This document shows, one piece after another, positions 1 through 64,000 of a stretch of DNA of 64,000 bases (position 1 is its first letter; each line of letters begins with the position of its first letter). The translations under genes were made by a program, and so were the position numbers. The notes beneath the pieces were generated by a model. It was not told the DNA's origin, did no database searches, and worked only from the letters and a program-made list of their open reading frames with translations. The stretch comes from Pseudarthrobacter sulfonivorans (GTDB taxonomy: Bacteria; Actinomycetota; Actinomycetes; Actinomycetales; Micrococcaceae), in contig NZ_CP013747.1 in assembly GCF_001484605.1 (NCBI RefSeq), positions 2,108,001 to 2,172,000 on the forward strand, written 5' to 3'.

Positions 1-135
1 GCCGTTGGCGAGCAGTGCCGAAGCGAGTGTGTCGCCGGGGTGGCCGGTGAATTCCTCGCCGTCCACGGTGAATCGCCAGGAAATGGTGCGGTCGATGCGT
101 CCGCCGGCGGCGAGGCGGGCGTTCTGGGAAGTCAC
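1..135 (-). CDS. soxA: Sarcosine oxidase alpha subunit, N-terminal 45 residues (runs off the window)
   Basis: Only the start of the large subunit of heterotetrameric sarcosine oxidase, which oxidises sarcosine to glycine and passes the methyl carbon to tetrahydrofolate in the cytoplasm. It opens at a GTG (135-133) that overlaps the soxD stop as GTGA, so translation is probably coupled. The visible residues contain a VDGEEFTGHPGDTLASALLANG-like stretch (about residues 24-45), typical of the N-terminal 2Fe-2S-ferredoxin-like fold of SoxA. The order soxB-soxD-soxA matches the known soxBDAG operon; soxG would lie beyond the window edge. Identity is secure from context; the length cannot be judged. 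Confidence 0.9.
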   Translation of the reverse strand, partial: MTSQNARLAAGGRIDRTISWRFTVDGEEFTGHPGDTLASALLANG

Positions 136-551
136 TTGGTTGCTCCTTCCGGGGCGGTGGTGCTGGCGCGTGAGGTGCTGGCGGCGATGCTTGTTGCGGC
201 GGTGCTCGGCGCAGCGGTCCCGGTGGTGGTGCTGTCCGGGGCGAGGCTGGCAGTGCCGGACTCACGTGCCGGGGCGGCTGCGTCAGGCCGGGGCTCGCCC
301 ATGGGGTAGATCGCCTGGATCTCGTAGGTGACCGTGTCGCGGAGCATGTTGAACCACTGGCGGCAGCCGGTGCTGTGGAGCCAGCGTTCGGCGAAGGCGC
401 CCTTGGTGTTGTCCCGGTAGAACAGGAACTCGGCCCATTCGCGGTCGTTCAGTTCGTTAGGGTTTTCCGGATAGGCCACGTGGGCCTGGCCGCCGTAGTG
501 GAACTCGGTCTCGTCGCGGGAGCCGCAGTTGGGGCATGAAATGAGGAGCAT
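132..551 (-). CDS. soxD: Sarcosine oxidase delta subunit with an unusual Ala/Ser/Thr-rich tail
   Basis: Small zinc-binding subunit of heterotetrameric sarcosine oxidase. The four zinc ligands known for this family are visible at the expected positions: Cys6 and Cys9 (CPNCG), His59 and Cys63 (HSTGC). The conserved core ends near residue 88; the remaining ~50 residues are low-complexity Ala, Ser and Thr, making the protein 139 residues where about 100 is usual. It lies 14 bp downstream of soxB and overlaps soxA by 4 bases. The tail is probably disordered; whether it is translated in full is inferred from the intact frame and the coupled GTGA junction. Confidence 0.95.
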   Translation of the reverse strand: MLLISCPNCGSRDETEFHYGGQAHVAYPENPNELNDREWAEFLFYRDNTKGAFAERWLHSTGCRQWFNMLRDTVTYEIQAIYPMGEPRPDAAAPARESGTASLAPDSTTTGTAAPSTAATSIAASTSRASTTAPEGATK

Positions 552-565
552 GTCCGGACTCTCTT

Positions 566-1783
566 CTAGTGGGCCACGGCGGCTGCGCCGTGTTCGTCGA
601 TCAGGGCACCGGTTTCGAACCGCTCCAGCGCAAACGGCTTGTTCAGTTCGTGCGGCGTTCCCGTGGCGATGGTGTGGGCAAAGGTGAGGCCCGCGGCCGG
701 CGTGCCCTTGAAGCCGCCCGTGCCCCAGCCACAGTTCACGAACATGTTGTCCACCGGAGTGGTGCCCACGATCGGGGAGGCGTCCAGCGTCGTATCAACG
801 ATGCCGCCCCAGGTCCTGAGTACGTGCGCACGGGCAAAGATCGGGAAGAGCTCGACGGCGGCCGCCATCTGGTGCTCGATCACATGGAACGAGCCGCGCT
901 GGCCGTAACCGTTGTAGGAGTCCACTCCGGCGCCCATGACCAGCTCGCCCTTGTGTGCCTGGGAAACGTAGACGTGCACGTGGTTGGACATGACCACGGT
1001 GGGGTGGACCGGTTCGTGCAGTTCGGAAACCAGCGCCTGCAGCGGGTGGGACTGGATGGGGAGCCGGAAGCCGGCCATTTCGGCCAGGACCGAGCTGTGC
1101 CCGGCGGCGCACAGGCCCACCTTTTCGGTGTTGATGGTGCCGCGGTTGGTCTTGACGCCCACCACGCGGTTGCCGTCCTTGACGAAGCCGGTGACTTCGC
1201 AGTTCTGGATGATATCCACGCCCAGTTCGTCGCACTTGCGGGCGAAGGCCCAGGCCACGTGGTCATGCTTGGCGATGCCGGCGCGCGGCTGGTACGTGGC
1301 GCCCATGACCGGGTAGCGGATGTTGTCGTTGATGTTCAGGATGGGGCAGAGTTCCTTGACCTGCTGCGGGTCCAGCCATTCGGCGTCAACTCCGTTGAGT
1401 TTGTTCGCGCCCACGCGCCGCATGCTTTCGCGCACATCACCCAGGGTGTGGGCGAGGTTCATCACGCCGCGCTGGCTGAAGAGGAAGTCGTATTCGAGCT
1501 CCTCCGGCAGGACTTCCCAGAGCTTGAGGGCGTGCTCGTAGATAGCCGCGCTCTCGTCCCAGAGGTAGTTGGACCGGATGATGGTGGTGTTGCGGGCCAT
1601 GTTGCCGCCGGCCAGCCAGCCCTTTTCGAGGACGGCGATGTTGGTCATGCCGTGGTTTTTGGCCAGGAAGTAGGCGGTGGCCAGGCCGTGCCCGCCGCCA
1701 CCAACGATGACTGCGTCGTAGGAAGGCTTCGGGTCCGGGTTGTGCCAAAGGAATTCCGGGTGCTCCGGAAGCAGATCGGCCAT
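566..1783 (-). CDS. soxB: Sarcosine oxidase beta subunit (FAD/covalent-FMN)
   Basis: Catalytic subunit that oxidises sarcosine at FAD and hands electrons to a covalently bound FMN. The Rossmann dinucleotide motif VIVGGGGHG lies at residues 25-33. The segment AKHDHV (His173 and His175) matches the place where family members attach FMN covalently to a histidine. 405 residues is the normal size. The ATG at 1783 overlaps the glyA stop by one base (TAATG), so glyA-soxB-soxD-soxA form one operon read leftwards. Product glycine and the folate-bound carbon feed the adjacent SHMT. Confidence 0.96.
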
Positions 1784-3081
1784 TATGCCACCTCGTTCGC
1801 GTCAGAGGAGAGGTTGGGGTAGAGCGGGAACTTTCCGGCCAGGATTTCAACCCGCTGCCGCAGTTCCGCCACAGTCTCGTCGCTGAACTCGCGCTTGAGT
1901 GCTGCGGCGATAATGTCCGCTACCTCGGTGAACTCTGCCTTCCCGAACCCACGCGTGGCCAGTGCCGGCGTGCCGATACGAAGACCGGACGAGATCATCG
2001 GCGGTCGCGGGTCGAACGGCACGGCGTTGCGGTTGACCGTGATGCCGATCCGGTGCAGGCGGTCTTCGCCCTGCTGGCCGTCCAGTTCCGAATTGCGCAG
2101 ATCCACCAGGACCAGGTGCACGTCGGTGCCGCCGCTGACGACGGTCACGCCGGCCTCTGCAACGTCGGCAGACAGCATGCGTTCTGCGATGATGCGGGCG
2201 CCTTCCAGGGTGCGTTCCTGGCGGTCGCGGAACGCCGGCTCAGCAGCGAGCTTGAACGCCACAGCCTTCGCGGCAATGACGTGCTCCAGCGGGCCACCCT
2301 GCTGTCCGGGGAACACCGCGGAGTTGACCTTCTTGGCGATGTCGGCGTCGTTGGTCAGGATCACACCACCGCGCGGGCCGCCAAGGGTCTTGTGGGTGGT
2401 GCTCGTGACGATGTGGGCGTGAGGCACGGGGCTGGGGTGAAGCCCTGCGGCCACCAGGCCTGCGAAATGGGCCATGTCCACCATCAGGTAGGCGCCTACC
2501 AGGTCCGCAATACGGCGGAATTCGGCGAAGTCAAGCTGCCGGGAGTAGGCGGACCAGCCGGCGACGATCAGCTTCGGCTTGTTCTCAACCGCCAGGCGCT
2601 CGACTTCAGCCATGTCAATCAGCATGGTCTCTTCGCCGACTCCGTACGGGACCACTTTGTAGAGCTTGCCGGAGAAGTTGATTCGCATCCCATGCGTCAA
2701 GTGGCCACCGTGTGCGAGGTTCAACCCCAGGATGGTGTCACCGGGCTGGATCAGGGCGAACATCGCCGCCGCGTTGGCCTGGGCGCCTGAGTGGGGCTGC
2801 ACATTGGCGAATTCGGAGCCGAACAATGACTTAAGACGGTCGATGGCCAGCTGCTCGACCACGTCAACGTGTTCGCAGCCGCCGTAGTAGCGCTTGCCAG
2901 GGTAGCCTTCGGCGTACTTGTTGGTCAGGACGGATCCCTGCGCCTCCATGACGGCAGTCGGCGCAAAGTTTTCAGAGGCGATCATCTCCAGCGTGCCCTG
3001 CTGGCGCAGGAGCTCCTGCTGAACGGCTGCATGGATCGCAGGATCGGTCTCTGCGAGCGTACGGGTCAGAACGTCGACCAT
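1783..3081 (-). CDS. glyA: Serine hydroxymethyltransferase
   Basis: PLP enzyme interconverting glycine plus 5,10-methylene-THF with serine plus THF. The lysine that binds PLP is in the [13 protein letters not shown] motif, and the N-terminal SENFAP and YPGKRYYGG motifs are intact; 432 residues is normal. An AGGAG site sits 5 bp before the ATG. As first gene of the sox operon it lets the cell turn the glycine and methylene-THF made from sarcosine into serine. Its promoter and a TGATATATTA operator lie directly upstream. It may be a second, catabolic glyA in the genome, which cannot be checked here. Confidence 0.96.
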
Positions 3082-3098
3082 CTTTTCTCCTCTGCTAT

Positions 3099-3121
3099 CT
3101 AATATCCTGTTGATATATTAG
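3099..3121. promoter_or_regulatory. Operator of the GntR pair at the glyA-sox promoter
   Basis: A 23-bp imperfect palindrome with arms CTAATAT and ATATTAG. Its core TGATATATTA (3111-3120) is the same sequence found inverted before purU (4005-4014) and as the perfect palindrome TGATATATCA before the metF-like gene (10026-10035). It lies 13 bp beyond the -10 hexamer, so a bound repressor would cover the start of transcription. Assignment to the neighbouring GntR/FCD regulators is inference. Confidence 0.7.
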
Positions 3122-3133
3122 TTTCGTGACTCA

Positions 3134-3162
3134 AGTATGCTATTCAGCCATGTGGGTGTCAA
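3134..3162 (-). promoter_or_regulatory. Promoter of the glyA-soxBDA operon
   Basis: Reading leftwards, a perfect -35 TTGACA (3162-3157), 17 bp, then -10 CATACT (3139-3134). It points at glyA, whose start is 53 bp further on. Strong match to the actinobacterial housekeeping sigma consensus. Confidence 0.75.
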
Positions 3163-3189
3163 CAGATTTTTCAAGCCGTCCCAGAGGCG

Positions 3190-3222
3190 CCAGAAGCGCG
3201 GCTGGAAGGGCCGCGCTTCTGG
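3190..3222 (-). terminator. Hairpin downstream of the first GntR gene
   Basis: Perfect 13-bp stem (3190-3202 with 3210-3222) around a 7-base loop, 28 bp after the GntR stop. No U-run follows on either strand, so it is a terminator-like hairpin that would separate the GntR transcript from the glyA promoter just beyond. Confidence 0.55.
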
Positions 3223-3249
3223 TCGAACGTTTGAGAGGTGGGGCTTGGA

Positions 3250-3927
3250 TCAGGTGAAGAGCGCCTTGCGGACGGCATCCTCGAAGCCACTGACGTGGCT
3301 CCTCGCCAGGTCAGCGGCCCGTGCCTCATCGCCGTCAATCACTGCGCCGAGCAGGTCCAGGTGCTCATGCACGTGGCGGGAAAGATCGGGAAGGCGATCC
3401 AGAACCATGCACCAGATGCGGGTGGCGAGATTGTCGTACCGGATCAGGACGTCCTCAAGGTGGGGATTGGCCGCAGCCGCGTAGATGCCTTGATGGACGC
3501 GCGCATCAAGGCGCAGAGTTTCGACGACGGAGGCCGCATGGGTATCGAAGGATTCAACAGCCCGCATCACAGCCCGCAACCGCTCCCGCTGCAGTTCCGT
3601 GGCCACCCGGGCAGCACGGGACGCTGCGAGCGGTTCAAGCTGCGTCCGGATTTCTGAAATGAAAGCAAGGTCTGTCACCTCTACTCGGGTGGCAAAGGTG
3701 CCCCTGCGCGGATACGAAACCACCAGACGGTCGAGCTCAAGCCGCTTCAAAGCTTCCCGCACTGGAGTCCGCCCCACGCCGAGGTCCCTGGCGAGGTGGT
3801 CGTCGTTAAGAAGATCGCCGGGTTTGATGTCAAGCATCAGCAGCCGGTCGCGGATACGCTCGTACGCCACGTCCGCCAACGACTTCTTGACCACATCTGC
3901 CGCGATCGCCGACGCTTCAACTGCCAT
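3250..3927 (-). CDS. GntR/FCD-family transcriptional regulator (copy 1)
   Basis: Probable repressor of the one-carbon genes on both sides. Residues ~15-85 form a winged helix with the family's GVGRTPVREALKRL recognition helix; residues ~95-225 form the all-helical FCD effector-binding domain with the metal-ligand pattern typical of that group. It lies between glyA-sox and purU-dmg and is divergent from purU. It is clearly paralogous to the regulator at 9260-9955: both contain LDIKPG, GVGRTP[VI]REA and the motif RYDNLATRIW. Effector unknown; folate-pathway intermediates, sarcosine, dimethylglycine or glycine are guesses. Confidence 0.9.
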   Translation of the reverse strand: MAVEASAIAADVVKKSLADVAYERIRDRLLMLDIKPGDLLNDDHLARDLGVGRTPVREALKRLELDRLVVSYPRRGTFATRVEVTDLAFISEIRTQLEPLAASRAARVATELQRERLRAVMRAVESFDTHAASVVETLRLDARVHQGIYAAAANPHLEDVLIRYDNLATRIWCMVLDRLPDLSRHVHEHLDLLGAVIDGDEARAADLARSHVSGFEDAVRKALFT

Positions 3928-3963
3928 AACCTGGACCCCTTTCCATTCAAGCCAAACAGGCTA

Positions 3964-3992
3964 TTGACCTCGCCCAGTGACCAGTATACGCT
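3964..3992 (+). promoter_or_regulatory. Candidate promoter of purU-dmg
   Basis: TTGACC (3964-3969), 17 bp, TACGCT (3987-3992); an alternative -10 TATACG sits two bases earlier. The shared operator core follows 12 bp downstream, as at the glyA and metF-like promoters. Confidence 0.5.
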
Positions 3993-4004
3993 GATTCCCA
4001 ATCC

Positions 4005-4014
4005 TAATATATCA
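4005..4014. promoter_or_regulatory. GntR operator core before purU
   Basis: TAATATATCA is the exact reverse complement of the TGATATATTA core at the glyA promoter. It lies in the 137-bp divergent region between GntR copy 1 and purU, just downstream of the candidate -10, so it could repress purU and possibly affect the regulator itself. Confidence 0.65.
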
Positions 4015-4064
4015 GTTCCTGATTTGCGAATATATCTATTGGGAAGATACCTAAAGGAGGAGAC

Positions 4065-4979
4065 ATGACCCTAGTGGCAACAGACTCATCAACCAGCACG
4101 CTGACTCAGAACGACCCCCGCGTGAAGGACAAGGCCCAGAAGTTCGTACTCACACTGTCGTGCGTCGAACGTGCCGGTATTGTCCAAGCGGTCACCACTT
4201 TTCTCTTCGAACGTGGCTTCAACATCGACGAGCACCAGCAGTTCGACGACGGGCTCCGCGAGACGCTGCACCTGCGCACCGCATTCTCGGGTTCCCCCGA
4301 GTACACGCCGGAACGGCTCCAGGAGGAGTTCAACGCCATTGCCGACCGCTTCGAGATGAAGTTCAGCTTCCATGACCAGACCAAGGAGCGCATCCTGGTC
4401 ATGGTGTCCAAGTTCGGCCACTGCCTGAATGACCTGATCTTCCGCTGGCGCGGTGGCAGCCTCGGCGGCGACATCGTCCTCGTGGTGTCCAATCATGAAA
4501 CCCACCGGGCAATGGCCGACGCCGCCGGCCTGCCCTTCGTCTACCTCCCTGTGACCCCCGAGACGAAGGCAGACGCCGAACAGCGCCTGCTGGACCTCGT
4601 CGACGAGCACAACATCGACCTCGTTGTGCTCGCCCGGTACATGCAGGTGCTCTCCGATGACCTCTGCCGCTCCCTTGAAGGCCGGGCCATCAACATCCAC
4701 CACTCCTTCCTTCCTGGCTTCAAGGGAGCGCGCCCGTACCACCAGGCGTACGACCGTGGCGTCAAACTGGTAGGTGCCACTGCCCACTACGTGACTGCTG
4801 AACTCGATGAAGGGCCAATCATCGAACAGGAAGTCATCCGGGTGGACCACAGCTACGGTCCCACCACACTGTCAACAGTCGGGCAGGATGCGGAAGCGCT
4901 TGCACTGTCCCGCGCCGTGCGGTGGCACTGCGAGCACCGTGTGCTGCTGGACCAAACCAGCACTGTCGTGTTCCGGTAA
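4065..4979 (+). CDS. purU: Formyltetrahydrofolate deformylase
   Basis: Hydrolyses 10-formyl-THF to formate and THF, releasing one-carbon units that the THF-dependent demethylases load. N-terminal ACT domain at ~residues 25-105 (LSCVERAGIVQAVTTFL), then a formyltransferase fold with the catalytic NIHHSFLPGFKG motif and the later Asp in LDEGPIIEQE. 304 residues, slightly longer at the N-terminus than E. coli PurU. A strong AAAGGAGGAG site precedes the ATG. It is first in an operon with dmg 54 bp downstream, which fits a catabolic rather than purine-related role. The formate is probably taken by the molybdo-oxidoreductase at 10962. Confidence 0.94.
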   Translation: MTLVATDSSTSTLTQNDPRVKDKAQKFVLTLSCVERAGIVQAVTTFLFERGFNIDEHQQFDDGLRETLHLRTAFSGSPEYTPERLQEEFNAIADRFEMKFSFHDQTKERILVMVSKFGHCLNDLIFRWRGGSLGGDIVLVVSNHETHRAMADAAGLPFVYLPVTPETKADAEQRLLDLVDEHNIDLVVLARYMQVLSDDLCRSLEGRAINIHHSFLPGFKGARPYHQAYDRGVKLVGATAHYVTAELDEGPIIEQEVIRVDHSYGPTTLSTVGQDAEALALSRAVRWHCEHRVLLDQTSTVVFR

Positions 4980-7526
<2,547 letters not shown>

Positions 7527-7551
7527 CAGCCGCCGGGCCATTCAAGGGCAC

Positions 7552-7600
7552 GCGGCCCGGACTCATTTCCTCGCAACCAGAGTCCGGGCCGCTGCTTTTC
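7552..7600 (+). terminator. Rho-independent terminator after dmg
   Basis: Perfect 13-bp stem (7552-7564 with 7580-7592), 15-base loop, then a TGCTTTT run. It sits between dmg and fchA, so the latter pair may have lower or separate expression. Confidence 0.8.
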
Positions 7601-7656
7601 CATGGCCCATCCATGCCCAGGCCAGTCGACTAGAGCTTCAGCCCCCAGGAAGACAC

Positions 7657-8283
7657 ATGATCAATTCAGAAACAATAAGCGACTACCTTGCCAGGCTTGC
7701 CTCGCGCGAACCCACCCCCGGCGGCGGCGCAGCCGCGGCTCTCCACGCCGCCCAGGGGGCGGCGCTTGTCGCCATGGTGGCCAGGTACACCACCGGCACG
7801 AAATACGAACAGCACGCCGAACTCGTCGCCAGGATCATCAGCAGCGCCGACGGCCTGGTGGCCCAGGCCCTGCGCCTCGCGGACGCCGACCAGCACGCGT
7901 TCCAAGGCGTCATCGATGCCTACAAGCTCCCCGCCGGTACTGACGACCTCAAGGCCGAACGGACAGCATCCATCCAGGACGCGCTCGTCCAGGCGGCGAA
8001 TACACCGGCACAACTGATCCTGCTTGCCGGCGCCGTCGTGGATCTTGCCACGGAACTGTTCGAGGTGGCCAATGCCAACGTGATCAGTGACGTCGCCGCC
8101 GCCGTCGACGCAGCCCGGGCAGCCGCCACCACTGCACGGGTGAACATCGACATCAATGTGGTGGCCATCAAGGACACCGAAGCGCGTTCCCGGCTGGCTG
8201 AGCAGACGGACGGCCTTGAGGAAAAGGTCGTCCTGGCAGCCGACTCGCTAGTGAAGCGCGTGCGCGAAAGGATTCTCGGTTGA
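7657..8283 (+). CDS. fchA: Methenyl-THF cyclohydrolase of the FTCD-C / FchA family
   Basis: Belongs to the formiminotransferase-cyclodeaminase C-terminal family, whose stand-alone bacterial members act as 5,10-methenyl-THF cyclohydrolases. The family's glycine-rich N-terminal motif EPTPGGGAAAAL (residues ~18-29) is intact; the rest is helical and Ala-rich, and 208 residues is the usual size. It overlaps folD by four bases (TTGA), so the two are coupled. Its presence makes sense because the adjacent FolD lacks the lysine needed for the cyclohydrolase half-reaction. The formimino-THF cyclodeaminase alternative is less likely: no histidine-degradation genes are near. Confidence 0.85.
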   Translation: MINSETISDYLARLASREPTPGGGAAAALHAAQGAALVAMVARYTTGTKYEQHAELVARIISSADGLVAQALRLADADQHAFQGVIDAYKLPAGTDDLKAERTASIQDALVQAANTPAQLILLAGAVVDLATELFEVANANVISDVAAAVDAARAAATTARVNIDINVVAIKDTEARSRLAEQTDGLEEKVVLAADSLVKRVRERILG

Positions 8284-9155
8284 GCACCACACTCCTCTCT
8301 GGACGAAGCCTGGCGAAGCTCATTCAGCAGAAGGCCCACGACGAAGCCCGGAACCTCGAAACTGACGGCGTGCGCCCCACCCTTGCAGTGGTTGTGGCCA
8401 CCGACGACGGCTCCACGCTCTGGTATGTGCGGTCCATCGAACGGGCTGCAGAAAGCGCGGGCATCAATTGCCGGATCGTGGACCTGGGCCACGACGCAAC
8501 AGGACAGGTTCTGGCCTCAGTCCTGAAGGACCTCAGCGCCGAGCCATCCGTCAACGGCATCATCCTGCAGACGCCATTGCCTCCCGGCGTTGACGCAGAT
8601 GCGCTGGTTGGGCACATCGCCCCCGAGAAGGACATCGACGGCGCGAACCCTCTGAGCCTTGGCCGGCTGGCCGTGGGCCAGCCCTCGTTCGCCCCCGCCA
8701 CTGCACGGGCCGTCACCGAGATCCTGGACCACTTCGACATCCCTGTTGCGGGCCGGAACGTCGTCGTGATTGGACGCTCAGCCGTCGTCGGAAAACCGCT
8801 GTCCCTGCTGCTGCTGGAACGCGACGCCACCGTCACCGTCTGCCACTCCAGGTCAGGGGCGCTGGAGAAATACACCAAGGCGGCCGACGTCGTGGTGGTC
8901 GCCGCCGGGCGTACCGGCCTGCTGAACGGCGGCCACATTTCCTCCGGGGCTGTTGTGATCGACGTCGGCACCAACGTCCTATCCGACGGATCCCTCGTGG
9001 GGGATGTGGACGAAGCCAGCGTCCGGGGCATCGCCGGGGCGCTGACACCCGTTCCGGGTGGCGTCGGCTCAGTCACCACGTCCCTGCTGCTCCTTCACAC
9101 CACCGAGGCCGCGCGGGAACAGTCGCATGCCTTGGTCCGGGGAACAGCCGTATGA
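8280..9155 (+). CDS. folD: Methylene-THF dehydrogenase, FolD family, missing the cyclohydrolase lysine
   Basis: Oxidises 5,10-methylene-THF from dmg, sarcosine oxidase and GlyA to 5,10-methenyl-THF. The NADP-binding motif GRSAVVGKP and the folate-site motif PEKDIDG are present; 291 residues is normal. In the E. coli enzyme the catalytic pair is Tyr50...Lys54 within YVASK; the equivalent here reads YVRSI, so the lysine is isoleucine. Loss of this residue abolishes cyclohydrolase activity in characterised FolDs, and monofunctional dehydrogenases lack it too. Start is TTG at 8280, overlapping the fchA stop. Whether another, normal FolD exists elsewhere cannot be seen. Confidence 0.92.
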   Translation: MSTTLLSGRSLAKLIQQKAHDEARNLETDGVRPTLAVVVATDDGSTLWYVRSIERAAESAGINCRIVDLGHDATGQVLASVLKDLSAEPSVNGIILQTPLPPGVDADALVGHIAPEKDIDGANPLSLGRLAVGQPSFAPATARAVTEILDHFDIPVAGRNVVVIGRSAVVGKPLSLLLLERDATVTVCHSRSGALEKYTKAADVVVVAAGRTGLLNGGHISSGAVVIDVGTNVLSDGSLVGDVDEASVRGIAGALTPVPGGVGSVTTSLLLLHTTEAAREQSHALVRGTAV

Positions 9156-9201
9156 CCCACGGCAGGTACCCCTGCTTCGATTAGGCCCAGTTGTTGTCTC
9201 C

Positions 9202-9236
9202 GCGCCCGTGCAGATCCATGCGATCTTCACGGGCGC
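9202..9236. terminator. Hairpin between convergent folD and GntR copy 2
   Basis: Perfect 9-bp GC-rich stem (9202-9210 with 9228-9236) with a 17-base loop in the 104-bp convergent gap. No clear U-run; a bidirectional terminator is plausible. Confidence 0.4.
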
Positions 9237-9259
9237 AAAGGCCGTGTCCTGCCAATGGG

Positions 9260-9955
9260 CTACAGGACGGCCTTGATGAGGTTCTCAAAGTCCGTCACAT
9301 GCTTGGTGGTCAGCCGCGCAGCAGCTTCGGAATCCCCTTCCGCGATGCACTCGAGCAGCTCAATGTGCTGGGCAATGTGCTCGGATACCGGAGGAAGTTT
9401 CTCCAGCACCAGGCTCCAGATCCGCGTCGCCAGGTTGTCGTACCGGATCAGGACATCCTCAAGATGCCGGCTCCCTGTGGCCCGGTAGATCATCCGGTGT
9501 ACCCGCATGTCCAGGCGCATCAGGTCCCGCTGGGAGTGCATTACCGGCAGGAGCTCCCCGACTTCCCTGGCAAATTCCTTGATCTCTTGCCGGAGCTGCG
9601 GCGATGCCATCCGGGCAGCCCGTGCTGCGGCCGCAGGCTCCAAAAGGTGCCGGATTTCGGAGATTTCAGCCAGATCCGTGATGTCCACCCCTGCGGCGAA
9701 TGTTCCCCGGCGGGGATACGCCACCACCAGATGGTCGCCCTCAAGGCGCTTCATGGCCTCCCGGATGGGTGTCCTCCCCACTCCGAGCCGCCTGGAAATC
9801 ACTTCGTCATTCAATGGTTCACCAGGCTTGATGTCCAAAACGATCAGTTCATCACAGAGCACCCTGTAGGCGAAGTCGGCGAAGGACTCGTCCACCTGCC
9901 TCGTTGGCATTAAGGACCCCCCAACATCCGAACGTAGTTCTCCACCGCTTACCAT
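9260..9955 (-). CDS. GntR/FCD-family transcriptional regulator (copy 2)
   Basis: Paralogue of the regulator at 3250-3927, with the same layout: winged helix (GVGRTPIREAMKRLEG) followed by an FCD effector domain containing RYDNLATRIW. The ATG at 9955 is chosen because GGAGGAG lies 8 bp upstream; a TTG two codons earlier (9961) is also open. It is divergent from the metF-like operon, and the 118-bp gap between them holds a good promoter and the perfect palindrome TGATATATCA. Two paralogues with one operator type suggest either redundant repressors or regulators that answer different intermediates of the same pathway. Confidence 0.9.
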   Translation of the reverse strand: MVSGGELRSDVGGSLMPTRQVDESFADFAYRVLCDELIVLDIKPGEPLNDEVISRRLGVGRTPIREAMKRLEGDHLVVAYPRRGTFAAGVDITDLAEISEIRHLLEPAAAARAARMASPQLRQEIKEFAREVGELLPVMHSQRDLMRLDMRVHRMIYRATGSRHLEDVLIRYDNLATRIWSLVLEKLPPVSEHIAQHIELLECIAEGDSEAAARLTTKHVTDFENLIKAVL

Positions 9956-9987
9956 TTTCAAGTCTCCTCCCGATGCACGGCTGAGCC

Positions 9988-10016
9988 TTGACGCGAAGGC
10001 CTCCTGTACATAGTAT
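9988..10016 (+). promoter_or_regulatory. Promoter of the metF-like / fdhF / folE operon
   Basis: TTGACG (9988-9993), exactly 17 bp, TAGTAT (10011-10016). Reads towards the gene at 10074. Confidence 0.75.
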
Positions 10017-10025
10017 TCCTAGAAC

Positions 10026-10035
10026 TGATATATCA
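10026..10035. promoter_or_regulatory. GntR operator core before the metF-like gene
   Basis: TGATATATCA is a perfect 10-bp palindrome, 9 bp beyond the -10 hexamer, in AT-rich sequence that stands out from the GC-rich surroundings. Same core as at 3111-3120 and 4005-4014. Confidence 0.7.
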
Positions 10036-10073
10036 ATATCCCATCAAAAAAATGTCAACCCTAACGGAGAGCA

Positions 10074-10949
10074 ATGAGCGCAGAAGCTGTTGCAAGGATA
10101 CGGCTGGAAGTGGTTCCGTCCGCCGACCTGCTCACACAACTCCCCGCGGCTTTTGACACCACAGGATCCGTCAGCGTGACGTGCCTCCCGCACCACGGGC
10201 CTGCACGGACCGTAGAGGCGTCCGTAAGTCTGGCGCGCCTGGGATACCACACCGTTCCCCATCTCGCAGCCCGCAGCATCACGGGTAAGGCAGAACTCCA
10301 TTCGCTGCTGCTGCAACTGCAGCAGGCCGGTGTCTCGGAGCTGTTTCTCGTTGCCGGTGACCGGCGCACGCCCGCCGGCCCCTATGCCTGGAGCGGAGAA
10401 CTCCTTGAGGCGGTCAACGCCTATTCACCCGACTTCTCCATAGGCATCGCCGGTTATCCGGAAGGCCACCCGCAGCTTAGCCAGAAGCAACTCAGCAGCA
10501 GCCTCGGGGTCAAAGCGCCACTGGCGTCCTCAATGGTCACCCAGATGTGCTTTTCCGCCGAGGCGATCAGCCGGTACCTCCGGACAATCCGCAAAGCCGG
10601 CATCGAGCTGCCCGTGTGGGTTGGAGTCCCCGGCCCGGTGTCCATCAGGAAACTGGTCTCCCTGGGAGCACGCCTCGGGGTCGGCCGCTCCCTCAAGCTG
10701 GCCCGCGGGACCGGGATGGCGGGAGCCCTCTGGCGACGGGACGACTTCCTGAGCTACGACAGCGGACGCCTGATCCGCGAAGTCCACCAGGAGTTGGCGG
10801 GCGATCCCCTCTTTGCCGGGTTCCATGTCTACACCTTCAACGACCTCGGCCGCCTGCCTGGCCTCCTGGATGATCTCCGCGCATTGCAGCCGACCACCAC
10901 GCTGGCCTCGGGCAACACCTCCATTCCACTGTTTCCTGCCAAGATCTGA
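10074..10949 (+). CDS. Methylenetetrahydrofolate reductase-like flavoprotein
   Basis: MetF-like TIM-barrel protein of 291 residues. The early RLEVVPSADL segment (conserved Glu) and LVAGDRRTPAGPY (conserved Asp of the flavin/folate site) match the family, but the sequence is divergent from biosynthetic MetF. GGAG sits just before the ATG. It heads an operon with the molybdo-oxidoreductase and folE, under the one-carbon operator. In this setting it could reduce surplus methylene-THF to methyl-THF, or run in the oxidative direction; homologues also occur in O-demethylase systems. The exact reaction is inference. Confidence 0.8.
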   Translation: MSAEAVARIRLEVVPSADLLTQLPAAFDTTGSVSVTCLPHHGPARTVEASVSLARLGYHTVPHLAARSITGKAELHSLLLQLQQAGVSELFLVAGDRRTPAGPYAWSGELLEAVNAYSPDFSIGIAGYPEGHPQLSQKQLSSSLGVKAPLASSMVTQMCFSAEAISRYLRTIRKAGIELPVWVGVPGPVSIRKLVSLGARLGVGRSLKLARGTGMAGALWRRDDFLSYDSGRLIREVHQELAGDPLFAGFHVYTFNDLGRLPGLLDDLRALQPTTTLASGNTSIPLFPAKI

Positions 10950-10961
10950 AGGGAAGATCAC

Positions 10962-13289
10962 ATGGCTTCCAAAGCCCCCAAGCAGAATATCGACGAGTCA
11001 AAACTGAGCCTCACGAAGCCCAAAACGACTGCCGTTGGCCTTCCGGCTGTTGCGAACGCGTTGAAAATTTCCCTCGAGCAGATGGGCCCGCTGCGCAGCA
11101 TCCAGACGCTCTTGGCTGTCAATCAGGTTGACGGCTTTGACTGCATGGGCTGTGCCTGGCCTGAACACGAAAAGCGCAATGCTGCGGAATTCTGCGAGAA
11201 CGGCGCCAAGGCGGTGGCTGAAGAAGCCACGCGCCGCCGCGTCACGCCTGAATTTTTCGCGAAGCACTCCATTGCGGACCTGAAGACGCGCGACGACTAC
11301 TGGCTGGGTCAACAGGGCCGGCTGACGCATCCGATGCTCCTCGATGAAGGCGCAACCCACTACAAGCCCATCGCGTGGGACGACGCTTATGAGCTGATCG
11401 CCCAGGAGATCAGGGACATGGAGCACCCCGACCAGTCGGTCTTCTACACCTCCGGGCGGACATCGAACGAGGCAGCCTTCGCCTACCAGCTCCTCGTTCG
11501 CGGCATCGGGACGAACAATTTGCCCGACTGCTCCAACATGTGCCACGAATCGTCCGGCTCGGCCCTGGTGGAAACCATCGGCATCGGCAAAGGCTCCGTC
11601 AGCCTCACCGACCTGGAAACGGCGTCGCTGATTTTCGTGGCGGGGCAGAATCCCGGCACTAACCACCCGCGCATGCTCAGCGCGCTGGAGAAGGCGAAGA
11701 AGAACGGCGCCGTCATCATCTCCGTGAATCCGCTTCCCGAGGCCGGGCTCCTGCGGTTCGAGAATCCGCAGAACATTTCCGGAATGGTGGTGGGGACACA
11801 ACTGACCGACGACTTCCTCCAAATCCGCGCCGGCGGCGATCAGGCCCTCTTCCAGGGGCTTGGCAAATACCTTCTCGAAGCCGAAGCCCAGGGGCGCAAG
11901 ACCCCCGGCCTCCCCACTGTGCTGGACCATGAGTTCATCAAGGACCACACCGTTGGCATCGACGAATACCTGCGGTACCTCGAAAAGGCGGAATGGGACG
12001 ACATTGTCGAAGCCACGGGACTGACACTGGAACAGATCAAGTCCACAGGCGAGCGCCTCCTGGCCTCGAGCGCCACGATCGTGTGCTGGGCCATGGGCCT
12101 GACCCAGCACAAGCACTCGGTACCCACCCTCCGCGACGTGGTCAACGTCCTGCTTCTCCAAGGCAACATCGGCAAGCCCGGAGCCGGCGTTTGCCCCGTC
12201 CGAGGCCACTCCAACGTCCAGGGCGACCGGACCATGGGCATTTTCGAGAAGATGCCGGAGAGCTTCCACGACCGGCTTGACCATGAGTTCCAATTCCTCT
12301 CCCCCAGGGCGCATGGCTTCGACACCGTGGCCGCCATCCGCGCCATGCGGGACGGCAAGGTCCGCGTATTCATCGGCATGGGCGGCAACTTCGTGCGGGC
12401 AGCCCCCGATTCCGAGGTCACGGAACAGGCTCTAGCCAACACCCGCCTGACGGTGCAGATCTCCACGAAACTGAACCATTCCCACGTATCGACGGGTCGA
12501 CGTGCGCTGATTCTTCCGACGCTCGGACGTACCGAGAAGGACACCCAGCGCACCGGCGACCAGAGGGTAACAGTGGAGGATTCCATGAGCGCGGTCCATG
12601 CCTCCCGCGGACGGCTTAAGCCCGCCAGCGACCACTTGCACTCCGAAGTGGCCATTGTCTGCAACATCGCCCACAAAATCTTCACCGGCAGCGACAACCT
12701 CCCGCTGCCCAATACCCCCAAAGCCGACTGGCTCGCCATGAAGGACGACTACTCCATCATCCGGAAACACATCGAAGCGGTCCTCAGCGGCTTCGAGAAC
12801 TTCGAGGAGCGGATCCAGAACCCTGGAGGGTTCGTCCTTCCCCACCCGCCCCGGGACGCCAGGAAGTTCGATACCGCTTCGGGCAAGGCCCACTTCACAG
12901 GCAACGAACTGGAATTCATCAGGGTCCCCGCGGGACGGCTCGTCCTCCAAACCCTGCGCTCCCATGACCAGTACAACACCACCATCTACGGCAAGGATGA
13001 TCGCTACCGCGGCATCCACGGCGGGCGCCGCGTCGTCCTGATCAACGCCGACGACATTACTGAGCTGGGGTTCACGGACGGGGACATGGTCCATCTCATC
13101 TCCGAATTCCAAGGGACCGAACGACGGGCCGAAAACTTCCGCATCGTTTCATACTCGACGCCCAAGGGTTGCGCGGCGGCCTACTACCCGGAAACCAACG
13201 TCCTCGTGCCACTCGACTCCGTAGCCGACACCAGCGGCACGCCGACCTCCAAGTCCGTTATCGTGCGGCTTGAGCGGGCCGAAGCGTGA
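10962..13289 (+). CDS. FdhF/YdeP-family molybdopterin oxidoreductase (probable formate dehydrogenase)
   Basis: Cytoplasmic Mo-bisMGD enzyme of 775 residues; no signal peptide. The N-terminal [25 protein letters not shown] region provides spaced cysteines typical of the YdeP-type iron-sulfur segment, and the motif SNMCHESSG (~residue 190) supplies the likely molybdenum-binding cysteine. The C-terminal domain with [16 protein letters not shown] is the dinucleotide-binding fold of the superfamily. fdhD, moeA and moaE lie 1-3.4 kb downstream, and purU upstream makes formate, so formate oxidation is the best guess; YdeP-type enzymes are, however, poorly characterised and the substrate is not proven. 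Confidence 0.86.
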
Positions 13290-13888
13290 GCTCCGTCCTG
13301 ACGACGGAAGCGACCGTCACCCAGGGTGTGGACGGGCCAAGGGTGGAACGGGCTGTCCGCGAATACCTCCTGGCCATCGGGGAGGACCCCGAAAGGCCGG
13401 GACTGGTGGACACCCCGGCCCGTGTAGCCCGCGCCGCCGCGGAGATGTTCGGCGGGCTCCATGAGGATCCCCTTGCCGTCCTTGACAGGACCTTCGACCT
13501 CGGCCACGGTGAAATGGTCATCGTTAAGGACATCCCGTTCTATTCCACCTGCGAACATCACTTGGTGCCGTTCCATGGCGTGGCGCACGTAGGTTACATC
13601 CCGTCCGCTGAGGGACTCGTGACCGGCCTCAGCAAGCTTGCCAGGCTGGTGGACGTCTTTGCGCGTAGGCCGCAGGTCCAGGAGAGGCTAACCACGCAGG
13701 TGGTGGACGCGCTGGTTACGTCGCTGCGGCCTTTGGGTGCAATTGTGGTGATCGAGTGCGAGCACCTGTGCATGTCAATGCGGGGCGTCCGCAAGCCCGG
13801 GGCCAAGACCATCACGTCCGCAGTCCGCGGTGAACTGCGCCTTCCGGCCGCCCGGGCCGAAGCGCTGAGCCTCATCCACGGCCGATGA
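13286..13888 (+). CDS. folE: GTP cyclohydrolase I
   Basis: First enzyme of folate synthesis, converting GTP to dihydroneopterin triphosphate. Zinc and active-site motifs are present: [12 protein letters not shown] (residues ~90-101) and [10 protein letters not shown]. 200 residues is normal. The GTG start overlaps the oxidoreductase stop as GTGA. Its place in a catabolic operon suggests that the cell raises the folate pool when THF-dependent demethylation is induced; it is probably a second folE beside a housekeeping copy, which this window cannot show. Confidence 0.93.
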
Positions 13889-13970
13889 GAATTCTCTGGA
13901 CATGCCCCCCGGGGCTGCCAGCCGCCACAGGTCAATGCCACTCAACACAGACACCATCAAGGGAGAACCA

Positions 13971-14030
13971 ATGTCTGATGTCACTCAGGCCCAGGCCGAT
14001 GCCGTCCGGGGCGCGGCCGTCCAGCGTTAG
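13971..14030 (+). CDS. 19-codon open frame, probably a truncated gene start
   Basis: ATG at 13971 preceded by GGGAGAA; encodes MSDVTQAQADAVRGAAVQR then TAG. Good ribosome site but no recognisable partner. Followed by debris that includes the fdhA remnant, so most likely the surviving start of a lost gene. Confidence 0.3.
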   Translation: MSDVTQAQADAVRGAAVQR

Positions 14031-14202
14031 GCAGGACCGGGATGCTGTGCCACCCGGCCCGGCATCCCACTGACGTCTTCGTCCTCGCGAAGGATGAACT
14101 GTCCCGTTCCTGTAAATGGTGCTTCGGTGGCCTGAAACCTGGGGAGGTATCCTCATCGAAGCACCGCTTTCGGGCAACGGGGCAACGCCGGCACTCGCCG
14201 GA
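14031..14202. other. Stretch with no recognisable gene
   Basis: Between the 19-codon frame and the fdhA remnant I see no conserved protein, RNA or regulatory signal. Taken with both neighbours it looks like decayed sequence. Confidence 0.4.
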
Positions 14203-14396
14203 CAAGTGCATGGCAATCATGTCGTGTCGTACAACCGCCAGTTGATGATGGCCATCCTGCATGAAAAGGTCCAGATCGCCAAGGCAGTGAACGCCACAGC
14301 GATCCCACTTGAGGATGCTCCCCGCGGCTAGCCGAATTCGACGCCGGCTCGGCAACAAACTTCGTGCCGAACCCGAATGGATACGTCACGGCGTAG
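14203..14396 (+). pseudogene. 3' remnant of a glutathione-independent formaldehyde dehydrogenase gene
   Basis: Matches the C-terminal ~55 residues of the intact enzyme at 25349-26563: YNRQLMMAILH, IAKAVNATAI and DAPRG are shared. One base is missing after DAPRG (near 14330), turning the expected Gly-Tyr-Ala into Gly-stop; the next frame then continues AEFDAGSAT...NPNGY to a TAG at 14394-14396. A short repeat (GTCGT) also appears duplicated near 14220. The first ~85% of the gene is gone. It marks an earlier copy or an old rearrangement point near the present Mo-cofactor genes. Confidence 0.85.
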
Positions 14397-14480
14397 CACG
14401 CCAGCTGATGGGGCCAGGGACTGCGGTGGCCCCCGGCCCGCACGTTTCTATGCATCACTACCTACAGGAAAGGGGCACCC

Positions 14481-15797
14481 TTGCTGGCCCAAGATACCGC
14501 CACCATCGGCAGCAGTTCGGAGTTGCGCTCTGCATGGCCACCTTCCGGACATCCCTCCCCCACCTGGCTCGAAGCCCGGCAACTGGCTTTCGATTGCGCG
14601 GTTCCACTCGCGCCCGTGGAGGTTCCCCTCGCATTGGCAGCAGGCCACGCGCTTACCCGCAACGTCTCCGCCCTGCACGAACTCCCCCATTACGACTCTT
14701 CTGCCATGGATGGCTGGGCAATCAACGGCGTCGGTCCATGGATCCTTGCCGGCCACGAACCCCTTTTGCGCCCCGGGAGTGCCAGCGTCATAGCCACCGG
14801 CGGACTGGTACCTGTTGGCGCCCAGTCGATACTCCGCAAGGAAAGTGGCCAGATCCACCAAGATGCCGACGGCAGCCTTGTCCTGCGGCTCACTGACAAC
14901 GCAAAGGAAGGCGAGCCGGGCCTCGGCCAACACATTCGTCTCGCGGGCGAGGAAGCTGCTGCAGGTGAGGTGCTGATCCCCGCCGGCACAACACTGAACC
15001 CGGGCCACATTGCCCTCGCCGCCGTGGCTGGCCACGACAACGTGCAGGTGCAGGCCAAGCCGGTGGTCGGCATCGTATTGACCGGTTCCGAGGTGGTCAC
15101 GTCAGGCGTTCCGAAACCAGGACATGTCAGGGACACTTTTGGTCCGCAGCTGGGGACGGTCATTTCCCTTCTGGGGGGCACGCCTGCCGGCTCCCTGCGG
15201 ATCGGGGACTCCTACCCCGAGTGGCTCGCGGCAATTGGCGGTTCTGACGCGTTCCCCGGGCGGATGCCGGACCTGACCATAACCACCGGCGGAACCGGCT
15301 GTTCCGGGACAGATCATTTTCGCGCTGTCATCGCTGACCTTGGCGGACAGCTGTTGCTGGATGGCATCGCCATGCGGCCGGGTCACCCGGCAGTTCTGGC
15401 CGGGCTCCCGGACGGCCGCTTCGTCGTCGGGCTGCCCGGTAACCCCCTGGCAGCAATGATGGCTCTCATCACTATGGGTGCACCGCTGCTGGAGGCACTC
15501 GGAGGCAGGCCCCTGAGCGCCGTTGGACAGGTGACCTCCGCGGCTGACGTTGATCCGAGCCCCGGCCGTACGCGTCTGATTCCGTGCACGTTTATCGAGG
15601 GGCTTGCCTTCCCCGCCTCGCATACGGGGCCCGGCATGATGCGTGGACTGGCTTGGGCCGACGGCGTCATGGCCGTTCCCCCTGCTGGAGTCCAGTCCGG
15701 CGAGCCAGTTCCTGTGCTCCCACTCCCTTGGACGCAGGCCAACGAAACAATCCGTTCCACCACCACCCGTGCACGGAGCACAGCATGGCCCGCATGA
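14481..15797 (+). CDS. moeA: Molybdopterin molybdotransferase (MoeA family)
   Basis: Inserts molybdate into adenylated molybdopterin for Mo enzymes such as the oxidoreductase at 10962. The motif ELPHYDSSAMDGWAI (substrate-binding start of domain III) is intact, as is TGSEVV. The usual SGGxSxGxxD loop is replaced by TTGGTGCSGTDHF, a variant loop that keeps the Asp. 438 residues; TTG start at 14481 behind AGGAAAGGGG. It is followed by fdhD with overlapping ends. It may be a dedicated paralogue for the formate-dehydrogenase-like enzyme. Confidence 0.9.
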   Translation: MLAQDTATIGSSSELRSAWPPSGHPSPTWLEARQLAFDCAVPLAPVEVPLALAAGHALTRNVSALHELPHYDSSAMDGWAINGVGPWILAGHEPLLRPGSASVIATGGLVPVGAQSILRKESGQIHQDADGSLVLRLTDNAKEGEPGLGQHIRLAGEEAAAGEVLIPAGTTLNPGHIALAAVAGHDNVQVQAKPVVGIVLTGSEVVTSGVPKPGHVRDTFGPQLGTVISLLGGTPAGSLRIGDSYPEWLAAIGGSDAFPGRMPDLTITTGGTGCSGTDHFRAVIADLGGQLLLDGIAMRPGHPAVLAGLPDGRFVVGLPGNPLAAMMALITMGAPLLEALGGRPLSAVGQVTSAADVDPSPGRTRLIPCTFIEGLAFPASHTGPGMMRGLAWADGVMAVPPAGVQSGEPVPVLPLPWTQANETIRSTTTRARSTAWPA

Positions 15798-16666
15798 CAC
15801 AGCGCCGCAAGATCCACCGCTTCCACCTCGAGGGTTCCGGCGCCGAATACCCGGTGCGGTTCAAGGAAGACGTACTCGCCGCCGAGGAGCCCCTGGAAAT
15901 CCGCATCGGCGGCCGCTCCTTCGCTGTCACCATGAGGACCCCGGGGGACGATTTTGACCTGGTGGCCGGGTTCCTGGTCTCGGAAGGCATCATCAGTTCC
16001 CCCTCCGAGCTGGTATCGCTGCGCTTTTGCGCCGGCGATGCCGGGGGAGAACAGACATATAACGTAGTCGAGGCCCAGCTAAGGCCGGATGTACCCATGC
16101 CTGACACCATGCGGCATGTCTACACCTCAAGCTCCTGCGGCATCTGTGGGACAGACTCGATCGACTCCGTCCGCAAGACCCTTCCCTTCGATCCTGCCCA
16201 GGACACGCTGCAGATTCCCGTGGATGTCCTCGCCGGGTTGCCGGAGCGGCTTCGCGAGGCCCAAGCGGTCTTCGAAAAGACGGGCGGCGTCCATGCGGCC
16301 GGCCTGTTCAAGGTGGATGGCGCCAGCCCTGAGTTGCTTTGTCTCCGGGAGGATGTCGGACGCCATAACGCTGTGGACAAAGTGGTGGGATGGGCGCTGC
16401 GCCAAAACCTGCTGCCTCTGAGTGGCACCGTCCTCCAGGTGTCCGGGCGCGCGTCCTTCGAACTTGTCCAGAAGGCCGCCATGGCCGGCATTCCCGTCCT
16501 GTCTGCCGTGAGCGCGCCCTCAAGCCTGGCCGCCGACCTCGCCGTCGAGACCGGACTGACGCTGGTTGGATTCAGCCGGGGACACAGCCTGAACGTCTAC
16601 GCCGGTCGCGAAAGGCTTGGCTGTCCGCAGAAGGTGGCCCGCGAGGAAACCTATGCCAGGCTTTGA
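15785..16666 (+). CDS. fdhD: Formate dehydrogenase sulfurtransferase FdhD
   Basis: Transfers sulfur from IscS to the Mo-bisMGD cofactor, a step needed for formate dehydrogenase activity. The essential SSSCGICGTDS motif (CxxC) is present, as are GRSFAVTMRTPGDD and REDVGRHNAVDK. Start taken at ATG 15785; the ATG at 15794, which forms ATGA with the moeA stop, is equally possible. 293 residues is normal. Its presence is the best support for the upstream molybdoenzyme being a formate dehydrogenase. Confidence 0.94.
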   Translation: MARMTQRRKIHRFHLEGSGAEYPVRFKEDVLAAEEPLEIRIGGRSFAVTMRTPGDDFDLVAGFLVSEGIISSPSELVSLRFCAGDAGGEQTYNVVEAQLRPDVPMPDTMRHVYTSSSCGICGTDSIDSVRKTLPFDPAQDTLQIPVDVLAGLPERLREAQAVFEKTGGVHAAGLFKVDGASPELLCLREDVGRHNAVDKVVGWALRQNLLPLSGTVLQVSGRASFELVQKAAMAGIPVLSAVSAPSSLAADLAVETGLTLVGFSRGHSLNVYAGRERLGCPQKVAREETYARL

Positions 16667-17228
16667 CGTTGTCCTCGCCGAGCTCAGCGCTGACCCCATC
16701 TCAGTGGACCGGGCCACAGCCGCCGTCCAGGGCGACGAAGCCGGGGCCGTGGTCAGCTTCAGCGGAGTGGTCCGGAACCACGACGGCGGCATGGCCGTCA
16801 GCAGGTTAAGCTATTCGGCCCACCCCACGGCACATCAGATCTTGGCCGAAGTCGTGGCGGAATTGGTCGCGGAGCATGCCGGGAAGGCGGACAAGCCGGT
16901 CCGCGTCTGGGCCGCCCACCGCGTCGGGATGCTGGAGGTGGGCGATCCTGCACTGGTCTGTGCCGTGTCAGCAGCCCACCGTGGCCAGGCGTTTGAGGTG
17001 TGCTCACAGCTTGTGGACCGCATCAAGGCCCGTGTGCCGATCTGGAAGGAGCAATTCTTCGCGGACGGCACCCTGGAATGGGTCGGCGCAGGCGAACAAC
17101 TTCCTTCTGATCGTCCCTCACAAGTAATAGAGCTGCGCGCCAATCTGGGTGCAGCTCCCGCTGCGGATTTCCGCGGCGGGGTGTCCTGCGTTGCCGCGCC
17201 TGACGCCCTTGCGGCAGTGTCGGTCTAG
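16653..17228 (+). CDS. moaE: Molybdopterin synthase catalytic subunit MoaE, C-terminally extended
   Basis: Large subunit that adds two sulfurs to precursor Z. The conserved SFSGVVRNHDGG and AAHRVGMLEVGD motifs and the catalytic-lysine segment KARVPIWKEQF are present. The core ends near residue 150; about 40 more residues have no family match. The start MPGFDV at 16653 overlaps fdhD by 14 bases; an in-frame start at 16617 is less likely. No moaD partner is seen in the window. Confidence 0.9.
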   Translation: MPGFDVVLAELSADPISVDRATAAVQGDEAGAVVSFSGVVRNHDGGMAVSRLSYSAHPTAHQILAEVVAELVAEHAGKADKPVRVWAAHRVGMLEVGDPALVCAVSAAHRGQAFEVCSQLVDRIKARVPIWKEQFFADGTLEWVGAGEQLPSDRPSQVIELRANLGAAPAADFRGGVSCVAAPDALAAVSV

Positions 17229-17292
17229 GATGAATCAAGATGAGCCGGAAGGTTGGCTGGAACCTCCCTCCGGGCTCGCACACCCGGCATAG

Positions 17293-18111
17293 ATGACGAC
17301 ACGAGGCATGATGGCCGCACGCAATGACCCGGACAAGGACGCAGATGCGCAGGCTGGAGGCGTCCAATCGGTGGACCGCGCCCTCCAGATCCTGGACATC
17401 CTGGCCCGCGAAGGCGACGCCGGCGTCAGTGAAATCGCCGAAGAGATGGGCATACACAAGTCCACCGTGTCGAGGCTTGTGGGATCCTTGGTCGGGCGCG
17501 AGCTGGTGCGGCAGAACAGCGAACGTGGAAAGTACCAGCTGGGATTTGGCATCCTGCGCCTGGCATCGTCCATCCCGGGCAGGTTGAGCGTAGTTCACGA
17601 AGCCAGGGAGGTCCTCGAGAGCCTCGCAGCGGCATATAAGGAAACAGTCAACCTGGCCGTGCTGCGATCGAATTTTGCGGTTAACGTGGACCAGGCAATG
17701 GGACCCTCAACGCTGGCCACGTATGACTGGGTGGGCAGCCTGACACCCCTGCACGCCACGTCCAGTGGAAAAGTGCTGCTCGCTGCCCTGACTGCCGACG
17801 AAAGGGACGCGATCTTCAAGAGGATCGGCCTCCCAGCCCGCACGCCTCGTACCATCACCAACCGCTCGGAGCTGGAGAAGCAGCTGCTGGACGTCGCCCG
17901 CAATGGCTATGCCGTCGTTCACGAGGAGTTCGAGATCGGGCTGACGGCGGTTGCAGTACCGATCTACAACCACCTGGGAAACGTCATCGCTGCGGTGAGT
18001 ATTTCCGGCCCCGCCTTCCGGTTTACGCCGGAAGAACAGCCCGGGCTTGTTGACGGCCTCAAGGATGCAGGCCTGACCATCAGCACAAAAATGGGCTACA
18101 GGCGCCGGTAG
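17293..18111 (+). CDS. IclR-family transcriptional regulator
   Basis: Winged helix at ~residues 20-85 (SVDRALQILDILA, HKSTVSRLVGSLV) then the IclR effector domain with HATSSGKVLLAAL and the late AVAVPIYNHLGNVIAAVSISGP. 272 residues; ATG at 17308 or 17311 could be the true start. It precedes the first BCCT gene by ~550 bp in the same orientation and follows the Mo-cofactor genes, so either could be its target. Ligand unknown. Confidence 0.9.
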   Translation: MTTRGMMAARNDPDKDADAQAGGVQSVDRALQILDILAREGDAGVSEIAEEMGIHKSTVSRLVGSLVGRELVRQNSERGKYQLGFGILRLASSIPGRLSVVHEAREVLESLAAAYKETVNLAVLRSNFAVNVDQAMGPSTLATYDWVGSLTPLHATSSGKVLLAALTADERDAIFKRIGLPARTPRTITNRSELEKQLLDVARNGYAVVHEEFEIGLTAVAVPIYNHLGNVIAAVSISGPAFRFTPEEQPGLVDGLKDAGLTISTKMGYRRR

Positions 18112-18663
18112 GCCCGGCCCAACGGGCCACGCCTAGCAATACTCATGGGGTCGAGGATCCCTGCGCTTTCCACAAGGCTTGGCATGTAGAACCAACCGCA
18201 TTCAACGACCGTGTGGTCCGCAGCCATCGGGAACCCTGTGGATGATGACATGGTCCTCCACAGCTCTCCCTTCAACTGCCTCTTGCGCAACGACCCTCGT
18301 GATACGCAACAGCTTGATGCATCCCCCGCTGAGTGTCACATTCCCGGCAAATCAATCCCAACCCTTGACATCTCTTATTATCGAGCGCAATCTGTTGCTT
18401 ACTGCGAAAACAGTTGAGCCATGCGGAACGATCCCGCCTAACCCACTTAGCGCGAAATCAATCCCCTCAACATAAAGAGGTGCCCCATGCACCGGAGCCC
18501 CGGATGCACCCCCGGCAAACTGCCGGTGGGCACCACGAAGTGCAAATTGTCGACGGCAACAACATGATCATCGAATCGGACGAGGCCCCCCCAACCTTCC
18601 GGCCTGATTCCCGAGGGCCATGCTTTGCCGTAGGCCCGTGCCTCACCGATCAAAGGACCGTTC
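18112..18663. other. Long leader region before the first BCCT gene
   Basis: 552 bp with no convincing gene except the short frame at 18487. The last ~180 bp are clearly homologous to the sequence before the second BCCT gene (26640-26762), but diverged and with about 80 extra bases. The first ~350 bp show nothing I recognise. Confidence 0.5.
18487..18567 (+). CDS. Possible 26-residue leader peptide before BCCT copy 1
   Basis: ATG preceded by AAAGAGGTGCCCC, the same ribosome-site-plus-start string (AAAGAGGTGCCCCATGCAC) seen before the second BCCT at 26641-26659. The peptides themselves differ (Cys/Thr/Lys-rich here), so either the element regulates by position or only the ribosome-site-like sequence is conserved. 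Weak evidence for translation. Confidence 0.3.
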   Translation: MHRSPGCTPGKLPVGTTKCKLSTATT

Positions 18664-20691
18664 ATGGCTCTAAATAGTGATCTAAAATCCCATACACCCG
18701 AGGAGTTGCCTGCCGAGAACGCGTTGGCAGCAACTCCCCGCAACGAAGAACCTGGAAGTGGAAAGAGGAGTAAAGCAGCCTTTAGTGTCTCCGAGGATGT
18801 AGACACCAACCCTGCTGTCCTCGATCCGGAGGACGGAGCCGCAGAACCACTGCCGGATTCAGAAGAATACGAACAGATCCTTGAAGAGCTTCGTACTGCC
18901 AAAACCGCGCAGGCCGTCTCCCTGCGCCGGAACCACTCGCTTACGCTCGACAAAGTCACCTTCGGGATCACTGGCGCCATAGCCATCGCCTTTGTTATCT
19001 GGGGATTTGCCGGCCGGGACAGCCTCGCCTCGTCCTCCACGGTTGCCCTGAATTGGGTCATGGAATACACCGGCTGGCTCTTTATGGTCCTGGCTTCCCT
19101 GTTCGTAGTGTTCGTCCTGTGGCTGGCCCTGGGCAAGTTCGGCAATATCCCGCTGGGCAAGGACGGCGAGAAACCCGAATTCCGTACCGTCTCCTGGGTC
19201 GCGATGATGTTCGCCGCCGGCATGGGCATCGGACTGATGTTCTACGGTGTAGCCGAACCGCTCTACCACTACATCTCTCCCCCGCCCGGAACCGTGGACG
19301 GACGCACCCCCGCAGCGATCCAGACGGCCATGGCCACCTCGATCTTCCACTGGACCCTGCACCCCTGGGCAATGTACGCAGTGGTCGGCATTGCCATGGC
19401 GTACGGCACCTACCGCCTCGGCCGCCGGCAACTGGTCTCCGCAGCCTTCACCTCACTTTTCGGCATCAGGATGGTGGAAGGCCCGCTCGGGAAGTTCATC
19501 AACATCCTGGCCATTTTCGCTACCCTCTTTGGCACAGCCGCTTCCCTGGGCCTCGGCGCCCTGCAGATCGGCAGCGGCATGACCTCCAACGGCTGGTTCG
19601 GCGAAGTCGGCACTCCCGTGCTCGTGGGGATCGTCGCCGTCCTGACCTTCTGCTTCGTCGCTTCGGCCGTCTCCGGCATCAGCCGCGGCATCCAGTGGCT
19701 CTCCAACATCAACATGGTCCTGGCCGTCGTCCTCGCACTCATCGTTTTCATTGCCGGTCCGACCCTGTTCATCCTCAACCTGATCCCGTCCGCCGTCGGC
19801 GACTACGCCCGCGACCTGGCCGAGATGTCGTCCCGGACCGAAGCAGTCGGCGATGAAGCCCTTCGGAGCTGGATGACCAGCTGGACCATCTTCTACTGGG
19901 CCTGGTGGATCTCCTGGACGCCCTTCGTAGGCATGTTTATTGCCCGCATCAGCCGCGGCCGCACCATCCGCCAGTTCGTCACCGGCGTGCTGCTGGTCCC
20001 CAGCGTCGTCAGCGTCATCTGGTTTGGAATCTTCGGCGGAGCCGCTTTCCATGTCCAGCAGGAAGCCGATAAGGCAGGCACGCCCGGGCTGGTAACAACG
20101 GCCGACGGAGTATCCTCCGTCAACTTCGACGGTGCACTCTTCGACCTGGTCAAGAACCTTGGCATGCCGGGCTGGCTCACTGCCGGCGTCATCGTGCTGG
20201 CCATGGTCCTGGTCGCGATCTTCTTTGTCACCGGCGCCGATGCCGCTTCCATCGTGATGGGATCACTCAGCTCCAACGGCGCCGAACACCCCCGCCGCGG
20301 AGTGGTGATCTTCTGGGGCAGCCTCACCGGCGCCGTGGCCGCGGTCATGCTGCTGGCCGGCGGCGACGAACCCTCCGAAGCCCTGGCCGGCCTGCAACGC
20401 ATCACCATCGTCGCAGCGCTACCGTTCATCCTCGTCATGCTCCTGCTCTGCTTTGCCCTCGCCAAGGACCTGCGCCGCGATCCCCTGTCCCTGCGACGGC
20501 GCCTGGCCACATCCGTCGTCGAACGGGCCATCAGGACCGGCGTGGAACAACACGGCGGCGTTCAATTCGACCTCGTGACAAAGCACGAGTGCGCCGATTC
20601 GTGTCCGGACCCGGACTCCAACCAAGGCGGCACCCACACAGGCAGCATCCCAACCATCCAGACCCGACAGACAGACCGGGACAGCACCTAA
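18664..20691 (+). CDS. BCCT-family transporter, copy 1 (probable glycine betaine uptake)
   Basis: Secondary transporter of the betaine/choline/carnitine family, about 12 membrane helices between residues ~95 and ~610. The family signature in TM8 is visible: WTIFYWAWWISWTPFVGMF followed by ARISRGRTIR. A 70-residue acidic N-terminal tail and a ~50-residue C-terminal tail with a Cys pair (ECADSC) are cytoplasmic and may sense osmotic strength, as known for BetP. 675 residues. From residue ~59 on, it is identical to copy 2 (26763), while the first 58 residues differ widely. Neighbouring gbcAB suggests glycine betaine as substrate. Confidence 0.93.
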   Translation: MALNSDLKSHTPEELPAENALAATPRNEEPGSGKRSKAAFSVSEDVDTNPAVLDPEDGAAEPLPDSEEYEQILEELRTAKTAQAVSLRRNHSLTLDKVTFGITGAIAIAFVIWGFAGRDSLASSSTVALNWVMEYTGWLFMVLASLFVVFVLWLALGKFGNIPLGKDGEKPEFRTVSWVAMMFAAGMGIGLMFYGVAEPLYHYISPPPGTVDGRTPAAIQTAMATSIFHWTLHPWAMYAVVGIAMAYGTYRLGRRQLVSAAFTSLFGIRMVEGPLGKFINILAIFATLFGTAASLGLGALQIGSGMTSNGWFGEVGTPVLVGIVAVLTFCFVASAVSGISRGIQWLSNINMVLAVVLALIVFIAGPTLFILNLIPSAVGDYARDLAEMSSRTEAVGDEALRSWMTSWTIFYWAWWISWTPFVGMFIARISRGRTIRQFVTGVLLVPSVVSVIWFGIFGGAAFHVQQEADKAGTPGLVTTADGVSSVNFDGALFDLVKNLGMPGWLTAGVIVLAMVLVAIFFVTGADAASIVMGSLSSNGAEHPRRGVVIFWGSLTGAVAAVMLLAGGDEPSEALAGLQRITIVAALPFILVMLLLCFALAKDLRRDPLSLRRRLATSVVERAIRTGVEQHGGVQFDLVTKHECADSCPDPDSNQGGTHTGSIPTIQTRQTDRDST

Positions 20692-20713
20692 ACCCCACCC
20701 TCAGAAACAACCC

Positions 20714-20754
20714 GCCCCGGTAGCACGCGGCTTCCCAGCCCGTGCCACCGGGGC
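20714..20754 (+). other. Hairpin between BCCT copy 1 and the small gene
   Basis: GCCCCGGT (20714-20721) pairs with 20747-20754, then after one mismatch GCACG pairs with CGTGC (20741-20745). No U-run. Conserved in copy 2; possible transcript-end or processing signal lowering expression of the gene behind it. Confidence 0.5.
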
Positions 20755-20790
20755 ACACCCACACCCCCACCCAGCAGCAAAGGCCATCAC

Positions 20791-20979
20791 ATGCACAATC
20801 ACCACGATCAAAAACCAACCCTCCGCCTAAGCAAGAACGGAACGGAACCCATGGAAATCCAACTCGAACCAACAAACCCAGTAACCGTCCAACTACAACT
20901 GGACAGCAGCTGCAACTGCCAACACCACACCGAAAACCGCCCCGGCTCGTACATTGACAGCGACCTTGGCACCCCCTGA
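20791..20979 (+). CDS. Unknown 62-residue His/Cys-containing protein, copy 1
   Basis: I do not recognise a family. It starts MHNHHDQK, has a middle rich in Thr, Val and Gln, and a CNCQHH cluster at residues 41-46, which could bind a metal. No signal peptide or membrane segment. AAAGG lies 9 bp before the ATG, and it follows the BCCT gene by 99 bp. Copy 2 (28890-29078) keeps the frame with three amino-acid changes (Pro27Ser, Thr28Ser, Ser40Cys) and no stops. It could be a small partner of the transporter or an unrelated metal-binding peptide; function unknown. Confidence 0.6.
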   Translation: MHNHHDQKPTLRLSKNGTEPMEIQLEPTNPVTVQLQLDSSCNCQHHTENRPGSYIDSDLGTP

Positions 20980-21009
20980 CGGCAACACCACCCGCCACGC
21001 GGCACTAGC

Positions 21010-21292
21010 GTGACCGGACCGACGAGCTCACGAATATCGACCCTCAGAATCGCCAGGACGACCGCGAGCAGAACATAAGCCAGAGCTGTGTTGATTGCAG
21101 CGGGTGAAGCCGTGCAGCCGAAGGACGCCGGGCGTGGTTACAGCCCGCGAACGGCCCTTTCGTGAGCCGCTTGGACGCGCTCTGGCTCATCCAGGGCCGC
21201 CCCGCCTAGTACGGCTCAGAAGGCCGGCCGCGGTCGTGTCGCCACCTTTTAGACCTGCTGGCCCCCCGGCAACGAATCGCGGCCAGGCGATT
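21010..21292. other. Unassigned stretch before the LysR gene
   Basis: No intact gene. On the minus strand 21098-21021 reads as a hydrophobic helix-like segment (AINTALAYVLLAVVLAIL then RVDIREL), which may be a leftover of a membrane-protein gene. Nothing else recognised. Confidence 0.35.
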
Positions 21293-22225
21293 TCAGAGAT
21301 CGTCTTCGGGTCGGGCGGCGAGGATCCGATTGGCGCTGACCTGCAGGATGCCCAGCGACTCCTGGATCAGGGGCGATGCGATGCTGCCCCTGCGCACCGC
21401 AGCGACGATGCGGCGCGAGGGCTTCCCTTTGCCACTGATGCGCAGTCGAACCACGTTTTCGGCGCTATGCAAGGGTGCCAGTCGCGGCAGCAGGCCCACG
21501 CCCAGCCCCGCACCCACGAAGGCGATTTGGGTTTCCCATTCAACGGCCTCATGGGCAATGCGCGGTGTCACCCCGACTGCCGTGAACGCCGCCGTGAAGA
21601 GGGAGTGGTAGGTGGAACCGGCGGCTTCGGTGATCCATGGTTCCGACGCGAGCTCTTCGAGCGTCACCGTTTCCCGCGATGCCAACGGATGGTCAGCGGG
21701 AATGATCACGTCCAGGGGATCGTCGAGCAGAACGGTCTGTTCGAAGCGAGGATCGTCCTCAGCGTAGGTGTCGGACTGCATGGCAACAATGACCGCAAGG
21801 TCGATTCGCTCGGCAACCAACAAATCGAAGCAGCGGGCCGGGTTGGCCTCGAGTACCTGCACCTCAAGCAGTGGGCGTGTCGAGCGGAGGGTGGCGGCCA
21901 GCGGCGCGAGCAACTGTGCGGCCGCCGTGGAGAAACCGCCCAGGCCAAAACGGGACTGCACCTGGTCGCCGGCCTCCATGGCTGCTGCGCGCAGGCGCTC
22001 CCATTCGGCAATGAGGGTGTCCGAGCCGGCCACGAGAAAGCGGCCCGTGGCGGTCAGCCGCACGCCCCGGCCGTCCTTCGTCAGCAGCTGCATTCCAAGC
22101 ACACGCTGGAGCTCCCGCAATTGCGCGGAGACGGCGGAGGGAGAATACCCTGTGAGCTCCGCGGTTGCGCCAATGGTGCCGCACCGGGCAAACACCCGAA
22201 GTGTGATGAGCCTCGCATCGATCAT
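21293..22225 (-). CDS. LysR-family transcriptional regulator, divergent from gbcA
   Basis: Likely activator of the glycine-betaine monooxygenase operon. The N-terminal helix-turn-helix (LRVFARCGTIGATAELTGYSPSAVSAQLRELQ) starts a few residues after MIDARL, so ATG 22225 is chosen; the frame stays open to 22348. The rest is the periplasmic-binding-like effector domain. About 310 residues. Divergent arrangement with gbcA over a 161-bp gap is the classical LysR layout. In Pseudomonas gbcAB is controlled by the AraC-type GbdR instead, so the regulator type differs here. Confidence 0.9.
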   Translation of the reverse strand: MIDARLITLRVFARCGTIGATAELTGYSPSAVSAQLRELQRVLGMQLLTKDGRGVRLTATGRFLVAGSDTLIAEWERLRAAAMEAGDQVQSRFGLGGFSTAAAQLLAPLAATLRSTRPLLEVQVLEANPARCFDLLVAERIDLAVIVAMQSDTYAEDDPRFEQTVLLDDPLDVIIPADHPLASRETVTLEELASEPWITEAAGSTYHSLFTAAFTAVGVTPRIAHEAVEWETQIAFVGAGLGVGLLPRLAPLHSAENVVRLRISGKGKPSRRIVAAVRRGSIASPLIQESLGILQVSANRILAARPEDDL

Positions 22226-22239
22226 GCACCTATTGTGCA
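22225..22239. promoter_or_regulatory. Inverted repeat at the LysR start
   Basis: TGCAC (22225-22229) and GTGCA (22235-22239) with a 5-bp spacer, next to the LysR start codon. Possible autoregulatory site; short, so tentative. Confidence 0.3.
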
Positions 22240-22271
22240 CGGATATCTTCCAAATCTTGCGCTTTTGTTGC

Positions 22272-22284
22272 GGATCAATGATCC
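22272..22284. promoter_or_regulatory. Palindrome in the lysR-gbcA gap
   Basis: GGATCAATGATCC is a perfect palindrome around one central base, about 100 bp before gbcA. Position and symmetry fit a LysR-type recognition site. Confidence 0.4.
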
Positions 22285-22386
22285 CTAATCTCATGGTTAC
22301 AAGGTTTTCGACAACGCCGCTCGCACCCCACGCAGCCGTGGTCCCCACGAATCACACACTTACCCACGCCTCCCGGGAGGAAACAC

Positions 22387-23688
22387 ATGTCTGCTCCAGT
22401 CTTGCCCCTCAACTCACGCGGAAAACTCGCTTCATCCTTGCCTGCAGAGCAGCTGGCGGAAATCAGCGAGTTGTTCGAGTTCCGGCGCACGGGATATTCC
22501 CTCGATGCCCCCTTCTACACCGACCCGACGATTTTCGGCATCGACATGCAGGCCATTTTTGGCCAGCACTGGATCTTTGCCGCCAGCATCGCCGAACTGC
22601 CGGAGCCGGGCGACTACGTCACCGTCGACTACGGGCCCTACTCCCTGATCGTGCTGCGCAACGACGACGGCGGCGTGAACGTCCTGCACAACGTGTGCCG
22701 CCACCGCGGCGCCCGCGTCCTGACCGAACCCGCTGGGTCAACGGGAAACCTCGTATGCGGCTACCACTCTTGGACATACTCCCCCGACGGCAATCTAATC
22801 CACGCCTCGGCACCGGGTGAGACGAAGTTCGACAAGGGCTGCTTCGGCCTCAAGCGTGCCCACAGTCGCGTGGTCGCCGGGCTCATCTTCCTCTGCATAG
22901 CGGACGAACCGCCGACGGATTTCGACGAAACCGCTAAGATCTTCGAGCCTTACCTCGCGCCCCACGATCTGTCGAAGACGAAAGTCGCCTACCAGCAGAA
23001 CATCGTCGAGGAGGGCAACTGGAAGCTCGTCATGGAGAACAACCGTGAGTGCTACCACTGCGACGGCCACCCGGAGCTCGCCTGTTCCCTCTTTCCCACC
23101 TGGGGCCTGACCGAGGGGCTGATCCCGGCCCATCTTGAGGAAGTGTGGGACCGCAACAAGGAAGCACAGTCCTCGCTCGAGGAGCGTTGCCGCCGCTATG
23201 GCCTCCCCTATGAGGTGGTGGAGGAGCTTGACACGCGCATAGCGGGAATCCGCATCTCTCGGGAATCGCTCGATGGTGACGGCGAATCGTTCTCGCCCGA
23301 TGGTCGCAGGCTCTCCAAGAAGCTGCTCGGCGACTTGCGGGACTTCCGCCTTGGCCGCTGCTCGATGCACCTGCAGCCCAACAGCTGGTTCCACTTCCTG
23401 GGGGACCACGTCATCACGTTCGGCGTCTTCCCCATCAACGAACACCAGACCTTGGTACGCACCACTTGGCTGGTAGCTGACGATGCCGAGGAAGGCGTCG
23501 ACTACGATCTGGACAAACTCACCTACACCTGGAAGCAGACCAATCTGCAGGACAAGGCGTTCGTGGAGCTGTGCCAGAAGGGCGCCAGCAGCCCCGCCTA
23601 CGAGCCCGGCCCGTACATGAAGAGCGAATACCAGGTGGAGGCGTTCATCAACTGGTATGTCCAGCGCGTGCAGGAGCACTTGGCATGA
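22387..23688 (+). CDS. gbcA: Glycine betaine monooxygenase, Rieske oxygenase subunit
   Basis: Oxidatively demethylates glycine betaine to dimethylglycine and formaldehyde. Rieske 2Fe-2S ligands are Cys104, His106, Cys124 and His127 (CRHRG...CGYHSW). The mononuclear-iron site follows in NNRECYHCDGHPE. 433 residues fits GbcA. The ATGA junction with gbcB shows coupled translation. Downstream formaldehyde dehydrogenase and the dimethylglycine oxidase elsewhere in the window take both products. Related Rieske demethylases act on carnitine or stachydrine, but context favours betaine. Confidence 0.93.
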   Translation: MSAPVLPLNSRGKLASSLPAEQLAEISELFEFRRTGYSLDAPFYTDPTIFGIDMQAIFGQHWIFAASIAELPEPGDYVTVDYGPYSLIVLRNDDGGVNVLHNVCRHRGARVLTEPAGSTGNLVCGYHSWTYSPDGNLIHASAPGETKFDKGCFGLKRAHSRVVAGLIFLCIADEPPTDFDETAKIFEPYLAPHDLSKTKVAYQQNIVEEGNWKLVMENNRECYHCDGHPELACSLFPTWGLTEGLIPAHLEEVWDRNKEAQSSLEERCRRYGLPYEVVEELDTRIAGIRISRESLDGDGESFSPDGRRLSKKLLGDLRDFRLGRCSMHLQPNSWFHFLGDHVITFGVFPINEHQTLVRTTWLVADDAEEGVDYDLDKLTYTWKQTNLQDKAFVELCQKGASSPAYEPGPYMKSEYQVEAFINWYVQRVQEHLA

Positions 23689-25100
23689 TTGAACTCCTCA
23701 CCGAGACGGCAACCCAGGAACCACAGCGCATTCGCGGTCTTGAGATGCCGTGGAACAGGGTGATGGGCAGCACCGAGGGACCCGCCAGTGCCGCCCGTGC
23801 TTTGGGTCCCTGGCATCCGCAGGAGTTCATGGCCGAATGTGTCGAGATCGTTCCCGAGGTGGGCGGCATGATGACCTTCGTGTTCCGTCGCTCTGACGGT
23901 GCGCCGCTGGCGTTCCGTGCGGGCCAGTACGTGAACGTCGCCTTCCCCGTGAACGGCGAGGACCGGGACCCGGTGGACCGCAGCTACTCGCTGTCCAGTT
24001 CGCCCACCAAACCGTGGACCTTCGACATCACAGTTAAACGCGATCCCACGGGATTGGTCTCACCGTGGGTGCACGAGAACATCAAGCCCGGCACCGTCCT
24101 CGAGATGCTCGGACCGGTCGGGGCATTCCATCTGCCAGATGCCGATCGCCGGGCACGGTACCTCTTGCTGGCCGCCGGCGCAGGCATCACCCCCATCATG
24201 TCGATGGTGCGGACCATTCACTCCCTTCCTGGACAGGCCGATGTTGTGGTGCTGTACCACGGAGCGGAGGCCGGAGGCTTTGCCTTCCACAAAGAGCTGG
24301 CCTACATCGCCTCCGTGGACTCGCGAGTCACGGTCTTCTACTCCCTGGGCGACCGCAGCATACCCGAGGGATGGGAAGGGCTCAGCGGACGGCTGACGGC
24401 GGCCATGCTCAACGAGGTGGCCCCCGATGCCAACGGCCGCCAGGTCTATGCCTGCGGCCCCGAGGGTTACCTGAACACCGCCACCGAGCTCCTCAAGAAG
24501 GTCGGCGTCGACGACACCTCCATCTACATAGAATTCTTCTCGGGAGACCGCCAGACGATCCTTGAATACCAGGCGGAGCTCGCGCTTGCAGTGGACATTG
24601 CGGAGGAAATCGCTGAGGAAATCGCCCAATCCGCCGAGGACTACTACGAAAGCCAGCCCACCGCTTTCGGGCTCTACGAGCCGGGCTACGACGCCGAGGG
24701 AACCCTGAAGGCCACGGGGCTGCCGCTGGAAACCGCCGACCCGGACGCGCCCTGCCCCGAAGCCCCCGACGGCAGTCCGGAAGTGGGGCCGGAGGCAGGG
24801 TCCCCCGATGCCTCAAGCTTCGACACGGTCGGAACGGGAAGCCTCACCCTGTCCTTCATGCGCACCGGCATCAACGTGCGCATCGACCCCGCCGAACACA
24901 TCCTCGGGGCGGCCCAGCGTGCGGGCGTCAGGATCGGCGCGAACTGCAAGGAGGGCATGTGCGGCTCCTGCAAGGTCGTCAAGCTTTCCGGGCAGGTGGA
25001 GATGAACCACCAGGGCGGGATCCGGGCACGGGAAATCGATGCAGGCAAGTTCCTGCCCTGCTGCTCCACCGCGCGGACCGATTTGGTGATCGATGCCTAG
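23685..25100 (+). CDS. gbcB: Glycine betaine monooxygenase reductase with a long acidic linker
   Basis: Feeds electrons from NAD(P)H to GbcA. Order: FAD-binding barrel (DRSYSLSSSP, ~residues 85-95), nucleotide domain (LLLAAGAGITPIMSM; YACGPEGYL), then a C-terminal plant-type 2Fe-2S domain with CKEGMCGSC and a distal Cys in LPCCSTA. Between the last two lies an acidic Pro/Glu/Asp-rich linker of roughly 100 residues (~285-385), so the protein is 471 residues against about 366 in Pseudomonas GbcB. ATG 23685 overlaps the gbcA stop. Confidence 0.92.
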   Translation: MIELLTETATQEPQRIRGLEMPWNRVMGSTEGPASAARALGPWHPQEFMAECVEIVPEVGGMMTFVFRRSDGAPLAFRAGQYVNVAFPVNGEDRDPVDRSYSLSSSPTKPWTFDITVKRDPTGLVSPWVHENIKPGTVLEMLGPVGAFHLPDADRRARYLLLAAGAGITPIMSMVRTIHSLPGQADVVVLYHGAEAGGFAFHKELAYIASVDSRVTVFYSLGDRSIPEGWEGLSGRLTAAMLNEVAPDANGRQVYACGPEGYLNTATELLKKVGVDDTSIYIEFFSGDRQTILEYQAELALAVDIAEEIAEEIAQSAEDYYESQPTAFGLYEPGYDAEGTLKATGLPLETADPDAPCPEAPDGSPEVGPEAGSPDASSFDTVGTGSLTLSFMRTGINVRIDPAEHILGAAQRAGVRIGANCKEGMCGSCKVVKLSGQVEMNHQGGIRAREIDAGKFLPCCSTARTDLVIDA

Positions 25101-25279
25101 CCGCTCCCACATGCGGGACATAAATGCACCACCGGCTCGAGGGCATGTGCGATAAAGATGCCGGCCGCCATACCCCCCATCCATCGCCACAGTCAGCCTG
25201 AACGCCTTCGCTGCCCGTAGCGATATGCGCTGCACATATCAATTGACCCAACTTGCTTCACGGAAACTGACAACAACTA

Positions 25280-25318
25280 CCTCACGGACAGTCTGATGCG
25301 ACCAACATCACCGTGAGG
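25280..25318 (+). promoter_or_regulatory. Bulged 13-bp hairpin in the leader of the formaldehyde dehydrogenase gene
   Basis: CCTCACGG (25280-25287) pairs with CCGTGAGG (25311-25318), and TGATG (25294-25298) with CATCA (25306-25310), leaving a 6-base one-sided bulge and a 7-base loop. No U-run follows, and it ends 30 bp before the start codon. Could be an RNA control element or a protein operator. Confidence 0.5.
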
Positions 25319-25348
25319 GTTCGATCGCCAACCCATAGGAGCCATTCA

Positions 25349-26563
25349 ATGTCAGGTAACAAAGCCGTTGCATACAAGGCCCCGGGGATCGTGGAAATCA
25401 TCGATACCCCGTTTCCCACCTTTGAACTGCAGGCCGGCCCCGGCGTCAATCCCGTCAATGTCGGCCGGAAGGTCCCGCACGGGGTCATCCTGCGCACCGT
25501 GAGCACCAACATCTGCGGCTCGGACCAGCACATGGTTCGTGGCCGCACGACCGCTCCGGCCGGCCTCGTCCTGGGGCACGAGATCACCGGGGAAGTCATC
25601 GAGACCGGGCCCGACGTCGAGTTCATCAAGGTCGGGGACATCGTCTCGGTCCCCTTCAACATCTCCTGCGGGCGCTGCCGGAACTGCAAGGAGGGCAAGA
25701 CCGGAATCTGCCTGAACGTGAACCCGGACCGTCCCGGGTCCGCCTACGGCTATGTTGACATGGGTGGATGGGTCGGCGGGCAGGCGGAGTTCGTCCTGGT
25801 CCCCTATGCGGACTGGAACCTGTTGCGGTTCCCTGATCGGGACCAGGCCCTGGAGAAGATCATGGACCTGACCATGCTCTCGGACATCCTCCCGACCGGT
25901 TTCCACGGGGCCGTTACGGCAGGTGTCGGCGTCGGGTCCACCGTCTATGTTGCCGGGGCCGGTCCCGTGGGGCTTGCCGCGGCGGCCAGCGCGCAGCTGC
26001 TGGGGGCCGCGGTGGTCATCGTGGGGGATCTCAATGAGGATCGCCTGGCCCAGGCCCGATCCTTTGGCTGCGAAACCGTCAATGTGGCCGTCGGCGATCC
26101 GGCTGACCAGATCGAGCAGCTTCTCGGCGTCCGGGAGGTCGATGCCGGTATCGACGCGGTCGGTTTCGAGGCCCGCGGGCACGGCGCCGGGGCCCAGGAG
26201 GCGCCGGCTACCGTGCTCAATTCGCTGATGGACCTCACCGCCGCCGGCGGGTCCCTGGGCATTCCCGGCCTTTATGTCACCGGGGATCCGGGTGCCGCGG
26301 ACGAGGCGGCCCAGAAGGGCAGCCTGTCCCTGTCCCTGGGCACCGGCTGGGCGAAGTCCCTCTCCTTCGCGACCGGCCAGTGCCCGGTGATGAAGTACAA
26401 CCGGCAGCTGATGATGGCGATCCTGCATGACAGGATCCAGATCGCCAAGGCGGTCAACGCCACGGCCATTTCGCTCCAGGATGCCCCTCGGGGGTACGCG
26501 GAATTCGATGCCGGAGCCGCCACGAAGTATGTCCTGGACCCGAACGGCTACCTCAGCAACTAG
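25349..26563 (+). CDS. fdhA: Glutathione-independent formaldehyde dehydrogenase
   Basis: Zinc- and NAD-dependent enzyme oxidising formaldehyde from GbcAB to formate. Catalytic zinc motifs NICGSDQHM and LGHEITGEV, the structural-zinc cluster CGRCRNCKEGKTGIC, and VAGAGPVGLAAA of the Rossmann fold are all present. 404 residues, close to Pseudomonas FdhA. Start at ATG 25349 behind AGGAG. Actinobacteria lack glutathione, so this enzyme type fits. A remnant of a related gene lies at 14203-14396. Confidence 0.93.
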   Translation: MSGNKAVAYKAPGIVEIIDTPFPTFELQAGPGVNPVNVGRKVPHGVILRTVSTNICGSDQHMVRGRTTAPAGLVLGHEITGEVIETGPDVEFIKVGDIVSVPFNISCGRCRNCKEGKTGICLNVNPDRPGSAYGYVDMGGWVGGQAEFVLVPYADWNLLRFPDRDQALEKIMDLTMLSDILPTGFHGAVTAGVGVGSTVYVAGAGPVGLAAAASAQLLGAAVVIVGDLNEDRLAQARSFGCETVNVAVGDPADQIEQLLGVREVDAGIDAVGFEARGHGAGAQEAPATVLNSLMDLTAAGGSLGIPGLYVTGDPGAADEAAQKGSLSLSLGTGWAKSLSFATGQCPVMKYNRQLMMAILHDRIQIAKAVNATAISLQDAPRGYAEFDAGAATKYVLDPNGYLSN

Positions 26564-26653
26564 TCCGAGGAAATGTGTTGATCCGTGCCGAACGATGGGA
26601 GGCTTCCGGCCTTACCTAAGCAAACTTGATCCCTGGCCCCAAAGAGGTGCCCC

Positions 26654-26725
26654 ATGCACAAGGCCCTGAATCGGAGGAAGCCCCCAACCTTCCCCCCGGG
26701 CTCACCTCTCAAGGCCATGTTTTAG
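26654..26725 (+). CDS. Possible 23-residue leader peptide before BCCT copy 2
   Basis: Same ribosome-site-plus-start string as at 18474-18492. The peptide (MHKALNRRKPP...) is basic and proline-rich and ends 37 bp before the BCCT start. Translation unproven. Confidence 0.3.
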   Translation: MHKALNRRKPPTFPPGSPLKAMF

Positions 26726-26762
26726 CCGCAAGCCCATGATCCGCCGAGCAAAGGATTCGCTC

Positions 26763-28790
26763 ATGGCTATAAGCCGTGACTTAAAACCCTCAATCCCCGA
26801 GGAGTTGACTGCCGACAACGCTTTGGCAGCAACTCCCCCCAACGAAAAGCCCGAAAGTACGCGAAACACCGAAACAGTCATTGGTGTCCCCGCGGGAGAA
26901 AACACCAACCCTGCTGTCCTGGATCCGGAGGACGGAGGCGCAGAACCACTGCCGGATTCAGAAGAATACGAACAGATCCTTGAAGAGCTTCGTACTGCCA
27001 AAACCGCGCAGGCCGTCTCCCTGCGCCGGAACCACTCGCTTACGCTCGACAAAGTCACCTTCGGGATCACTGGCGCCATAGCCATCGCCTTTGTTATCTG
27101 GGGATTTGCCGGCCGGGACAGCCTCGCCTCGTCCTCCACGGTTGCCCTGAATTGGGTCATGGAATACACCGGCTGGCTCTTTATGGTCCTGGCTTCCCTG
27201 TTCGTAGTGTTCGTCCTGTGGCTGGCCCTGGGCAAGTTCGGCAATATCCCGCTGGGCAAGGACGGCGAGAAACCCGAATTCCGTACCGTCTCCTGGGTCG
27301 CGATGATGTTCGCCGCCGGCATGGGCATCGGACTGATGTTCTACGGTGTAGCCGAACCGCTCTACCACTACATCTCTCCCCCGCCCGGAACCGTGGACGG
27401 ACGCACCCCCGCAGCGATCCAGACGGCCATGGCCACCTCGATCTTCCACTGGACCCTGCACCCCTGGGCAATGTACGCAGTGGTCGGCATTGCCATGGCG
27501 TACGGCACCTACCGCCTCGGCCGCCGGCAACTGGTCTCCGCAGCCTTCACCTCACTTTTCGGCATCAGGATGGTGGAAGGCCCGCTCGGGAAGTTCATCA
27601 ACATCCTGGCCATTTTCGCTACCCTCTTTGGCACAGCCGCTTCCCTGGGCCTCGGCGCCCTGCAGATCGGCAGCGGCATGACCTCCAACGGCTGGTTCGG
27701 CGAAGTCGGCACTCCCGTGCTCGTGGGGATCGTCGCCGTCCTGACCTTCTGCTTCGTCGCTTCGGCCGTCTCCGGCATCAGCCGCGGCATCCAGTGGCTC
27801 TCCAACATCAACATGGTCCTGGCCGTCGTCCTCGCACTCATCGTTTTCATTGCCGGTCCGACCCTGTTCATCCTCAACCTGATCCCGTCCGCCGTCGGCG
27901 ACTACGCCCGCGACCTGGCCGAGATGTCGTCCCGGACCGAAGCAGTCGGCGATGAAGCCCTTCGGAGCTGGATGACCAGCTGGACCATCTTCTACTGGGC
28001 CTGGTGGATCTCCTGGACGCCCTTCGTAGGCATGTTTATTGCCCGCATCAGCCGCGGCCGCACCATCCGCCAGTTCGTCACCGGCGTGCTGCTGGTCCCC
28101 AGCGTCGTCAGCGTCATCTGGTTTGGAATCTTCGGCGGAGCCGCTTTCCATGTCCAGCAGGAAGCCGATAAGGCAGGCACGCCCGGGCTGGTAACAACGG
28201 CCGACGGAGTATCCTCCGTCAACTTCGACGGTGCACTCTTCGACCTGGTCAAGAACCTTGGCATGCCGGGCTGGCTCACTGCCGGCGTCATCGTGCTGGC
28301 CATGGTCCTGGTCGCGATCTTCTTTGTCACCGGCGCCGATGCCGCTTCCATCGTGATGGGATCACTCAGCTCCAACGGCGCCGAACACCCCCGCCGCGGA
28401 GTGGTGATCTTCTGGGGCAGCCTCACCGGCGCCGTGGCCGCGGTCATGCTGCTGGCCGGCGGCGACGAACCCTCCGAAGCCCTGGCCGGCCTGCAACGCA
28501 TCACCATCGTCGCAGCGCTACCGTTCATCCTCGTCATGCTCCTGCTCTGCTTTGCCCTCGCCAAGGACCTGCGCCGCGATCCCCTGTCCCTGCGACGGCG
28601 CCTGGCCACATCCGTCGTCGAACGGGCCATCAGGACCGGCGTGGAACAACACGGCGGCGTTCAATTCGACCTCGTGACAAAGCACGAGTGCGCCGATTCG
28701 TGTCCGGACCCGGACTCCAACCAAGGCGGCACCCACACAGGCAGCATCCCAACCATCCAGACCCGACAGACAGACCGGGACAGCACCTAA
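26763..28790 (+). CDS. BCCT-family transporter, copy 2 (probable glycine betaine uptake)
   Basis: 675 residues, same length as copy 1. Residues from ~59 to the end are identical; residues 1-58 share only the pattern PEEL...NALAATP...TNPAVLDPEDG. Start at MAISRDL (26763) is chosen by alignment with copy 1, though the frame is open from 26736. It follows fdhA by ~200 bp on the same strand. Because the membrane part is identical, any functional difference must lie in the N-terminal tail or in expression. Confidence 0.93.
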   Translation: MAISRDLKPSIPEELTADNALAATPPNEKPESTRNTETVIGVPAGENTNPAVLDPEDGGAEPLPDSEEYEQILEELRTAKTAQAVSLRRNHSLTLDKVTFGITGAIAIAFVIWGFAGRDSLASSSTVALNWVMEYTGWLFMVLASLFVVFVLWLALGKFGNIPLGKDGEKPEFRTVSWVAMMFAAGMGIGLMFYGVAEPLYHYISPPPGTVDGRTPAAIQTAMATSIFHWTLHPWAMYAVVGIAMAYGTYRLGRRQLVSAAFTSLFGIRMVEGPLGKFINILAIFATLFGTAASLGLGALQIGSGMTSNGWFGEVGTPVLVGIVAVLTFCFVASAVSGISRGIQWLSNINMVLAVVLALIVFIAGPTLFILNLIPSAVGDYARDLAEMSSRTEAVGDEALRSWMTSWTIFYWAWWISWTPFVGMFIARISRGRTIRQFVTGVLLVPSVVSVIWFGIFGGAAFHVQQEADKAGTPGLVTTADGVSSVNFDGALFDLVKNLGMPGWLTAGVIVLAMVLVAIFFVTGADAASIVMGSLSSNGAEHPRRGVVIFWGSLTGAVAAVMLLAGGDEPSEALAGLQRITIVAALPFILVMLLLCFALAKDLRRDPLSLRRRLATSVVERAIRTGVEQHGGVQFDLVTKHECADSCPDPDSNQGGTHTGSIPTIQTRQTDRDST

Positions 28791-28812
28791 ACCCCACCCT
28801 CAGAAACAACCC

Positions 28813-28853
28813 GCCCCGGTAGCACGCGGCTTCCCAGCCCGTGCCACCGGGGC
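28813..28853 (+). other. Hairpin between BCCT copy 2 and its small gene
   Basis: Exact counterpart of the hairpin at 20714-20754. Confidence 0.5.
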
Positions 28854-28889
28854 ACACCCACACCCCCACCCAGCAGCAAAGGCCATCAC

Positions 28890-29078
28890 ATGCACAATCA
28901 CCACGATCAAAAACCAACCCTCCGCCTAAGCAAGAACGGAACGGAACCCATGGAAATCCAACTCGAATCATCAAACCCAGTAACCGTCCAACTACAACTG
29001 GACAGCTGCTGCAACTGCCAACACCACACCGAAAACCGCCCCGGCTCGTACATTGACAGCGACCTTGGCACCCCCTGA
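28890..29078 (+). CDS. Unknown 62-residue His/Cys-containing protein, copy 2
   Basis: Same start (MHNHHDQK) and C-terminal YIDSDLGTP as copy 1. Residue 40 is Cys, giving CCNCQHH at 40-46. The three changes from copy 1 fall inside an otherwise near-identical repeat and leave the frame open. Function unknown; metal binding is a guess from residue content. Confidence 0.6.
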   Translation: MHNHHDQKPTLRLSKNGTEPMEIQLESSNPVTVQLQLDSCCNCQHHTENRPGSYIDSDLGTP

Positions 29079-29183
29079 CGGCAACAGCACCCGCCACGCG
29101 GCACCAGCCCCAAAACCATGACCGTTCAGCTGGGCATCCCAGTACTCCACCGGGCCAGGAACAACAATCAAGGGCCCGCACGT

Positions 29184-29740
29184 ATGTCACGCCTGGCAGG
29201 ATTACCTTCGAAGTTGCTGGACCGTTTTGGCCGCCAAGCAACCGACCTGCGGCTGTCAGTCACAGACAAATGCAACCTTCGCTGCGCATTCTGCATGCCG
29301 GCAGACGGCATGCAGTGGCTGCCGAAGGAAGCCCTCATGGCGGCGGAAGAGATCCGGAGAATCGTGAGCCTCGGTATCGAGAGACTAGGTGTGAGGGAGC
29401 TCCGAATCACCGGTGGCGAACCCTTGATCCGACCGGACCTCGTCGATCGCCGCGGTGCGGGACTCCCTGCACGAGGATGTTTTTACTCCAACTGACCCGC
29501 CGCCCGTTCCTCGGCAATGTGCTCGCCGGCGCCGAAGAGGCCCGCGCCGTGGGCCTTGGACCGGTCAAATCAACGCTGTGCTGATGCGCGGGGTCAACGA
29601 CCAAGAAGCCCCGGAGCTGTCCACCGCAAATACCTCGAGGCCGACCAAACGGACGCCGCCGCCCACCCGGCGTCCGCAGACCTGGGATTCGCCGCCCGGG
29701 CCAGCGCTCCCGCCGGTCTCTGAAACGCCCCGGACCTGAA
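29184..29740 (+). pseudogene. Broken moaA (GTP 3',8-cyclase)
   Basis: Begins like a normal MoaA: FGRQATDLRLSVTDKCNLR with the CNLRCAFCMP radical-SAM cluster, then LGVRELRITGGEPLIRPDLVD. Around 29447 the frame shifts (AAVRDSLHEDVFT continues in another frame), a segment of about 30 codons is missing before LTRRPFLGNVLAGAEEARA, and one base is lost near 29568 between GLGPVK and NAVLMRGVNDQEAPEL. The C-terminal iron-sulfur cysteines are absent. It cannot make a working enzyme, so moaA must be elsewhere if the Mo enzyme is used. Confidence 0.88.
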
Positions 29741-29832
29741 TTACAGCCCGGTTCACGCCGGCCGCCGTTCACCAGCGGAAACCAGCCGGTAGCCACAGCC
29801 GGTAGCCCGGGCTCCGCAACCCCAAATACAAG

Positions 29833-29872
29833 AAACGCCGACGGCGACAGTCAGCTGTCGCCGTCGGCGTTT
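29833..29872. terminator. Terminator behind the nucleoside operon
   Basis: Perfect 18-bp stem (29833-29850 with 29855-29872), 4-base loop TCAG, bordered by AAA on one side and TTT on the other, so usable from both strands. It lies 34 bp past the ribokinase stop. Confidence 0.85.
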
Positions 29873-29906
29873 CCCGCGTTTCCGTCAGCCCGTCAGACGG
29901 CGCCCG

Positions 29907-30890
29907 TCACAGTGCGCCTGCAACCGAAGCGAGTAGGCGCTCCACGTCCGTCACCTGCGGATAGGCTGCCTGCGTTCCCTTGCGGGTGGTGGCCAGCGCG
30001 GCGGCAATCGAGGCGAAGGCGGCGGCGTCGGCCAGCGCCGCACCGGCTGCCAGGCGGGCGGCTACCGCCCCCGTGAAGGCGTCGCCCGCGCCGGTGGTAT
30101 CCACGGCCTTGACCTTGATGGGTGCCACCCGGACCAGCTGCTGCCCGGAAGGGGCTAGCGAATCCAGCACCACGGAGCCGTAGGCCCCCAGCGTGACCAG
30201 GACGCGTTGCAGGCCCCGCTCGGCGAAGTGCAGCCTGACCGCTTCCCAATCGCTGACATCCGCGTCGCTGCCGGGAATTGCGGCGGAGCCGAGGAACAGC
30301 GACGCCTCATGGGCGTTGACCAGCAGGACGTCGGTCAGGTCCGCAATCTGCTGTGGGATCTCCGCGTAAGGCGAGAGGTTCAGCAGAACTGTGGCGCCGG
30401 CGTCGCGCCCTGCCCGGGCGGCGGCCTCAACCGTGTCCAGGCTGACCTCCAGGCAGAGGCAGACCACCGCGGCGCCGTCGAACGCTTCAGCCTCGACGGC
30501 GACGTCCGCCGGCGAGAGGGTGCCGTTGGCGCCGGCCGAGATGATGATGTTGTTCTCGCCGCTGGAATCCACGGCGATGACGGCGACGCCGGTGTCCTCA
30601 GTTGCTGAAGCGCGCACACCCGAGATGTCCACCCCGGCGCCGGCAGCCGAGGACAGGAGCATGTCGCCATTGGCGTCCGCACCGACCGCGCCCACCAGGC
30701 TGACGTTCCCGCCCAGCAGGCTGGCGGCGACGGCCTGGTTGGCGCTCTTCCCACCCGGGTTCACGGCGAATCCGTTGCCGTGCACCGTCTCACCGGGCAG
30801 CGGCAGCCGCTCGCAATAGATGGTCAGGTCCGCGTTCAGGGAACCGACGACGACGATCCGGCCTTGGGTGCCGGCTGTTGCGGAACTCAT
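29907..30890 (-). CDS. rbsK: Ribokinase
   Basis: PfkB-family sugar kinase phosphorylating ribose to ribose 5-phosphate. N-terminal NADL...PGGKSANQAVAA motif and the C-terminal anion-hole/catalytic DTTGAGDAFTGA motif are present; 327 residues. The ATG at 30890 overlaps the MFS stop as ATGA. In this operon its ribose would come from nucleoside hydrolysis. Confidence 0.9.
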   Translation of the reverse strand: MSSATAGTQGRIVVVGSLNADLTIYCERLPLPGETVHGNGFAVNPGGKSANQAVAASLLGGNVSLVGAVGADANGDMLLSSAAGAGVDISGVRASATEDTGVAVIAVDSSGENNIIISAGANGTLSPADVAVEAEAFDGAAVVCLCLEVSLDTVEAAARAGRDAGATVLLNLSPYAEIPQQIADLTDVLLVNAHEASLFLGSAAIPGSDADVSDWEAVRLHFAERGLQRVLVTLGAYGSVVLDSLAPSGQQLVRVAPIKVKAVDTTGAGDAFTGAVAARLAAGAALADAAAFASIAAALATTRKGTQAAYPQVTDVERLLASVAGAL

Positions 30891-32314
30891 TCGGTCACCT
30901 CAGCCTCGACGGGCTTGGGGATGAGGAGCGACGCGGCGAACGCGGCCACCGTGATGACCAGGCCCGTCACAACCACGGAGAGGTAGGACGCCTGGGCGTC
31001 GCCGAGGGCCGAGGTGGCCACCAGCACTGCCGGCAGTACCAGGAAGCTCAGGCCGGCGCCCAGGTTGAAGGCTCCCGCGTTCATGCCGGGCAGGAATCCC
31101 GGGTTTCCGGCGGGTGAGAGGACAACCCCGAGTCCGTTCAGCATGATGTTGACCGTACCGGCGTACATGATGCCCAGCAAGACGGTTCCGGCGATCATCA
31201 TGGGCAGGCTGCTGAGGCCGAAGAACGCGATGATGGCCAGGGAGGCGATGCTGCCCAGCATGCCGATGCGCAGGACCTTGGTGTAGCCGAGAATGGGCGC
31301 GAGCCTGCCGCTGAGGGGACCCACCAGCCAGCCGAGCAGGGCATACGGGGTAAGGATGATGAGCGACATTTCGGTGGGGCCGATGCCGAATCCCGGGTCC
31401 GCCGCCTGCACATACGCCGGTACGATCCCGTTGATCACGGCGAAGATGCCGGTCATGGTCAGCGTGGTGGTCAGCAGCGGCGCCCAGGTGGAGCGCTGGC
31501 GCAAGTGGACGGTTTCCACCATGGGCTGTTTGGCGCGCTTTTCCACGGTCCAGAAGCAGTAGAACGCGACGGCGGCAACCACCACCAGCCCGATGGCCAG
31601 CAGGAGCGTGCCAGGCGCGAAGGCGCCCACGAGCTTGGAGCCCTCGTTGAGGGCGGTGAGCAGCGCACCCACGGCGACGACGATGAAGAACACGCCCAGC
31701 CAGTCCATGGAGGTGCCTGCGGCCGGCTTGCTCTCGCCGGCGAGGAAGGCGATCAGGGCGGTGGCGACGAGGGCCAGGACCACCATGAGCCAGAAGATGC
31801 TGCGGAACCCGAAGTGTTCGGCGAAGTAGCCGCCCACAAAGGAGTCAACGCCGGCCACGCCGCCGTTGACGGCGGTGATGAGGCCCATGAGCGTCCCGTA
31901 TTTGCGCGGGTTGCTGACGGCGGAGCGCAGCATGATCAGGCACAACGGCACGGTGGGGCCGCTGACGCCCTGGATGATACGGCCCACAAAGAGCCAGGTC
32001 ACGTCGGGGGCCATGGCCGCGATGACCGAACCGACGGCCATCAGGAGCATCATGCCGATGAGGATCTTCTTCCGGCCGATGATGTCGCTCAGGCGGGGCA
32101 GGAAGAGGGAGATCAGGGCGGCCGCGGTGAAGAACCAGGTCTGGGAGAGGCCGATGACGGCCTGATCGGTGTTCAGTTCCTTGCCCATGGTGACCAGGGC
32201 CGGGCTGAGCATGGAGGCGTTGAGCTGGAAGGCGACGCACGCGGCCAGCAGGGCGACCATCAGGGCGGTGACGTTGCCGCGGCTGGTCTTTGCATCGGTG
32301 AGGGTGGCACTCAT
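30887..32314 (-). CDS. MFS transporter, probable nucleoside permease
   Basis: 475 residues, 12-14 predicted membrane helices; the loop motif RLSDIIGRKKILIGMM marks the major facilitator superfamily. The ATG directly follows the stop of the nucleoside hydrolase gene, and it overlaps rbsK by 4 bases. A role in nucleoside (or ribose) uptake is inferred only from this operon. Confidence 0.85.
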   Translation of the reverse strand: MSATLTDAKTSRGNVTALMVALLAACVAFQLNASMLSPALVTMGKELNTDQAVIGLSQTWFFTAAALISLFLPRLSDIIGRKKILIGMMLLMAVGSVIAAMAPDVTWLFVGRIIQGVSGPTVPLCLIMLRSAVSNPRKYGTLMGLITAVNGGVAGVDSFVGGYFAEHFGFRSIFWLMVVLALVATALIAFLAGESKPAAGTSMDWLGVFFIVVAVGALLTALNEGSKLVGAFAPGTLLLAIGLVVVAAVAFYCFWTVEKRAKQPMVETVHLRQRSTWAPLLTTTLTMTGIFAVINGIVPAYVQAADPGFGIGPTEMSLIILTPYALLGWLVGPLSGRLAPILGYTKVLRIGMLGSIASLAIIAFFGLSSLPMMIAGTVLLGIMYAGTVNIMLNGLGVVLSPAGNPGFLPGMNAGAFNLGAGLSFLVLPAVLVATSALGDAQASYLSVVVTGLVITVAAFAASLLIPKPVEAEVTE

Positions 32315-33325
32315 TTACTTGCCTCCCGTGGCTGCGGCGAGGCCGGCAGGTTCAAGAACGGCAGGTTCGCCGATGCGCACCAGGGCATCCGTGACGAGGC
32401 CCCAGAACCGGGCGTGGTCCAGGTCAACGGCCACGGAGGTGGTGCAGTCGTCCGGTGCGGGGGCGCGGAAGTCGGCCACGGTCATGCCGAGCGTCAGTGT
32501 GCCCTGCAGTTCGATGTCCACCGGAACCTTGCGGGTGGTGACGATGCTGGGATCGATCACATAGGCCACTGCGCATGGATCGTGGACGGGCGGGAAGTCA
32601 AAGCCCTGGGCGTCCTTGTAGGTCTGGGTGAAGAACTCCATCAGTTCCATCACGAACTTGGCGGGTCCGGTTCCCACAGCTGCGATCTTCGCCACCACGT
32701 CCGGGGTGGCGAGGGCCTGGTGCGTGAGGTCCAGTCCCACCATCACCACGGGCCACCTCTCGTTGAACACGATGTGGGCGGCCTCGGGGTCGATGATGAT
32801 GTTGAATTCGGCCACGGCGCTCCAGTTGCCCACGTGGTAGCCGCCGCCCATCAGGACAACTTCCTTGACGCGTTCCACAATGCGCGGCTCCTTGCGGGCT
32901 GCCAGCGCGATGTTGGTGAGGCCGCCGGTGGGGACCAGGGTGACGGTGCCCGGTTCGTGGGACATCACGGTGTCAATGATGAGGTCGACGGCGTGGCGCC
33001 GGTCCAGTTCGATGGTGGACTCGGGCTGGGCGGGGCCGTCCATGCCGGTCTCGCCGTGGATGGACGGTGCGGTTTCGATGGTGCGGACCAGGGGCCGGCC
33101 GCAGCCGGCGGCAAAAGGCACCCCGGTGATGCCGGCGATGGTCCCGACTGCGAGCGCGTTCTTGGTGACCTTTTCGAGCGTCTGGTTGCCCACAACGGTG
33201 GTGACGGCCAGCAGTTCAATGTCAGGGTTGCCGTGGGCGAGCAGGATGGCCACGGCATCGTCATGCCCGGGGTCGCAGTCAAGAATGATTTTCTTGGGGC
33301 CGGGTTTCATCGGTTTGGATTCCAC
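32315..33325 (-). CDS. Inosine-uridine-type nucleoside hydrolase
   Basis: Splits ribonucleosides into base and ribose. The calcium-binding DCDPGHDDAVAI motif at the N-terminus and VHDPCAVAY near the C-terminus are intact. GTG at 33325 is chosen as start because GGAGA lies 6 bp upstream; the frame is open to 33436 (ATG 33343 is an alternative). First gene of the operon hydrolase-MFS-rbsK, preceded by two LacI-type operators. About 336 residues; which base is preferred cannot be told. Confidence 0.9.
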   Translation of the reverse strand: MESKPMKPGPKKIILDCDPGHDDAVAILLAHGNPDIELLAVTTVVGNQTLEKVTKNALAVGTIAGITGVPFAAGCGRPLVRTIETAPSIHGETGMDGPAQPESTIELDRRHAVDLIIDTVMSHEPGTVTLVPTGGLTNIALAARKEPRIVERVKEVVLMGGGYHVGNWSAVAEFNIIIDPEAAHIVFNERWPVVMVGLDLTHQALATPDVVAKIAAVGTGPAKFVMELMEFFTQTYKDAQGFDFPPVHDPCAVAYVIDPSIVTTRKVPVDIELQGTLTLGMTVADFRAPAPDDCTTSVAVDLDHARFWGLVTDALVRIGEPAVLEPAGLAAATGGK

Positions 33326-33406
33326 GTTAAATCTCCACGTCATTGGGGCCTGCCGAAGCAGTGGCCGAAAGTATTCACGGAGATCATGACACCTGCCCAA
33401 GCCGCG

Positions 33407-33422
33407 CGTCAAGCGCTTAACG
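33407..33422. promoter_or_regulatory. LacI-type operator 1 of the nucleoside operon
   Basis: CGTCAAGCGCTTAACG, a near-perfect palindrome with the central CG step and AA/TT flanks typical of LacI-family sites. Its TTGACG on the minus strand may also serve as the -35 of the operon promoter. Confidence 0.7.
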
Positions 33423-33430
33423 TTGCTGCA

Positions 33431-33446
33431 CGTCAAACGCTTGACG
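33431..33446. promoter_or_regulatory. LacI-type operator 2 of the nucleoside operon
   Basis: CGTCAAACGCTTGACG, centred 24 bp from operator 1, so on nearly the same helix face; allows cooperative binding of two dimers. Confidence 0.7.
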
Positions 33447-33462
33447 TCTTGCTGCGCCCGCG

Positions 33463-33530
33463 CAGTTCAGGCCGCGCAGTTCAGGCCGCGCAGTTCAGGC
33501 CGTGCAGTTCAGGCCGTGCAGTTCAGGCCA
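33463..33530. repeat. Five tandem copies of a 14-bp unit
   Basis: Unit CAGTTCAGGCCG[C/T]G, four full copies and one partial. It lies between the LacI operators and the LacI gene; the last copy contains the LacI stop codon (33523-33525). Copy number is likely variable between strains. Confidence 0.85.
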
Positions 33531-34575
33531 GGGGCACGAGCGCCAGCGGCGGAGCCGTGGATTCGCGGATGACGAGATTCGTGGCCAACTCGACCCTTCG
33601 GGAGTCCAGCGTCTCTCCGCGCATTTGGCGCAGGATGAAGCGCAGCGCTGCCCGGCCCATCTCCTGCAGCGGTTGGGCCACGGAGGTCAGCGCAGGAACG
33701 GATTCCTCTGCCTGGTACGTGCCGTCGAACCCCACCAGGCTCAGGTCCTCCGGCACCCGCACGTTCTGCCGGCGCGCCTCGGCAAGCGCACCCAGGGCAA
33801 CGGTGTCATTTGCGGCAAAAACTGCAGTGGGAGGCTCCTCCAGCTGCAGCAGCTGCTTCATGCCCCGGACCCCGGCCTCGGACCTGAAGCTGCCCTGGAC
33901 GATGTAGCGATCGTCCACCGGGACGTTCCTCGCCCGCAAGGCAGCCAGGTAGCCGTGGAGCCGCGCCTGGTTGCATTCGGCACCATCCGGACCTCCCAGG
34001 TAGGCGATCCTGCGATGGCCAAGATCCAGCAGGTGGGACGTTGCGTCCTTACCGCCAGCCCAGTTGGTGGCGCCGATGCTGACCACGTTTCCGGCTGGCG
34101 GATTGAGCGGATCAATGACCACAGTGGGAACCCCCCTCCGGTTGAAGGCATCAAGCTGGAGCTCACTGAACGCGGACGTCACCACGATCATTCCGCAGCG
34201 CCCCTCGTCCACAATGCGGCGGGCCCGCTGCTCCGGGGTCAACCGCGAAGGCCCCTGCTTACTGGTGACGTTCAGCAGCACTTCAATGTCGGCGGCGCCG
34301 GCCGCATCCAGGATCCCGTTGAGGACTTCGATGGAGTAGGCGGAGTCCAGCGAATCAAAGACCACCTCCACCGCCTGCCGGCCCGCCAGGTTCCGCCGCT
34401 GCTGGACCGGGGACTTGTAGCCGGTGCGCGCCAGCACGGCCATCACCTTGGACCGGGTCTCCGCCGCCACATCATCCCGGCCGTTAATGACCTTCGAGAC
34501 TGTGGGCGCGGAAACGCCGGCCTCCTGGGCAATCGCTGCCAGGGTGAGCTTTCCGCGTTGCTCGACGGCCGTCAT
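33523..34575 (-). CDS. LacI-family transcriptional regulator 1
   Basis: N-terminal helix-turn-helix (LAAIAQEAGVSAPTVSKVINGRDDV) and hinge, then a periplasmic-binding-like sugar domain; 350 residues. GGAG lies before the ATG at 34575. It sits between the nucleoside operon (downstream, same strand) and the divergent sugar ABC operon. Two different operator types flank it (CGTCAA...at 33407-33446, CGAAA...TTTCG at 34594 and 34728); the latter pair, at its own and the ABC promoter, is the better candidate for its site. Confidence 0.9.
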   Translation of the reverse strand: MTAVEQRGKLTLAAIAQEAGVSAPTVSKVINGRDDVAAETRSKVMAVLARTGYKSPVQQRRNLAGRQAVEVVFDSLDSAYSIEVLNGILDAAGAADIEVLLNVTSKQGPSRLTPEQRARRIVDEGRCGMIVVTSAFSELQLDAFNRRGVPTVVIDPLNPPAGNVVSIGATNWAGGKDATSHLLDLGHRRIAYLGGPDGAECNQARLHGYLAALRARNVPVDDRYIVQGSFRSEAGVRGMKQLLQLEEPPTAVFAANDTVALGALAEARRQNVRVPEDLSLVGFDGTYQAEESVPALTSVAQPLQEMGRAALRFILRQMRGETLDSRRVELATNLVIRESTAPPLALVPLA

Positions 34576-34593
34576 TTACTGCTCCTCGATTTT

Positions 34594-34605
34594 CGAAAGT
34601 TTTCG
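34594..34605. promoter_or_regulatory. CGAAA-type operator before LacI regulator 1
   Basis: CGAAAGTTTTCG, 10 of 12 positions symmetric, 19 bp upstream of the LacI start. Resembles the perfect palindrome at 34727-34740 and could give autoregulation. Confidence 0.45.
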
Positions 34606-34672
34606 CTCCGCCAGTTTTGCAGCAAACCGCCCGTTGCGTCAATGCACTAGTGGATTTGTGGCACAAAAAGCC

Positions 34673-34701
34673 TTGACGCCCCCTTGTGATGTCCATTACC
34701 T
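34673..34701 (+). promoter_or_regulatory. Candidate promoter of the sugar ABC operon
   Basis: TTGACG (34673-34678), 17 bp, TTACCT (34696-34701). The 14-bp palindrome follows 25 bp further on. Confidence 0.5.
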
Positions 34702-34726
34702 TTATTTCACTCATCCGAAAGCATTA

Positions 34727-34740
34727 TCGAAATATTTCGA
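34727..34740. promoter_or_regulatory. Operator of the sugar ABC operon
   Basis: TCGAAATATTTCGA is a perfect 14-bp palindrome inside an outer imperfect repeat (CATCCGAAAGC ... GGCTTTGGATG). Shares CGAAAnnTTTCG with the site before the divergent LacI gene. Confidence 0.6.
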
Positions 34741-34851
34741 AGGCTTTGGATGAAACCAACTCCAGTCACAGCGCTCCCTCTCTCCTGAGGCTGGATTCTG
34801 AACTCACACCGGGCGCTCAGTGACGACCCCCGAAGGATGGACGGAAACCAT

Positions 34852-36156
34852 ATGTTCAATCGAAAGCTGCGTTCCACGGCCCTGGCCGCCGCGCTGACGC
34901 TCTCCCTGGCCGCCTGCGGTTCCAGCGGCCCCGCAAATGTCAGCGCCGATTCACCCTCGATGTGGGCCCTGACCGGCGGGAACCAGGCCAACTTCCAGGC
35001 CTCCGTTGATGCCTGGAACAAGTCACACACTGACCAGTCCATCAAGCTCGACTTCTTCGCCAACGACGCCTACAAAACCAAAGTGCGCACCGCCATCGGC
35101 GCCGGTGAAGGGCCCACCTTCATTTACGGATGGGGTGGCGGTGTCCTCAAGTCCTACGTTGACGCCGGGCAGATCGAGGACCTCACGGACTTCATTGCGG
35201 AAAACCCGGAAGTCAAGGACCGCTACCTGCCGTCGATCATCAAAAACGGCCAGGTGGACGGCAAGATTTACGCCCTGCCCAACAACAACGTCCAGCCGGT
35301 TGTGCTCTATTACAACAAGGATCTGTTCGACAAGATCGGCGCCCAGCCACCCAAAACCTGGGACGAGCTTATGGCCCTCGTACCGAAGTTCAAAGAGGCC
35401 GGGGTGGCTCCCTTCTCCCTGGGTGGCCAGTCCAAATGGCCGGACCTGATGTGGCTTGAATACCTGGTGGACCGCATCGGCGGACCGGACGTGTTCAACA
35501 ACATCGCAGCCAACAAGCCCGATGCCTGGTCAGACCCTGCGGTGCTCGAATCCCTGACCAAGATCCAGGACCTGGTCAACGCGGGCGGCTTCATCAATGG
35601 CTTCTCCTCGATCGCAGCCGATTCCAACGCGGACCAAGCCCTGCTCTACACGGGCAAAGCTGCGATGGTGCTCCACGGCGGCTGGATCTACCAAGGCATG
35701 AAGAAGGACGCGCCGGACTTCACCAGAGGCGGCAAGCTGGGCTTCACCACCTTCCCCACCGTTGAAGGCGGCAAGGGCGATCCCGCCAACATCGTAGGCA
35801 ACCCGTCCAACTTCTGGTCCGTCTCCTCAAAGGCAACGGACAGCCAGAAGGCAGCCGCCCTTGAGTACATCAAGAAGGGGATGTTCACCGACGCCGACAC
35901 CCAGACCCTGATCGACTCCGGCGCAGTGCCGGTGGTCACCGGCATCGAAAGCAAGCTGGACGCGTCGCCGGACAAGGAATTCCTGAACTTCGCGTACGGC
36001 CTGGCCAAGGATGCTCCCAACTTCCAGCTCTCCTGGGACCAGGCACTGAGCCCGGCACAGGGCGACGCCATGCTCGCCAACCTGGATCAGATCTTCCTGA
36101 ACAAGATCACCCCGGAGCAGTTTGTCGCAACGATGAACGCAACGATCGGAAAATAG
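34852..36156 (+). CDS. Sugar ABC transporter, substrate-binding lipoprotein (family 1)
   Basis: Extracellular solute-binding protein anchored by lipid: signal peptide with lipobox LSLAACGSS near residue 21. The rest is the two-lobed family-1 fold (YNKDLFDKIGAQPPKTWDEL). 434 residues from ATG 34852, preferred over the in-frame ATG 34837 because the signal peptide then has normal length. First gene of an operon with two permeases; no ATPase gene is included, so a shared MsmK/UgpC-like ATPase elsewhere is expected. Confidence 0.92.
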   Translation: MFNRKLRSTALAAALTLSLAACGSSGPANVSADSPSMWALTGGNQANFQASVDAWNKSHTDQSIKLDFFANDAYKTKVRTAIGAGEGPTFIYGWGGGVLKSYVDAGQIEDLTDFIAENPEVKDRYLPSIIKNGQVDGKIYALPNNNVQPVVLYYNKDLFDKIGAQPPKTWDELMALVPKFKEAGVAPFSLGGQSKWPDLMWLEYLVDRIGGPDVFNNIAANKPDAWSDPAVLESLTKIQDLVNAGGFINGFSSIAADSNADQALLYTGKAAMVLHGGWIYQGMKKDAPDFTRGGKLGFTTFPTVEGGKGDPANIVGNPSNFWSVSSKATDSQKAAALEYIKKGMFTDADTQTLIDSGAVPVVTGIESKLDASPDKEFLNFAYGLAKDAPNFQLSWDQALSPAQGDAMLANLDQIFLNKITPEQFVATMNATIGK

Positions 36157-36158
36157 CT

Positions 36159-37061
36159 GTGTCAGTTACCACCAGAGCTTCCCGGCGGACCCTGGAAAGG
36201 GGTCCGTCGGGGTGGCTGGCCGCCCCAGCCCTCGTTTTCTTCCTCCTCTTCGCGATCATCCCGTTGTTCGGTGTGCTGTTCCTCAGTTTCACGAGATGGG
36301 ACGGGCTGGGCGAAATCACCCTCGATGGGCTCTCCAGCTGGACCACGGTCCTGACCGATCCGATCACGGGCAACGCACTGCTGGTGACCGCGAAGATCAT
36401 GTTCTTCTCCTTCATCGTCCAGGCGCCGATCAGCCTGCTGCTGGGCGTCTTCACGGCTGCAGGCCAGAAGTACCGGGCGGCGCTTGCCGTCCTGTACTTC
36501 GTGCCCCTGCTGCTGTCCTCGGCCGCCGTGGCCATCGCGTTCAAGGCACTGCTGGATCCCAACTTCGGGCTGGGTCCGGGCCTGGGACTGCCGCTCCTTA
36601 CGCAGGACTGGCTGGGCAATTCAGACCTGGTGCTGTTCGTAGTCGTCTTTGTGATCGCGTGGCAGTTCGTGCCGTTCCACACACTGATCTATCAAGGCGG
36701 CGTACGGCAGATCCCCACGTCGTTGTATGAGGCCGCGCAGATCGACGGCGCGGGGCGCATCCAGCAGTTCTTCAGCATCACCTTGCCGCAGCTGAAGTAC
36801 ACCATCATCACCTCCTCCACGCTGATGGTGGTGGGCTCACTGGCGTACTTTGACCTCATTTTCGTCCTGACCGCCGGCGGACCCGGCTATGCCACCCGCC
36901 TGCTGCCCCTTCACATGTACCTGACCGGATTCAAGGCCAATGACATGGGTGCGGCGAGCGCCCTGGGCGTCATCCTGGTGGTGATCGGCCTGGTCCTGGC
37001 CCTGCTGCTGCAGCGCCTTGGTGGGAAAAACCGCAACGACAGCCAACTGGAAGGTGCCTGA
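36159..37061 (+). CDS. Sugar ABC transporter permease 1
   Basis: MalF/UgpA-type inner-membrane subunit, six helices, with the EAA-loop region YEAAQIDGAGRIQQFFSITLP that contacts the ATPase. GTG start two bases after the binding-protein stop; 300 residues. Overlaps the next permease by one base (TGATG). Confidence 0.92.
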   Translation: MSVTTRASRRTLERGPSGWLAAPALVFFLLFAIIPLFGVLFLSFTRWDGLGEITLDGLSSWTTVLTDPITGNALLVTAKIMFFSFIVQAPISLLLGVFTAAGQKYRAALAVLYFVPLLLSSAAVAIAFKALLDPNFGLGPGLGLPLLTQDWLGNSDLVLFVVVFVIAWQFVPFHTLIYQGGVRQIPTSLYEAAQIDGAGRIQQFFSITLPQLKYTIITSSTLMVVGSLAYFDLIFVLTAGGPGYATRLLPLHMYLTGFKANDMGAASALGVILVVIGLVLALLLQRLGGKNRNDSQLEGA

Positions 37062-37975
37062 TGGCCACCGAGATTCAGCTACCCACGTCTCCTGCCGACG
37101 TCGTACGCCGTCCGGGCAATGCGGGCCGGCGCCCGAACCGGCGCACCGCCCGCACTGCCCGGCAGCGGCCCAACTTCCTGGGTGGCCTGGGCGGCTGGGC
37201 CTGGTTGGCGTTCATCATCATCCCCGTCTACTACGTGGTGGTGACCAGCCTGAAGAACCAGGCCGGTTTCTTCACCTCGAACCCGATGATGCCGCCCACC
37301 GAGCCGACGCTGGACAACTACAAACTGGTGCTTGAGAACGACTTCGCCAAGTACTTCATGAACAGCCTCATTGTGACCGTGGGCAGTGTGGTGCCGGGAT
37401 TGTTCGTGGCGTTTATGGCCGCCTACGCGATTGTCCGTGGCAAGGGCAGGTTCCTGAATTGGACCAACAACCTCTTCCTCCTGGGCCTGGCCATTCCGCT
37501 GCATGCCACGATCATTCCGATTTACTGGATGATCACCAGGGCCCACCTCTACGACACGTTGCTCGCACTGGTACTCCCGTCCATCGCCTTCGCGATCCCC
37601 ATCTCCGTCCTCATCCTGTCCAACTTCATGCGGGATGTGCCCAACGAACTGTTCGAATCCATGCGCCTGGACGGCTGCTCAGACTGGGCGATGATGTGGC
37701 GGCTTGCCCTGCCCATGACCAAGCCCGCCGTCATCACCGTGGGCATCTACAACGCCCTGCACGTGTGGAACGGCTTCCTTTTCCCGCTCATCCTGACGCA
37801 GAGCCCTTCCACCCGGGTGCTCCCCTTGTCGCTATGGACATTCCAAGGGGAGTTCAGTGTCAACATCCCCGCTGTGCTGGCATCCGTGGTGCTCGCCACG
37901 TTGCCGCTGCTGGTCATCTACGTCATCGCCCGGCGCCAGCTGCTCAGCGGCCTGACCGCCGGATTCAGCAAGTAA
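37061..37975 (+). CDS. Sugar ABC transporter permease 2
   Basis: MalG/UgpE-type permease of 304 residues, six helices; EAA loop ELFESMRLDGCSDWAMMWRL and the C-terminal half match the family. The N-terminal ~45 residues are basic and cytoplasmic. Followed by 26 bp and an oxidoreductase gene. Confidence 0.92.
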   Translation: MATEIQLPTSPADVVRRPGNAGRRPNRRTARTARQRPNFLGGLGGWAWLAFIIIPVYYVVVTSLKNQAGFFTSNPMMPPTEPTLDNYKLVLENDFAKYFMNSLIVTVGSVVPGLFVAFMAAYAIVRGKGRFLNWTNNLFLLGLAIPLHATIIPIYWMITRAHLYDTLLALVLPSIAFAIPISVLILSNFMRDVPNELFESMRLDGCSDWAMMWRLALPMTKPAVITVGIYNALHVWNGFLFPLILTQSPSTRVLPLSLWTFQGEFSVNIPAVLASVVLATLPLLVIYVIARRQLLSGLTAGFSK

Positions 37976-38001
37976 CCCGAAATTCTTACGAAAGGAAATC
38001 A

Positions 38002-39180
38002 ATGACCTCCGCAAAGCCATTGCGCGTCGGCATGGTGGGCTATGCCTTTATGGGCGCCGCCCACTCCCACGCATGGCGGACAGCACCCCGGTTCTTTGAC
38101 CTGCCGCTTGAACCCCACCTGACGGCTGTAGCCGGCCGGAACGAAGACGGCGTCCGCGCAGCGGCCGGCAAGCTGGGCTGGAACTCCGCGGAGACAGACT
38201 GGCGGCGGCTGATAGAGCGCGATGACATTGACCTGATCGACATCTGTACACCTGGCGACACGCATGCCGAGATCGCGATCGCCGCCCTCGAGGCGGGCAA
38301 GCACGTGCTGTGCGAAAAGCCTCTCGCCAACTCCGTTGAGGCAGCGGAGCGGATGACCGTTGCGGCGGAGGCAGCCGCCAAACGCGGAGTGTTCTCGTTG
38401 TGCGGCTTCAGCTACCGGCGGACGCCCGCGCTGGCCCTGGCCAGGCGGTTCGTGGAGCAGGGCAGGCTCGGAACCATCCGGCACGTGCGGGCGCAGTATC
38501 TGCAGGACTGGCTCTCAGACGAGAACGCGCCCATGACGTGGCGCTTGGACAAGAGCAAGTCCGGTTCCGGTTCCCTCGGCGATATCGGTGCGCACAGCAT
38601 CGACGCGGCGCAGTGGATCACCGGGCAGACGATAACCGGCGTTTCGGCCCTGCTGGAAACATTCGTTGCTGAGCGCCCGTTGGCCGGCGCTCTCGTCGGC
38701 CTGGGCGGACACGGCGATTCGGGCAACGACGCGCCGCGCGGTTCCGTCACGGTCGACGACGCCGCGATCTTCAGCGCCCGGTTCGACGGCGGTCCCATCG
38801 GTGTCTTCGAGGCCACCCGTTACGCGTTGGGCCGCAAGAACGCGATGCGGCTCGAGCTGAACGGCACCAAGGGGTCGCTGGCCTTCGATTTCGAGGAAAT
38901 GAACGTGTTGTCCTTCTACGATGCGGCCGAATCCCCCGACGCGGGCTTCCGGCGGATTTTCGTCACCGAGCCCGAGCATCCGTACGTCGGCAACTGGTGG
39001 CCCACCGGCCATGGCTTGGGCTACGAACACGGTTTCACCCACCAGGTGGTGGACTTCGTAACCGCCATTGCGGAGAACCGCCGGCCAGAACCGTCATTCG
39101 CCGATGCGTTACAGGTCCAGCAGGTGCTGGCCGCAGTCGAGGACAGCGCGGCGAACTCCAGCCAATGGCAGAAGGTCTAG
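38002..39180 (+). CDS. Gfo/Idh/MocA-family oxidoreductase 1
   Basis: NAD(P)-dependent sugar or cyclitol dehydrogenase. Dinucleotide motif VGMVGYAFMG near the N-terminus, the conserved EKPLANSVEEA-like segment (CEKPLAN) with the catalytic-region lysine, and GDIGAHSIDAAQW in the C-terminal sheet. 392 residues, start ATG 38002 behind AAAGGA. With the ABC genes and ThuA it suggests a pathway that oxidises an imported sugar, possibly through 3-keto intermediates; substrate unknown. Confidence 0.9.
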   Translation: MTSAKPLRVGMVGYAFMGAAHSHAWRTAPRFFDLPLEPHLTAVAGRNEDGVRAAAGKLGWNSAETDWRRLIERDDIDLIDICTPGDTHAEIAIAALEAGKHVLCEKPLANSVEAAERMTVAAEAAAKRGVFSLCGFSYRRTPALALARRFVEQGRLGTIRHVRAQYLQDWLSDENAPMTWRLDKSKSGSGSLGDIGAHSIDAAQWITGQTITGVSALLETFVAERPLAGALVGLGGHGDSGNDAPRGSVTVDDAAIFSARFDGGPIGVFEATRYALGRKNAMRLELNGTKGSLAFDFEEMNVLSFYDAAESPDAGFRRIFVTEPEHPYVGNWWPTGHGLGYEHGFTHQVVDFVTAIAENRRPEPSFADALQVQQVLAAVEDSAANSSQWQKV

Positions 39181-39222
39181 GACGTTGAGTACAGAACACG
39201 GAACCCCAGCAAAGGAAAACCC

Positions 39223-39921
39223 ATGACAGACAGAAAGACCGCACTCGTGGTCCGTGGCGGCTGGGATGGACACCAGCCCATAGAGGCCACAGACCTTTTC
39301 ATTCCGTACCTGAAGGACAACGGCTTTGACGTCCGGGTCGAAGAATCCCCCAAGATCTACGCCGATGCCGACTACCTTGCCGGCGTTGACCTCATCATGC
39401 AGTGCATGACGATGTCCACCATCGAGAAGGATGAATTCGACGGCCTGCGGACCGCCGTCGAGAATGGCACCGGCCTGGCCGGCTGGCACGGCGGGATCGC
39501 CGACTCCTACCGGAATACCTCGGACTACCTCCACCTGATCGGCGGACAGTTTGCCTGCCATCCCGGCAACCACCCCGACGAGCGCACCGGCGAACAGTCC
39601 GACAACTACGTCCCGTACACCATCAACATGCTTCCCGCCGCGGAAATCCATCCCATCACGCGCGGCATCGGGGATTTCGAACTGGTCACCGAACAGTACT
39701 GGGTACTGGCCGACGACTACGTCGATGTCCTCGCCACCACCACCCAGAAGGTCCGCGCCTGGGATCCCTGGAACCGCGAGGTGACCTCGCCGGCCATCTG
39801 GACACGGCAATGGGGCCAGGGACGGATCTTCGTCGCCACCCCCGGACACCGGGTGGAAATCCTCCAGGACAGCAACGTCCGCACCATCATCGAAAGGGGC
39901 CTGCTGTGGGCAAGCCGTTGA
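39223..39921 (+). CDS. ThuA-like domain protein
   Basis: 232 residues matching the ThuA family (class I glutamine-amidotransferase-like fold): LVVRGGWDGHQP at the N-terminus, AGWHGGIADSYR in the middle and HPITRGIGDFEL later. In rhizobia ThuA acts with the Gfo/Idh/MocA enzyme ThuB in trehalose and sucrose use; the flanking oxidoreductases suggest a similar partnership. The stop overlaps the next gene by 16 bases. Confidence 0.88.
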   Translation: MTDRKTALVVRGGWDGHQPIEATDLFIPYLKDNGFDVRVEESPKIYADADYLAGVDLIMQCMTMSTIEKDEFDGLRTAVENGTGLAGWHGGIADSYRNTSDYLHLIGGQFACHPGNHPDERTGEQSDNYVPYTINMLPAAEIHPITRGIGDFELVTEQYWVLADDYVDVLATTTQKVRAWDPWNREVTSPAIWTRQWGQGRIFVATPGHRVEILQDSNVRTIIERGLLWASR

Positions 39922-41024
39922 AAGTAGGAATCATTGGATGCGGGGCCATCATCGCCCAGTACCTCGCAAACTTCCGGCGGCTCGATGCCATCGAACTCGT
40001 TGCGGTGGCGGATCTGGATCCGTCCCGCGCGCAGGCGGTCGCCGATAACTACGACGGCGTCCGGGCGCTCACGGTCGACGAACTGATCGCCGCCGATGAC
40101 GTGGACCTGGTCCTGAACCTGACCATTCCCGCCGCCCACGCCCAAGTGGCCCTCAAGGCAATCGCCGCGGGCAAGAGCGTCTACGGGGAAAAGCCGCTGG
40201 CGGCCACGACCGGCGAGGCCCGCCAAGTCCTGGAAGCAGCGGCGGCGGCCGGTGTCGCCGTCGGCTGCGCCCCGGACACCGTCCTCGGAACCGGCATCCA
40301 GACCGCCCGCAAAGCGATCGACGACGGCCTGATCGGTTCCCCCATCTCGGCCACCGCCACGATGGTCACGCCCGGCCATGAACGCTGGCACCCCAACCCC
40401 GATTTTTACTATCAGCCCGGCGGGGGCCCGCTTCTGGACATGGGCCCGTATTACGTCAGTGCGCTGGTCACCCTGCTTGGGCCGGTGGTCTCCGTGACCG
40501 GGGCGGCCAGCCACACGCGGACACAGCGGACCATCGGATCGGGCCCCCGGAAGGGCGAGGTAATTCCGGTCAATATGGACTCGCACGTGACGGGAATCCT
40601 GGTCCACGCGAACGGGGCTCTGTCCACCTTGGTCATGAGCTTCGACGCCGTCAAGACCAGGTCCTCCAACATTGAGATCCACGGTGAGCGCGGCTCCCTG
40701 GTGGTTCCGGATCCGAACCACTTCGACGGTGACGTGGAACTGTTCACCCTCGGCGCCGACTCCTGGACGACCCTTCCGGTCTCGGCCGGGTACGTGGACT
40801 CCGGCCGAGGGTTCGGCATCGCCGATCTGGCGGCGACGCCGGAGGGAGCAGAACCGCGCACCGGCGGCCGGCTGGCTCACCACGCGCTTGAAGTCATGGA
40901 ATCTGTGCTCGAATCGGCCCGGAGCGGATCCTCTGTCCCGATCCAAAGCACGGCGTCACGGCCGGAACTTGTGCCCCTCACCGCATCGCCGGATGACGCC
41001 CGCGTTCAGGAGGTCAGCGCGTAG
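39906..41024 (+). CDS. Gfo/Idh/MocA-family oxidoreductase 2
   Basis: Second NAD(P)-binding oxidoreductase (VGIIGCGAIIAQYLANF; GEKPLAATTGEA; GGGPLLDMGPYYVSAL). 372 residues; GTG start at 39906 is the first codon that gives the normal N-terminus. Diverged from oxidoreductase 1, so the two probably catalyse different steps. Translation is probably coupled to thuA. Confidence 0.9.
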   Translation: MGKPLKVGIIGCGAIIAQYLANFRRLDAIELVAVADLDPSRAQAVADNYDGVRALTVDELIAADDVDLVLNLTIPAAHAQVALKAIAAGKSVYGEKPLAATTGEARQVLEAAAAAGVAVGCAPDTVLGTGIQTARKAIDDGLIGSPISATATMVTPGHERWHPNPDFYYQPGGGPLLDMGPYYVSALVTLLGPVVSVTGAASHTRTQRTIGSGPRKGEVIPVNMDSHVTGILVHANGALSTLVMSFDAVKTRSSNIEIHGERGSLVVPDPNHFDGDVELFTLGADSWTTLPVSAGYVDSGRGFGIADLAATPEGAEPRTGGRLAHHALEVMESVLESARSGSSVPIQSTASRPELVPLTASPDDARVQEVSA

Positions 41025-41037
41025 GATCGCGGGTGCA

Positions 41038-42108
41038 ATGCGGAACGTCCCGGCCTATTACGATCGACGTATGGAATCCGCGGAGCAGGTGCAGCAATCC
41101 GTCCGCTCTGGGCGGATCACGGCCGCCATGGTCGCGGCCCGCGCCGGCGTCTCGACGGCGACCGTTTCCCTGGTGGCCAACGGCAAGACCGCCGGCCGCG
41201 TTTCTGAGGACAACATCGCCAGGGTGCGGGACGCAATTTCCGAGCTCGGGTACGTGGTGGACGGGATCGGCAGCTCACTGGCCAAAGGTGTCAGCTCCAT
41301 CGTTATCCTCGTGTCTCCGGACATCTCCAACCCGTTTTTCGCCAAGGTGATCGCCGGGGTCCGGGAGTCACTCGGGGCTGATTACCAGCTGCTGCTGTCC
41401 GTCACCCCGGCCGGCGAGTTTCCGCAGGCGGGCGATGTCCGGAAGCTGATGGCGCTCCGGCCGGCCGGGCTGCTGGTGGGTGCCCCCAACGCCGAATTCC
41501 TGGACGATCTTTCCGCCGCGGGCCCCGTGGTCCTGCTCGATGCCCCGGGGCTGGAGGCCTACGCCCCGTCCGTGAATCTGGACGTTGCGCACGGCGCGCG
41601 CCAGCTGGCCGCGCACCTGGCGGACACTGGGCACCGCCGGGTGGCCTACGTGGACAGCGTCACCGGCACAGCCACGTTCGCCATCCGCCGCGGAGCCTTC
41701 CTGGACGAGGCAGCGGCCCACGGAATAGCGGTGGAGCCCGGCCACATCATCAGTACCACCATCGACGTCGGCGCGTCCGCCGCCGCGTTCGCCGCCGCCT
41801 GGCCGGCATGGCAGCAAGCCGGGGTCACCGCCGTCGTCTGCTGCACTGACACGCACGCCTACGGCGTGCTCCAGGAAGCACGGGTGGCAGGCGTGCAGAT
41901 TCCGGACGAGCTGGCCATCGCCGGCTTCGACGATCTGCCGTACTCTGCCACCAGCAATCCCAGCCTGACCAGCGTGCACCTGCCGGCAACCTCGCTGGGG
42001 CTGAAGGCAGGCGGGCAGCTGCGCCGGCTCATAGAAGGCCACCGGCTGGAGCAGCCGCAGCTGACGCTGGAGAGCTCCCTGGTGGTCCGCAACTCCACCT
42101 CGGCATAA
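41038..42108 (+). CDS. LacI-family transcriptional regulator 2
   Basis: Helix-turn-helix at ~residues 22-50 (AAMVAARAGVSTATVSLVANGK) and the sugar-binding domain with VILVSPDISNPFFAKVI and the dimer-site motif AIAGFDDLPYS. ATG 41038 chosen; MESAEQ at 41071 is an alternative. Last gene of the ABC-oxidoreductase operon, 13 bp behind it, so it probably controls the operon together with or instead of regulator 1. Confidence 0.9.
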   Translation: MRNVPAYYDRRMESAEQVQQSVRSGRITAAMVAARAGVSTATVSLVANGKTAGRVSEDNIARVRDAISELGYVVDGIGSSLAKGVSSIVILVSPDISNPFFAKVIAGVRESLGADYQLLLSVTPAGEFPQAGDVRKLMALRPAGLLVGAPNAEFLDDLSAAGPVVLLDAPGLEAYAPSVNLDVAHGARQLAAHLADTGHRRVAYVDSVTGTATFAIRRGAFLDEAAAHGIAVEPGHIISTTIDVGASAAAFAAAWPAWQQAGVTAVVCCTDTHAYGVLQEARVAGVQIPDELAIAGFDDLPYSATSNPSLTSVHLPATSLGLKAGGQLRRLIEGHRLEQPQLTLESSLVVRNSTSA

Positions 42109-42159
42109 CACTGTGCCGCATGACAACCCGCTGTCACACCCCCGCCGTAAGCTGGGGGC

Positions 42160-43269
42160 ATGCCGAGTAACTGGGACAGCCTGGACATCAGCCTGCGTGA
42201 ATCCGTGCAGGAGAACGTGGAGATCTACGAGCGCGTCCGCCCTGCCCTGAAGCTGGTCACCAAGGACGTTCTCCATATCCTCCGCGACATGTTGAAGGAC
42301 ACCGAGGTCACGCCGCTGTTTGTCACCGGACGCACCAAATCGGTGGAATCGTTCCGGGAGAAAATTTCCCGGATTGAGGAACCGCTGGAACCCGGCGGTC
42401 CGCCAGTACTGAAGTTCCCGGACCCGTTCCGCACCCTCAACGACATGGTGGGCGTGCGCGTTATCACCAAGCTGCCCGCGGAGAATGCGCTGGTGGCCAA
42501 CATCATCAAGCGCCAGCGCCAGGTGTTCGACTGCCGCGGCGACCGCGAGAAGGACATCGGCTCCATCGAGTCCGGCACGTACGGCTACTCCAGCCGCCAC
42601 CTCATCCTGCGCACCATCCAGAACGAGGCCGTCAAGGATTACCAGCAGGCCTTCAACCCGGACGTTCCGGCCAACGGCAGCTACTTCTTTGAATGCCAGA
42701 TCCGCACCGTCTTCGCCCACGCGTGGAGCGAGATCGAGCACGATATCCGTTTCAAGGCCGAGGACCCGCGCGCCTGGACGCCGCATTTCGACCGCCAGTT
42801 CACCGCAACCGCCGCCATGCTGGAAACCGTGGAAAGCGCCTTCGCGGACCTGCACGAACGCTACGAGGAAGTCCGCAGCTACTGGGACATGGACGGTGAA
42901 GGCGCCGCGCAGCTTACCCCCAACCGGATCCGCGACGTTTGGCGCACCCTGTTGCCCCATGTGGACCGCAAGGTGGACGACGACTGGGGCTGGGCGGCCG
43001 AACTGATGGCGGCCCACGGGCTCAACCAGACCGTCCAGCTGGCGGGCCTGCTCAGCGCCCAGCGGATAACCGAGGTCCGCAAGGCCCTGGACCACCGCTA
43101 CTCCCCCGGCCCGGACCGCCTGCTGGATGACCTCCTGCTCTGGCAGTACGGCACCAAACACATTGACCTCACCGCAGAGACGCCCGACGCCGTACCGCAC
43201 CCGCGGCGCGACAGCCTCCTGCGGCGGCTGAAACAGATCGAGCGCTACCGCCAGACCAAGTCCGAGTAG
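42160..43269 (+). CDS. RelA/SpoT-domain (p)ppGpp synthetase-like protein
   Basis: Contains a nucleotidyltransferase synthetase domain: FPDPFRTLNDMVGVRVIT, then YGYSSRHLILR, ECQIRTVFAHAWSEIEHDI, all typical of RelA/SpoT synthetases. There is no HD hydrolase, TGS or ACT domain, so it is a stand-alone synthetase, but at 369 residues it is longer than the RelP/RelQ types (~220-260), with an unassigned C-terminal ~130 residues. Own transcription unit between unrelated genes. Confidence 0.88.
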   Translation: MPSNWDSLDISLRESVQENVEIYERVRPALKLVTKDVLHILRDMLKDTEVTPLFVTGRTKSVESFREKISRIEEPLEPGGPPVLKFPDPFRTLNDMVGVRVITKLPAENALVANIIKRQRQVFDCRGDREKDIGSIESGTYGYSSRHLILRTIQNEAVKDYQQAFNPDVPANGSYFFECQIRTVFAHAWSEIEHDIRFKAEDPRAWTPHFDRQFTATAAMLETVESAFADLHERYEEVRSYWDMDGEGAAQLTPNRIRDVWRTLLPHVDRKVDDDWGWAAELMAAHGLNQTVQLAGLLSAQRITEVRKALDHRYSPGPDRLLDDLLLWQYGTKHIDLTAETPDAVPHPRRDSLLRRLKQIERYRQTKSE

Positions 43270-43400
43270 ACCGTTCACGGAGCCGCAGGATTATTGGGCA
43301 CCGGCGACATTCAACTACCCTTGACTCATGGTGGAGGCTGTTGTAAGCGGACCTCCGATGCTCCCGGTTCCAGCCCCGCGGCAAGATCCGGCACCTGTTT

Positions 43401-44753
43401 ATGCCCCTCTCTGACAAGGATTCCGCCATTTCCACGGACGCATTCTTCGCCACGCTCACCCGGATCCGCAATGTCATCCTGCCTGCGGCAGCACGGTCCT
43501 GGCTGAACACGCCCCGTGGACTGCTCACGGGCTTTGTCCTGGTGCACCTGGGTTTCCTGATCTTCGCGGCGCTGCTGTCCCTGCGCGGCGAAGCGTTCAG
43601 TGACACCTTCATTTACCGCGACTGGGCCCGGGCGGGTTTCGATGAAGCGAACCTCAGCGGCGGCCCCAGCCCATGGGTGTACCCCATCCTCGCGCTGATC
43701 CCGATGGCACTTGCAGGGCTTGCCGGTCCCGGACCGTTCTTCTTCCTCTGGGTGCTGATGACCACTATCCTCAACGGCTGGGCCCTGGCCAAGCTCACTG
43801 ACCGTGGCCGCAACCAAGCCGCCATCCCGGCAGCCTGGTGGTGGCTGGTCTTCACCCTGCTCATGGGTTGGCTTGGCTTCGCACGCGTGGACGGCCTCAC
43901 CGCACCGATCGTCCTGGTGGCCCTGGCCTATGGTGTGGGCCGGCCGTTTATCGCGTCGGTCCTGCTTGCCGCGGCCACCTGGGTAAAGGTGTGGCCGGCC
44001 GCCGTCATGCTGGCCCTCTTCGCCGTCGTCAAGAACCGCCTCCTGGTGGTGCTGGCCGGTGTGGCCACGTCAGCGGTGGTGGTGGCACTCGCCGCCGCGG
44101 TTGGCAGTGTGCCCAAGCTGCTGAACTTCCTGACCCAGCAGGGCGACAGGGGCATGCAGCTCGAGGCAACATTCACCACCCCGTGGCTGTGGCTGTCCGT
44201 GCTGAACATCGGCGACTCCCGGATGTACATGAACACCGCTATCAACTCCATGCAGGTGGACGGCCCCGGCACGGCCGTGATGTCGGTGCTGATGCAGCCG
44301 CTCCTCATCCTTGCTGCGCTGCTGGTGGCCGGGCTGACCTTCTGGGCGCTGCACAACGGCAAGCTCAACGGCAACGGAAAGGCCGACGGCGGCGTGGACC
44401 GCACCGAGCTGCTGCTGGCCGGCGCGCTCACCCTGGCCACCGCCTTTGTGGTGTTCAACAAGGTGGGCTCGCCCCAGTTCATGGTGTGGCTGGCCCCGGC
44501 CGTAGCGGTGGGCCTGGCGCACAGCTGGCATGAGTGGCGGGTCCCCGCGGCCATGCTCATCGCCATCGCCGTGGCCACGTTCTTCATCTACCCGCTGTTC
44601 TACGATGCGCTCAGCCACAACAACCCCCTCATGGCCGGCGTGCTGACCATCCGCAACGTCCTCCTGGTGGTCCTGTTCCTGTGGTCGGTCCGGCGCCTGT
44701 ACTCGCTGGGCAAAAAGACTTCAGCGTCCGTCCCCGCGCTCAAGGAGTCCTAA
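43401..44753 (+). CDS. GT87-like integral membrane protein 1 (DUF2029)
   Basis: About ten membrane helices; the first outer loop has the FSDTFIYRDWARAGF motif with acidic residues and SPWVYP, as in GT-C-type polyprenyl-phosphate-sugar mannosyltransferases (GT87). 450 residues. Tandem with a paralogue 1-2 bases downstream (NKVGSPQFMVWLAP is shared). Probably adds sugars to a cell-envelope glycan outside the membrane; acceptor unknown. Confidence 0.8.
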   Translation: MPLSDKDSAISTDAFFATLTRIRNVILPAAARSWLNTPRGLLTGFVLVHLGFLIFAALLSLRGEAFSDTFIYRDWARAGFDEANLSGGPSPWVYPILALIPMALAGLAGPGPFFFLWVLMTTILNGWALAKLTDRGRNQAAIPAAWWWLVFTLLMGWLGFARVDGLTAPIVLVALAYGVGRPFIASVLLAAATWVKVWPAAVMLALFAVVKNRLLVVLAGVATSAVVVALAAAVGSVPKLLNFLTQQGDRGMQLEATFTTPWLWLSVLNIGDSRMYMNTAINSMQVDGPGTAVMSVLMQPLLILAALLVAGLTFWALHNGKLNGNGKADGGVDRTELLLAGALTLATAFVVFNKVGSPQFMVWLAPAVAVGLAHSWHEWRVPAAMLIAIAVATFFIYPLFYDALSHNNPLMAGVLTIRNVLLVVLFLWSVRRLYSLGKKTSASVPALKES

Positions 44754-44754
44754 G

Positions 44755-46035
44755 ATTTCCACGAAGTTCTTCGACCGGCTGGTCAGCGTCCGCAGCACCG
44801 TCCTGCCCGCCCGCGTAGTGGACTGGTTCGCCCGTCCGTCCAGCGTCTGGTGGGGCTTCGCGGTCATCCACCTGTACTTCCTGGGCTGGATGGCGTCCTT
44901 CTTCCTCAACGGCGATACGTTCAGCGACACCGAGCAGTACCGCCAGTGGGCCATGGACGGCTACAACCCGGACAGCCTGGACGGCAAGATCAGCCCCTGG
45001 GTCTACCCGGTGCTGGCGCAGATCCCGATCTTCCTCGCGAACATTGCCGGACCCAGCCTGTACCTCCTGTGCTGGTTCCTGATCATCACAGCGCTCAACG
45101 CCGTCGGGCTTACCTTCCTGACGCGCGGTCCGCGGAAGGTGAAGGGAATCGCCCCGGCCTGGTGGTGGCTGTTTTTCACCGTCTTTATGGGTTACCTCAG
45201 CTTCGCCCGGGTGGAGGGCATCACCGCCCCCATCGTGCTGATTGCCCTGTTGTACGCGGCCGAACGCCCCGTGGTGGCAGGGATCCTGCTTAGCGTGGCC
45301 ACCTGGCTCAAGGTGTGGCCGGCAGCGGTCCTCGTGCCGATCGTCATTGCCAGCCGCAAGCGGATCCAAGTGCTGGCGTCCGGCGTCGCAGTCACCGCCG
45401 TCGTGGGCCTGGGCACGTACCTTTCCGGCGGCCTGCCTCACATCATGGACTTCCTGACCAACCAGGGCGAACGTGGCATGCAGCTTGAAGCCACGTTCTC
45501 CACACCGTGGGTGTGGCTCAGCGTATTCAACATCGCCGGGTCCAAGATGGCGGACAACACGGCCATCAACTCCACCGAGGTCTACGGCCCGGGCGCCGAC
45601 GTGGCCGCCTTCCTGATGCAGCCCCTGCTGATCCTCGCCGCCGTGGTAGCCGCCGTCCTGCTGGTCCGGGCGCTGAACCGCGGCGCAGAGCGGGAGGAAC
45701 TCTTCCTTGAGGGCGCGCTGATGATGACCACGGCATTCATTGTGTTCAACAAGGTGGGTTCGCCGCAGTTCATTGTCTGGCTGGCCCCCGTGATCATCGC
45801 GGGCCTCACGCACGACTGGGACCGCTGGAAGGTCCCGGCGGCGCTGCTCATGGGGATCGCCGTGACCACCTTTGTGATCTACCCACTGTTCTACACGCCC
45901 CTGATCCACGCCCACCCGGTCATGGCCGCCATCCTGACCACGCGCAACGTGCTCCTGGTGGTGCTGCTGTGGTGGTCGGTGAAGCGGACCGCGGAGCTGG
46001 GCCGCAAATCGCAGGCGGTCCCTCAGGCCGCCTGA
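44755..46035 (+). CDS. GT87-like integral membrane protein 2, apparent ATT start
   Basis: Paralogue of the preceding gene (FSDTEQYRQWAMDGY, SPWVYP, NKVGSPQFIVWLAP). The first ordinary start is GTG 44818, which has no ribosome site. The frame is open back to the upstream stop, and AAGGAG (44742-44747) lies 7 bp before an ATT at 44755. Residues from that point (KFFDRLVSVRSTVLPARVV) align with the paralogue's AFFATLTRIRNVILPAAAR, so translation most likely begins at ATT or the sequence has an error there. 426 residues from ATT, 405 from GTG. Confidence 0.82.
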   Translation: MSTKFFDRLVSVRSTVLPARVVDWFARPSSVWWGFAVIHLYFLGWMASFFLNGDTFSDTEQYRQWAMDGYNPDSLDGKISPWVYPVLAQIPIFLANIAGPSLYLLCWFLIITALNAVGLTFLTRGPRKVKGIAPAWWWLFFTVFMGYLSFARVEGITAPIVLIALLYAAERPVVAGILLSVATWLKVWPAAVLVPIVIASRKRIQVLASGVAVTAVVGLGTYLSGGLPHIMDFLTNQGERGMQLEATFSTPWVWLSVFNIAGSKMADNTAINSTEVYGPGADVAAFLMQPLLILAAVVAAVLLVRALNRGAEREELFLEGALMMTTAFIVFNKVGSPQFIVWLAPVIIAGLTHDWDRWKVPAALLMGIAVTTFVIYPLFYTPLIHAHPVMAAILTTRNVLLVVLLWWSVKRTAELGRKSQAVPQAA

Positions 46036-46052
46036 CTACGTCAGCGGGCGCA

Positions 46053-48221
46053 CTAACGCCGCCGGGGCTCTCGGTGTAAGCCGGCTTGCTCCACCAGTTC
46101 AGTCAGGTAAGGCCGTTGCCCCGGACGCAATTTCAGTCCTTCTGGCAGCCCTAGAACGGAGGGGATGCAGCTAACGATGTCGATAGTGATCCGGCCCCCA
46201 GCCACGGGGGCGTTGCTGATATGCAGGTCGCCGTAAGACTCGGGCAAGACTGGATCCACCCATAGCCCGCCGAGGGAGACATGGGTGTCGTACCGCATCA
46301 GATTCGTCACCAGCCGGATGGGTGTGGTGGCCGCCCAGGCCTGGGGCGAGCAGGCCGTCGGGTAAGGGACAGGCTCGGCAATCTGGTCTCGGCTGAAACC
46401 GCAGAACAGCTCCGGCAGGCGGCCGTCGTAGAACTCGGCTGCCTCCAAGATGGCCGTAGATATCCGCTGTGCCTGGGCTATGAAGCCGTACCGCAGCAGG
46501 CCGCTGGCGATGAGCGCATTGTCGTGAGGCCAGACCGAGCCGTTGTGGTAGCTCGCTGGGTTGTAGGCGCCCATGTCGCTCGCGAGGGTCCGCACGCCCC
46601 AGCCACTGAACATCTCCGGAGACATCAGCCGTTCCACGACAAGCGGTGCTTTGTCCTCGTCGATGAGGCCGTAGACCAGGCAGTGGCCCATGTTGGAGGC
46701 GCAGGCGTCAACCTGCCGCTTCTTGCCGTCCAATGCGATCGCGTAGTACCCGCGGTCAGGCATCCAGAACTGCTCATTGAACCTTTTCTTCAACTGCGCT
46801 GCCTGGTCGGCGTAATCATGCGCCAAAGCCACGTCACCAGCGTCGTAGGCCATCCATGCGCGCGCTGTGTATGCCGCATAAACGTAGCCTTGCACCTCGC
46901 AAAGCGCAATGGGCGGCTCGGCCAGGCGGCCGTCGGCGAAGTTGATTCCGTCCCAGGAGTCCTTCCAGCCCTGATTAACGAGCCCCCGGGGGTTGAGACG
47001 CTCATATTCGACGAACCCATCACCGTCTTTGTCACCGTAATCCTTGATCCACGCCAGCGCCCGGTCGGCGTGCGGTAGCAGGGCTGCGATGGTGTCCCTG
47101 GCGAATCCCCAGCGGCTAACCGATCCAAGCGCCAACACGAACAGCGGAGTCGCGTCCACGCTGCCGTAGTAGATGGATTTTCCGCCTAGTGCCAGGCCGC
47201 TGGAGACATCGAGCCGGACTTCGTGCAGGATTTTCCCGGGCTCCTCCTCGCTCATGGGATCCACCGCGCTGCCTTGGCGGTCCGCCAACGTCTGCAGCGT
47301 ACCCAAGGCCAGTGAGGGGTCCACCGGCAGCGCCATTTCCGAGGCCAACAGCGAGTCGCGGCCGAACAGGGTCATGAACCAGGGTGCTCCGGCAGCCACC
47401 ACAATGCGCTCGGGATGATTCGGGTCCTCGATGCGAAGGGCGCCTAGATCGTCGTAGCTCCGCCGTAAAGTCCGTTCGATGGAGCGGTTTCCCATGTGCA
47501 GCACAGGAATCTTGGCCACCCATTCCTGCCGGCGCCGGTCCATGGGAGATAATCCGTCCTCACCCACCTTGACGAACGACGGCGGACGCGGACTTGCTGT
47601 TTCGTCGCTGGGCACGGCGGTGAGGAGCGTGCTCCACTGAGTGTGCGGCGCGACGGAGATACGGTACTTGAGGCCTTCCGGTGAGACGTCCGCACCGGGG
47701 GCGTGGACAAGAATGCCCTTCCGGACATCCTGCCAAGCACCCCTGATGGTCAACGAATCGCCCTCAACTACCCGGGATTCATCCCAGCGACGCTGGATCC
47801 GCGCCTCCTTAACTTCGAAAAGATCCGCAAAGTCCGCCGCAATGCTTACAGATATGACGCATTCAGCAGGTTCCACGGAGTAATTGCGGATAGTGACCTG
47901 CTCCTGGATGCCGGCACCCACCTCCCGCAGGCGCTCCACGATCAGCGGGCTGTCAGCGTACCCGTCAGAACGAGGGACGCGCCCTACAAACAGCGCCCGG
48001 TACGGCTCCTTCATATTGGCTGCCAGGGACTCAAGCGGCTCGTCGTTAACAGTCAGGTTCCAGCCGGACAGAATCCGAGTGTCCTCAAAGAAGACCCCGT
48101 GCGGGTGTTCGGGATGAATATCCCCATTGGGCAATGAGATACAGAAGGAGGAGCCCTCCACCAGAGTGACCGTCCCGGCCCCTAACGGGCCGGCCGCTGT
48201 GTCGGCGTTCCATCCAGCCAT
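46053..48221 (-). CDS. Glycogen-debranching-type amylo-alpha-1,6-glucosidase-like protein
   Basis: 722 residues. N-terminal GDE-N domain (LPNGDIHPEHPHGVFFEDTR) and a C-terminal alpha/alpha-barrel with WFMTLFGRDSLLAS and the acidic active-site-like CEVQGYVYAAY and NGSVWPHDNALI. Homologous proteins act on alpha-1,6-linked glucans, but many actinobacterial members are uncharacterised. Start ATG 48221 with GGAGGA upstream. Converges with the GT87 pair (17-bp gap). Confidence 0.85.
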   Translation of the reverse strand: MAGWNADTAAGPLGAGTVTLVEGSSFCISLPNGDIHPEHPHGVFFEDTRILSGWNLTVNDEPLESLAANMKEPYRALFVGRVPRSDGYADSPLIVERLREVGAGIQEQVTIRNYSVEPAECVISVSIAADFADLFEVKEARIQRRWDESRVVEGDSLTIRGAWQDVRKGILVHAPGADVSPEGLKYRISVAPHTQWSTLLTAVPSDETASPRPPSFVKVGEDGLSPMDRRRQEWVAKIPVLHMGNRSIERTLRRSYDDLGALRIEDPNHPERIVVAAGAPWFMTLFGRDSLLASEMALPVDPSLALGTLQTLADRQGSAVDPMSEEEPGKILHEVRLDVSSGLALGGKSIYYGSVDATPLFVLALGSVSRWGFARDTIAALLPHADRALAWIKDYGDKDGDGFVEYERLNPRGLVNQGWKDSWDGINFADGRLAEPPIALCEVQGYVYAAYTARAWMAYDAGDVALAHDYADQAAQLKKRFNEQFWMPDRGYYAIALDGKKRQVDACASNMGHCLVYGLIDEDKAPLVVERLMSPEMFSGWGVRTLASDMGAYNPASYHNGSVWPHDNALIASGLLRYGFIAQAQRISTAILEAAEFYDGRLPELFCGFSRDQIAEPVPYPTACSPQAWAATTPIRLVTNLMRYDTHVSLGGLWVDPVLPESYGDLHISNAPVAGGRITIDIVSCIPSVLGLPEGLKLRPGQRPYLTELVEQAGLHREPRRR

Positions 48222-48274
48222 CCCCGGTTCCTCCAATAGATTTGACCGCAGGTTTGAAAAGGTGAGGGTTTTAG

Positions 48275-49693
48275 TTAGGCCAAGCTGCCGTGGCCGCGGT
48301 TGCTCCTTGGCGAGGTCGGCGTCGGACGTTGACTCACCTGGTCGGCGGTATCCCTCGAGGCGTCCTCGATCAGCGTCAGATCGCGGCCGCGTGTTTCGGG
48401 CACCAGGAAAGTAGTAGCAAACGTAATGACGGACAGCACGAAGACGTAGGTCGCCACCGGCCACCACGCACCGCCGCTGATGCTGATCAACCACGCGCCC
48501 GCCACGGGCGCGATCCCGCCGGCAAGCACCGCGCTGAATTCGCGGGCTGTAGCGACACCAATGTAGCGGTGGCGGTTGCCGAAGAGTTCGGGCAAGAGAG
48601 CGCACTGTGAACCCAGCATCGTATTGACTCCGAAGCCGATAGCCACCGTGATAACCAGGATGATGACCACAGGATTGCCCAGGGACAGCAGCCACCAACC
48701 GGGGAAGGCCAGCACCAGCAGGACGCCGGCACCGAAACGATATACCGGAATCCGACCGAAACGGTCCGACAGAGCGCCGGCCCACGGGACCGAGACCATG
48801 CCAACGAGCGAGCCGACGGCGACTGCCAGTGGACCGATCCAGCTCTCCACACCGACTGTGGTGACCACAAAGCTGACGGCAAGGGTATTGAAGAGGTAGG
48901 AGCCGCCGTTCTCCGCCATCCGCAGCCCGATGCCGCGCAGCACGTTGATCAAGGACCGACTGAACACTTCACGCAGCGGGCTGTGGGAGATCTGTTCCTG
49001 CTCTTCGAGCACGATGAACGTGGGGCTCTCTCTGAGGCGGAGGCGGATGAACAATGCGATAGCGATAAGCAGGATAGAAGCCAGAAAAGGAATCCGCCAG
49101 ATCCCCGAGAGCAGCACATCCGTGGGCAGAGTCCCCAAATAGATGAAGACGCCGGCAGCCAACAGGGTGCCGGCCTGTATACCGATAAACGGCAGGGCAG
49201 CGAAGAACCCCCGACGACGCACCGGCGCATATTCGGCCATCAGTACAGTGGCCCCCGCTTGCTCCGCCCCCGCCCCAAAACCCTGCAGGAGCCGCATCAG
49301 GACCAGAAGGGCCGGCGCCCAGATACCGATCTGGTCGTACGTTGGTAATGCACCCACCAGTGTGGAGGCCCCGCCCATCAGCAGGATGGTGGCCACCAGC
49401 ACCCATTTCCGGCCAAGCTTGTCGCCGACTGTGCCGAAGAAAAGTCCGCCCAGGGGCCGAGCAACAAATGCAACCCCGAATGTGGCAAAGCTGGCAACAG
49501 TCCCCGTGGCAGGGTCAAGGTTGGAAAAGAAAACCCTGCTGAAGATCAGGGCGGAGGCAAGCCCGTAAAGGGCAAAATCATAGTACTCCAAGGCGCTTCC
49601 CACGCTTGACGCGAAAGTTGCCCGGCGAAGATTCGTCGCGTACTCAGGATCAGTGGAGCCCTTGCTGCTGCTTGCTGCTGCACCGGAATTCAA
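48275..49693 (-). CDS. MHS-family (metabolite:H+ symporter) MFS transporter
   Basis: 12 membrane helices. The opening SSVGSALEYYDFALYG and the loop GDKLGRKWVLV are hallmarks of the MHS branch (KgtP, ProP, ShiA). TTG at 49693 is chosen because GGAGG lies 9 bp upstream; the frame is open to 49774. 472 residues. Substrates of the group are organic acids or zwitterions; with the hydrolase genes upstream on the same strand an organic acid is likely. Confidence 0.88.
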   Translation of the reverse strand: MNSGAAASSSKGSTDPEYATNLRRATFASSVGSALEYYDFALYGLASALIFSRVFFSNLDPATGTVASFATFGVAFVARPLGGLFFGTVGDKLGRKWVLVATILLMGGASTLVGALPTYDQIGIWAPALLVLMRLLQGFGAGAEQAGATVLMAEYAPVRRRGFFAALPFIGIQAGTLLAAGVFIYLGTLPTDVLLSGIWRIPFLASILLIAIALFIRLRLRESPTFIVLEEQEQISHSPLREVFSRSLINVLRGIGLRMAENGGSYLFNTLAVSFVVTTVGVESWIGPLAVAVGSLVGMVSVPWAGALSDRFGRIPVYRFGAGVLLVLAFPGWWLLSLGNPVVIILVITVAIGFGVNTMLGSQCALLPELFGNRHRYIGVATAREFSAVLAGGIAPVAGAWLISISGGAWWPVATYVFVLSVITFATTFLVPETRGRDLTLIEDASRDTADQVSQRPTPTSPRSNRGHGSLA

Positions 49694-49849
49694 AGTGACC
49701 TGCCTCCGACAGCCGACCTCGGAGTGCCGGCTTGTCCGATGAAAAGTCACCGCTGACTCGAGGCTTCGGCCCACGGGCGATTGTTGCCCGATAGCAGCAA
49801 TATAGGACGATCCAGAACCGTATTCAATGCCTTTCAGTTGATTGCATTT

Positions 49850-50221
49850 TCAACGCCGGGACCGGCGATCCTGGGCATCAGTCGACGACTTCGCAGGTGG
49901 TCTCGTATGTGGCGATTTTGTTGCACGGACGCCCTTGACCTTGTTGGCGGCGATCTGTTCTCCGTTCCCGGAGCCGCCCAGCACGATACCCAGCGCATGC
50001 ACCCCGGCCTGCTGATCCGCCACGACGGCCAGCGCCGCGTTGAGGCAGAAAGACGGGTAGTCGTCCTGTGGGTCATAGTCTTTGGGTCCATGATTCACCA
50101 CGTCAAAGCCCTTTGCCGTGAGGTGACTGACCAGGTGGGCGCTCAGCTGTACGCCGGCGTGGTCAGTGGCTATGTGGACCCGCGAGAATGGACGGCGTCT
50201 CACGTAGGTCGGGGCCGGCAC
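49850..50221 (-). pseudogene. Truncated ribose-5-phosphate isomerase B (rpiB)
   Basis: Residues 13-95 are a normal RpiB/LacAB start: VHIATDHAGVQLSAHL, DDYPSFC, LGGSGNGEQIAANKVKG. Immediately after VRA the sequence changes to an Arg/Pro/Ser-rich tail of ~25 unrelated residues and stops at 123 (about 150 is normal); the conserved second half with the substrate-binding histidine and arginines is missing. Most likely a 3' deletion during rearrangement. It directly follows the FAH gene stop. Confidence 0.8.
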
Positions 50222-50959
50222 CTAGGCAATCGTGTTGGTCAGGGTTCCAATTCCGCCAAGAACGCCGTTGACGCGGTCGCCGGGCTGCACGGCTACTGCG
50301 GTTCCCGGAGCGCCTGTCATTACTACGTCTCCGGGTTCAAGGGTCAGCCAAGACGTTACGTAGACAAGGCAGTCCACCACGGAAGAGGGCAGGTTGAACG
50401 TCCCAGACTTCGCTTTGACCACTCCGTTGATGATCACGTCAATCCCTACGAGATCCGGATCCGGGATTTCAGTTTCGATCCACGGACCGAGGGGGGTGTA
50501 GTTGCCTCCGGCCTTGCCCTGGAAGTTTCGTTCGTCCACCGCGCCCTGGTCCACGTTGGTAACGTCATTGACGCACGTGAAGCCGAGAACGTGCTCAAGG
50601 GCATTCTCGACGGTGAGTTCCGTAGCGCTTTTCCCGATCACGACGGCGAGCTCACCTTCGACGTTGACCGTGCCGCGGCCCCGGGCGGCGGCTATGTGAT
50701 CCCCGGGGTTGGCCACCGTGTGAACAGACTTGTGCCACGCCTGGATGGGCAGCGGATGGCTGTTCAGCGTCCGGTTGTGCGCGATGCCGAGCACGACGGC
50801 GGGCAGGACGGGTGCGAGGAAGACCGCTTCGTCGTCTCGGGTTATTCCGCCGGTGTAGCTGAGCGCGTCTTCAAATGGGTTAACTGTGTGATGCCAGCTG
50901 CCGTTCCGCTCCACAGCATATTGCGGGCCGTCGGCAGTTTTGATTCTGGCGATGCGCAT
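50222..50959 (-). CDS. Fumarylacetoacetate hydrolase (FAH) family protein
   Basis: 245 residues, start ATG 50959 with AGGAG 4 bp upstream. Metal-binding acids are in VEGELAVVIG and NDVTNVDQGAVDERNFQGK, and the C-terminal TGAPGTAVAVQPGD matches the family. Members hydrolyse C-C bonds of acylpyruvates or isomerise/hydrate ring-cleavage products. Possible partner of the hydroxyacid dehydrogenase and cyclase upstream. Confidence 0.9.
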   Translation of the reverse strand: MRIARIKTADGPQYAVERNGSWHHTVNPFEDALSYTGGITRDDEAVFLAPVLPAVVLGIAHNRTLNSHPLPIQAWHKSVHTVANPGDHIAAARGRGTVNVEGELAVVIGKSATELTVENALEHVLGFTCVNDVTNVDQGAVDERNFQGKAGGNYTPLGPWIETEIPDPDLVGIDVIINGVVKAKSGTFNLPSSVVDCLVYVTSWLTLEPGDVVMTGAPGTAVAVQPGDRVNGVLGGIGTLTNTIA

Positions 50960-51015
50960 GGGACTCCTGATGTTGTCTGGTTGGGGGCACGCAGGCCGGT
51001 TAACCCGTCGTTGCG

Positions 51016-51252
51016 CTACTGCAGGTATCTGAACACGCCCCACGGCGTGCGGTTCCTTAAGGTGCAAGTGCTGCTGTGTCTTGCGGCGAAGGTGGGGCGG
51101 CGGTCCTTGGTTTCGGCACGGAAAGAAGCGTGCCCGCCGCATGCCAGGCACCTCAGATGGTCGCGGCGGGAGCGTTGCCACGCTTGCTCCCGAGCCGCGA
51201 ATTCAGCAACGTTCCAATCCTTGCCGTCCACTTCGCTCAAGGCGCGTTTCAC
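51016..51252 (-). pseudogene. Fragment with a CoiA-like zinc ribbon
   Basis: 78 residues from a GTG with AAGGA 8 bp upstream. Contains HLRCLACGG then PTFAARHSSTC, a CxxC...HxxxC pattern like the N-terminal zinc ribbon of CoiA-type competence proteins, then stops after FRYLQ. No C-terminal domain is present, so it looks like the start of a truncated gene; a real small zinc protein is possible. Confidence 0.4.
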
Positions 51253-51330
51253 TTCTGAAGTCCTTCACAACCCAGGCGCCAGCCTCCGGGAGCTTCACGG
51301 AGGCTGCGCGGCCGGGAACCAGCCAGCGAA

Positions 51331-51540
51331 TCAGGCCTTCTCATGTGTGTAGCCGAACGGTACGTCGTGGCTCAGCTCGATGGTGAACCGTCCCGGTCCG
51401 TGCTTGGTGACGAGAATTCCGGCGGTTCTTTGTGCGAGGGCCCGTGCTTGGAACTCGCGGACGCGGGAATTCAGTGTTTGGTCCACTTCCCGGGCGTGGT
51501 GGACGACCACTTCCATTTTTTCAAACGCAGTCTCTGTCAT
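51331..51540 (-). CDS. Small protein of unknown function (69 residues)
   Basis: Not recognised. The sequence is mixed and balanced (MEVVVHHAREVDQTLNSRVR; GPGRFTIELSHDVPFGYTHEKA), ends HEKA and has no membrane segment, so it looks like a folded small protein. It follows the hydroxyacid dehydrogenase by 30 bp on the same strand and may belong to the same operon. Confidence 0.55.
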   Translation of the reverse strand: MTETAFEKMEVVVHHAREVDQTLNSRVREFQARALAQRTAGILVTKHGPGRFTIELSHDVPFGYTHEKA

Positions 51541-51570
51541 GCTTTTACTTTCTGTTCTTGCGGGGGTTTG

Positions 51571-52593
51571 TTAGCCGACCCTCAGGGCGAGTCGTTCCTT
51601 GAAGGCCACTGTCTCGAGGACGTCGCGGTTGATCACGTATTCGGGCGTGCGTCCGTTGGCCACGTTGACGATTGCGCGTACGCAGCTGCTGCCGTTGCCC
51701 AGGGACATCTCATCAGTCCAGGAGAGGCAGTGCGGGGACAGCGTCACGTTGTCCATGCCGATGAGCTCGTTGGTGACGGGTTCCTGTTCAAACACGTCCA
51801 GCCCGGCTCCGGCGATGCTTCCGATGGCCAGGGCGGAGATTAGGTCCTGCTCGTTAATGATGGGACCGCGCGCCATGTTGATGACCACGGCAGTGGATTT
51901 CATCCGCTCCAGAATCGCGGCATTGACGATGTGGCGGGTCTGCTCGGTGAGGACCGCCATCACTATGAGGGCGTCACACTCGGTGGCAACATCGCCCAGT
52001 TCCATCAATTCCACACCGAGTTCGCGGGCCCGCTCGGGCGGGCAGAAGGGATCGTGGCCCACGTACCGGACGCCGAAGGGCTGCAACAAACGAATCAGCT
52101 CACCGCCCGTATTTCCGACGCCGAGCAGGCCGATGGTCTTGCCTGTCAGCCCCGTGCCCATGAAGCTTTCGCGGCGGTCCCAGGACTTTTCGCGGACTAA
52201 GCGGTCCTTCAGTACCGTGTTGTGCAGGACGGACAGGAGCATGGACAAGGTGGCTGTGGCCACCGGGCCGCGGGCACCGTCGGGAGTGATGGTTGCTACC
52301 GTTCCTGCACGCGTGCAGGCCTGGAGGTCCACTGCGTCGAATCCGACGCCGAACCGGGCCAGGATGAGCGGTGGATTCGTCACTCCCGCGAAGGATTCCG
52401 CCATGACGGCGGGGGCGGCGTAGAGGATGGCGTCGTAGCGCTCCAGCTGTGCCGGTGTGAGGACCTCGGCCCCGTCTTTCATGTACTCGCAGTTCAGTCC
52501 GGCGTCGTCGAGGCCGGCAAGGCCGATGTCGCCCCAGACGTTGTTGCCGTCGGAGTCCAGGAAGTCAGGGGAGATTCCTACTGTGAATGCCAT
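51571..52593 (-). CDS. D-isomer-specific 2-hydroxyacid dehydrogenase
   Basis: NAD(P)-dependent reduction of a 2-keto acid or oxidation of a D-2-hydroxy acid. Nucleotide motif LLGVGNTGG, catalytic Arg region VINMARGPIIN, Glu region LDVFEQEP and catalytic His in SPHCLSW. 340 residues; ATG directly abuts the stop of the cyclase gene. Substrate not evident. Confidence 0.9.
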   Translation of the reverse strand: MAFTVGISPDFLDSDGNNVWGDIGLAGLDDAGLNCEYMKDGAEVLTPAQLERYDAILYAAPAVMAESFAGVTNPPLILARFGVGFDAVDLQACTRAGTVATITPDGARGPVATATLSMLLSVLHNTVLKDRLVREKSWDRRESFMGTGLTGKTIGLLGVGNTGGELIRLLQPFGVRYVGHDPFCPPERARELGVELMELGDVATECDALIVMAVLTEQTRHIVNAAILERMKSTAVVINMARGPIINEQDLISALAIGSIAGAGLDVFEQEPVTNELIGMDNVTLSPHCLSWTDEMSLGNGSSCVRAIVNVANGRTPEYVINRDVLETVAFKERLALRVG

Positions 52594-53562
52594 TTAGAAG
52601 ACCGCCAAGGGGTTTACGGGCGAACCGGTGCCGCGGGGAATATTGAGGGGAGCAACCATGAACATGAACCGGTAGCGGTCCTCCTCGGCGCAGGCAGCGC
52701 CGAGTTCTTCGAGGTCGAGGTTGTCAAGCAGGGGCAGTCCCATCGCGGTGATCGCAAGGATGTGGATGGGCGAGTGGATGCCGGGAGTGGGGGAAGGACG
52801 GACGTCGGAGTCGCCATCGCCACCCAAAAGGCTGATTCCGCGTTCTGCCAGCAGCGGCATGCAGTCAACGTGCAGCCCGGCGCTCAGGTCAGAGGAGTCC
52901 CAGATCCCGAGTTCGCGGGCGCGGCGGAAGTGGCCGGTGCGGATCAGGACGGCGTCGCCCTGCCTGATGTCCAGGCCGAGCCGTGCTTCAGCCGCAAGGA
53001 TGTCCTCGGCATGGATGGCTGTTCCGGGTTCGAGCCACGGCACGTCGAACAGGACAGTGAAGTCAAGAAGCACGGCAGGTGCCACCAGGGAGCCCAGCGC
53101 GCTGACCGATCCGAACTCGGCCCCTGTGGCGGTCACAACGTCCTTGGAGGTCTGTCCTTCGTACAGGAGTCCCTTGTAGGCGATATGGCTAAGGGCATCC
53201 AGATGGCTGACCGCTTTGCCGTGGTAGTCCACGCCGATGAAGTCCTTGTTGCAGGACGGTTCCGGGGCTTCCCGCACACCAAGATCGGTCATGTAGTGCA
53301 GGGCCGGGTTGGCGTTGGACGGTCCGCTCACCGTGTTCCACGGCAGGGCAGTCGGTACTACGCGTCCACTGCTGACGAGGGAAGCCGCTTCAAGGACCGA
53401 GGCGGACGTCACGGTCTGCCAGGCCCCCGCCGAGGGGTTGCTGTAGGTGCCCCAGGTTTTGACTTGTTCGAAGACCTCCTCGAAGCGGTCCTGCTCGACG
53501 GCAGGCCCGTTGGTTGTTGGGGCTCGGTAGAGTGAACTTGCCCTGATGTCTTCCGCGCACAC
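52594..53562 (-). CDS. Cyclase / kynurenine-formamidase-family metal hydrolase
   Basis: Member of the putative cyclase family (PF04199 type). The metal site HLDALSH appears as VSHLDALSHIAYKG with an upstream YHG His. GTG 53562 is chosen because AAGGAG lies 6 bp upstream; the frame is open to 53646. 322 residues, typical for the longer bacterial members. First gene of the minus-strand operon and divergent from an IclR regulator. Members hydrolyse cyclic or N-formyl amides; the substrate here is unknown. Confidence 0.88.
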   Translation of the reverse strand: MCAEDIRASSLYRAPTTNGPAVEQDRFEEVFEQVKTWGTYSNPSAGAWQTVTSASVLEAASLVSSGRVVPTALPWNTVSGPSNANPALHYMTDLGVREAPEPSCNKDFIGVDYHGKAVSHLDALSHIAYKGLLYEGQTSKDVVTATGAEFGSVSALGSLVAPAVLLDFTVLFDVPWLEPGTAIHAEDILAAEARLGLDIRQGDAVLIRTGHFRRARELGIWDSSDLSAGLHVDCMPLLAERGISLLGGDGDSDVRPSPTPGIHSPIHILAITAMGLPLLDNLDLEELGAACAEEDRYRFMFMVAPLNIPRGTGSPVNPLAVF

Positions 53563-53696
53563 GGCGTACTCCTTGAAATTAGGGACCGCTCTGGATCCCG
53601 CTATGGATGCTCCTCTGGGAGCTTGCCCGGATGCATTGATTGCCACCGGTCGTGAATCGGGAGTCAGGAGGGGTGACTCGGTAATGATAAGCCAAT

Positions 53697-53706
53697 ATAC
53701 TGGTCA
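53697..53706. promoter_or_regulatory. Possible IclR box between the cyclase operon and iclR
   Basis: ATACTGGTCA; a near copy (ATATTGGTCA) lies before the ABC operon at 54633-54642. Both flank the IclR gene. Confidence 0.35.
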
Positions 53707-53736
53707 CAAGTCAAGATCTTGGACAAGGGAACTAAA

Positions 53737-54525
53737 ATGACAACAGAGACAAATTCCGGCGCTCAGAGCTCAGTTCCGGCCATAACGCGGGCGATGGCCA
53801 TCCTGGATTTCATCGCGGCTGCTGGCCAGGCCGGCCTCAGCGTGCCTGAGATTGCGAAGTCCATGGACCTGGCCAAGTCGTCCACAGCCAATATCTGCGC
53901 TGCGCTGGAAGGCGAAGGGATGCTCCGGCGCTCGGACGGGCGGTTCACGCTGGGGCGGCGGATCCTGTCTCTCGCCGGTGACTACCTCCGTTCGGCTGAC
54001 CAGCTGTCCGAGTTCTACGCCTTGTGCCGGCGCTCCCGGCTGATTTCGCGTGAGGCTGCCCGGCTGGCACTGCTGGATGGAACCGACGTCCTTTACCTGG
54101 CGCGCTATGAGGGAACCAACCCGATCAGGCTCACGGCCAACATCGGCGACCGCTTCCCCGCTCACGTCACCGCCACAGGCAAGGCCGTTTTGTCCACATT
54201 GCCTGACGCCGTCGTGGAGGACCGGTACCGGGGCAAAACCTTTGTGCCGTTTACCTCACGCTCCCTGACAAGCATCTCTGAACTCATGTCCGACCTGGAG
54301 AAGTCCCGCCACCGCGGTTACTTCATGGATGACGAAGAGACCACCATCGGGGTGGTGTGCTTCGCCATACCCGTGGTGGACATCCCGGGTGAGCCTGCAC
54401 AGTTCGCCATCAGCGCCACCCTGCTCAAGGCCCGGGCTGACGAGCTGGACCACGCGGAGATCGTGGAGGAGCTGCAGCAAATCGCCCGCGCCCTGGCCAA
54501 CCCGCTCAGCTCCCACTCGCTTTAA
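53737..54525 (+). CDS. IclR-family transcriptional regulator
   Basis: Helix-turn-helix at ~residues 15-75 (LSVPEIAKSMDLAKSSTANICAAL) and effector domain with HVTATGKAVLSTLP. 262 residues from ATG 53737 (AAGGGA upstream). Divergent from the cyclase-dehydrogenase operon and 180 bp before the ABC operon, so it may control both. Confidence 0.9.
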   Translation: MTTETNSGAQSSVPAITRAMAILDFIAAAGQAGLSVPEIAKSMDLAKSSTANICAALEGEGMLRRSDGRFTLGRRILSLAGDYLRSADQLSEFYALCRRSRLISREAARLALLDGTDVLYLARYEGTNPIRLTANIGDRFPAHVTATGKAVLSTLPDAVVEDRYRGKTFVPFTSRSLTSISELMSDLEKSRHRGYFMDDEETTIGVVCFAIPVVDIPGEPAQFAISATLLKARADELDHAEIVEELQQIARALANPLSSHSL

Positions 54526-54604
54526 TTTCCTCGCCTGAGCGCACTTTCCATGCGGCGCGCACCCCCTCTCCCCTGGAGAGCTGGTACCAGTTACCGACTC
54601 GCTC

Positions 54605-54643
54605 TTGACCAACATGTTGTTTGTAGTACAGGATATTGGTCAA
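54605..54643. promoter_or_regulatory. Inverted repeat before the sugar ABC operon
   Basis: TTGACCAA (54605-54612) and TTGGTCAA (54636-54643), exact inverted copies separated by 23 bp; the right arm contains the ATATTGGTCA box. Start of the ATPase gene is 59 bp on. Candidate IclR or SorC target. Confidence 0.45.
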
Positions 54644-54701
54644 TCAGGTCATTGGTGACCACCCAGAATTTTTCGCAGCACTGGGGCTGCAAGGAGCGAA
54701 C

Positions 54702-56207
54702 ATGGGACTTCATCCCCCCTCGAAGCCGCTGATTCAGATTGAACAACTATCCAAGCGGTTCGGAGTAAACGCGGCTTTAAAGGAGGTCAACCTCACGCTG
54801 GAAGCCGGCAGCATCCACGCGCTGCTCGGCCAAAACGGCGCCGGCAAGTCCACACTGATCAAAATCCTCTCCGGGTTGTACTCGCCCACCAGCGGCGAAA
54901 TCACAGTCGCGGGGCATGCACTCGGCACCCCCGAAGCAACGGCGAGCATGGCTTTCATCCACCAGGACCTTGGCCTGGTGGATTCCATGACCATCGCGGA
55001 GAACATTGCGTTGAGCACCGGCTTTGGCCGCGCCGGCGGATTCATCTCCTGGCGCCAGGTCCGGGATGACGCCGCCCAGGCGCTTCAGACCGTGGCCTCC
55101 CACCTCGAACCCGACCGGTACGTCTCGGAATTGACCCGCGCGGACAAGTCACTGGTGGCCATCGCCCGGGCACTGGCCTCAAACGCTTCGGTCATTGTGC
55201 TCGATGAGCCCACGGCGAGCCTTCCGGCAGCGGATTCCCGCAGGCTCTTTGACGTGCTGGAGAAACTTCGCAGCAACGGCCACGGGCTCCTCTACGTCAG
55301 CCACCGCCTGGACGAAGTCTTCGCCATCTCGGACACCGTCACCGTCTTGCGGGACGGCCGGCTGATCCATAGCGGCCCCATCGCCCAAAAATCCCCTCGG
55401 GAGCTTGTCGTGGACATCGTGGGCCACAAGCCCGTCAGCTACACCTCCGGAACCGGGGTGCAACCGGATGTCGAGCGCCTAGTAGTCCGTGAACTGGCCA
55501 CAACACAGACCCGGCCTGTGTCGTTTTCCGTTCACGCCGGAGAAGTCGTCGGCATGGTGGGCCTGACCGGAGCGGGCCACATGGAACTCGGGCGCTCCCT
55601 CGCCGGCGCATACAGGATCACCTCCGGAACCGTCCTGCTGGATTCAAAGGCGTACCAGCCCCGCACGCCGTCGGACGCGGTGGAGTCCGGCGTTGGATTC
55701 GTCACCAGCAATCGGATGGACGAAGGCTGCGCCCCCGAGCTGACACTCCGCGAGAACTTCCTGCCAAATCCCGGCATCCGCTCGAAGAACCCGTTCGCCT
55801 GGACCAGCCCCAAGGCCGAACGGAAGCTCGCCGGTGAACTCGTGGAGCGGTACGGCGTCAGGCCGGCGTTGACGGAAGTGGCGATTGCCACGCTGTCCGG
55901 CGGCAATCAGCAGAAAATCATGATCGGCCGGTGGCTCAGTACTCGGAGGAAGCTCATCATCCTCGAAGAACCCACCGCTGGCGTGGACGTCGGCGCCAAA
56001 GCAGACATCTACACACTGCTGGAAGAGTCGCTCGCGGCCGGGCTCGCCGTCCTGATGATCTCAACCGACTTCGAGGAAGTCGCCAACGTCTGCCACCGTG
56101 CACTCGTTTTTGTCCAGGGAACCGTCACCGCGGAGCTATCCGGCGCTGACCTGACCATTTCAAACCTCACTGCGGCGGCCTCCGGTGCTGCTCTCACTTC
56201 GGAGTAA
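54702..56207 (+). CDS. Sugar ABC transporter ATP-binding protein (RbsA-like, two nucleotide-binding domains)
   Basis: Drives uptake of a sugar or sugar acid. First domain has Walker A GQNGAGKST and Walker B VIVLDEPTA, but its signature is SELTRADKS instead of LSxGQ. Second domain has a proper LSGGNQQ signature and LIILEEPTAGVD but a degenerate Walker A, as usual for RbsA types. 501 residues; ATG 54702 behind AAGGAG. First gene of the long plus-strand operon. Confidence 0.92.
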   Translation: MGLHPPSKPLIQIEQLSKRFGVNAALKEVNLTLEAGSIHALLGQNGAGKSTLIKILSGLYSPTSGEITVAGHALGTPEATASMAFIHQDLGLVDSMTIAENIALSTGFGRAGGFISWRQVRDDAAQALQTVASHLEPDRYVSELTRADKSLVAIARALASNASVIVLDEPTASLPAADSRRLFDVLEKLRSNGHGLLYVSHRLDEVFAISDTVTVLRDGRLIHSGPIAQKSPRELVVDIVGHKPVSYTSGTGVQPDVERLVVRELATTQTRPVSFSVHAGEVVGMVGLTGAGHMELGRSLAGAYRITSGTVLLDSKAYQPRTPSDAVESGVGFVTSNRMDEGCAPELTLRENFLPNPGIRSKNPFAWTSPKAERKLAGELVERYGVRPALTEVAIATLSGGNQQKIMIGRWLSTRRKLIILEEPTAGVDVGAKADIYTLLEESLAAGLAVLMISTDFEEVANVCHRALVFVQGTVTAELSGADLTISNLTAAASGAALTSE

Positions 56208-56214
56208 TCCTCAC

Positions 56215-57321
56215 ATGACCCAGCTAAACACCAATCGCCAGCGCGGCGGCGCAGCCCACCTCCTCGGACCCTACGGACTCGTCCTCATCCTGGTGGTGCT
56301 GTTCGCGGTATTTGCACTGATCCTGCCGCAGACCTTCCTCTCCGGCCGGAACTTCAACGCCATCCTCAGCAACCAGGCAATTCCGGCACTGCTGGCGCTG
56401 GGGGCCATGATCCCCATCGCCACCGGAAAGTTCGACCTCTCCATCGGGTATGGCCTCGGGCTCTCCCACGTCATCGTCCTAAAGCTCATTGTGGACGGCA
56501 ACATGCCCTGGGGCATCGCCGCCCTGGTGGCCATCGCCGTGATGGCGCTGGTGGGCGTCATCAACGGCCTCCTGGTCGAATTCGGGCAGATCGATTCCTT
56601 TGTTGCCACCCTGGGCACGGGAACTGTCCTGTATGCCATCACTGGAGCCATCACCAACGGCGCCCGTGTGGTGCCGGGTGACGGAGGCCTGCCTGTCTCC
56701 TTCAAGGACCTCTACGATTCCAAAATCGCCGGAGTCCCCATCGTTGCGGTGTACCTGCTGATCGTCGCCGTGATCCTGTGGATCCTGTTTGAACGGCTGC
56801 CGCTTGGACGCTACTTCTACGTGCTGGGTTCCAACCCCCGCGCCGCCGCGCTGATGGGGATTCCCACCAAGCGCTACTCCATCTACGCCTTCGCATTCTC
56901 CGCAGTGGTCACCGGTGTGGCCGGGGTGCTCCTCGCCTCGCAGCAGCAGATCGGAAACCCCAGCGTCGGCATGGACTATCTGTTGCCGGCCTTCGTCGGT
57001 GCGCTGCTGGGAGCCACGGCCATCAAGCCCGGACGCGCCAACGTGATTGGCACCCTGGTTGCGGTCATCACCTTGGCCATCGGCCTGGCCGGCATCTCCC
57101 AGTTGGGCGCCCAGTTCTGGGTCACTCCGCTCTTCAACGGTGTCACCCTGCTGATCGCCGTCGGCCTGGCCGGGTACTCCGCCCGGCGCAAGCTTCGGGC
57201 CGGCGCAGTGGCAGCCCCGCCGCCCACCTTGCCCACAGCGGACGACGCCGGCCCCTCGGCTCCCGCCGGACCTGCCACTACTGCAGCGCTTCCGCCGGCC
57301 CCGGCCACCACTGCCCACTAG
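56215..57321 (+). CDS. Sugar ABC transporter permease (RbsC-like)
   Basis: 8-10 membrane helices; GAMIPIATGKFDLSIGYGLG and GALLGATAIKPGRANVIGTL match the RbsC branch. 368 residues with a ~40-residue Pro/Ala-rich C-terminal tail. Start ATG 56215, seven bases after the ATPase stop region. Confidence 0.92.
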   Translation: MTQLNTNRQRGGAAHLLGPYGLVLILVVLFAVFALILPQTFLSGRNFNAILSNQAIPALLALGAMIPIATGKFDLSIGYGLGLSHVIVLKLIVDGNMPWGIAALVAIAVMALVGVINGLLVEFGQIDSFVATLGTGTVLYAITGAITNGARVVPGDGGLPVSFKDLYDSKIAGVPIVAVYLLIVAVILWILFERLPLGRYFYVLGSNPRAAALMGIPTKRYSIYAFAFSAVVTGVAGVLLASQQQIGNPSVGMDYLLPAFVGALLGATAIKPGRANVIGTLVAVITLAIGLAGISQLGAQFWVTPLFNGVTLLIAVGLAGYSARRKLRAGAVAAPPPTLPTADDAGPSAPAGPATTAALPPAPATTAH

Positions 57322-57403
57322 GCGCCACGGCTCCAACGCACCACCACCAGTAACACCCCCAACGCACCAACAGGCACTTTCCCCATGACTGAAAGGCTTC
57401 ACC

Positions 57404-58549
57404 ATGAACCACTCTGCCCCCCGACTGCTGCTCGCGGCCGGCGCCATTATGGCCCTTGGGCTCACGGCCTGTACCAGCGGATCCTCCGAGTCGGCCGCCG
57501 CCGGCGCAACGGCTGCCGGGGACAGCGGCTGTGCCGACGTCGTGGCCACCGCTCAGAAGGATGTTGACGCGGCGTCCAAATCGGATACCCTCTGGAACGG
57601 ACCCACCACCGGGCCCAAGGCTGCCGCGGGAAAGACCCTGGTCTACGTCGCCCAGTCCATGACCAACCCCGGCGTCGCCGGTGTGGCGAAGGGACTGCAG
57701 GAAGCGGCAGCGGCCATCGGCTGGAATGTTAAGGTCATCGACGGACTCGGGACTCCCGCGGGCATCCAGAGCGCCTTCAGCCAGGCCCTGACCACCAAAC
57801 CGGACGGCATCGTCATCGGCGGATTCGATCCGAAGACCACGGCAGCCCAGGTTGCCGAGGCGAACGCGGCGAACATCCCGCTGGCCGCCTGGCAGGCACT
57901 CTCCACACCCGGACCCAGCACCGACCCGCTGCTGTTCACGAACATCACCACGAAGGTTGAGGACGTCGCAAAAATCAGCGCCGACTACGTCATCGCCAAA
58001 TCGAACGGCAATGCCGGCGTCGTGATCTTCACTGACTCCTCCATCCCGTTCGCCGAGGGCAAATCGCAGATGATCAAGAAGGAACTGGAAACCTGCTCGG
58101 GCATCAAGGTCCTGGAGTACGACAACGTTCCGCTTTCCGACGTCAGCGCCAGGATGCCACAGGAAGTGTCCTCGCTGCTGAGCAAGCACAACGAAGCTTG
58201 GACCTATTCAGTGGCCATCAACGACGTCTACTACGAAAACGCTGCGGCCGCCTTGCGGGCAGGCGGCGTAAAGGCCGGCGGCGGACCGTTCAACGTGGGG
58301 GCCGGCGACGGTGACTCCTCAGCGCTGCAGCGTATCAAGGCCGACGAATACCAGGCCGCGACGGTTCCGTCGCCCCTGAAGTCCGAGGGATGGCAGATCG
58401 TGGATGAGCTCAACCGCGCCTTCAACAACGAGCCCGCCAGCGGCTACGTCCCGCAGATCCACGTCTCCACGAAGGAAAACACCACTGCCACGGATGCCTG
58501 GGATCCAGTGGGTTACCAGGACGCGTACCGCACCATCTGGGGCAAGTAG
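57404..58549 (+). CDS. Sugar ABC transporter substrate-binding lipoprotein (RbsB-like)
   Basis: Signal peptide with lipobox LGLTACTSG (Cys ~23), then a periplasmic-binding fold (TLVYVAQSMTNPGVAGVAKGLQ-like start; VGYQDAYRTIWGK end). 381 residues. Third component of the ABC set. The gene order ATPase-permease-binding protein followed by dehydrogenases suggests a sugar acid such as idonate or gluconate as ligand; this is inference. Confidence 0.9.
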   Translation: MNHSAPRLLLAAGAIMALGLTACTSGSSESAAAGATAAGDSGCADVVATAQKDVDAASKSDTLWNGPTTGPKAAAGKTLVYVAQSMTNPGVAGVAKGLQEAAAAIGWNVKVIDGLGTPAGIQSAFSQALTTKPDGIVIGGFDPKTTAAQVAEANAANIPLAAWQALSTPGPSTDPLLFTNITTKVEDVAKISADYVIAKSNGNAGVVIFTDSSIPFAEGKSQMIKKELETCSGIKVLEYDNVPLSDVSARMPQEVSSLLSKHNEAWTYSVAINDVYYENAAAALRAGGVKAGGGPFNVGAGDGDSSALQRIKADEYQAATVPSPLKSEGWQIVDELNRAFNNEPASGYVPQIHVSTKENTTATDAWDPVGYQDAYRTIWGK

Positions 58550-58620
58550 TCCGGGGCAGTCCGGCACTCAACTTTTGCTTAAGTAAACACGGGCCTCGGC
58601 CCGGGAACCAAGGTTGGAAA

Positions 58621-59628
58621 TTGAACAACGATATCAACCCGCAGGCCACCGGCCCGGCGAACAGCACGATCACTCCGTTGAGTGCAGGCTTCGTCGGGCT
58701 GGGGCTGATGGGTGCCCCTATGGCCGCTAATCTGCTCAAGGCCGGGTGGTCGGTCACCGCCTGGAACCGCTCCACCGCCGCCGTCGATGACTTCGTGGGG
58801 CTGGGTGGTTCCCGTGCCAGGAACGTCGCGGCCCTGCGGGACGAGCCAGTGATCATCTTTATGCTCCCTGACCTTTCCTTCATCGAGGACGCCGCCTCCG
58901 GCCTCCTCGACGACTGGCGGTTGGCGCCGCCCCCGCCGGGAACGCTGGTGGTGGTCATGAGCAGCGTTTCGCCCGTGGGGGTCAAGGCCTTCGGCCTTGC
59001 CGTTGCCGACGCCAGCGGCGGGAACGCCATCGTGTTGGATGCTCCCGTCAGCGGAGGCACGGAAGGTGCCCAACGCGGAACCCTGGCCATAATGGCTGGC
59101 GGTCCGAGTGAGCATTTCGAGCGACTCCGGCCGGTCCTCGAAGCGATGGGCACCACGGTCAGGCGCCTGGGCGAACTTGGTTCCGGGTCACTTGCCAAGG
59201 CCTGCAACCAGCTGATCGTGGGAACCACGACGGCGGCGCTCGCCGAAGCTGCCGAACTCGCCGAGCGTTCGGGCATGGACGTTGAATCGCTCTTCGAGGT
59301 GCTTTCCGGAGGCCTTGCGGCCAGCAAGGTGCTGGACTTCGTCGGACCCCGCCTGGCCGCGAAGGACTATGCGCCCACCGGGCCGGCGAAGTTCATGCAC
59401 AAGGATCTATCCTTCGTGATGGCGAGCGCCGCCGCCGCGGGGGCCACCGTGCCGATGGCGACGGCCGCCGTCGAACTTTACGGGGAACTCAAGGACCAGG
59501 GCCTGGGTGACCAGGACCTGGCCGTTGTGCGGCAAACCATTGCCAACCTCAGCGCAGCCGCCGCAACGACCATCGCAGCAGCAGCTGATGCCACTGCCCG
59601 CACTACCGTCCAGGAGACAGCGCTATGA
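58621..59628 (+). CDS. 3-Hydroxyisobutyrate dehydrogenase-like NAD(P) oxidoreductase
   Basis: Beta-hydroxyacid dehydrogenase family: GFVGLGLMGAPMAANLL nucleotide site, substrate loop DAPVSGGTEGAQRGTL, and catalytic Lys in GSLAKACNQL. 335 residues; TTG start at 58621. Overlaps the SDR gene as ATGA. Could reduce tartronate semialdehyde or oxidise a related aldonic acid. Confidence 0.88.
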   Translation: MNNDINPQATGPANSTITPLSAGFVGLGLMGAPMAANLLKAGWSVTAWNRSTAAVDDFVGLGGSRARNVAALRDEPVIIFMLPDLSFIEDAASGLLDDWRLAPPPPGTLVVVMSSVSPVGVKAFGLAVADASGGNAIVLDAPVSGGTEGAQRGTLAIMAGGPSEHFERLRPVLEAMGTTVRRLGELGSGSLAKACNQLIVGTTTAALAEAAELAERSGMDVESLFEVLSGGLAASKVLDFVGPRLAAKDYAPTGPAKFMHKDLSFVMASAAAAGATVPMATAAVELYGELKDQGLGDQDLAVVRQTIANLSAAAATTIAAAADATARTTVQETAL

Positions 59629-60395
59629 GTCCACTTTTTGACCTGACCGGGCGGTTTGCCCTGGTGACGGGATCGAGCCGGGGGATCGGCAACGCGCTGG
59701 CCCGTGCACTGGCCGACGCCGGCGCGACGGTGGTGCTGAACGGCATCAATGCCGAAAGGCTTAAGGACGCCGCGGCCGCGATGGCCGCGGATTTTGCGCC
59801 GGGCCAGGTGCACAGCTGCGCCTTCGATGTCACCAGCGACGCGGAGGCCGCCCGCGGTGTGGCGTGGGTGGAAGAGAACGTGGGTCCGCTGGAGATCCTG
59901 GTGAACAACGCCGGGATCCAGCACCGGGTGCCGATGCTGGAGCTGGACGTGGCGGATTGGGAGCGGGTGATCTCCACGGACCTGACGAGCGCGTTTTTGG
60001 TGGGCCGCGAGGCTGCCCGGCACATGATTCCCCGGGGCCACGGCAAGATCATCAACATCTGCTCGGTCCAGACCGATCTGGCCCGTCCCACCATCGCACC
60101 GTACATCGCGGCCAAGGGCGGGCTGCGGAACCTGACACGGGCCATGACGGCCGAGTGGGCGGCCTCGGGCCTGCAGATCAACGGGATCGCACCGGGGTAC
60201 ATCCACACCGAGATGACGCAGAACCTCGTGGACGATGAGCAGTTCAACTCCTGGATCCTGGGCCGGACCCCGGCGAACCGGTGGGGGACGGTGCAGGACT
60301 TGGCCGGCCCGGCGGTGTGGCTTGCATCCAGCGGCTCGGACTTCGTGAACGGCCAGACCATCTTCATCGACGGCGGAATGACGGTGGTGGTCTGA
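59625..60395 (+). CDS. SDR dehydrogenase, gluconate 5-dehydrogenase-like
   Basis: Classical short-chain dehydrogenase of 256 residues: TGSSRGIGNA, NNAGIQ, catalytic Ser in NICSVQ and YIAAK for Tyr/Lys, and a normal C-terminus IDGGMTVVV. In idonate pathways this enzyme (IdnO) reduces 5-ketogluconate to gluconate; adjacency to IdnD-like and gluconokinase genes supports that role. Confidence 0.9.
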   Translation: MSPLFDLTGRFALVTGSSRGIGNALARALADAGATVVLNGINAERLKDAAAAMAADFAPGQVHSCAFDVTSDAEAARGVAWVEENVGPLEILVNNAGIQHRVPMLELDVADWERVISTDLTSAFLVGREAARHMIPRGHGKIINICSVQTDLARPTIAPYIAAKGGLRNLTRAMTAEWAASGLQINGIAPGYIHTEMTQNLVDDEQFNSWILGRTPANRWGTVQDLAGPAVWLASSGSDFVNGQTIFIDGGMTVVV

Positions 60396-61543
60396 TGACA
60401 ACTTCACCAGTGACGGCGTCAACAGTGACCAGGAAAGCACCGCTGCCTGAATCAGGTCCCGCCGTAGTGGCCCACGCAGCCGGTGACCTTCGCGTTGAGG
60501 ACATCCCTTTGACTCCACCACCCGCGGACCAGGCTGTGGTTGAAATAGCTTACGGCGGCATTTGCGGCTCCGATCTGCACTACTGGCTGCACGGTGCGGC
60601 CGGGGAGTCGGTGCTGAAAGCGCCCATGGTACTCGGACACGAAATCGTGGGGGTGGTGGTCCGCGCTGCGGCAGACGGAACAGGTCCGGCAGAGGGCTGC
60701 GCCGTTGCCGTGCATCCGGCGACGCCGGGGCCGGGGCCGGGAGCAGGCCCTGGCATCGTCAAATATCCCGAGGACCGGCCCAACCTGTCACCGGGCTGCA
60801 CCTACCTCGGCAGCGCCGCCCGGTTCCCGCACACAAACGGGGCCTTCAGCCGGTACTCCAACCTGCCAACCCGGATGCTGCGGGTCCTGCCGGACGGCCT
60901 GGATCTGAAGACCGCGGCGCTGATCGAGCCCGCCAGCGTGGCCTGGCACGCGGTGGCAAGAGCCGGGGACGTGGCCGGCAAGACGGCACTCGTGATCGGC
61001 AGCGGCCCCATCGGCGCGCTCGTTGTCGCCGTCCTGAAACGGGCCGGCGCCGCCCGGATCACCGCCGTCGACATGCACGCCAAGCCCTTGGAGATCGCTG
61101 CTGCTGTCGGGGCGGACGAGGTCCTGCAGGCCGGCGACGCGGAGGCAATTGTGGCGGTGCAGGCGGATGTCGTTATTGAGTCTTCCGGCAGCCACCACGG
61201 CCTGGCTTCGGCCATCAAGGGTGCGGTGCGCGGCGGGAAGGTTGTGATGGTTGGCCTCCTGCCGTCAGGGCCGCAGCCGGTCCTGATTTCGCTGGCGATT
61301 ACGCGGGAGCTGGAACTGCTTGGCTCGTTCCGATTCAATGATGAGATCGACGACGTCATCACGGCGCTGGCGGACGGCTCTCTTTTTGTGGACCCCGTCA
61401 TTACCCACGTCTTCCCCTTGGAACGCGGGCTTGAGGCGTTCGAAACGGCCAAGAACTCGGCCGAATCCGGCAAGGTGCTGCTCAGCTTCGCTCCGGCTGC
61501 TTCGGGAACGGCGCCGTCCACTGCGGGCGGGAGCACAACGTGA
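60395..61543 (+). CDS. idnD: L-idonate 5-dehydrogenase-like, structural-zinc cysteines replaced
   Basis: Medium-chain alcohol dehydrogenase of 382 residues. Catalytic zinc site GGICGSDLHYW and LGHEIVG is intact, and VIGSGPIGALV is the Rossmann motif; LSPGCTYLGSAARFPHTNGAFSRY matches E. coli IdnD around its FFGSAMYFPH segment. The usual structural-zinc loop CGxCxxC is absent: a Pro/Gly-rich PATPGPGPGAGPG stretch takes its place, leaving one Cys. ATG 60395 overlaps the SDR stop by one base. Converts L-idonate to 5-ketogluconate by family analogy. Confidence 0.85.
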   Translation: MTTSPVTASTVTRKAPLPESGPAVVAHAAGDLRVEDIPLTPPPADQAVVEIAYGGICGSDLHYWLHGAAGESVLKAPMVLGHEIVGVVVRAAADGTGPAEGCAVAVHPATPGPGPGAGPGIVKYPEDRPNLSPGCTYLGSAARFPHTNGAFSRYSNLPTRMLRVLPDGLDLKTAALIEPASVAWHAVARAGDVAGKTALVIGSGPIGALVVAVLKRAGAARITAVDMHAKPLEIAAAVGADEVLQAGDAEAIVAVQADVVIESSGSHHGLASAIKGAVRGGKVVMVGLLPSGPQPVLISLAITRELELLGSFRFNDEIDDVITALADGSLFVDPVITHVFPLERGLEAFETAKNSAESGKVLLSFAPAASGTAPSTAGGSTT

Positions 61544-62070
61544 GCATTACACTCCGCCCCATGGTGGTCATGGGGGTCTCGGGAAGCGGCAAGAGCGTCC
61601 TGGGCGCAGCCCTGGGGCAAAGCCTTGGCATTCCTTTTATCGATGCCGATGACCTTCATCCGGCGTCAAACAAGGCCCTTATGGCAGCGGGCACGCCGCT
61701 CACCGATGAGAACAGGATTCCCTGGCTCAACGTGGTGGCCGGGACCATTGCCAAAGGAGTCAGCGAGGGCCATCCGAGTGTTGTTGCCTGCTCCGCCCTT
61801 AAACGTGCCTACCGCGACCTCCTGCGCAGCCACGTGCCTGACCTGCTGCTGATCTACATTGACGGCGCAGCCGAGATTATTGCGCAACGACTTGAAACCC
61901 GCGAGCACGAATTCATGCCCGCCACGCTGCTGGCTTCGCAGCTCGCCACGCTGGAAACGCCGATAGCGGACGAAGCGCATATCCGGGTTCCGGCCGAGCT
62001 TACGGTGGAGGAGGCCGTGGACCTTGTCCGAAGCACGCTTAGGCTGTCCGCGCCCGCTCGGCAGCGCTGA
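61540..62070 (+). CDS. gntK: Gluconokinase
   Basis: Phosphorylates gluconate to 6-phosphogluconate, feeding the pentose-phosphate or Entner-Doudoroff routes. Walker A VMGVSGSGKS, then DADDLHP and SALKRAYRDLLR as in GntK. 176 residues; GTG start overlaps idnD as GTGA. Confidence 0.93.
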   Translation: MSITLRPMVVMGVSGSGKSVLGAALGQSLGIPFIDADDLHPASNKALMAAGTPLTDENRIPWLNVVAGTIAKGVSEGHPSVVACSALKRAYRDLLRSHVPDLLLIYIDGAAEIIAQRLETREHEFMPATLLASQLATLETPIADEAHIRVPAELTVEEAVDLVRSTLRLSAPARQR

Positions 62071-62091
62071 CCACAGCAGGCTGACAAGGCA

Positions 62092-63123
62092 GTGGGCCGG
62101 GCAGAGGAGGACCTGCACGACGAACTTCTGGGGCGGGTAGCCCGCAGCTACTTCGTTCACGGCATGCTGCAGAACGAGATCGCCGCAACTGAACACCTAT
62201 CGCGCCCCAGTGTGTCGCGCCTCCTGGCGGAGGCGCGCGCACGGGGCGTTGTCCAGTTCAGGATCGGCCCCCCGGTGGACCGCGTCCGGGAACTGGAAAC
62301 GGAACTACGACGGCGGACAGGCCTGCGCCGCTGCGTGGTAGCCACGAACAAGCCCCGCGCCCTGTATGGAACGTCGAGCAGGCTGGGGTACGTGGCGGCA
62401 CGCTACCTGGAGTCGCAGCTCGCCGCGACCCGGCTTTTTGGCGTTGCGTCGAGCCGGTCGTTGTCCTCAGTGGTGGACTCTCTGGCTGCTGCCCACCGTC
62501 CCGGCCTGACAGTGGTTGACCTTCTGGGGTGCCCGGCGGGCAGCACTCCCGGCGGCACCGGGAAAGCCGGGGAATGCGGCCGGTTCTTGGATGGCAGCGG
62601 ACCCAACACGGCCCAGCTCATTTCCATCCGCTTGGGCGCGGCCTTCCGTGCGCTCCCCGCACCCTTCGTGTACAGGTCCGGGAGAGCCCTCGACGCTGCC
62701 CTTGATTCGGAACTGGTCCGGGGATCGCTAGAGCTCGGACAGCGCTGCGAGGTTGCCCTGGTTGGCATCGGATCAATGCAGCGTTTCGATGGCACGGGCG
62801 TCTACAGTCCCATTCCTGCCCAGGAACTCGCCCGGCTCGAGCTGCAGGGTGCTGTGGGCCATCTATGCGGCCACTTTCTCCGGACGGACGGTTCGCGGGT
62901 TGAAGCCGGAGTCGCGCCGTTTGTGCTGGGAATAGGTGCCGACGACCTACAGCACATCCCGCAACGGATCGCCGTAGCCGCCGGCCCCCACAAGGTGGTG
63001 CCGATAGCCGCAGCCATCAGCGGTGGCATGATCTCGGAACTGGTCACTGACCACACCACCGCCGCCGCCCTGCTATCCCTGCTTAGGGCGGATAGGACGT
63101 CAGGACACCGCGAGCCACAGTAG
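62092..63123 (+). CDS. SorC-family sugar-binding transcriptional regulator
   Basis: N-terminal helix-turn-helix (YFVHGMLQNEIAATEHLSRPSVSRLLAEAR) and a SorC/DeoR-type sugar-phosphate domain. 343 residues, GTG start 21 bp after gntK. Probable regulator of the idonate/gluconate operon and of the convergent gntP. Its 3' end overlaps gntP by 24 bases. Confidence 0.9.
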   Translation: MGRAEEDLHDELLGRVARSYFVHGMLQNEIAATEHLSRPSVSRLLAEARARGVVQFRIGPPVDRVRELETELRRRTGLRRCVVATNKPRALYGTSSRLGYVAARYLESQLAATRLFGVASSRSLSSVVDSLAAAHRPGLTVVDLLGCPAGSTPGGTGKAGECGRFLDGSGPNTAQLISIRLGAAFRALPAPFVYRSGRALDAALDSELVRGSLELGQRCEVALVGIGSMQRFDGTGVYSPIPAQELARLELQGAVGHLCGHFLRTDGSRVEAGVAPFVLGIGADDLQHIPQRIAVAAGPHKVVPIAAAISGGMISELVTDHTTAAALLSLLRADRTSGHREPQ

Positions 63124-64000
63124 TGAGGCGATGGTCGCCGTCACGCAGCCCATGATGGTGACTCCGACCGTCCAGGTTTTGAGCATGACCTGCTCGCTGA
63201 TGCCGAAGTAGCGGGACAGCACCCAGAAGCCGGCATCGTTGAAGTTGGACAGGCACATACCGCCGGCGGACACGCCCACAGCCAGCAGCGCGAGCTGGCT
63301 GGGATTCAGGCTCGTTGTGTCGAAGGACTGGGCCAGCAGCACCGCCACAAACGTGACTGCCGCCGTCGTAGTTCCCAGTGTTGCCCGCAGGATTGCGGCG
63401 AGCACAAAGCCGAACAGCACCAGCGGAAGGTGGATGTCTGCCAGGGTGTCCAGGAGCTGTTTGCCCACGCCGGAGGCACCAATGATGGAGCCGAACGCAA
63501 CGCCCCCGCCGGTGGAGACGAGGATTTCCCCCACCGGTTTCATGCCCTGCATCCCGAAGAACGAGATGCTCTCTCCGCGCCGGACCCTGGGCGTCAGCAG
63601 GAGTGCATACGCGCAGAAGACCGTGATTGTGAGAGCCAGCCAGGGAGTGCCAAGGAACGCCAGGATGTCGAGTACCGTCTGGGCAGGCCCGCCGAGGTGC
63701 AGGGAGCCGGCGAGGGTCTGGATGAGGATCAGCACAATGGGGAGCAGCAGGACGAACAGCAGTTTGCCGACGGCGGGACGCTCGTGTCCTTCCAAGGAGG
63801 AAAAAGTGGCGGAGCGTGCCGGTGAAGTCGCCACGGCTGTCGTTGCAAAGGAAGCACCACCGCTGCCTGACGGCACTCTACTACTGTCGGAGGCCGGCGT
63901 CGTGCTGTCCTTCGCGGGAGCCGGAGTGATCTCCTCGGAGGCCCCGCCGTCGTAGGCCGCGTCGAGGTCAAAGGTGCCGTTGGCAGTCAGTTTCCTGGCC
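63100..64000 (-). CDS. gntP: Gluconate permease (GntP family), C-terminal part
   Basis: The frame is open to the window edge, so only the last ~299 residues are seen: a hydrophilic loop (ASEEITPAPAKDS; PSGSGG) followed by about six membrane helices with STGGGVAFGSIIGASGVGKQL and SNFNDAGFWVLSRYFG, which is the C-terminal half of GntP permeases. Convergent with the SorC gene. A second uptake route beside the ABC transporter. Confidence 0.9.
   Translation of the reverse strand, partial: ARKLTANGTFDLDAAYDGGASEEITPAPAKDSTTPASDSSRVPSGSGGASFATTAVATSPARSATFSSLEGHERPAVGKLLFVLLLPIVLILIQTLAGSLHLGGPAQTVLDILAFLGTPWLALTITVFCAYALLLTPRVRRGESISFFGMQGMKPVGEILVSTGGGVAFGSIIGASGVGKQLLDTLADIHLPLVLFGFVLAAILRATLGTTTAAVTFVAVLLAQSFDTTSLNPSQLALLAVGVSAGGMCLSNFNDAGFWVLSRYFGISEQVMLKTWTVGVTIMGCVTATIASLLWLAVS

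Follow-up and report, generated by a model that had tools for sequence, protein, structure and literature searches.

Two BCCT transporter genes flanking a putative glycine-betaine demethylation cluster have very probably evolved partly in concert through recurrent gene conversion

The BCCT gene pair and its surroundings

The window, i.e. the whole stretch of 64,000 nucleotides analysed here, lies in G000:C1, one of the two contigs of genome G000 and 5,043,757 bases long, and contains two genes of the BCCT transporter family, both on the forward strand and each coding for 675 residues. Copy 1 (18664..20691, ATG at 18664) occupies position P1, after an iclR and before a lysR gene, while copy 2 (26763..28790, ATG at 26763, with a possible start nine codons earlier at 26736 in the mechanically called ORF) occupies position P2, after fdhA and before a moaA fragment. 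The two copies are direct repeats 8.1 kb apart and share 98% identity at the DNA level and 96% at the protein level. Upstream of copy 1 lies the gene for an IclR-family regulator (17293..18111, forward strand), and the interval between the copies holds a LysR-family regulator on the reverse strand (21293..22348), followed on the forward strand by a GbcA-like Rieske oxygenase (22387..23688; best NCBIfam match NF058607, GbcA, 383.8 bits, below the cut-off of 670), a GbcB-like reductase (23571..25100; best NCBIfam match NF058606, GbcB, 235 bits, below the cut-off of 500) and the glutathione-independent formaldehyde dehydrogenase FdhA (25313..26563; TIGR02819, 735 bits, above the cut-off of 636.95). 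The true start of the GbcB-like gene is probably further in than that of the mechanical ORF, near the end of gbcA. An old pair of BCCT duplicates flanking a glycine-betaine demethylation cluster is the best explanation for this arrangement.

Compared at an offset of 8099, the copies show 0 mismatches over 2,029 bp (18840..20868 versus 26939..28967, both forward strand), a tract that extends from residue 59 to 177 bp beyond the stop codon, and none of the ~478 synonymous sites of the core differs. To the left, 43 sites mismatch within the 176 coding bases 18664-18839, which belong to the diverged leader and N-terminal tail of copy 1 (18464..18839, forward strand), the counterpart in copy 2 being located at 26590..26938 on the same strand. 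To the right, a shoulder at 20869..21009 in copy 1 and 28968..29108 in copy 2 (both forward strand) carries five substitutions (20869, 20872, 20908, 20988 and 21006), and inter-copy homology ends at 21009/29108 (blastn). The original prediction, made from this stretch of sequence, had described two 675-residue copies with an identical 2,029-bp core and five substitutions before the right end of homology, all of which was recovered here. It had also called the preceding 176 coding bases and the leader diverged with only scattered conserved words, which holds for the coding bases, but weaker homology persists upstream of the ATG (71% at 18564-18663 and 46% at 18464-18563). Its further statement that the tails differ has to be corrected, as the C-terminal tail lies inside the identical tract of both copies and differences occur only in the sequence before the ATG, in residues 1 to ~59 and at five bases 3' of the stop codon. 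Chance as the source of the identical tract was rejected, the probability of a 2,029-bp gap being ~1e-41 if 48 differences were spread evenly over 2,343 bases; this null ignores selection, so that relatives such as G137 are the better control.

About 100 bp 3' of each BCCT gene, behind a stem-loop, lies a small ORF of 62 aa with a CNC motif. The strong stem-loop of copy 1 (20714..20754, forward strand; -35.7 kcal/mol, z -4.74) is located between the transporter gene and the small ORF (20791..20979, forward strand). Because the tract is identical in both copies, the same stem-loop sequence recurs at copy 2 (28813..28853, forward strand), ahead of a small ORF (28890..29078, forward strand) whose protein is 95% identical to that of copy 1. 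Homologues of the small protein numbered 18 at E <= 1e-3, unnamed or hypothetical, and no Pfam match was obtained at E <= 1; the small protein may be a transporter partner that has so far escaped notice. Its relatives recur 3' of BCCT genes in many loci, and also occur with no BCCT gene between, directly after fdhA in G135 and G083 and after a GbcB-like gene in G076.

Several further features were observed in and around the cluster. The moaA-like ORF following copy 2 (29118-29495) is short, with 125 aa covering positions 1-77 of 336 of TIGR02666, and since the two moaA matches of G181 lie ~6 kb apart and G137 retains a 42-aa match only, moaA looks broken in several genomes. A remnant of a second fdhA is present at 14173-14347 (62% over 52 aa; 82% DNA identity to 26395-26514), and a full-length second fdhA is located upstream of fdhD in G131, G066 and G206. 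Elsewhere, the window contains a further diverged tandem repeat (43833-45980), the copies being ~1.3 kb apart and 73-80% identical in the pieces that align, and a near-perfect inverted repeat of ~42 bp (29832-29873).

Leaders and cores in two related genomes

The same gene order, iclR, BCCT-1, lysR, gbcA, gbcB, fdhA and BCCT-2, is found in G137, a separate one-contig assembly with 94% identity to G000 over a neighbouring 7.6 kb, in which copy 1 and copy 2 differ at 3 of 1,965 sites. Each leader of G000 is orthologous to the leader at the same position in G137, with 95% identity between the P1 and 94.5% between the P2 leaders, and paralogue leaders align at ~74%. When sites were counted across the four sequences (P1 and P2 of both genomes) as grouping by position or by genome, 80 grouped by position and 1 by genome at 18464-18802, 0 and 1 at 18803-18839, and 0 and 72 at 18840-20768. 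The counts of 0 and 4 at 20769-20868 and of 0 and 2 at 20869-21006 come from poorly aligned sequence, the homology of G137 P1 being lost past 20768, and sites past 21006 are unrelated flanks in which such counts are meaningless.

The same picture was obtained from substitution rates and trees. Over 1,852 sites of the core CDS, G000 and G137 differ at 68 sites in copy 1 and 67 in copy 2 (59 and 58 of them, respectively, at third positions), compared with 0 and 1 differences within G000 and G137. Core dS (Nei-Gojobori) amounts to 0 for the G000 pair and 0.002 for the G137 pair, and to 0.130 and 0.128 between genomes. In codons 1-58 of the leader, which offer only 29-42 synonymous sites, dS is 0.40 and 0.31 between paralogues and 0.13 and 0.07 between orthologues; dN between the G000 and G137 orthologues is 0.04-0.07 in the leader CDS versus 0.008 in the core. 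For the leaders (18 rows), a clade uniting the two copies of either genome was rejected (p-AU 1.2e-175 and 1.3e-9), whereas the core tree, built from 24 rows, recovers the G000 pair and the G137 pair as separate clades (identical; 100/100). Six rows (G210_P2, G168_Pi, G168_Pm, G211_P1, G211_ma and G211_mb) were left out of the AU test because of long branches or poor leader coverage, and in the tree that retains them, with all 24 rows, both pairings reappear but are less well supported.

As leaders group by position and cores by genome, these comparisons support well a duplication that predates the split of G000 and G137, with the cores homogenised afterwards, once or more in each lineage. Paralogues that are closer than orthologues, an older duplication, homogenised synonymous sites and sharp breakpoints, which together characterise concerted evolution, are all found at this locus. 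The alignment with related genomes thus recovered in both G000 and G137 what the original prediction had proposed for the former, namely old paralogues with breakpoints left by recent gene conversion. We consider it very probable that the BCCT pair has undergone partial concerted evolution, i.e. recurrent gene conversion by homologous recombination.

Relatives, alternative origins and the course of conversion

Searching 206 genomes of the genus with the core, with at most two candidates scored per genome, gave matches at E <= 1e-50 in 140; no third genome among the 206 carries the G000 core at 100% identity, the next best reaching 96%. Two core matches were listed for 22 genomes, and the copies were compared in 21, with one strain per species; G096 is the exception, its pieces having no overlap, and the comparison covers the P1 gene and the P2 remnant for G131 and two of three copies for G172. 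The best pair reaches at least 97% identity in 6 of the 21 (G000, G137, G116, G171, G206 for P1 versus P1b, and G076) and 72-92% in the other 15. Pairs at both syntenic positions are present in four genomes, three of which are homogenised (G000, G137 and G116) and one of which, G206, is not. In the draft genome G116, a single difference separates the 3' parts of P1 and P2 over 690 sites, after which homology ends abruptly, within a few bases of the stop codon. The P1/P2 pair of G206 is 87.2% identical, with a dS of 0.59 in the leader and 0.44 in the core. Copies that differ evenly along the gene, which the original prediction had named as speaking against conversion, do occur here, but as the unconverted state, the dS of which gives the age of the duplication.

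In the draft genome G171, whose copies lie at other positions, 25 differences fall at query positions 210-281 and 3 in the 564 bp beyond, a left edge similar to that of G000 but ~105 bp further in. Three other candidates were not counted as homogenised P1/P2 pairs: the copies of G036 are 88.9% alike over the stretch available, with only the last 140 bp identical, possibly an assembler overlap, and its contigs also break within the BCCT gene; the copies of G076 (97.9%) are at other positions; and P1 and P1b of G206 (98.5%) belong to a duplicated cluster, a recent duplication being as likely in the latter two cases.

Leaders are not strictly bound to their position. The P2 gene of G181 has P2-type sequence at 18464-18553 and a P1-type leader from ~18644, with ~95 bp of a P1 remnant kept beside lysR, while the P1 gene of G131 has a P2-type leader and its P2 is reduced to a 3' remnant; given these two exchanges, leaders can move too. 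In addition, the gbcA-gbcB tree places G000 with G181 and G137 with G131, whereas the core tree unites G000, G137 and G181, and the identity between G000 and G137 is uneven along the cluster (iclR 99.5%, lysR 98.5%, gbcB 91.2%). Taken together, the tree conflict and the uneven identity indicate that exchange between species also occurred, and relative dating is therefore rough.

Against this background, four other origins of the identical core were weighed. Separate recent tandem duplications in each species, followed by fast divergence of the leaders, would yield identical cores in each genome, and the leader CDS does evolve fast at the protein level; yet a new duplicate would bring its own leader along, whereas the copy-1 leaders of G000 and G137 pair with each other, and so do the copy-2 leaders, paralogue leader dS (0.40 and 0.31) is about three times the orthologue value (0.13 and 0.07), and G206 has both positions with a diverged core, all of which makes this origin very improbable. 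We attach equally little probability to an assembly artefact, in which the assembler wrote a single core sequence into both places. Short-read assembly can collapse or duplicate a 2-kb repeat, and the contigs of the drafts G116 and G171 do break inside the gene, but the G000 contig measures 5.04 Mb, the five right-shoulder differences would not outlast plain consensus copying past 20868, and the separate one-contig assembly of G137 has the same layout with 3 differences in 1,965 bp, which answers the corresponding worry of the original prediction. Import of a foreign core into both copies by homologous recombination, for which the traces of inter-species exchange in the cluster might speak, is just as hard to credit, as each lineage would have had to import an identical sequence twice, with identical edges, and a single import followed by conversion between the copies would be simpler and amounts to gene conversion again. 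Strong purifying selection alone, holding the core identical with no recombination, is in keeping with the conserved core protein (dN 0.008 between genomes) but has a negligible probability in view of 0 of ~478 synonymous sites differing between the copies versus ~57 synonymous changes between genomes.

Under recurrent gene conversion, homologous recombination between the direct repeats would repeatedly have copied one BCCT gene over the other, the latest event in the G000 lineage being a conversion over 18840-20868. The converted tract would span the conserved transporter body with its C-terminal tail, then the stem-loop and the first part of the small ORF, and its left end would lie at the point where paralogue identity is as low as ~75%. 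We infer that RecA-type recombination transferred sequence non-reciprocally; the outcome would look the same in the sequence if sister chromosomes had undergone a double reciprocal exchange. The left edge of G000 falls between 18802 and 18840, and the right edge at 20868, with the shoulder reaching to 21006. The last leader differences of G137 are at 18802, 18805 and 18810, the next one following at 19248, and at the place shared by both genomes paralogue identity drops to 72-79%. Paralogue identity of this order is too low for efficient recombination, and the left edge needs no further explanation than this low identity (~75%). The right edge differs between the two genomes, as copy 1 of G137, which also lacks 54 bp of the leader, has no homology past 20768.

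Five differences in 138 bp beside 0 in 2,029 have a probability of ~1e-6 if both segments are of a single age, which points to at least two layers of conversion, a newer core with 0 differences within an older, wider zone of scattered ones; derived bases occur on both copies. If rates are equal, a conversion as old as the separation of G000 and G137 should have left ~73 differences; with 0 observed (95% limit, 3 events), the last conversion would fall within roughly the most recent 4% of the time since then. Regarding the donor, the core dS from G000 is 0.39 to P1 of G131, similar to the paralogue distance of G206, but 0.23 to P2 of G004 and 0.18 to P2 of G181, despite an equal closeness of G131 and G004 in gbcA (93.3 and 93.5% identity); in these few genomes, the greater distance of the P1 core gives a faint suggestion that P2 overwrote P1, copy 2 being the likelier donor.

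The transporter, its regulation and known systems

Copy 1 matches the BCCT family by PF02028 (E 7.8e-171, 569 bits, cut-off 27) and TIGR00842 (490.3 bits, cut-off 407.55), and its best PDB match is BetP (9gkk_A, E 2.7e-152, residues 103-617), the Na+/betaine symporter of Corynebacterium glutamicum. Based on family and best match, glycine betaine is the likely substrate and both products are putative betaine symporters, with 517.6 bits against NF047988, the equivalog for glycine betaine uptake, being below the required 650. In BetP, Trp377 and Tyr197 coordinate betaine, and Thr467 and Ser468 form part of the Na2 site (PMC6400524). In the alignment, Trp377, Tyr197 and Thr467 are kept here, whereas Ser468 is replaced by Gly (FFVTGADAAS, position by alignment count), the tails align poorly and the score stays below the betaine equivalog cut-off. 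Of 109 loci searched by pattern for the Ser468 position, 42 have Gly, 3 have Ser and 64 do not match the pattern, and because of this Gly the ion coupling of this BCCT subfamily may differ from that of BetP.

The C-terminal domain of BetP is an osmosensor that contacts the N-terminus of a neighbouring subunit (PMC10710835). A C-terminal tail is also present here (residues 606-675), and as it lies within the identical tract, divergence between the two proteins is limited to residues 1 to ~59. The net charge of the N-terminal tails (residues 1-58) is equal, -7 and -7, so that charge gives no hint of different regulation. Separate expression of the two copies is likely, as judged from their differing upstream regions; a scan of 18100-29300 for sigma-70-type promoters found 0 sites versus a shuffle mean of 2.0 and is uninformative on separate control. 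That selection holds the left edge, so that a shared body is combined with distinct heads (upstream region plus ~59 residues) which are kept apart and occasionally swapped, as in G181 and G131, is a speculative and rather unlikely reading. If true, it would mean one transporter under two controls, betaine catabolism on the one hand and a separate IclR-linked signal on the other.

The locus resembles GbcAB glycine-betaine demethylation clusters in that a Rieske oxygenase, a reductase and FdhA follow one another in this order with a BCCT gene adjoining, and it differs from them by GbcA and GbcB matches below the NCBIfam cut-offs and by two BCCT genes that flank the cluster. For Arthrobacter sp. 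Rue61a, one BCCT gene has been reported (PMC3534580). Our literature search, thin on subscription journals, found neither gene conversion of BCCT genes nor relevant conversion of Arthrobacter paralogues. Within the literature searched, the process itself, concerted evolution by homologous recombination, is known, and its occurrence in this BCCT gene pair is new. The finding has practical consequences, as gene trees built from the transporter core would date the duplication far too late and the two copies break short-read assemblies. Moreover, the genus displays several stages side by side, unconverted (G206), just converted (G000), nearly new (G137) and broken remains (G181 and G131), so that edges, rate and direction of conversion become measurable.

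Long-lasting, recurrent concerted evolution of prokaryotic duplicates has been described for tuf, amoCAB, haoA, psbA and others (Wang and Chen 2018, PMC6053082). The 26 genes in two tables of that survey include no BCCT transporter, and it sought near-full-length homogenisation in five or more species within an order, whereas here most of the gene is homogenised, with a sharp left edge, in three genomes of one genus, a smaller number than the survey demands. With the cases described there, the BCCT pair has in common that paralogues are closer to each other than to their orthologues, that synteny dates the duplication as older, and that synonymous sites are homogenised as well.
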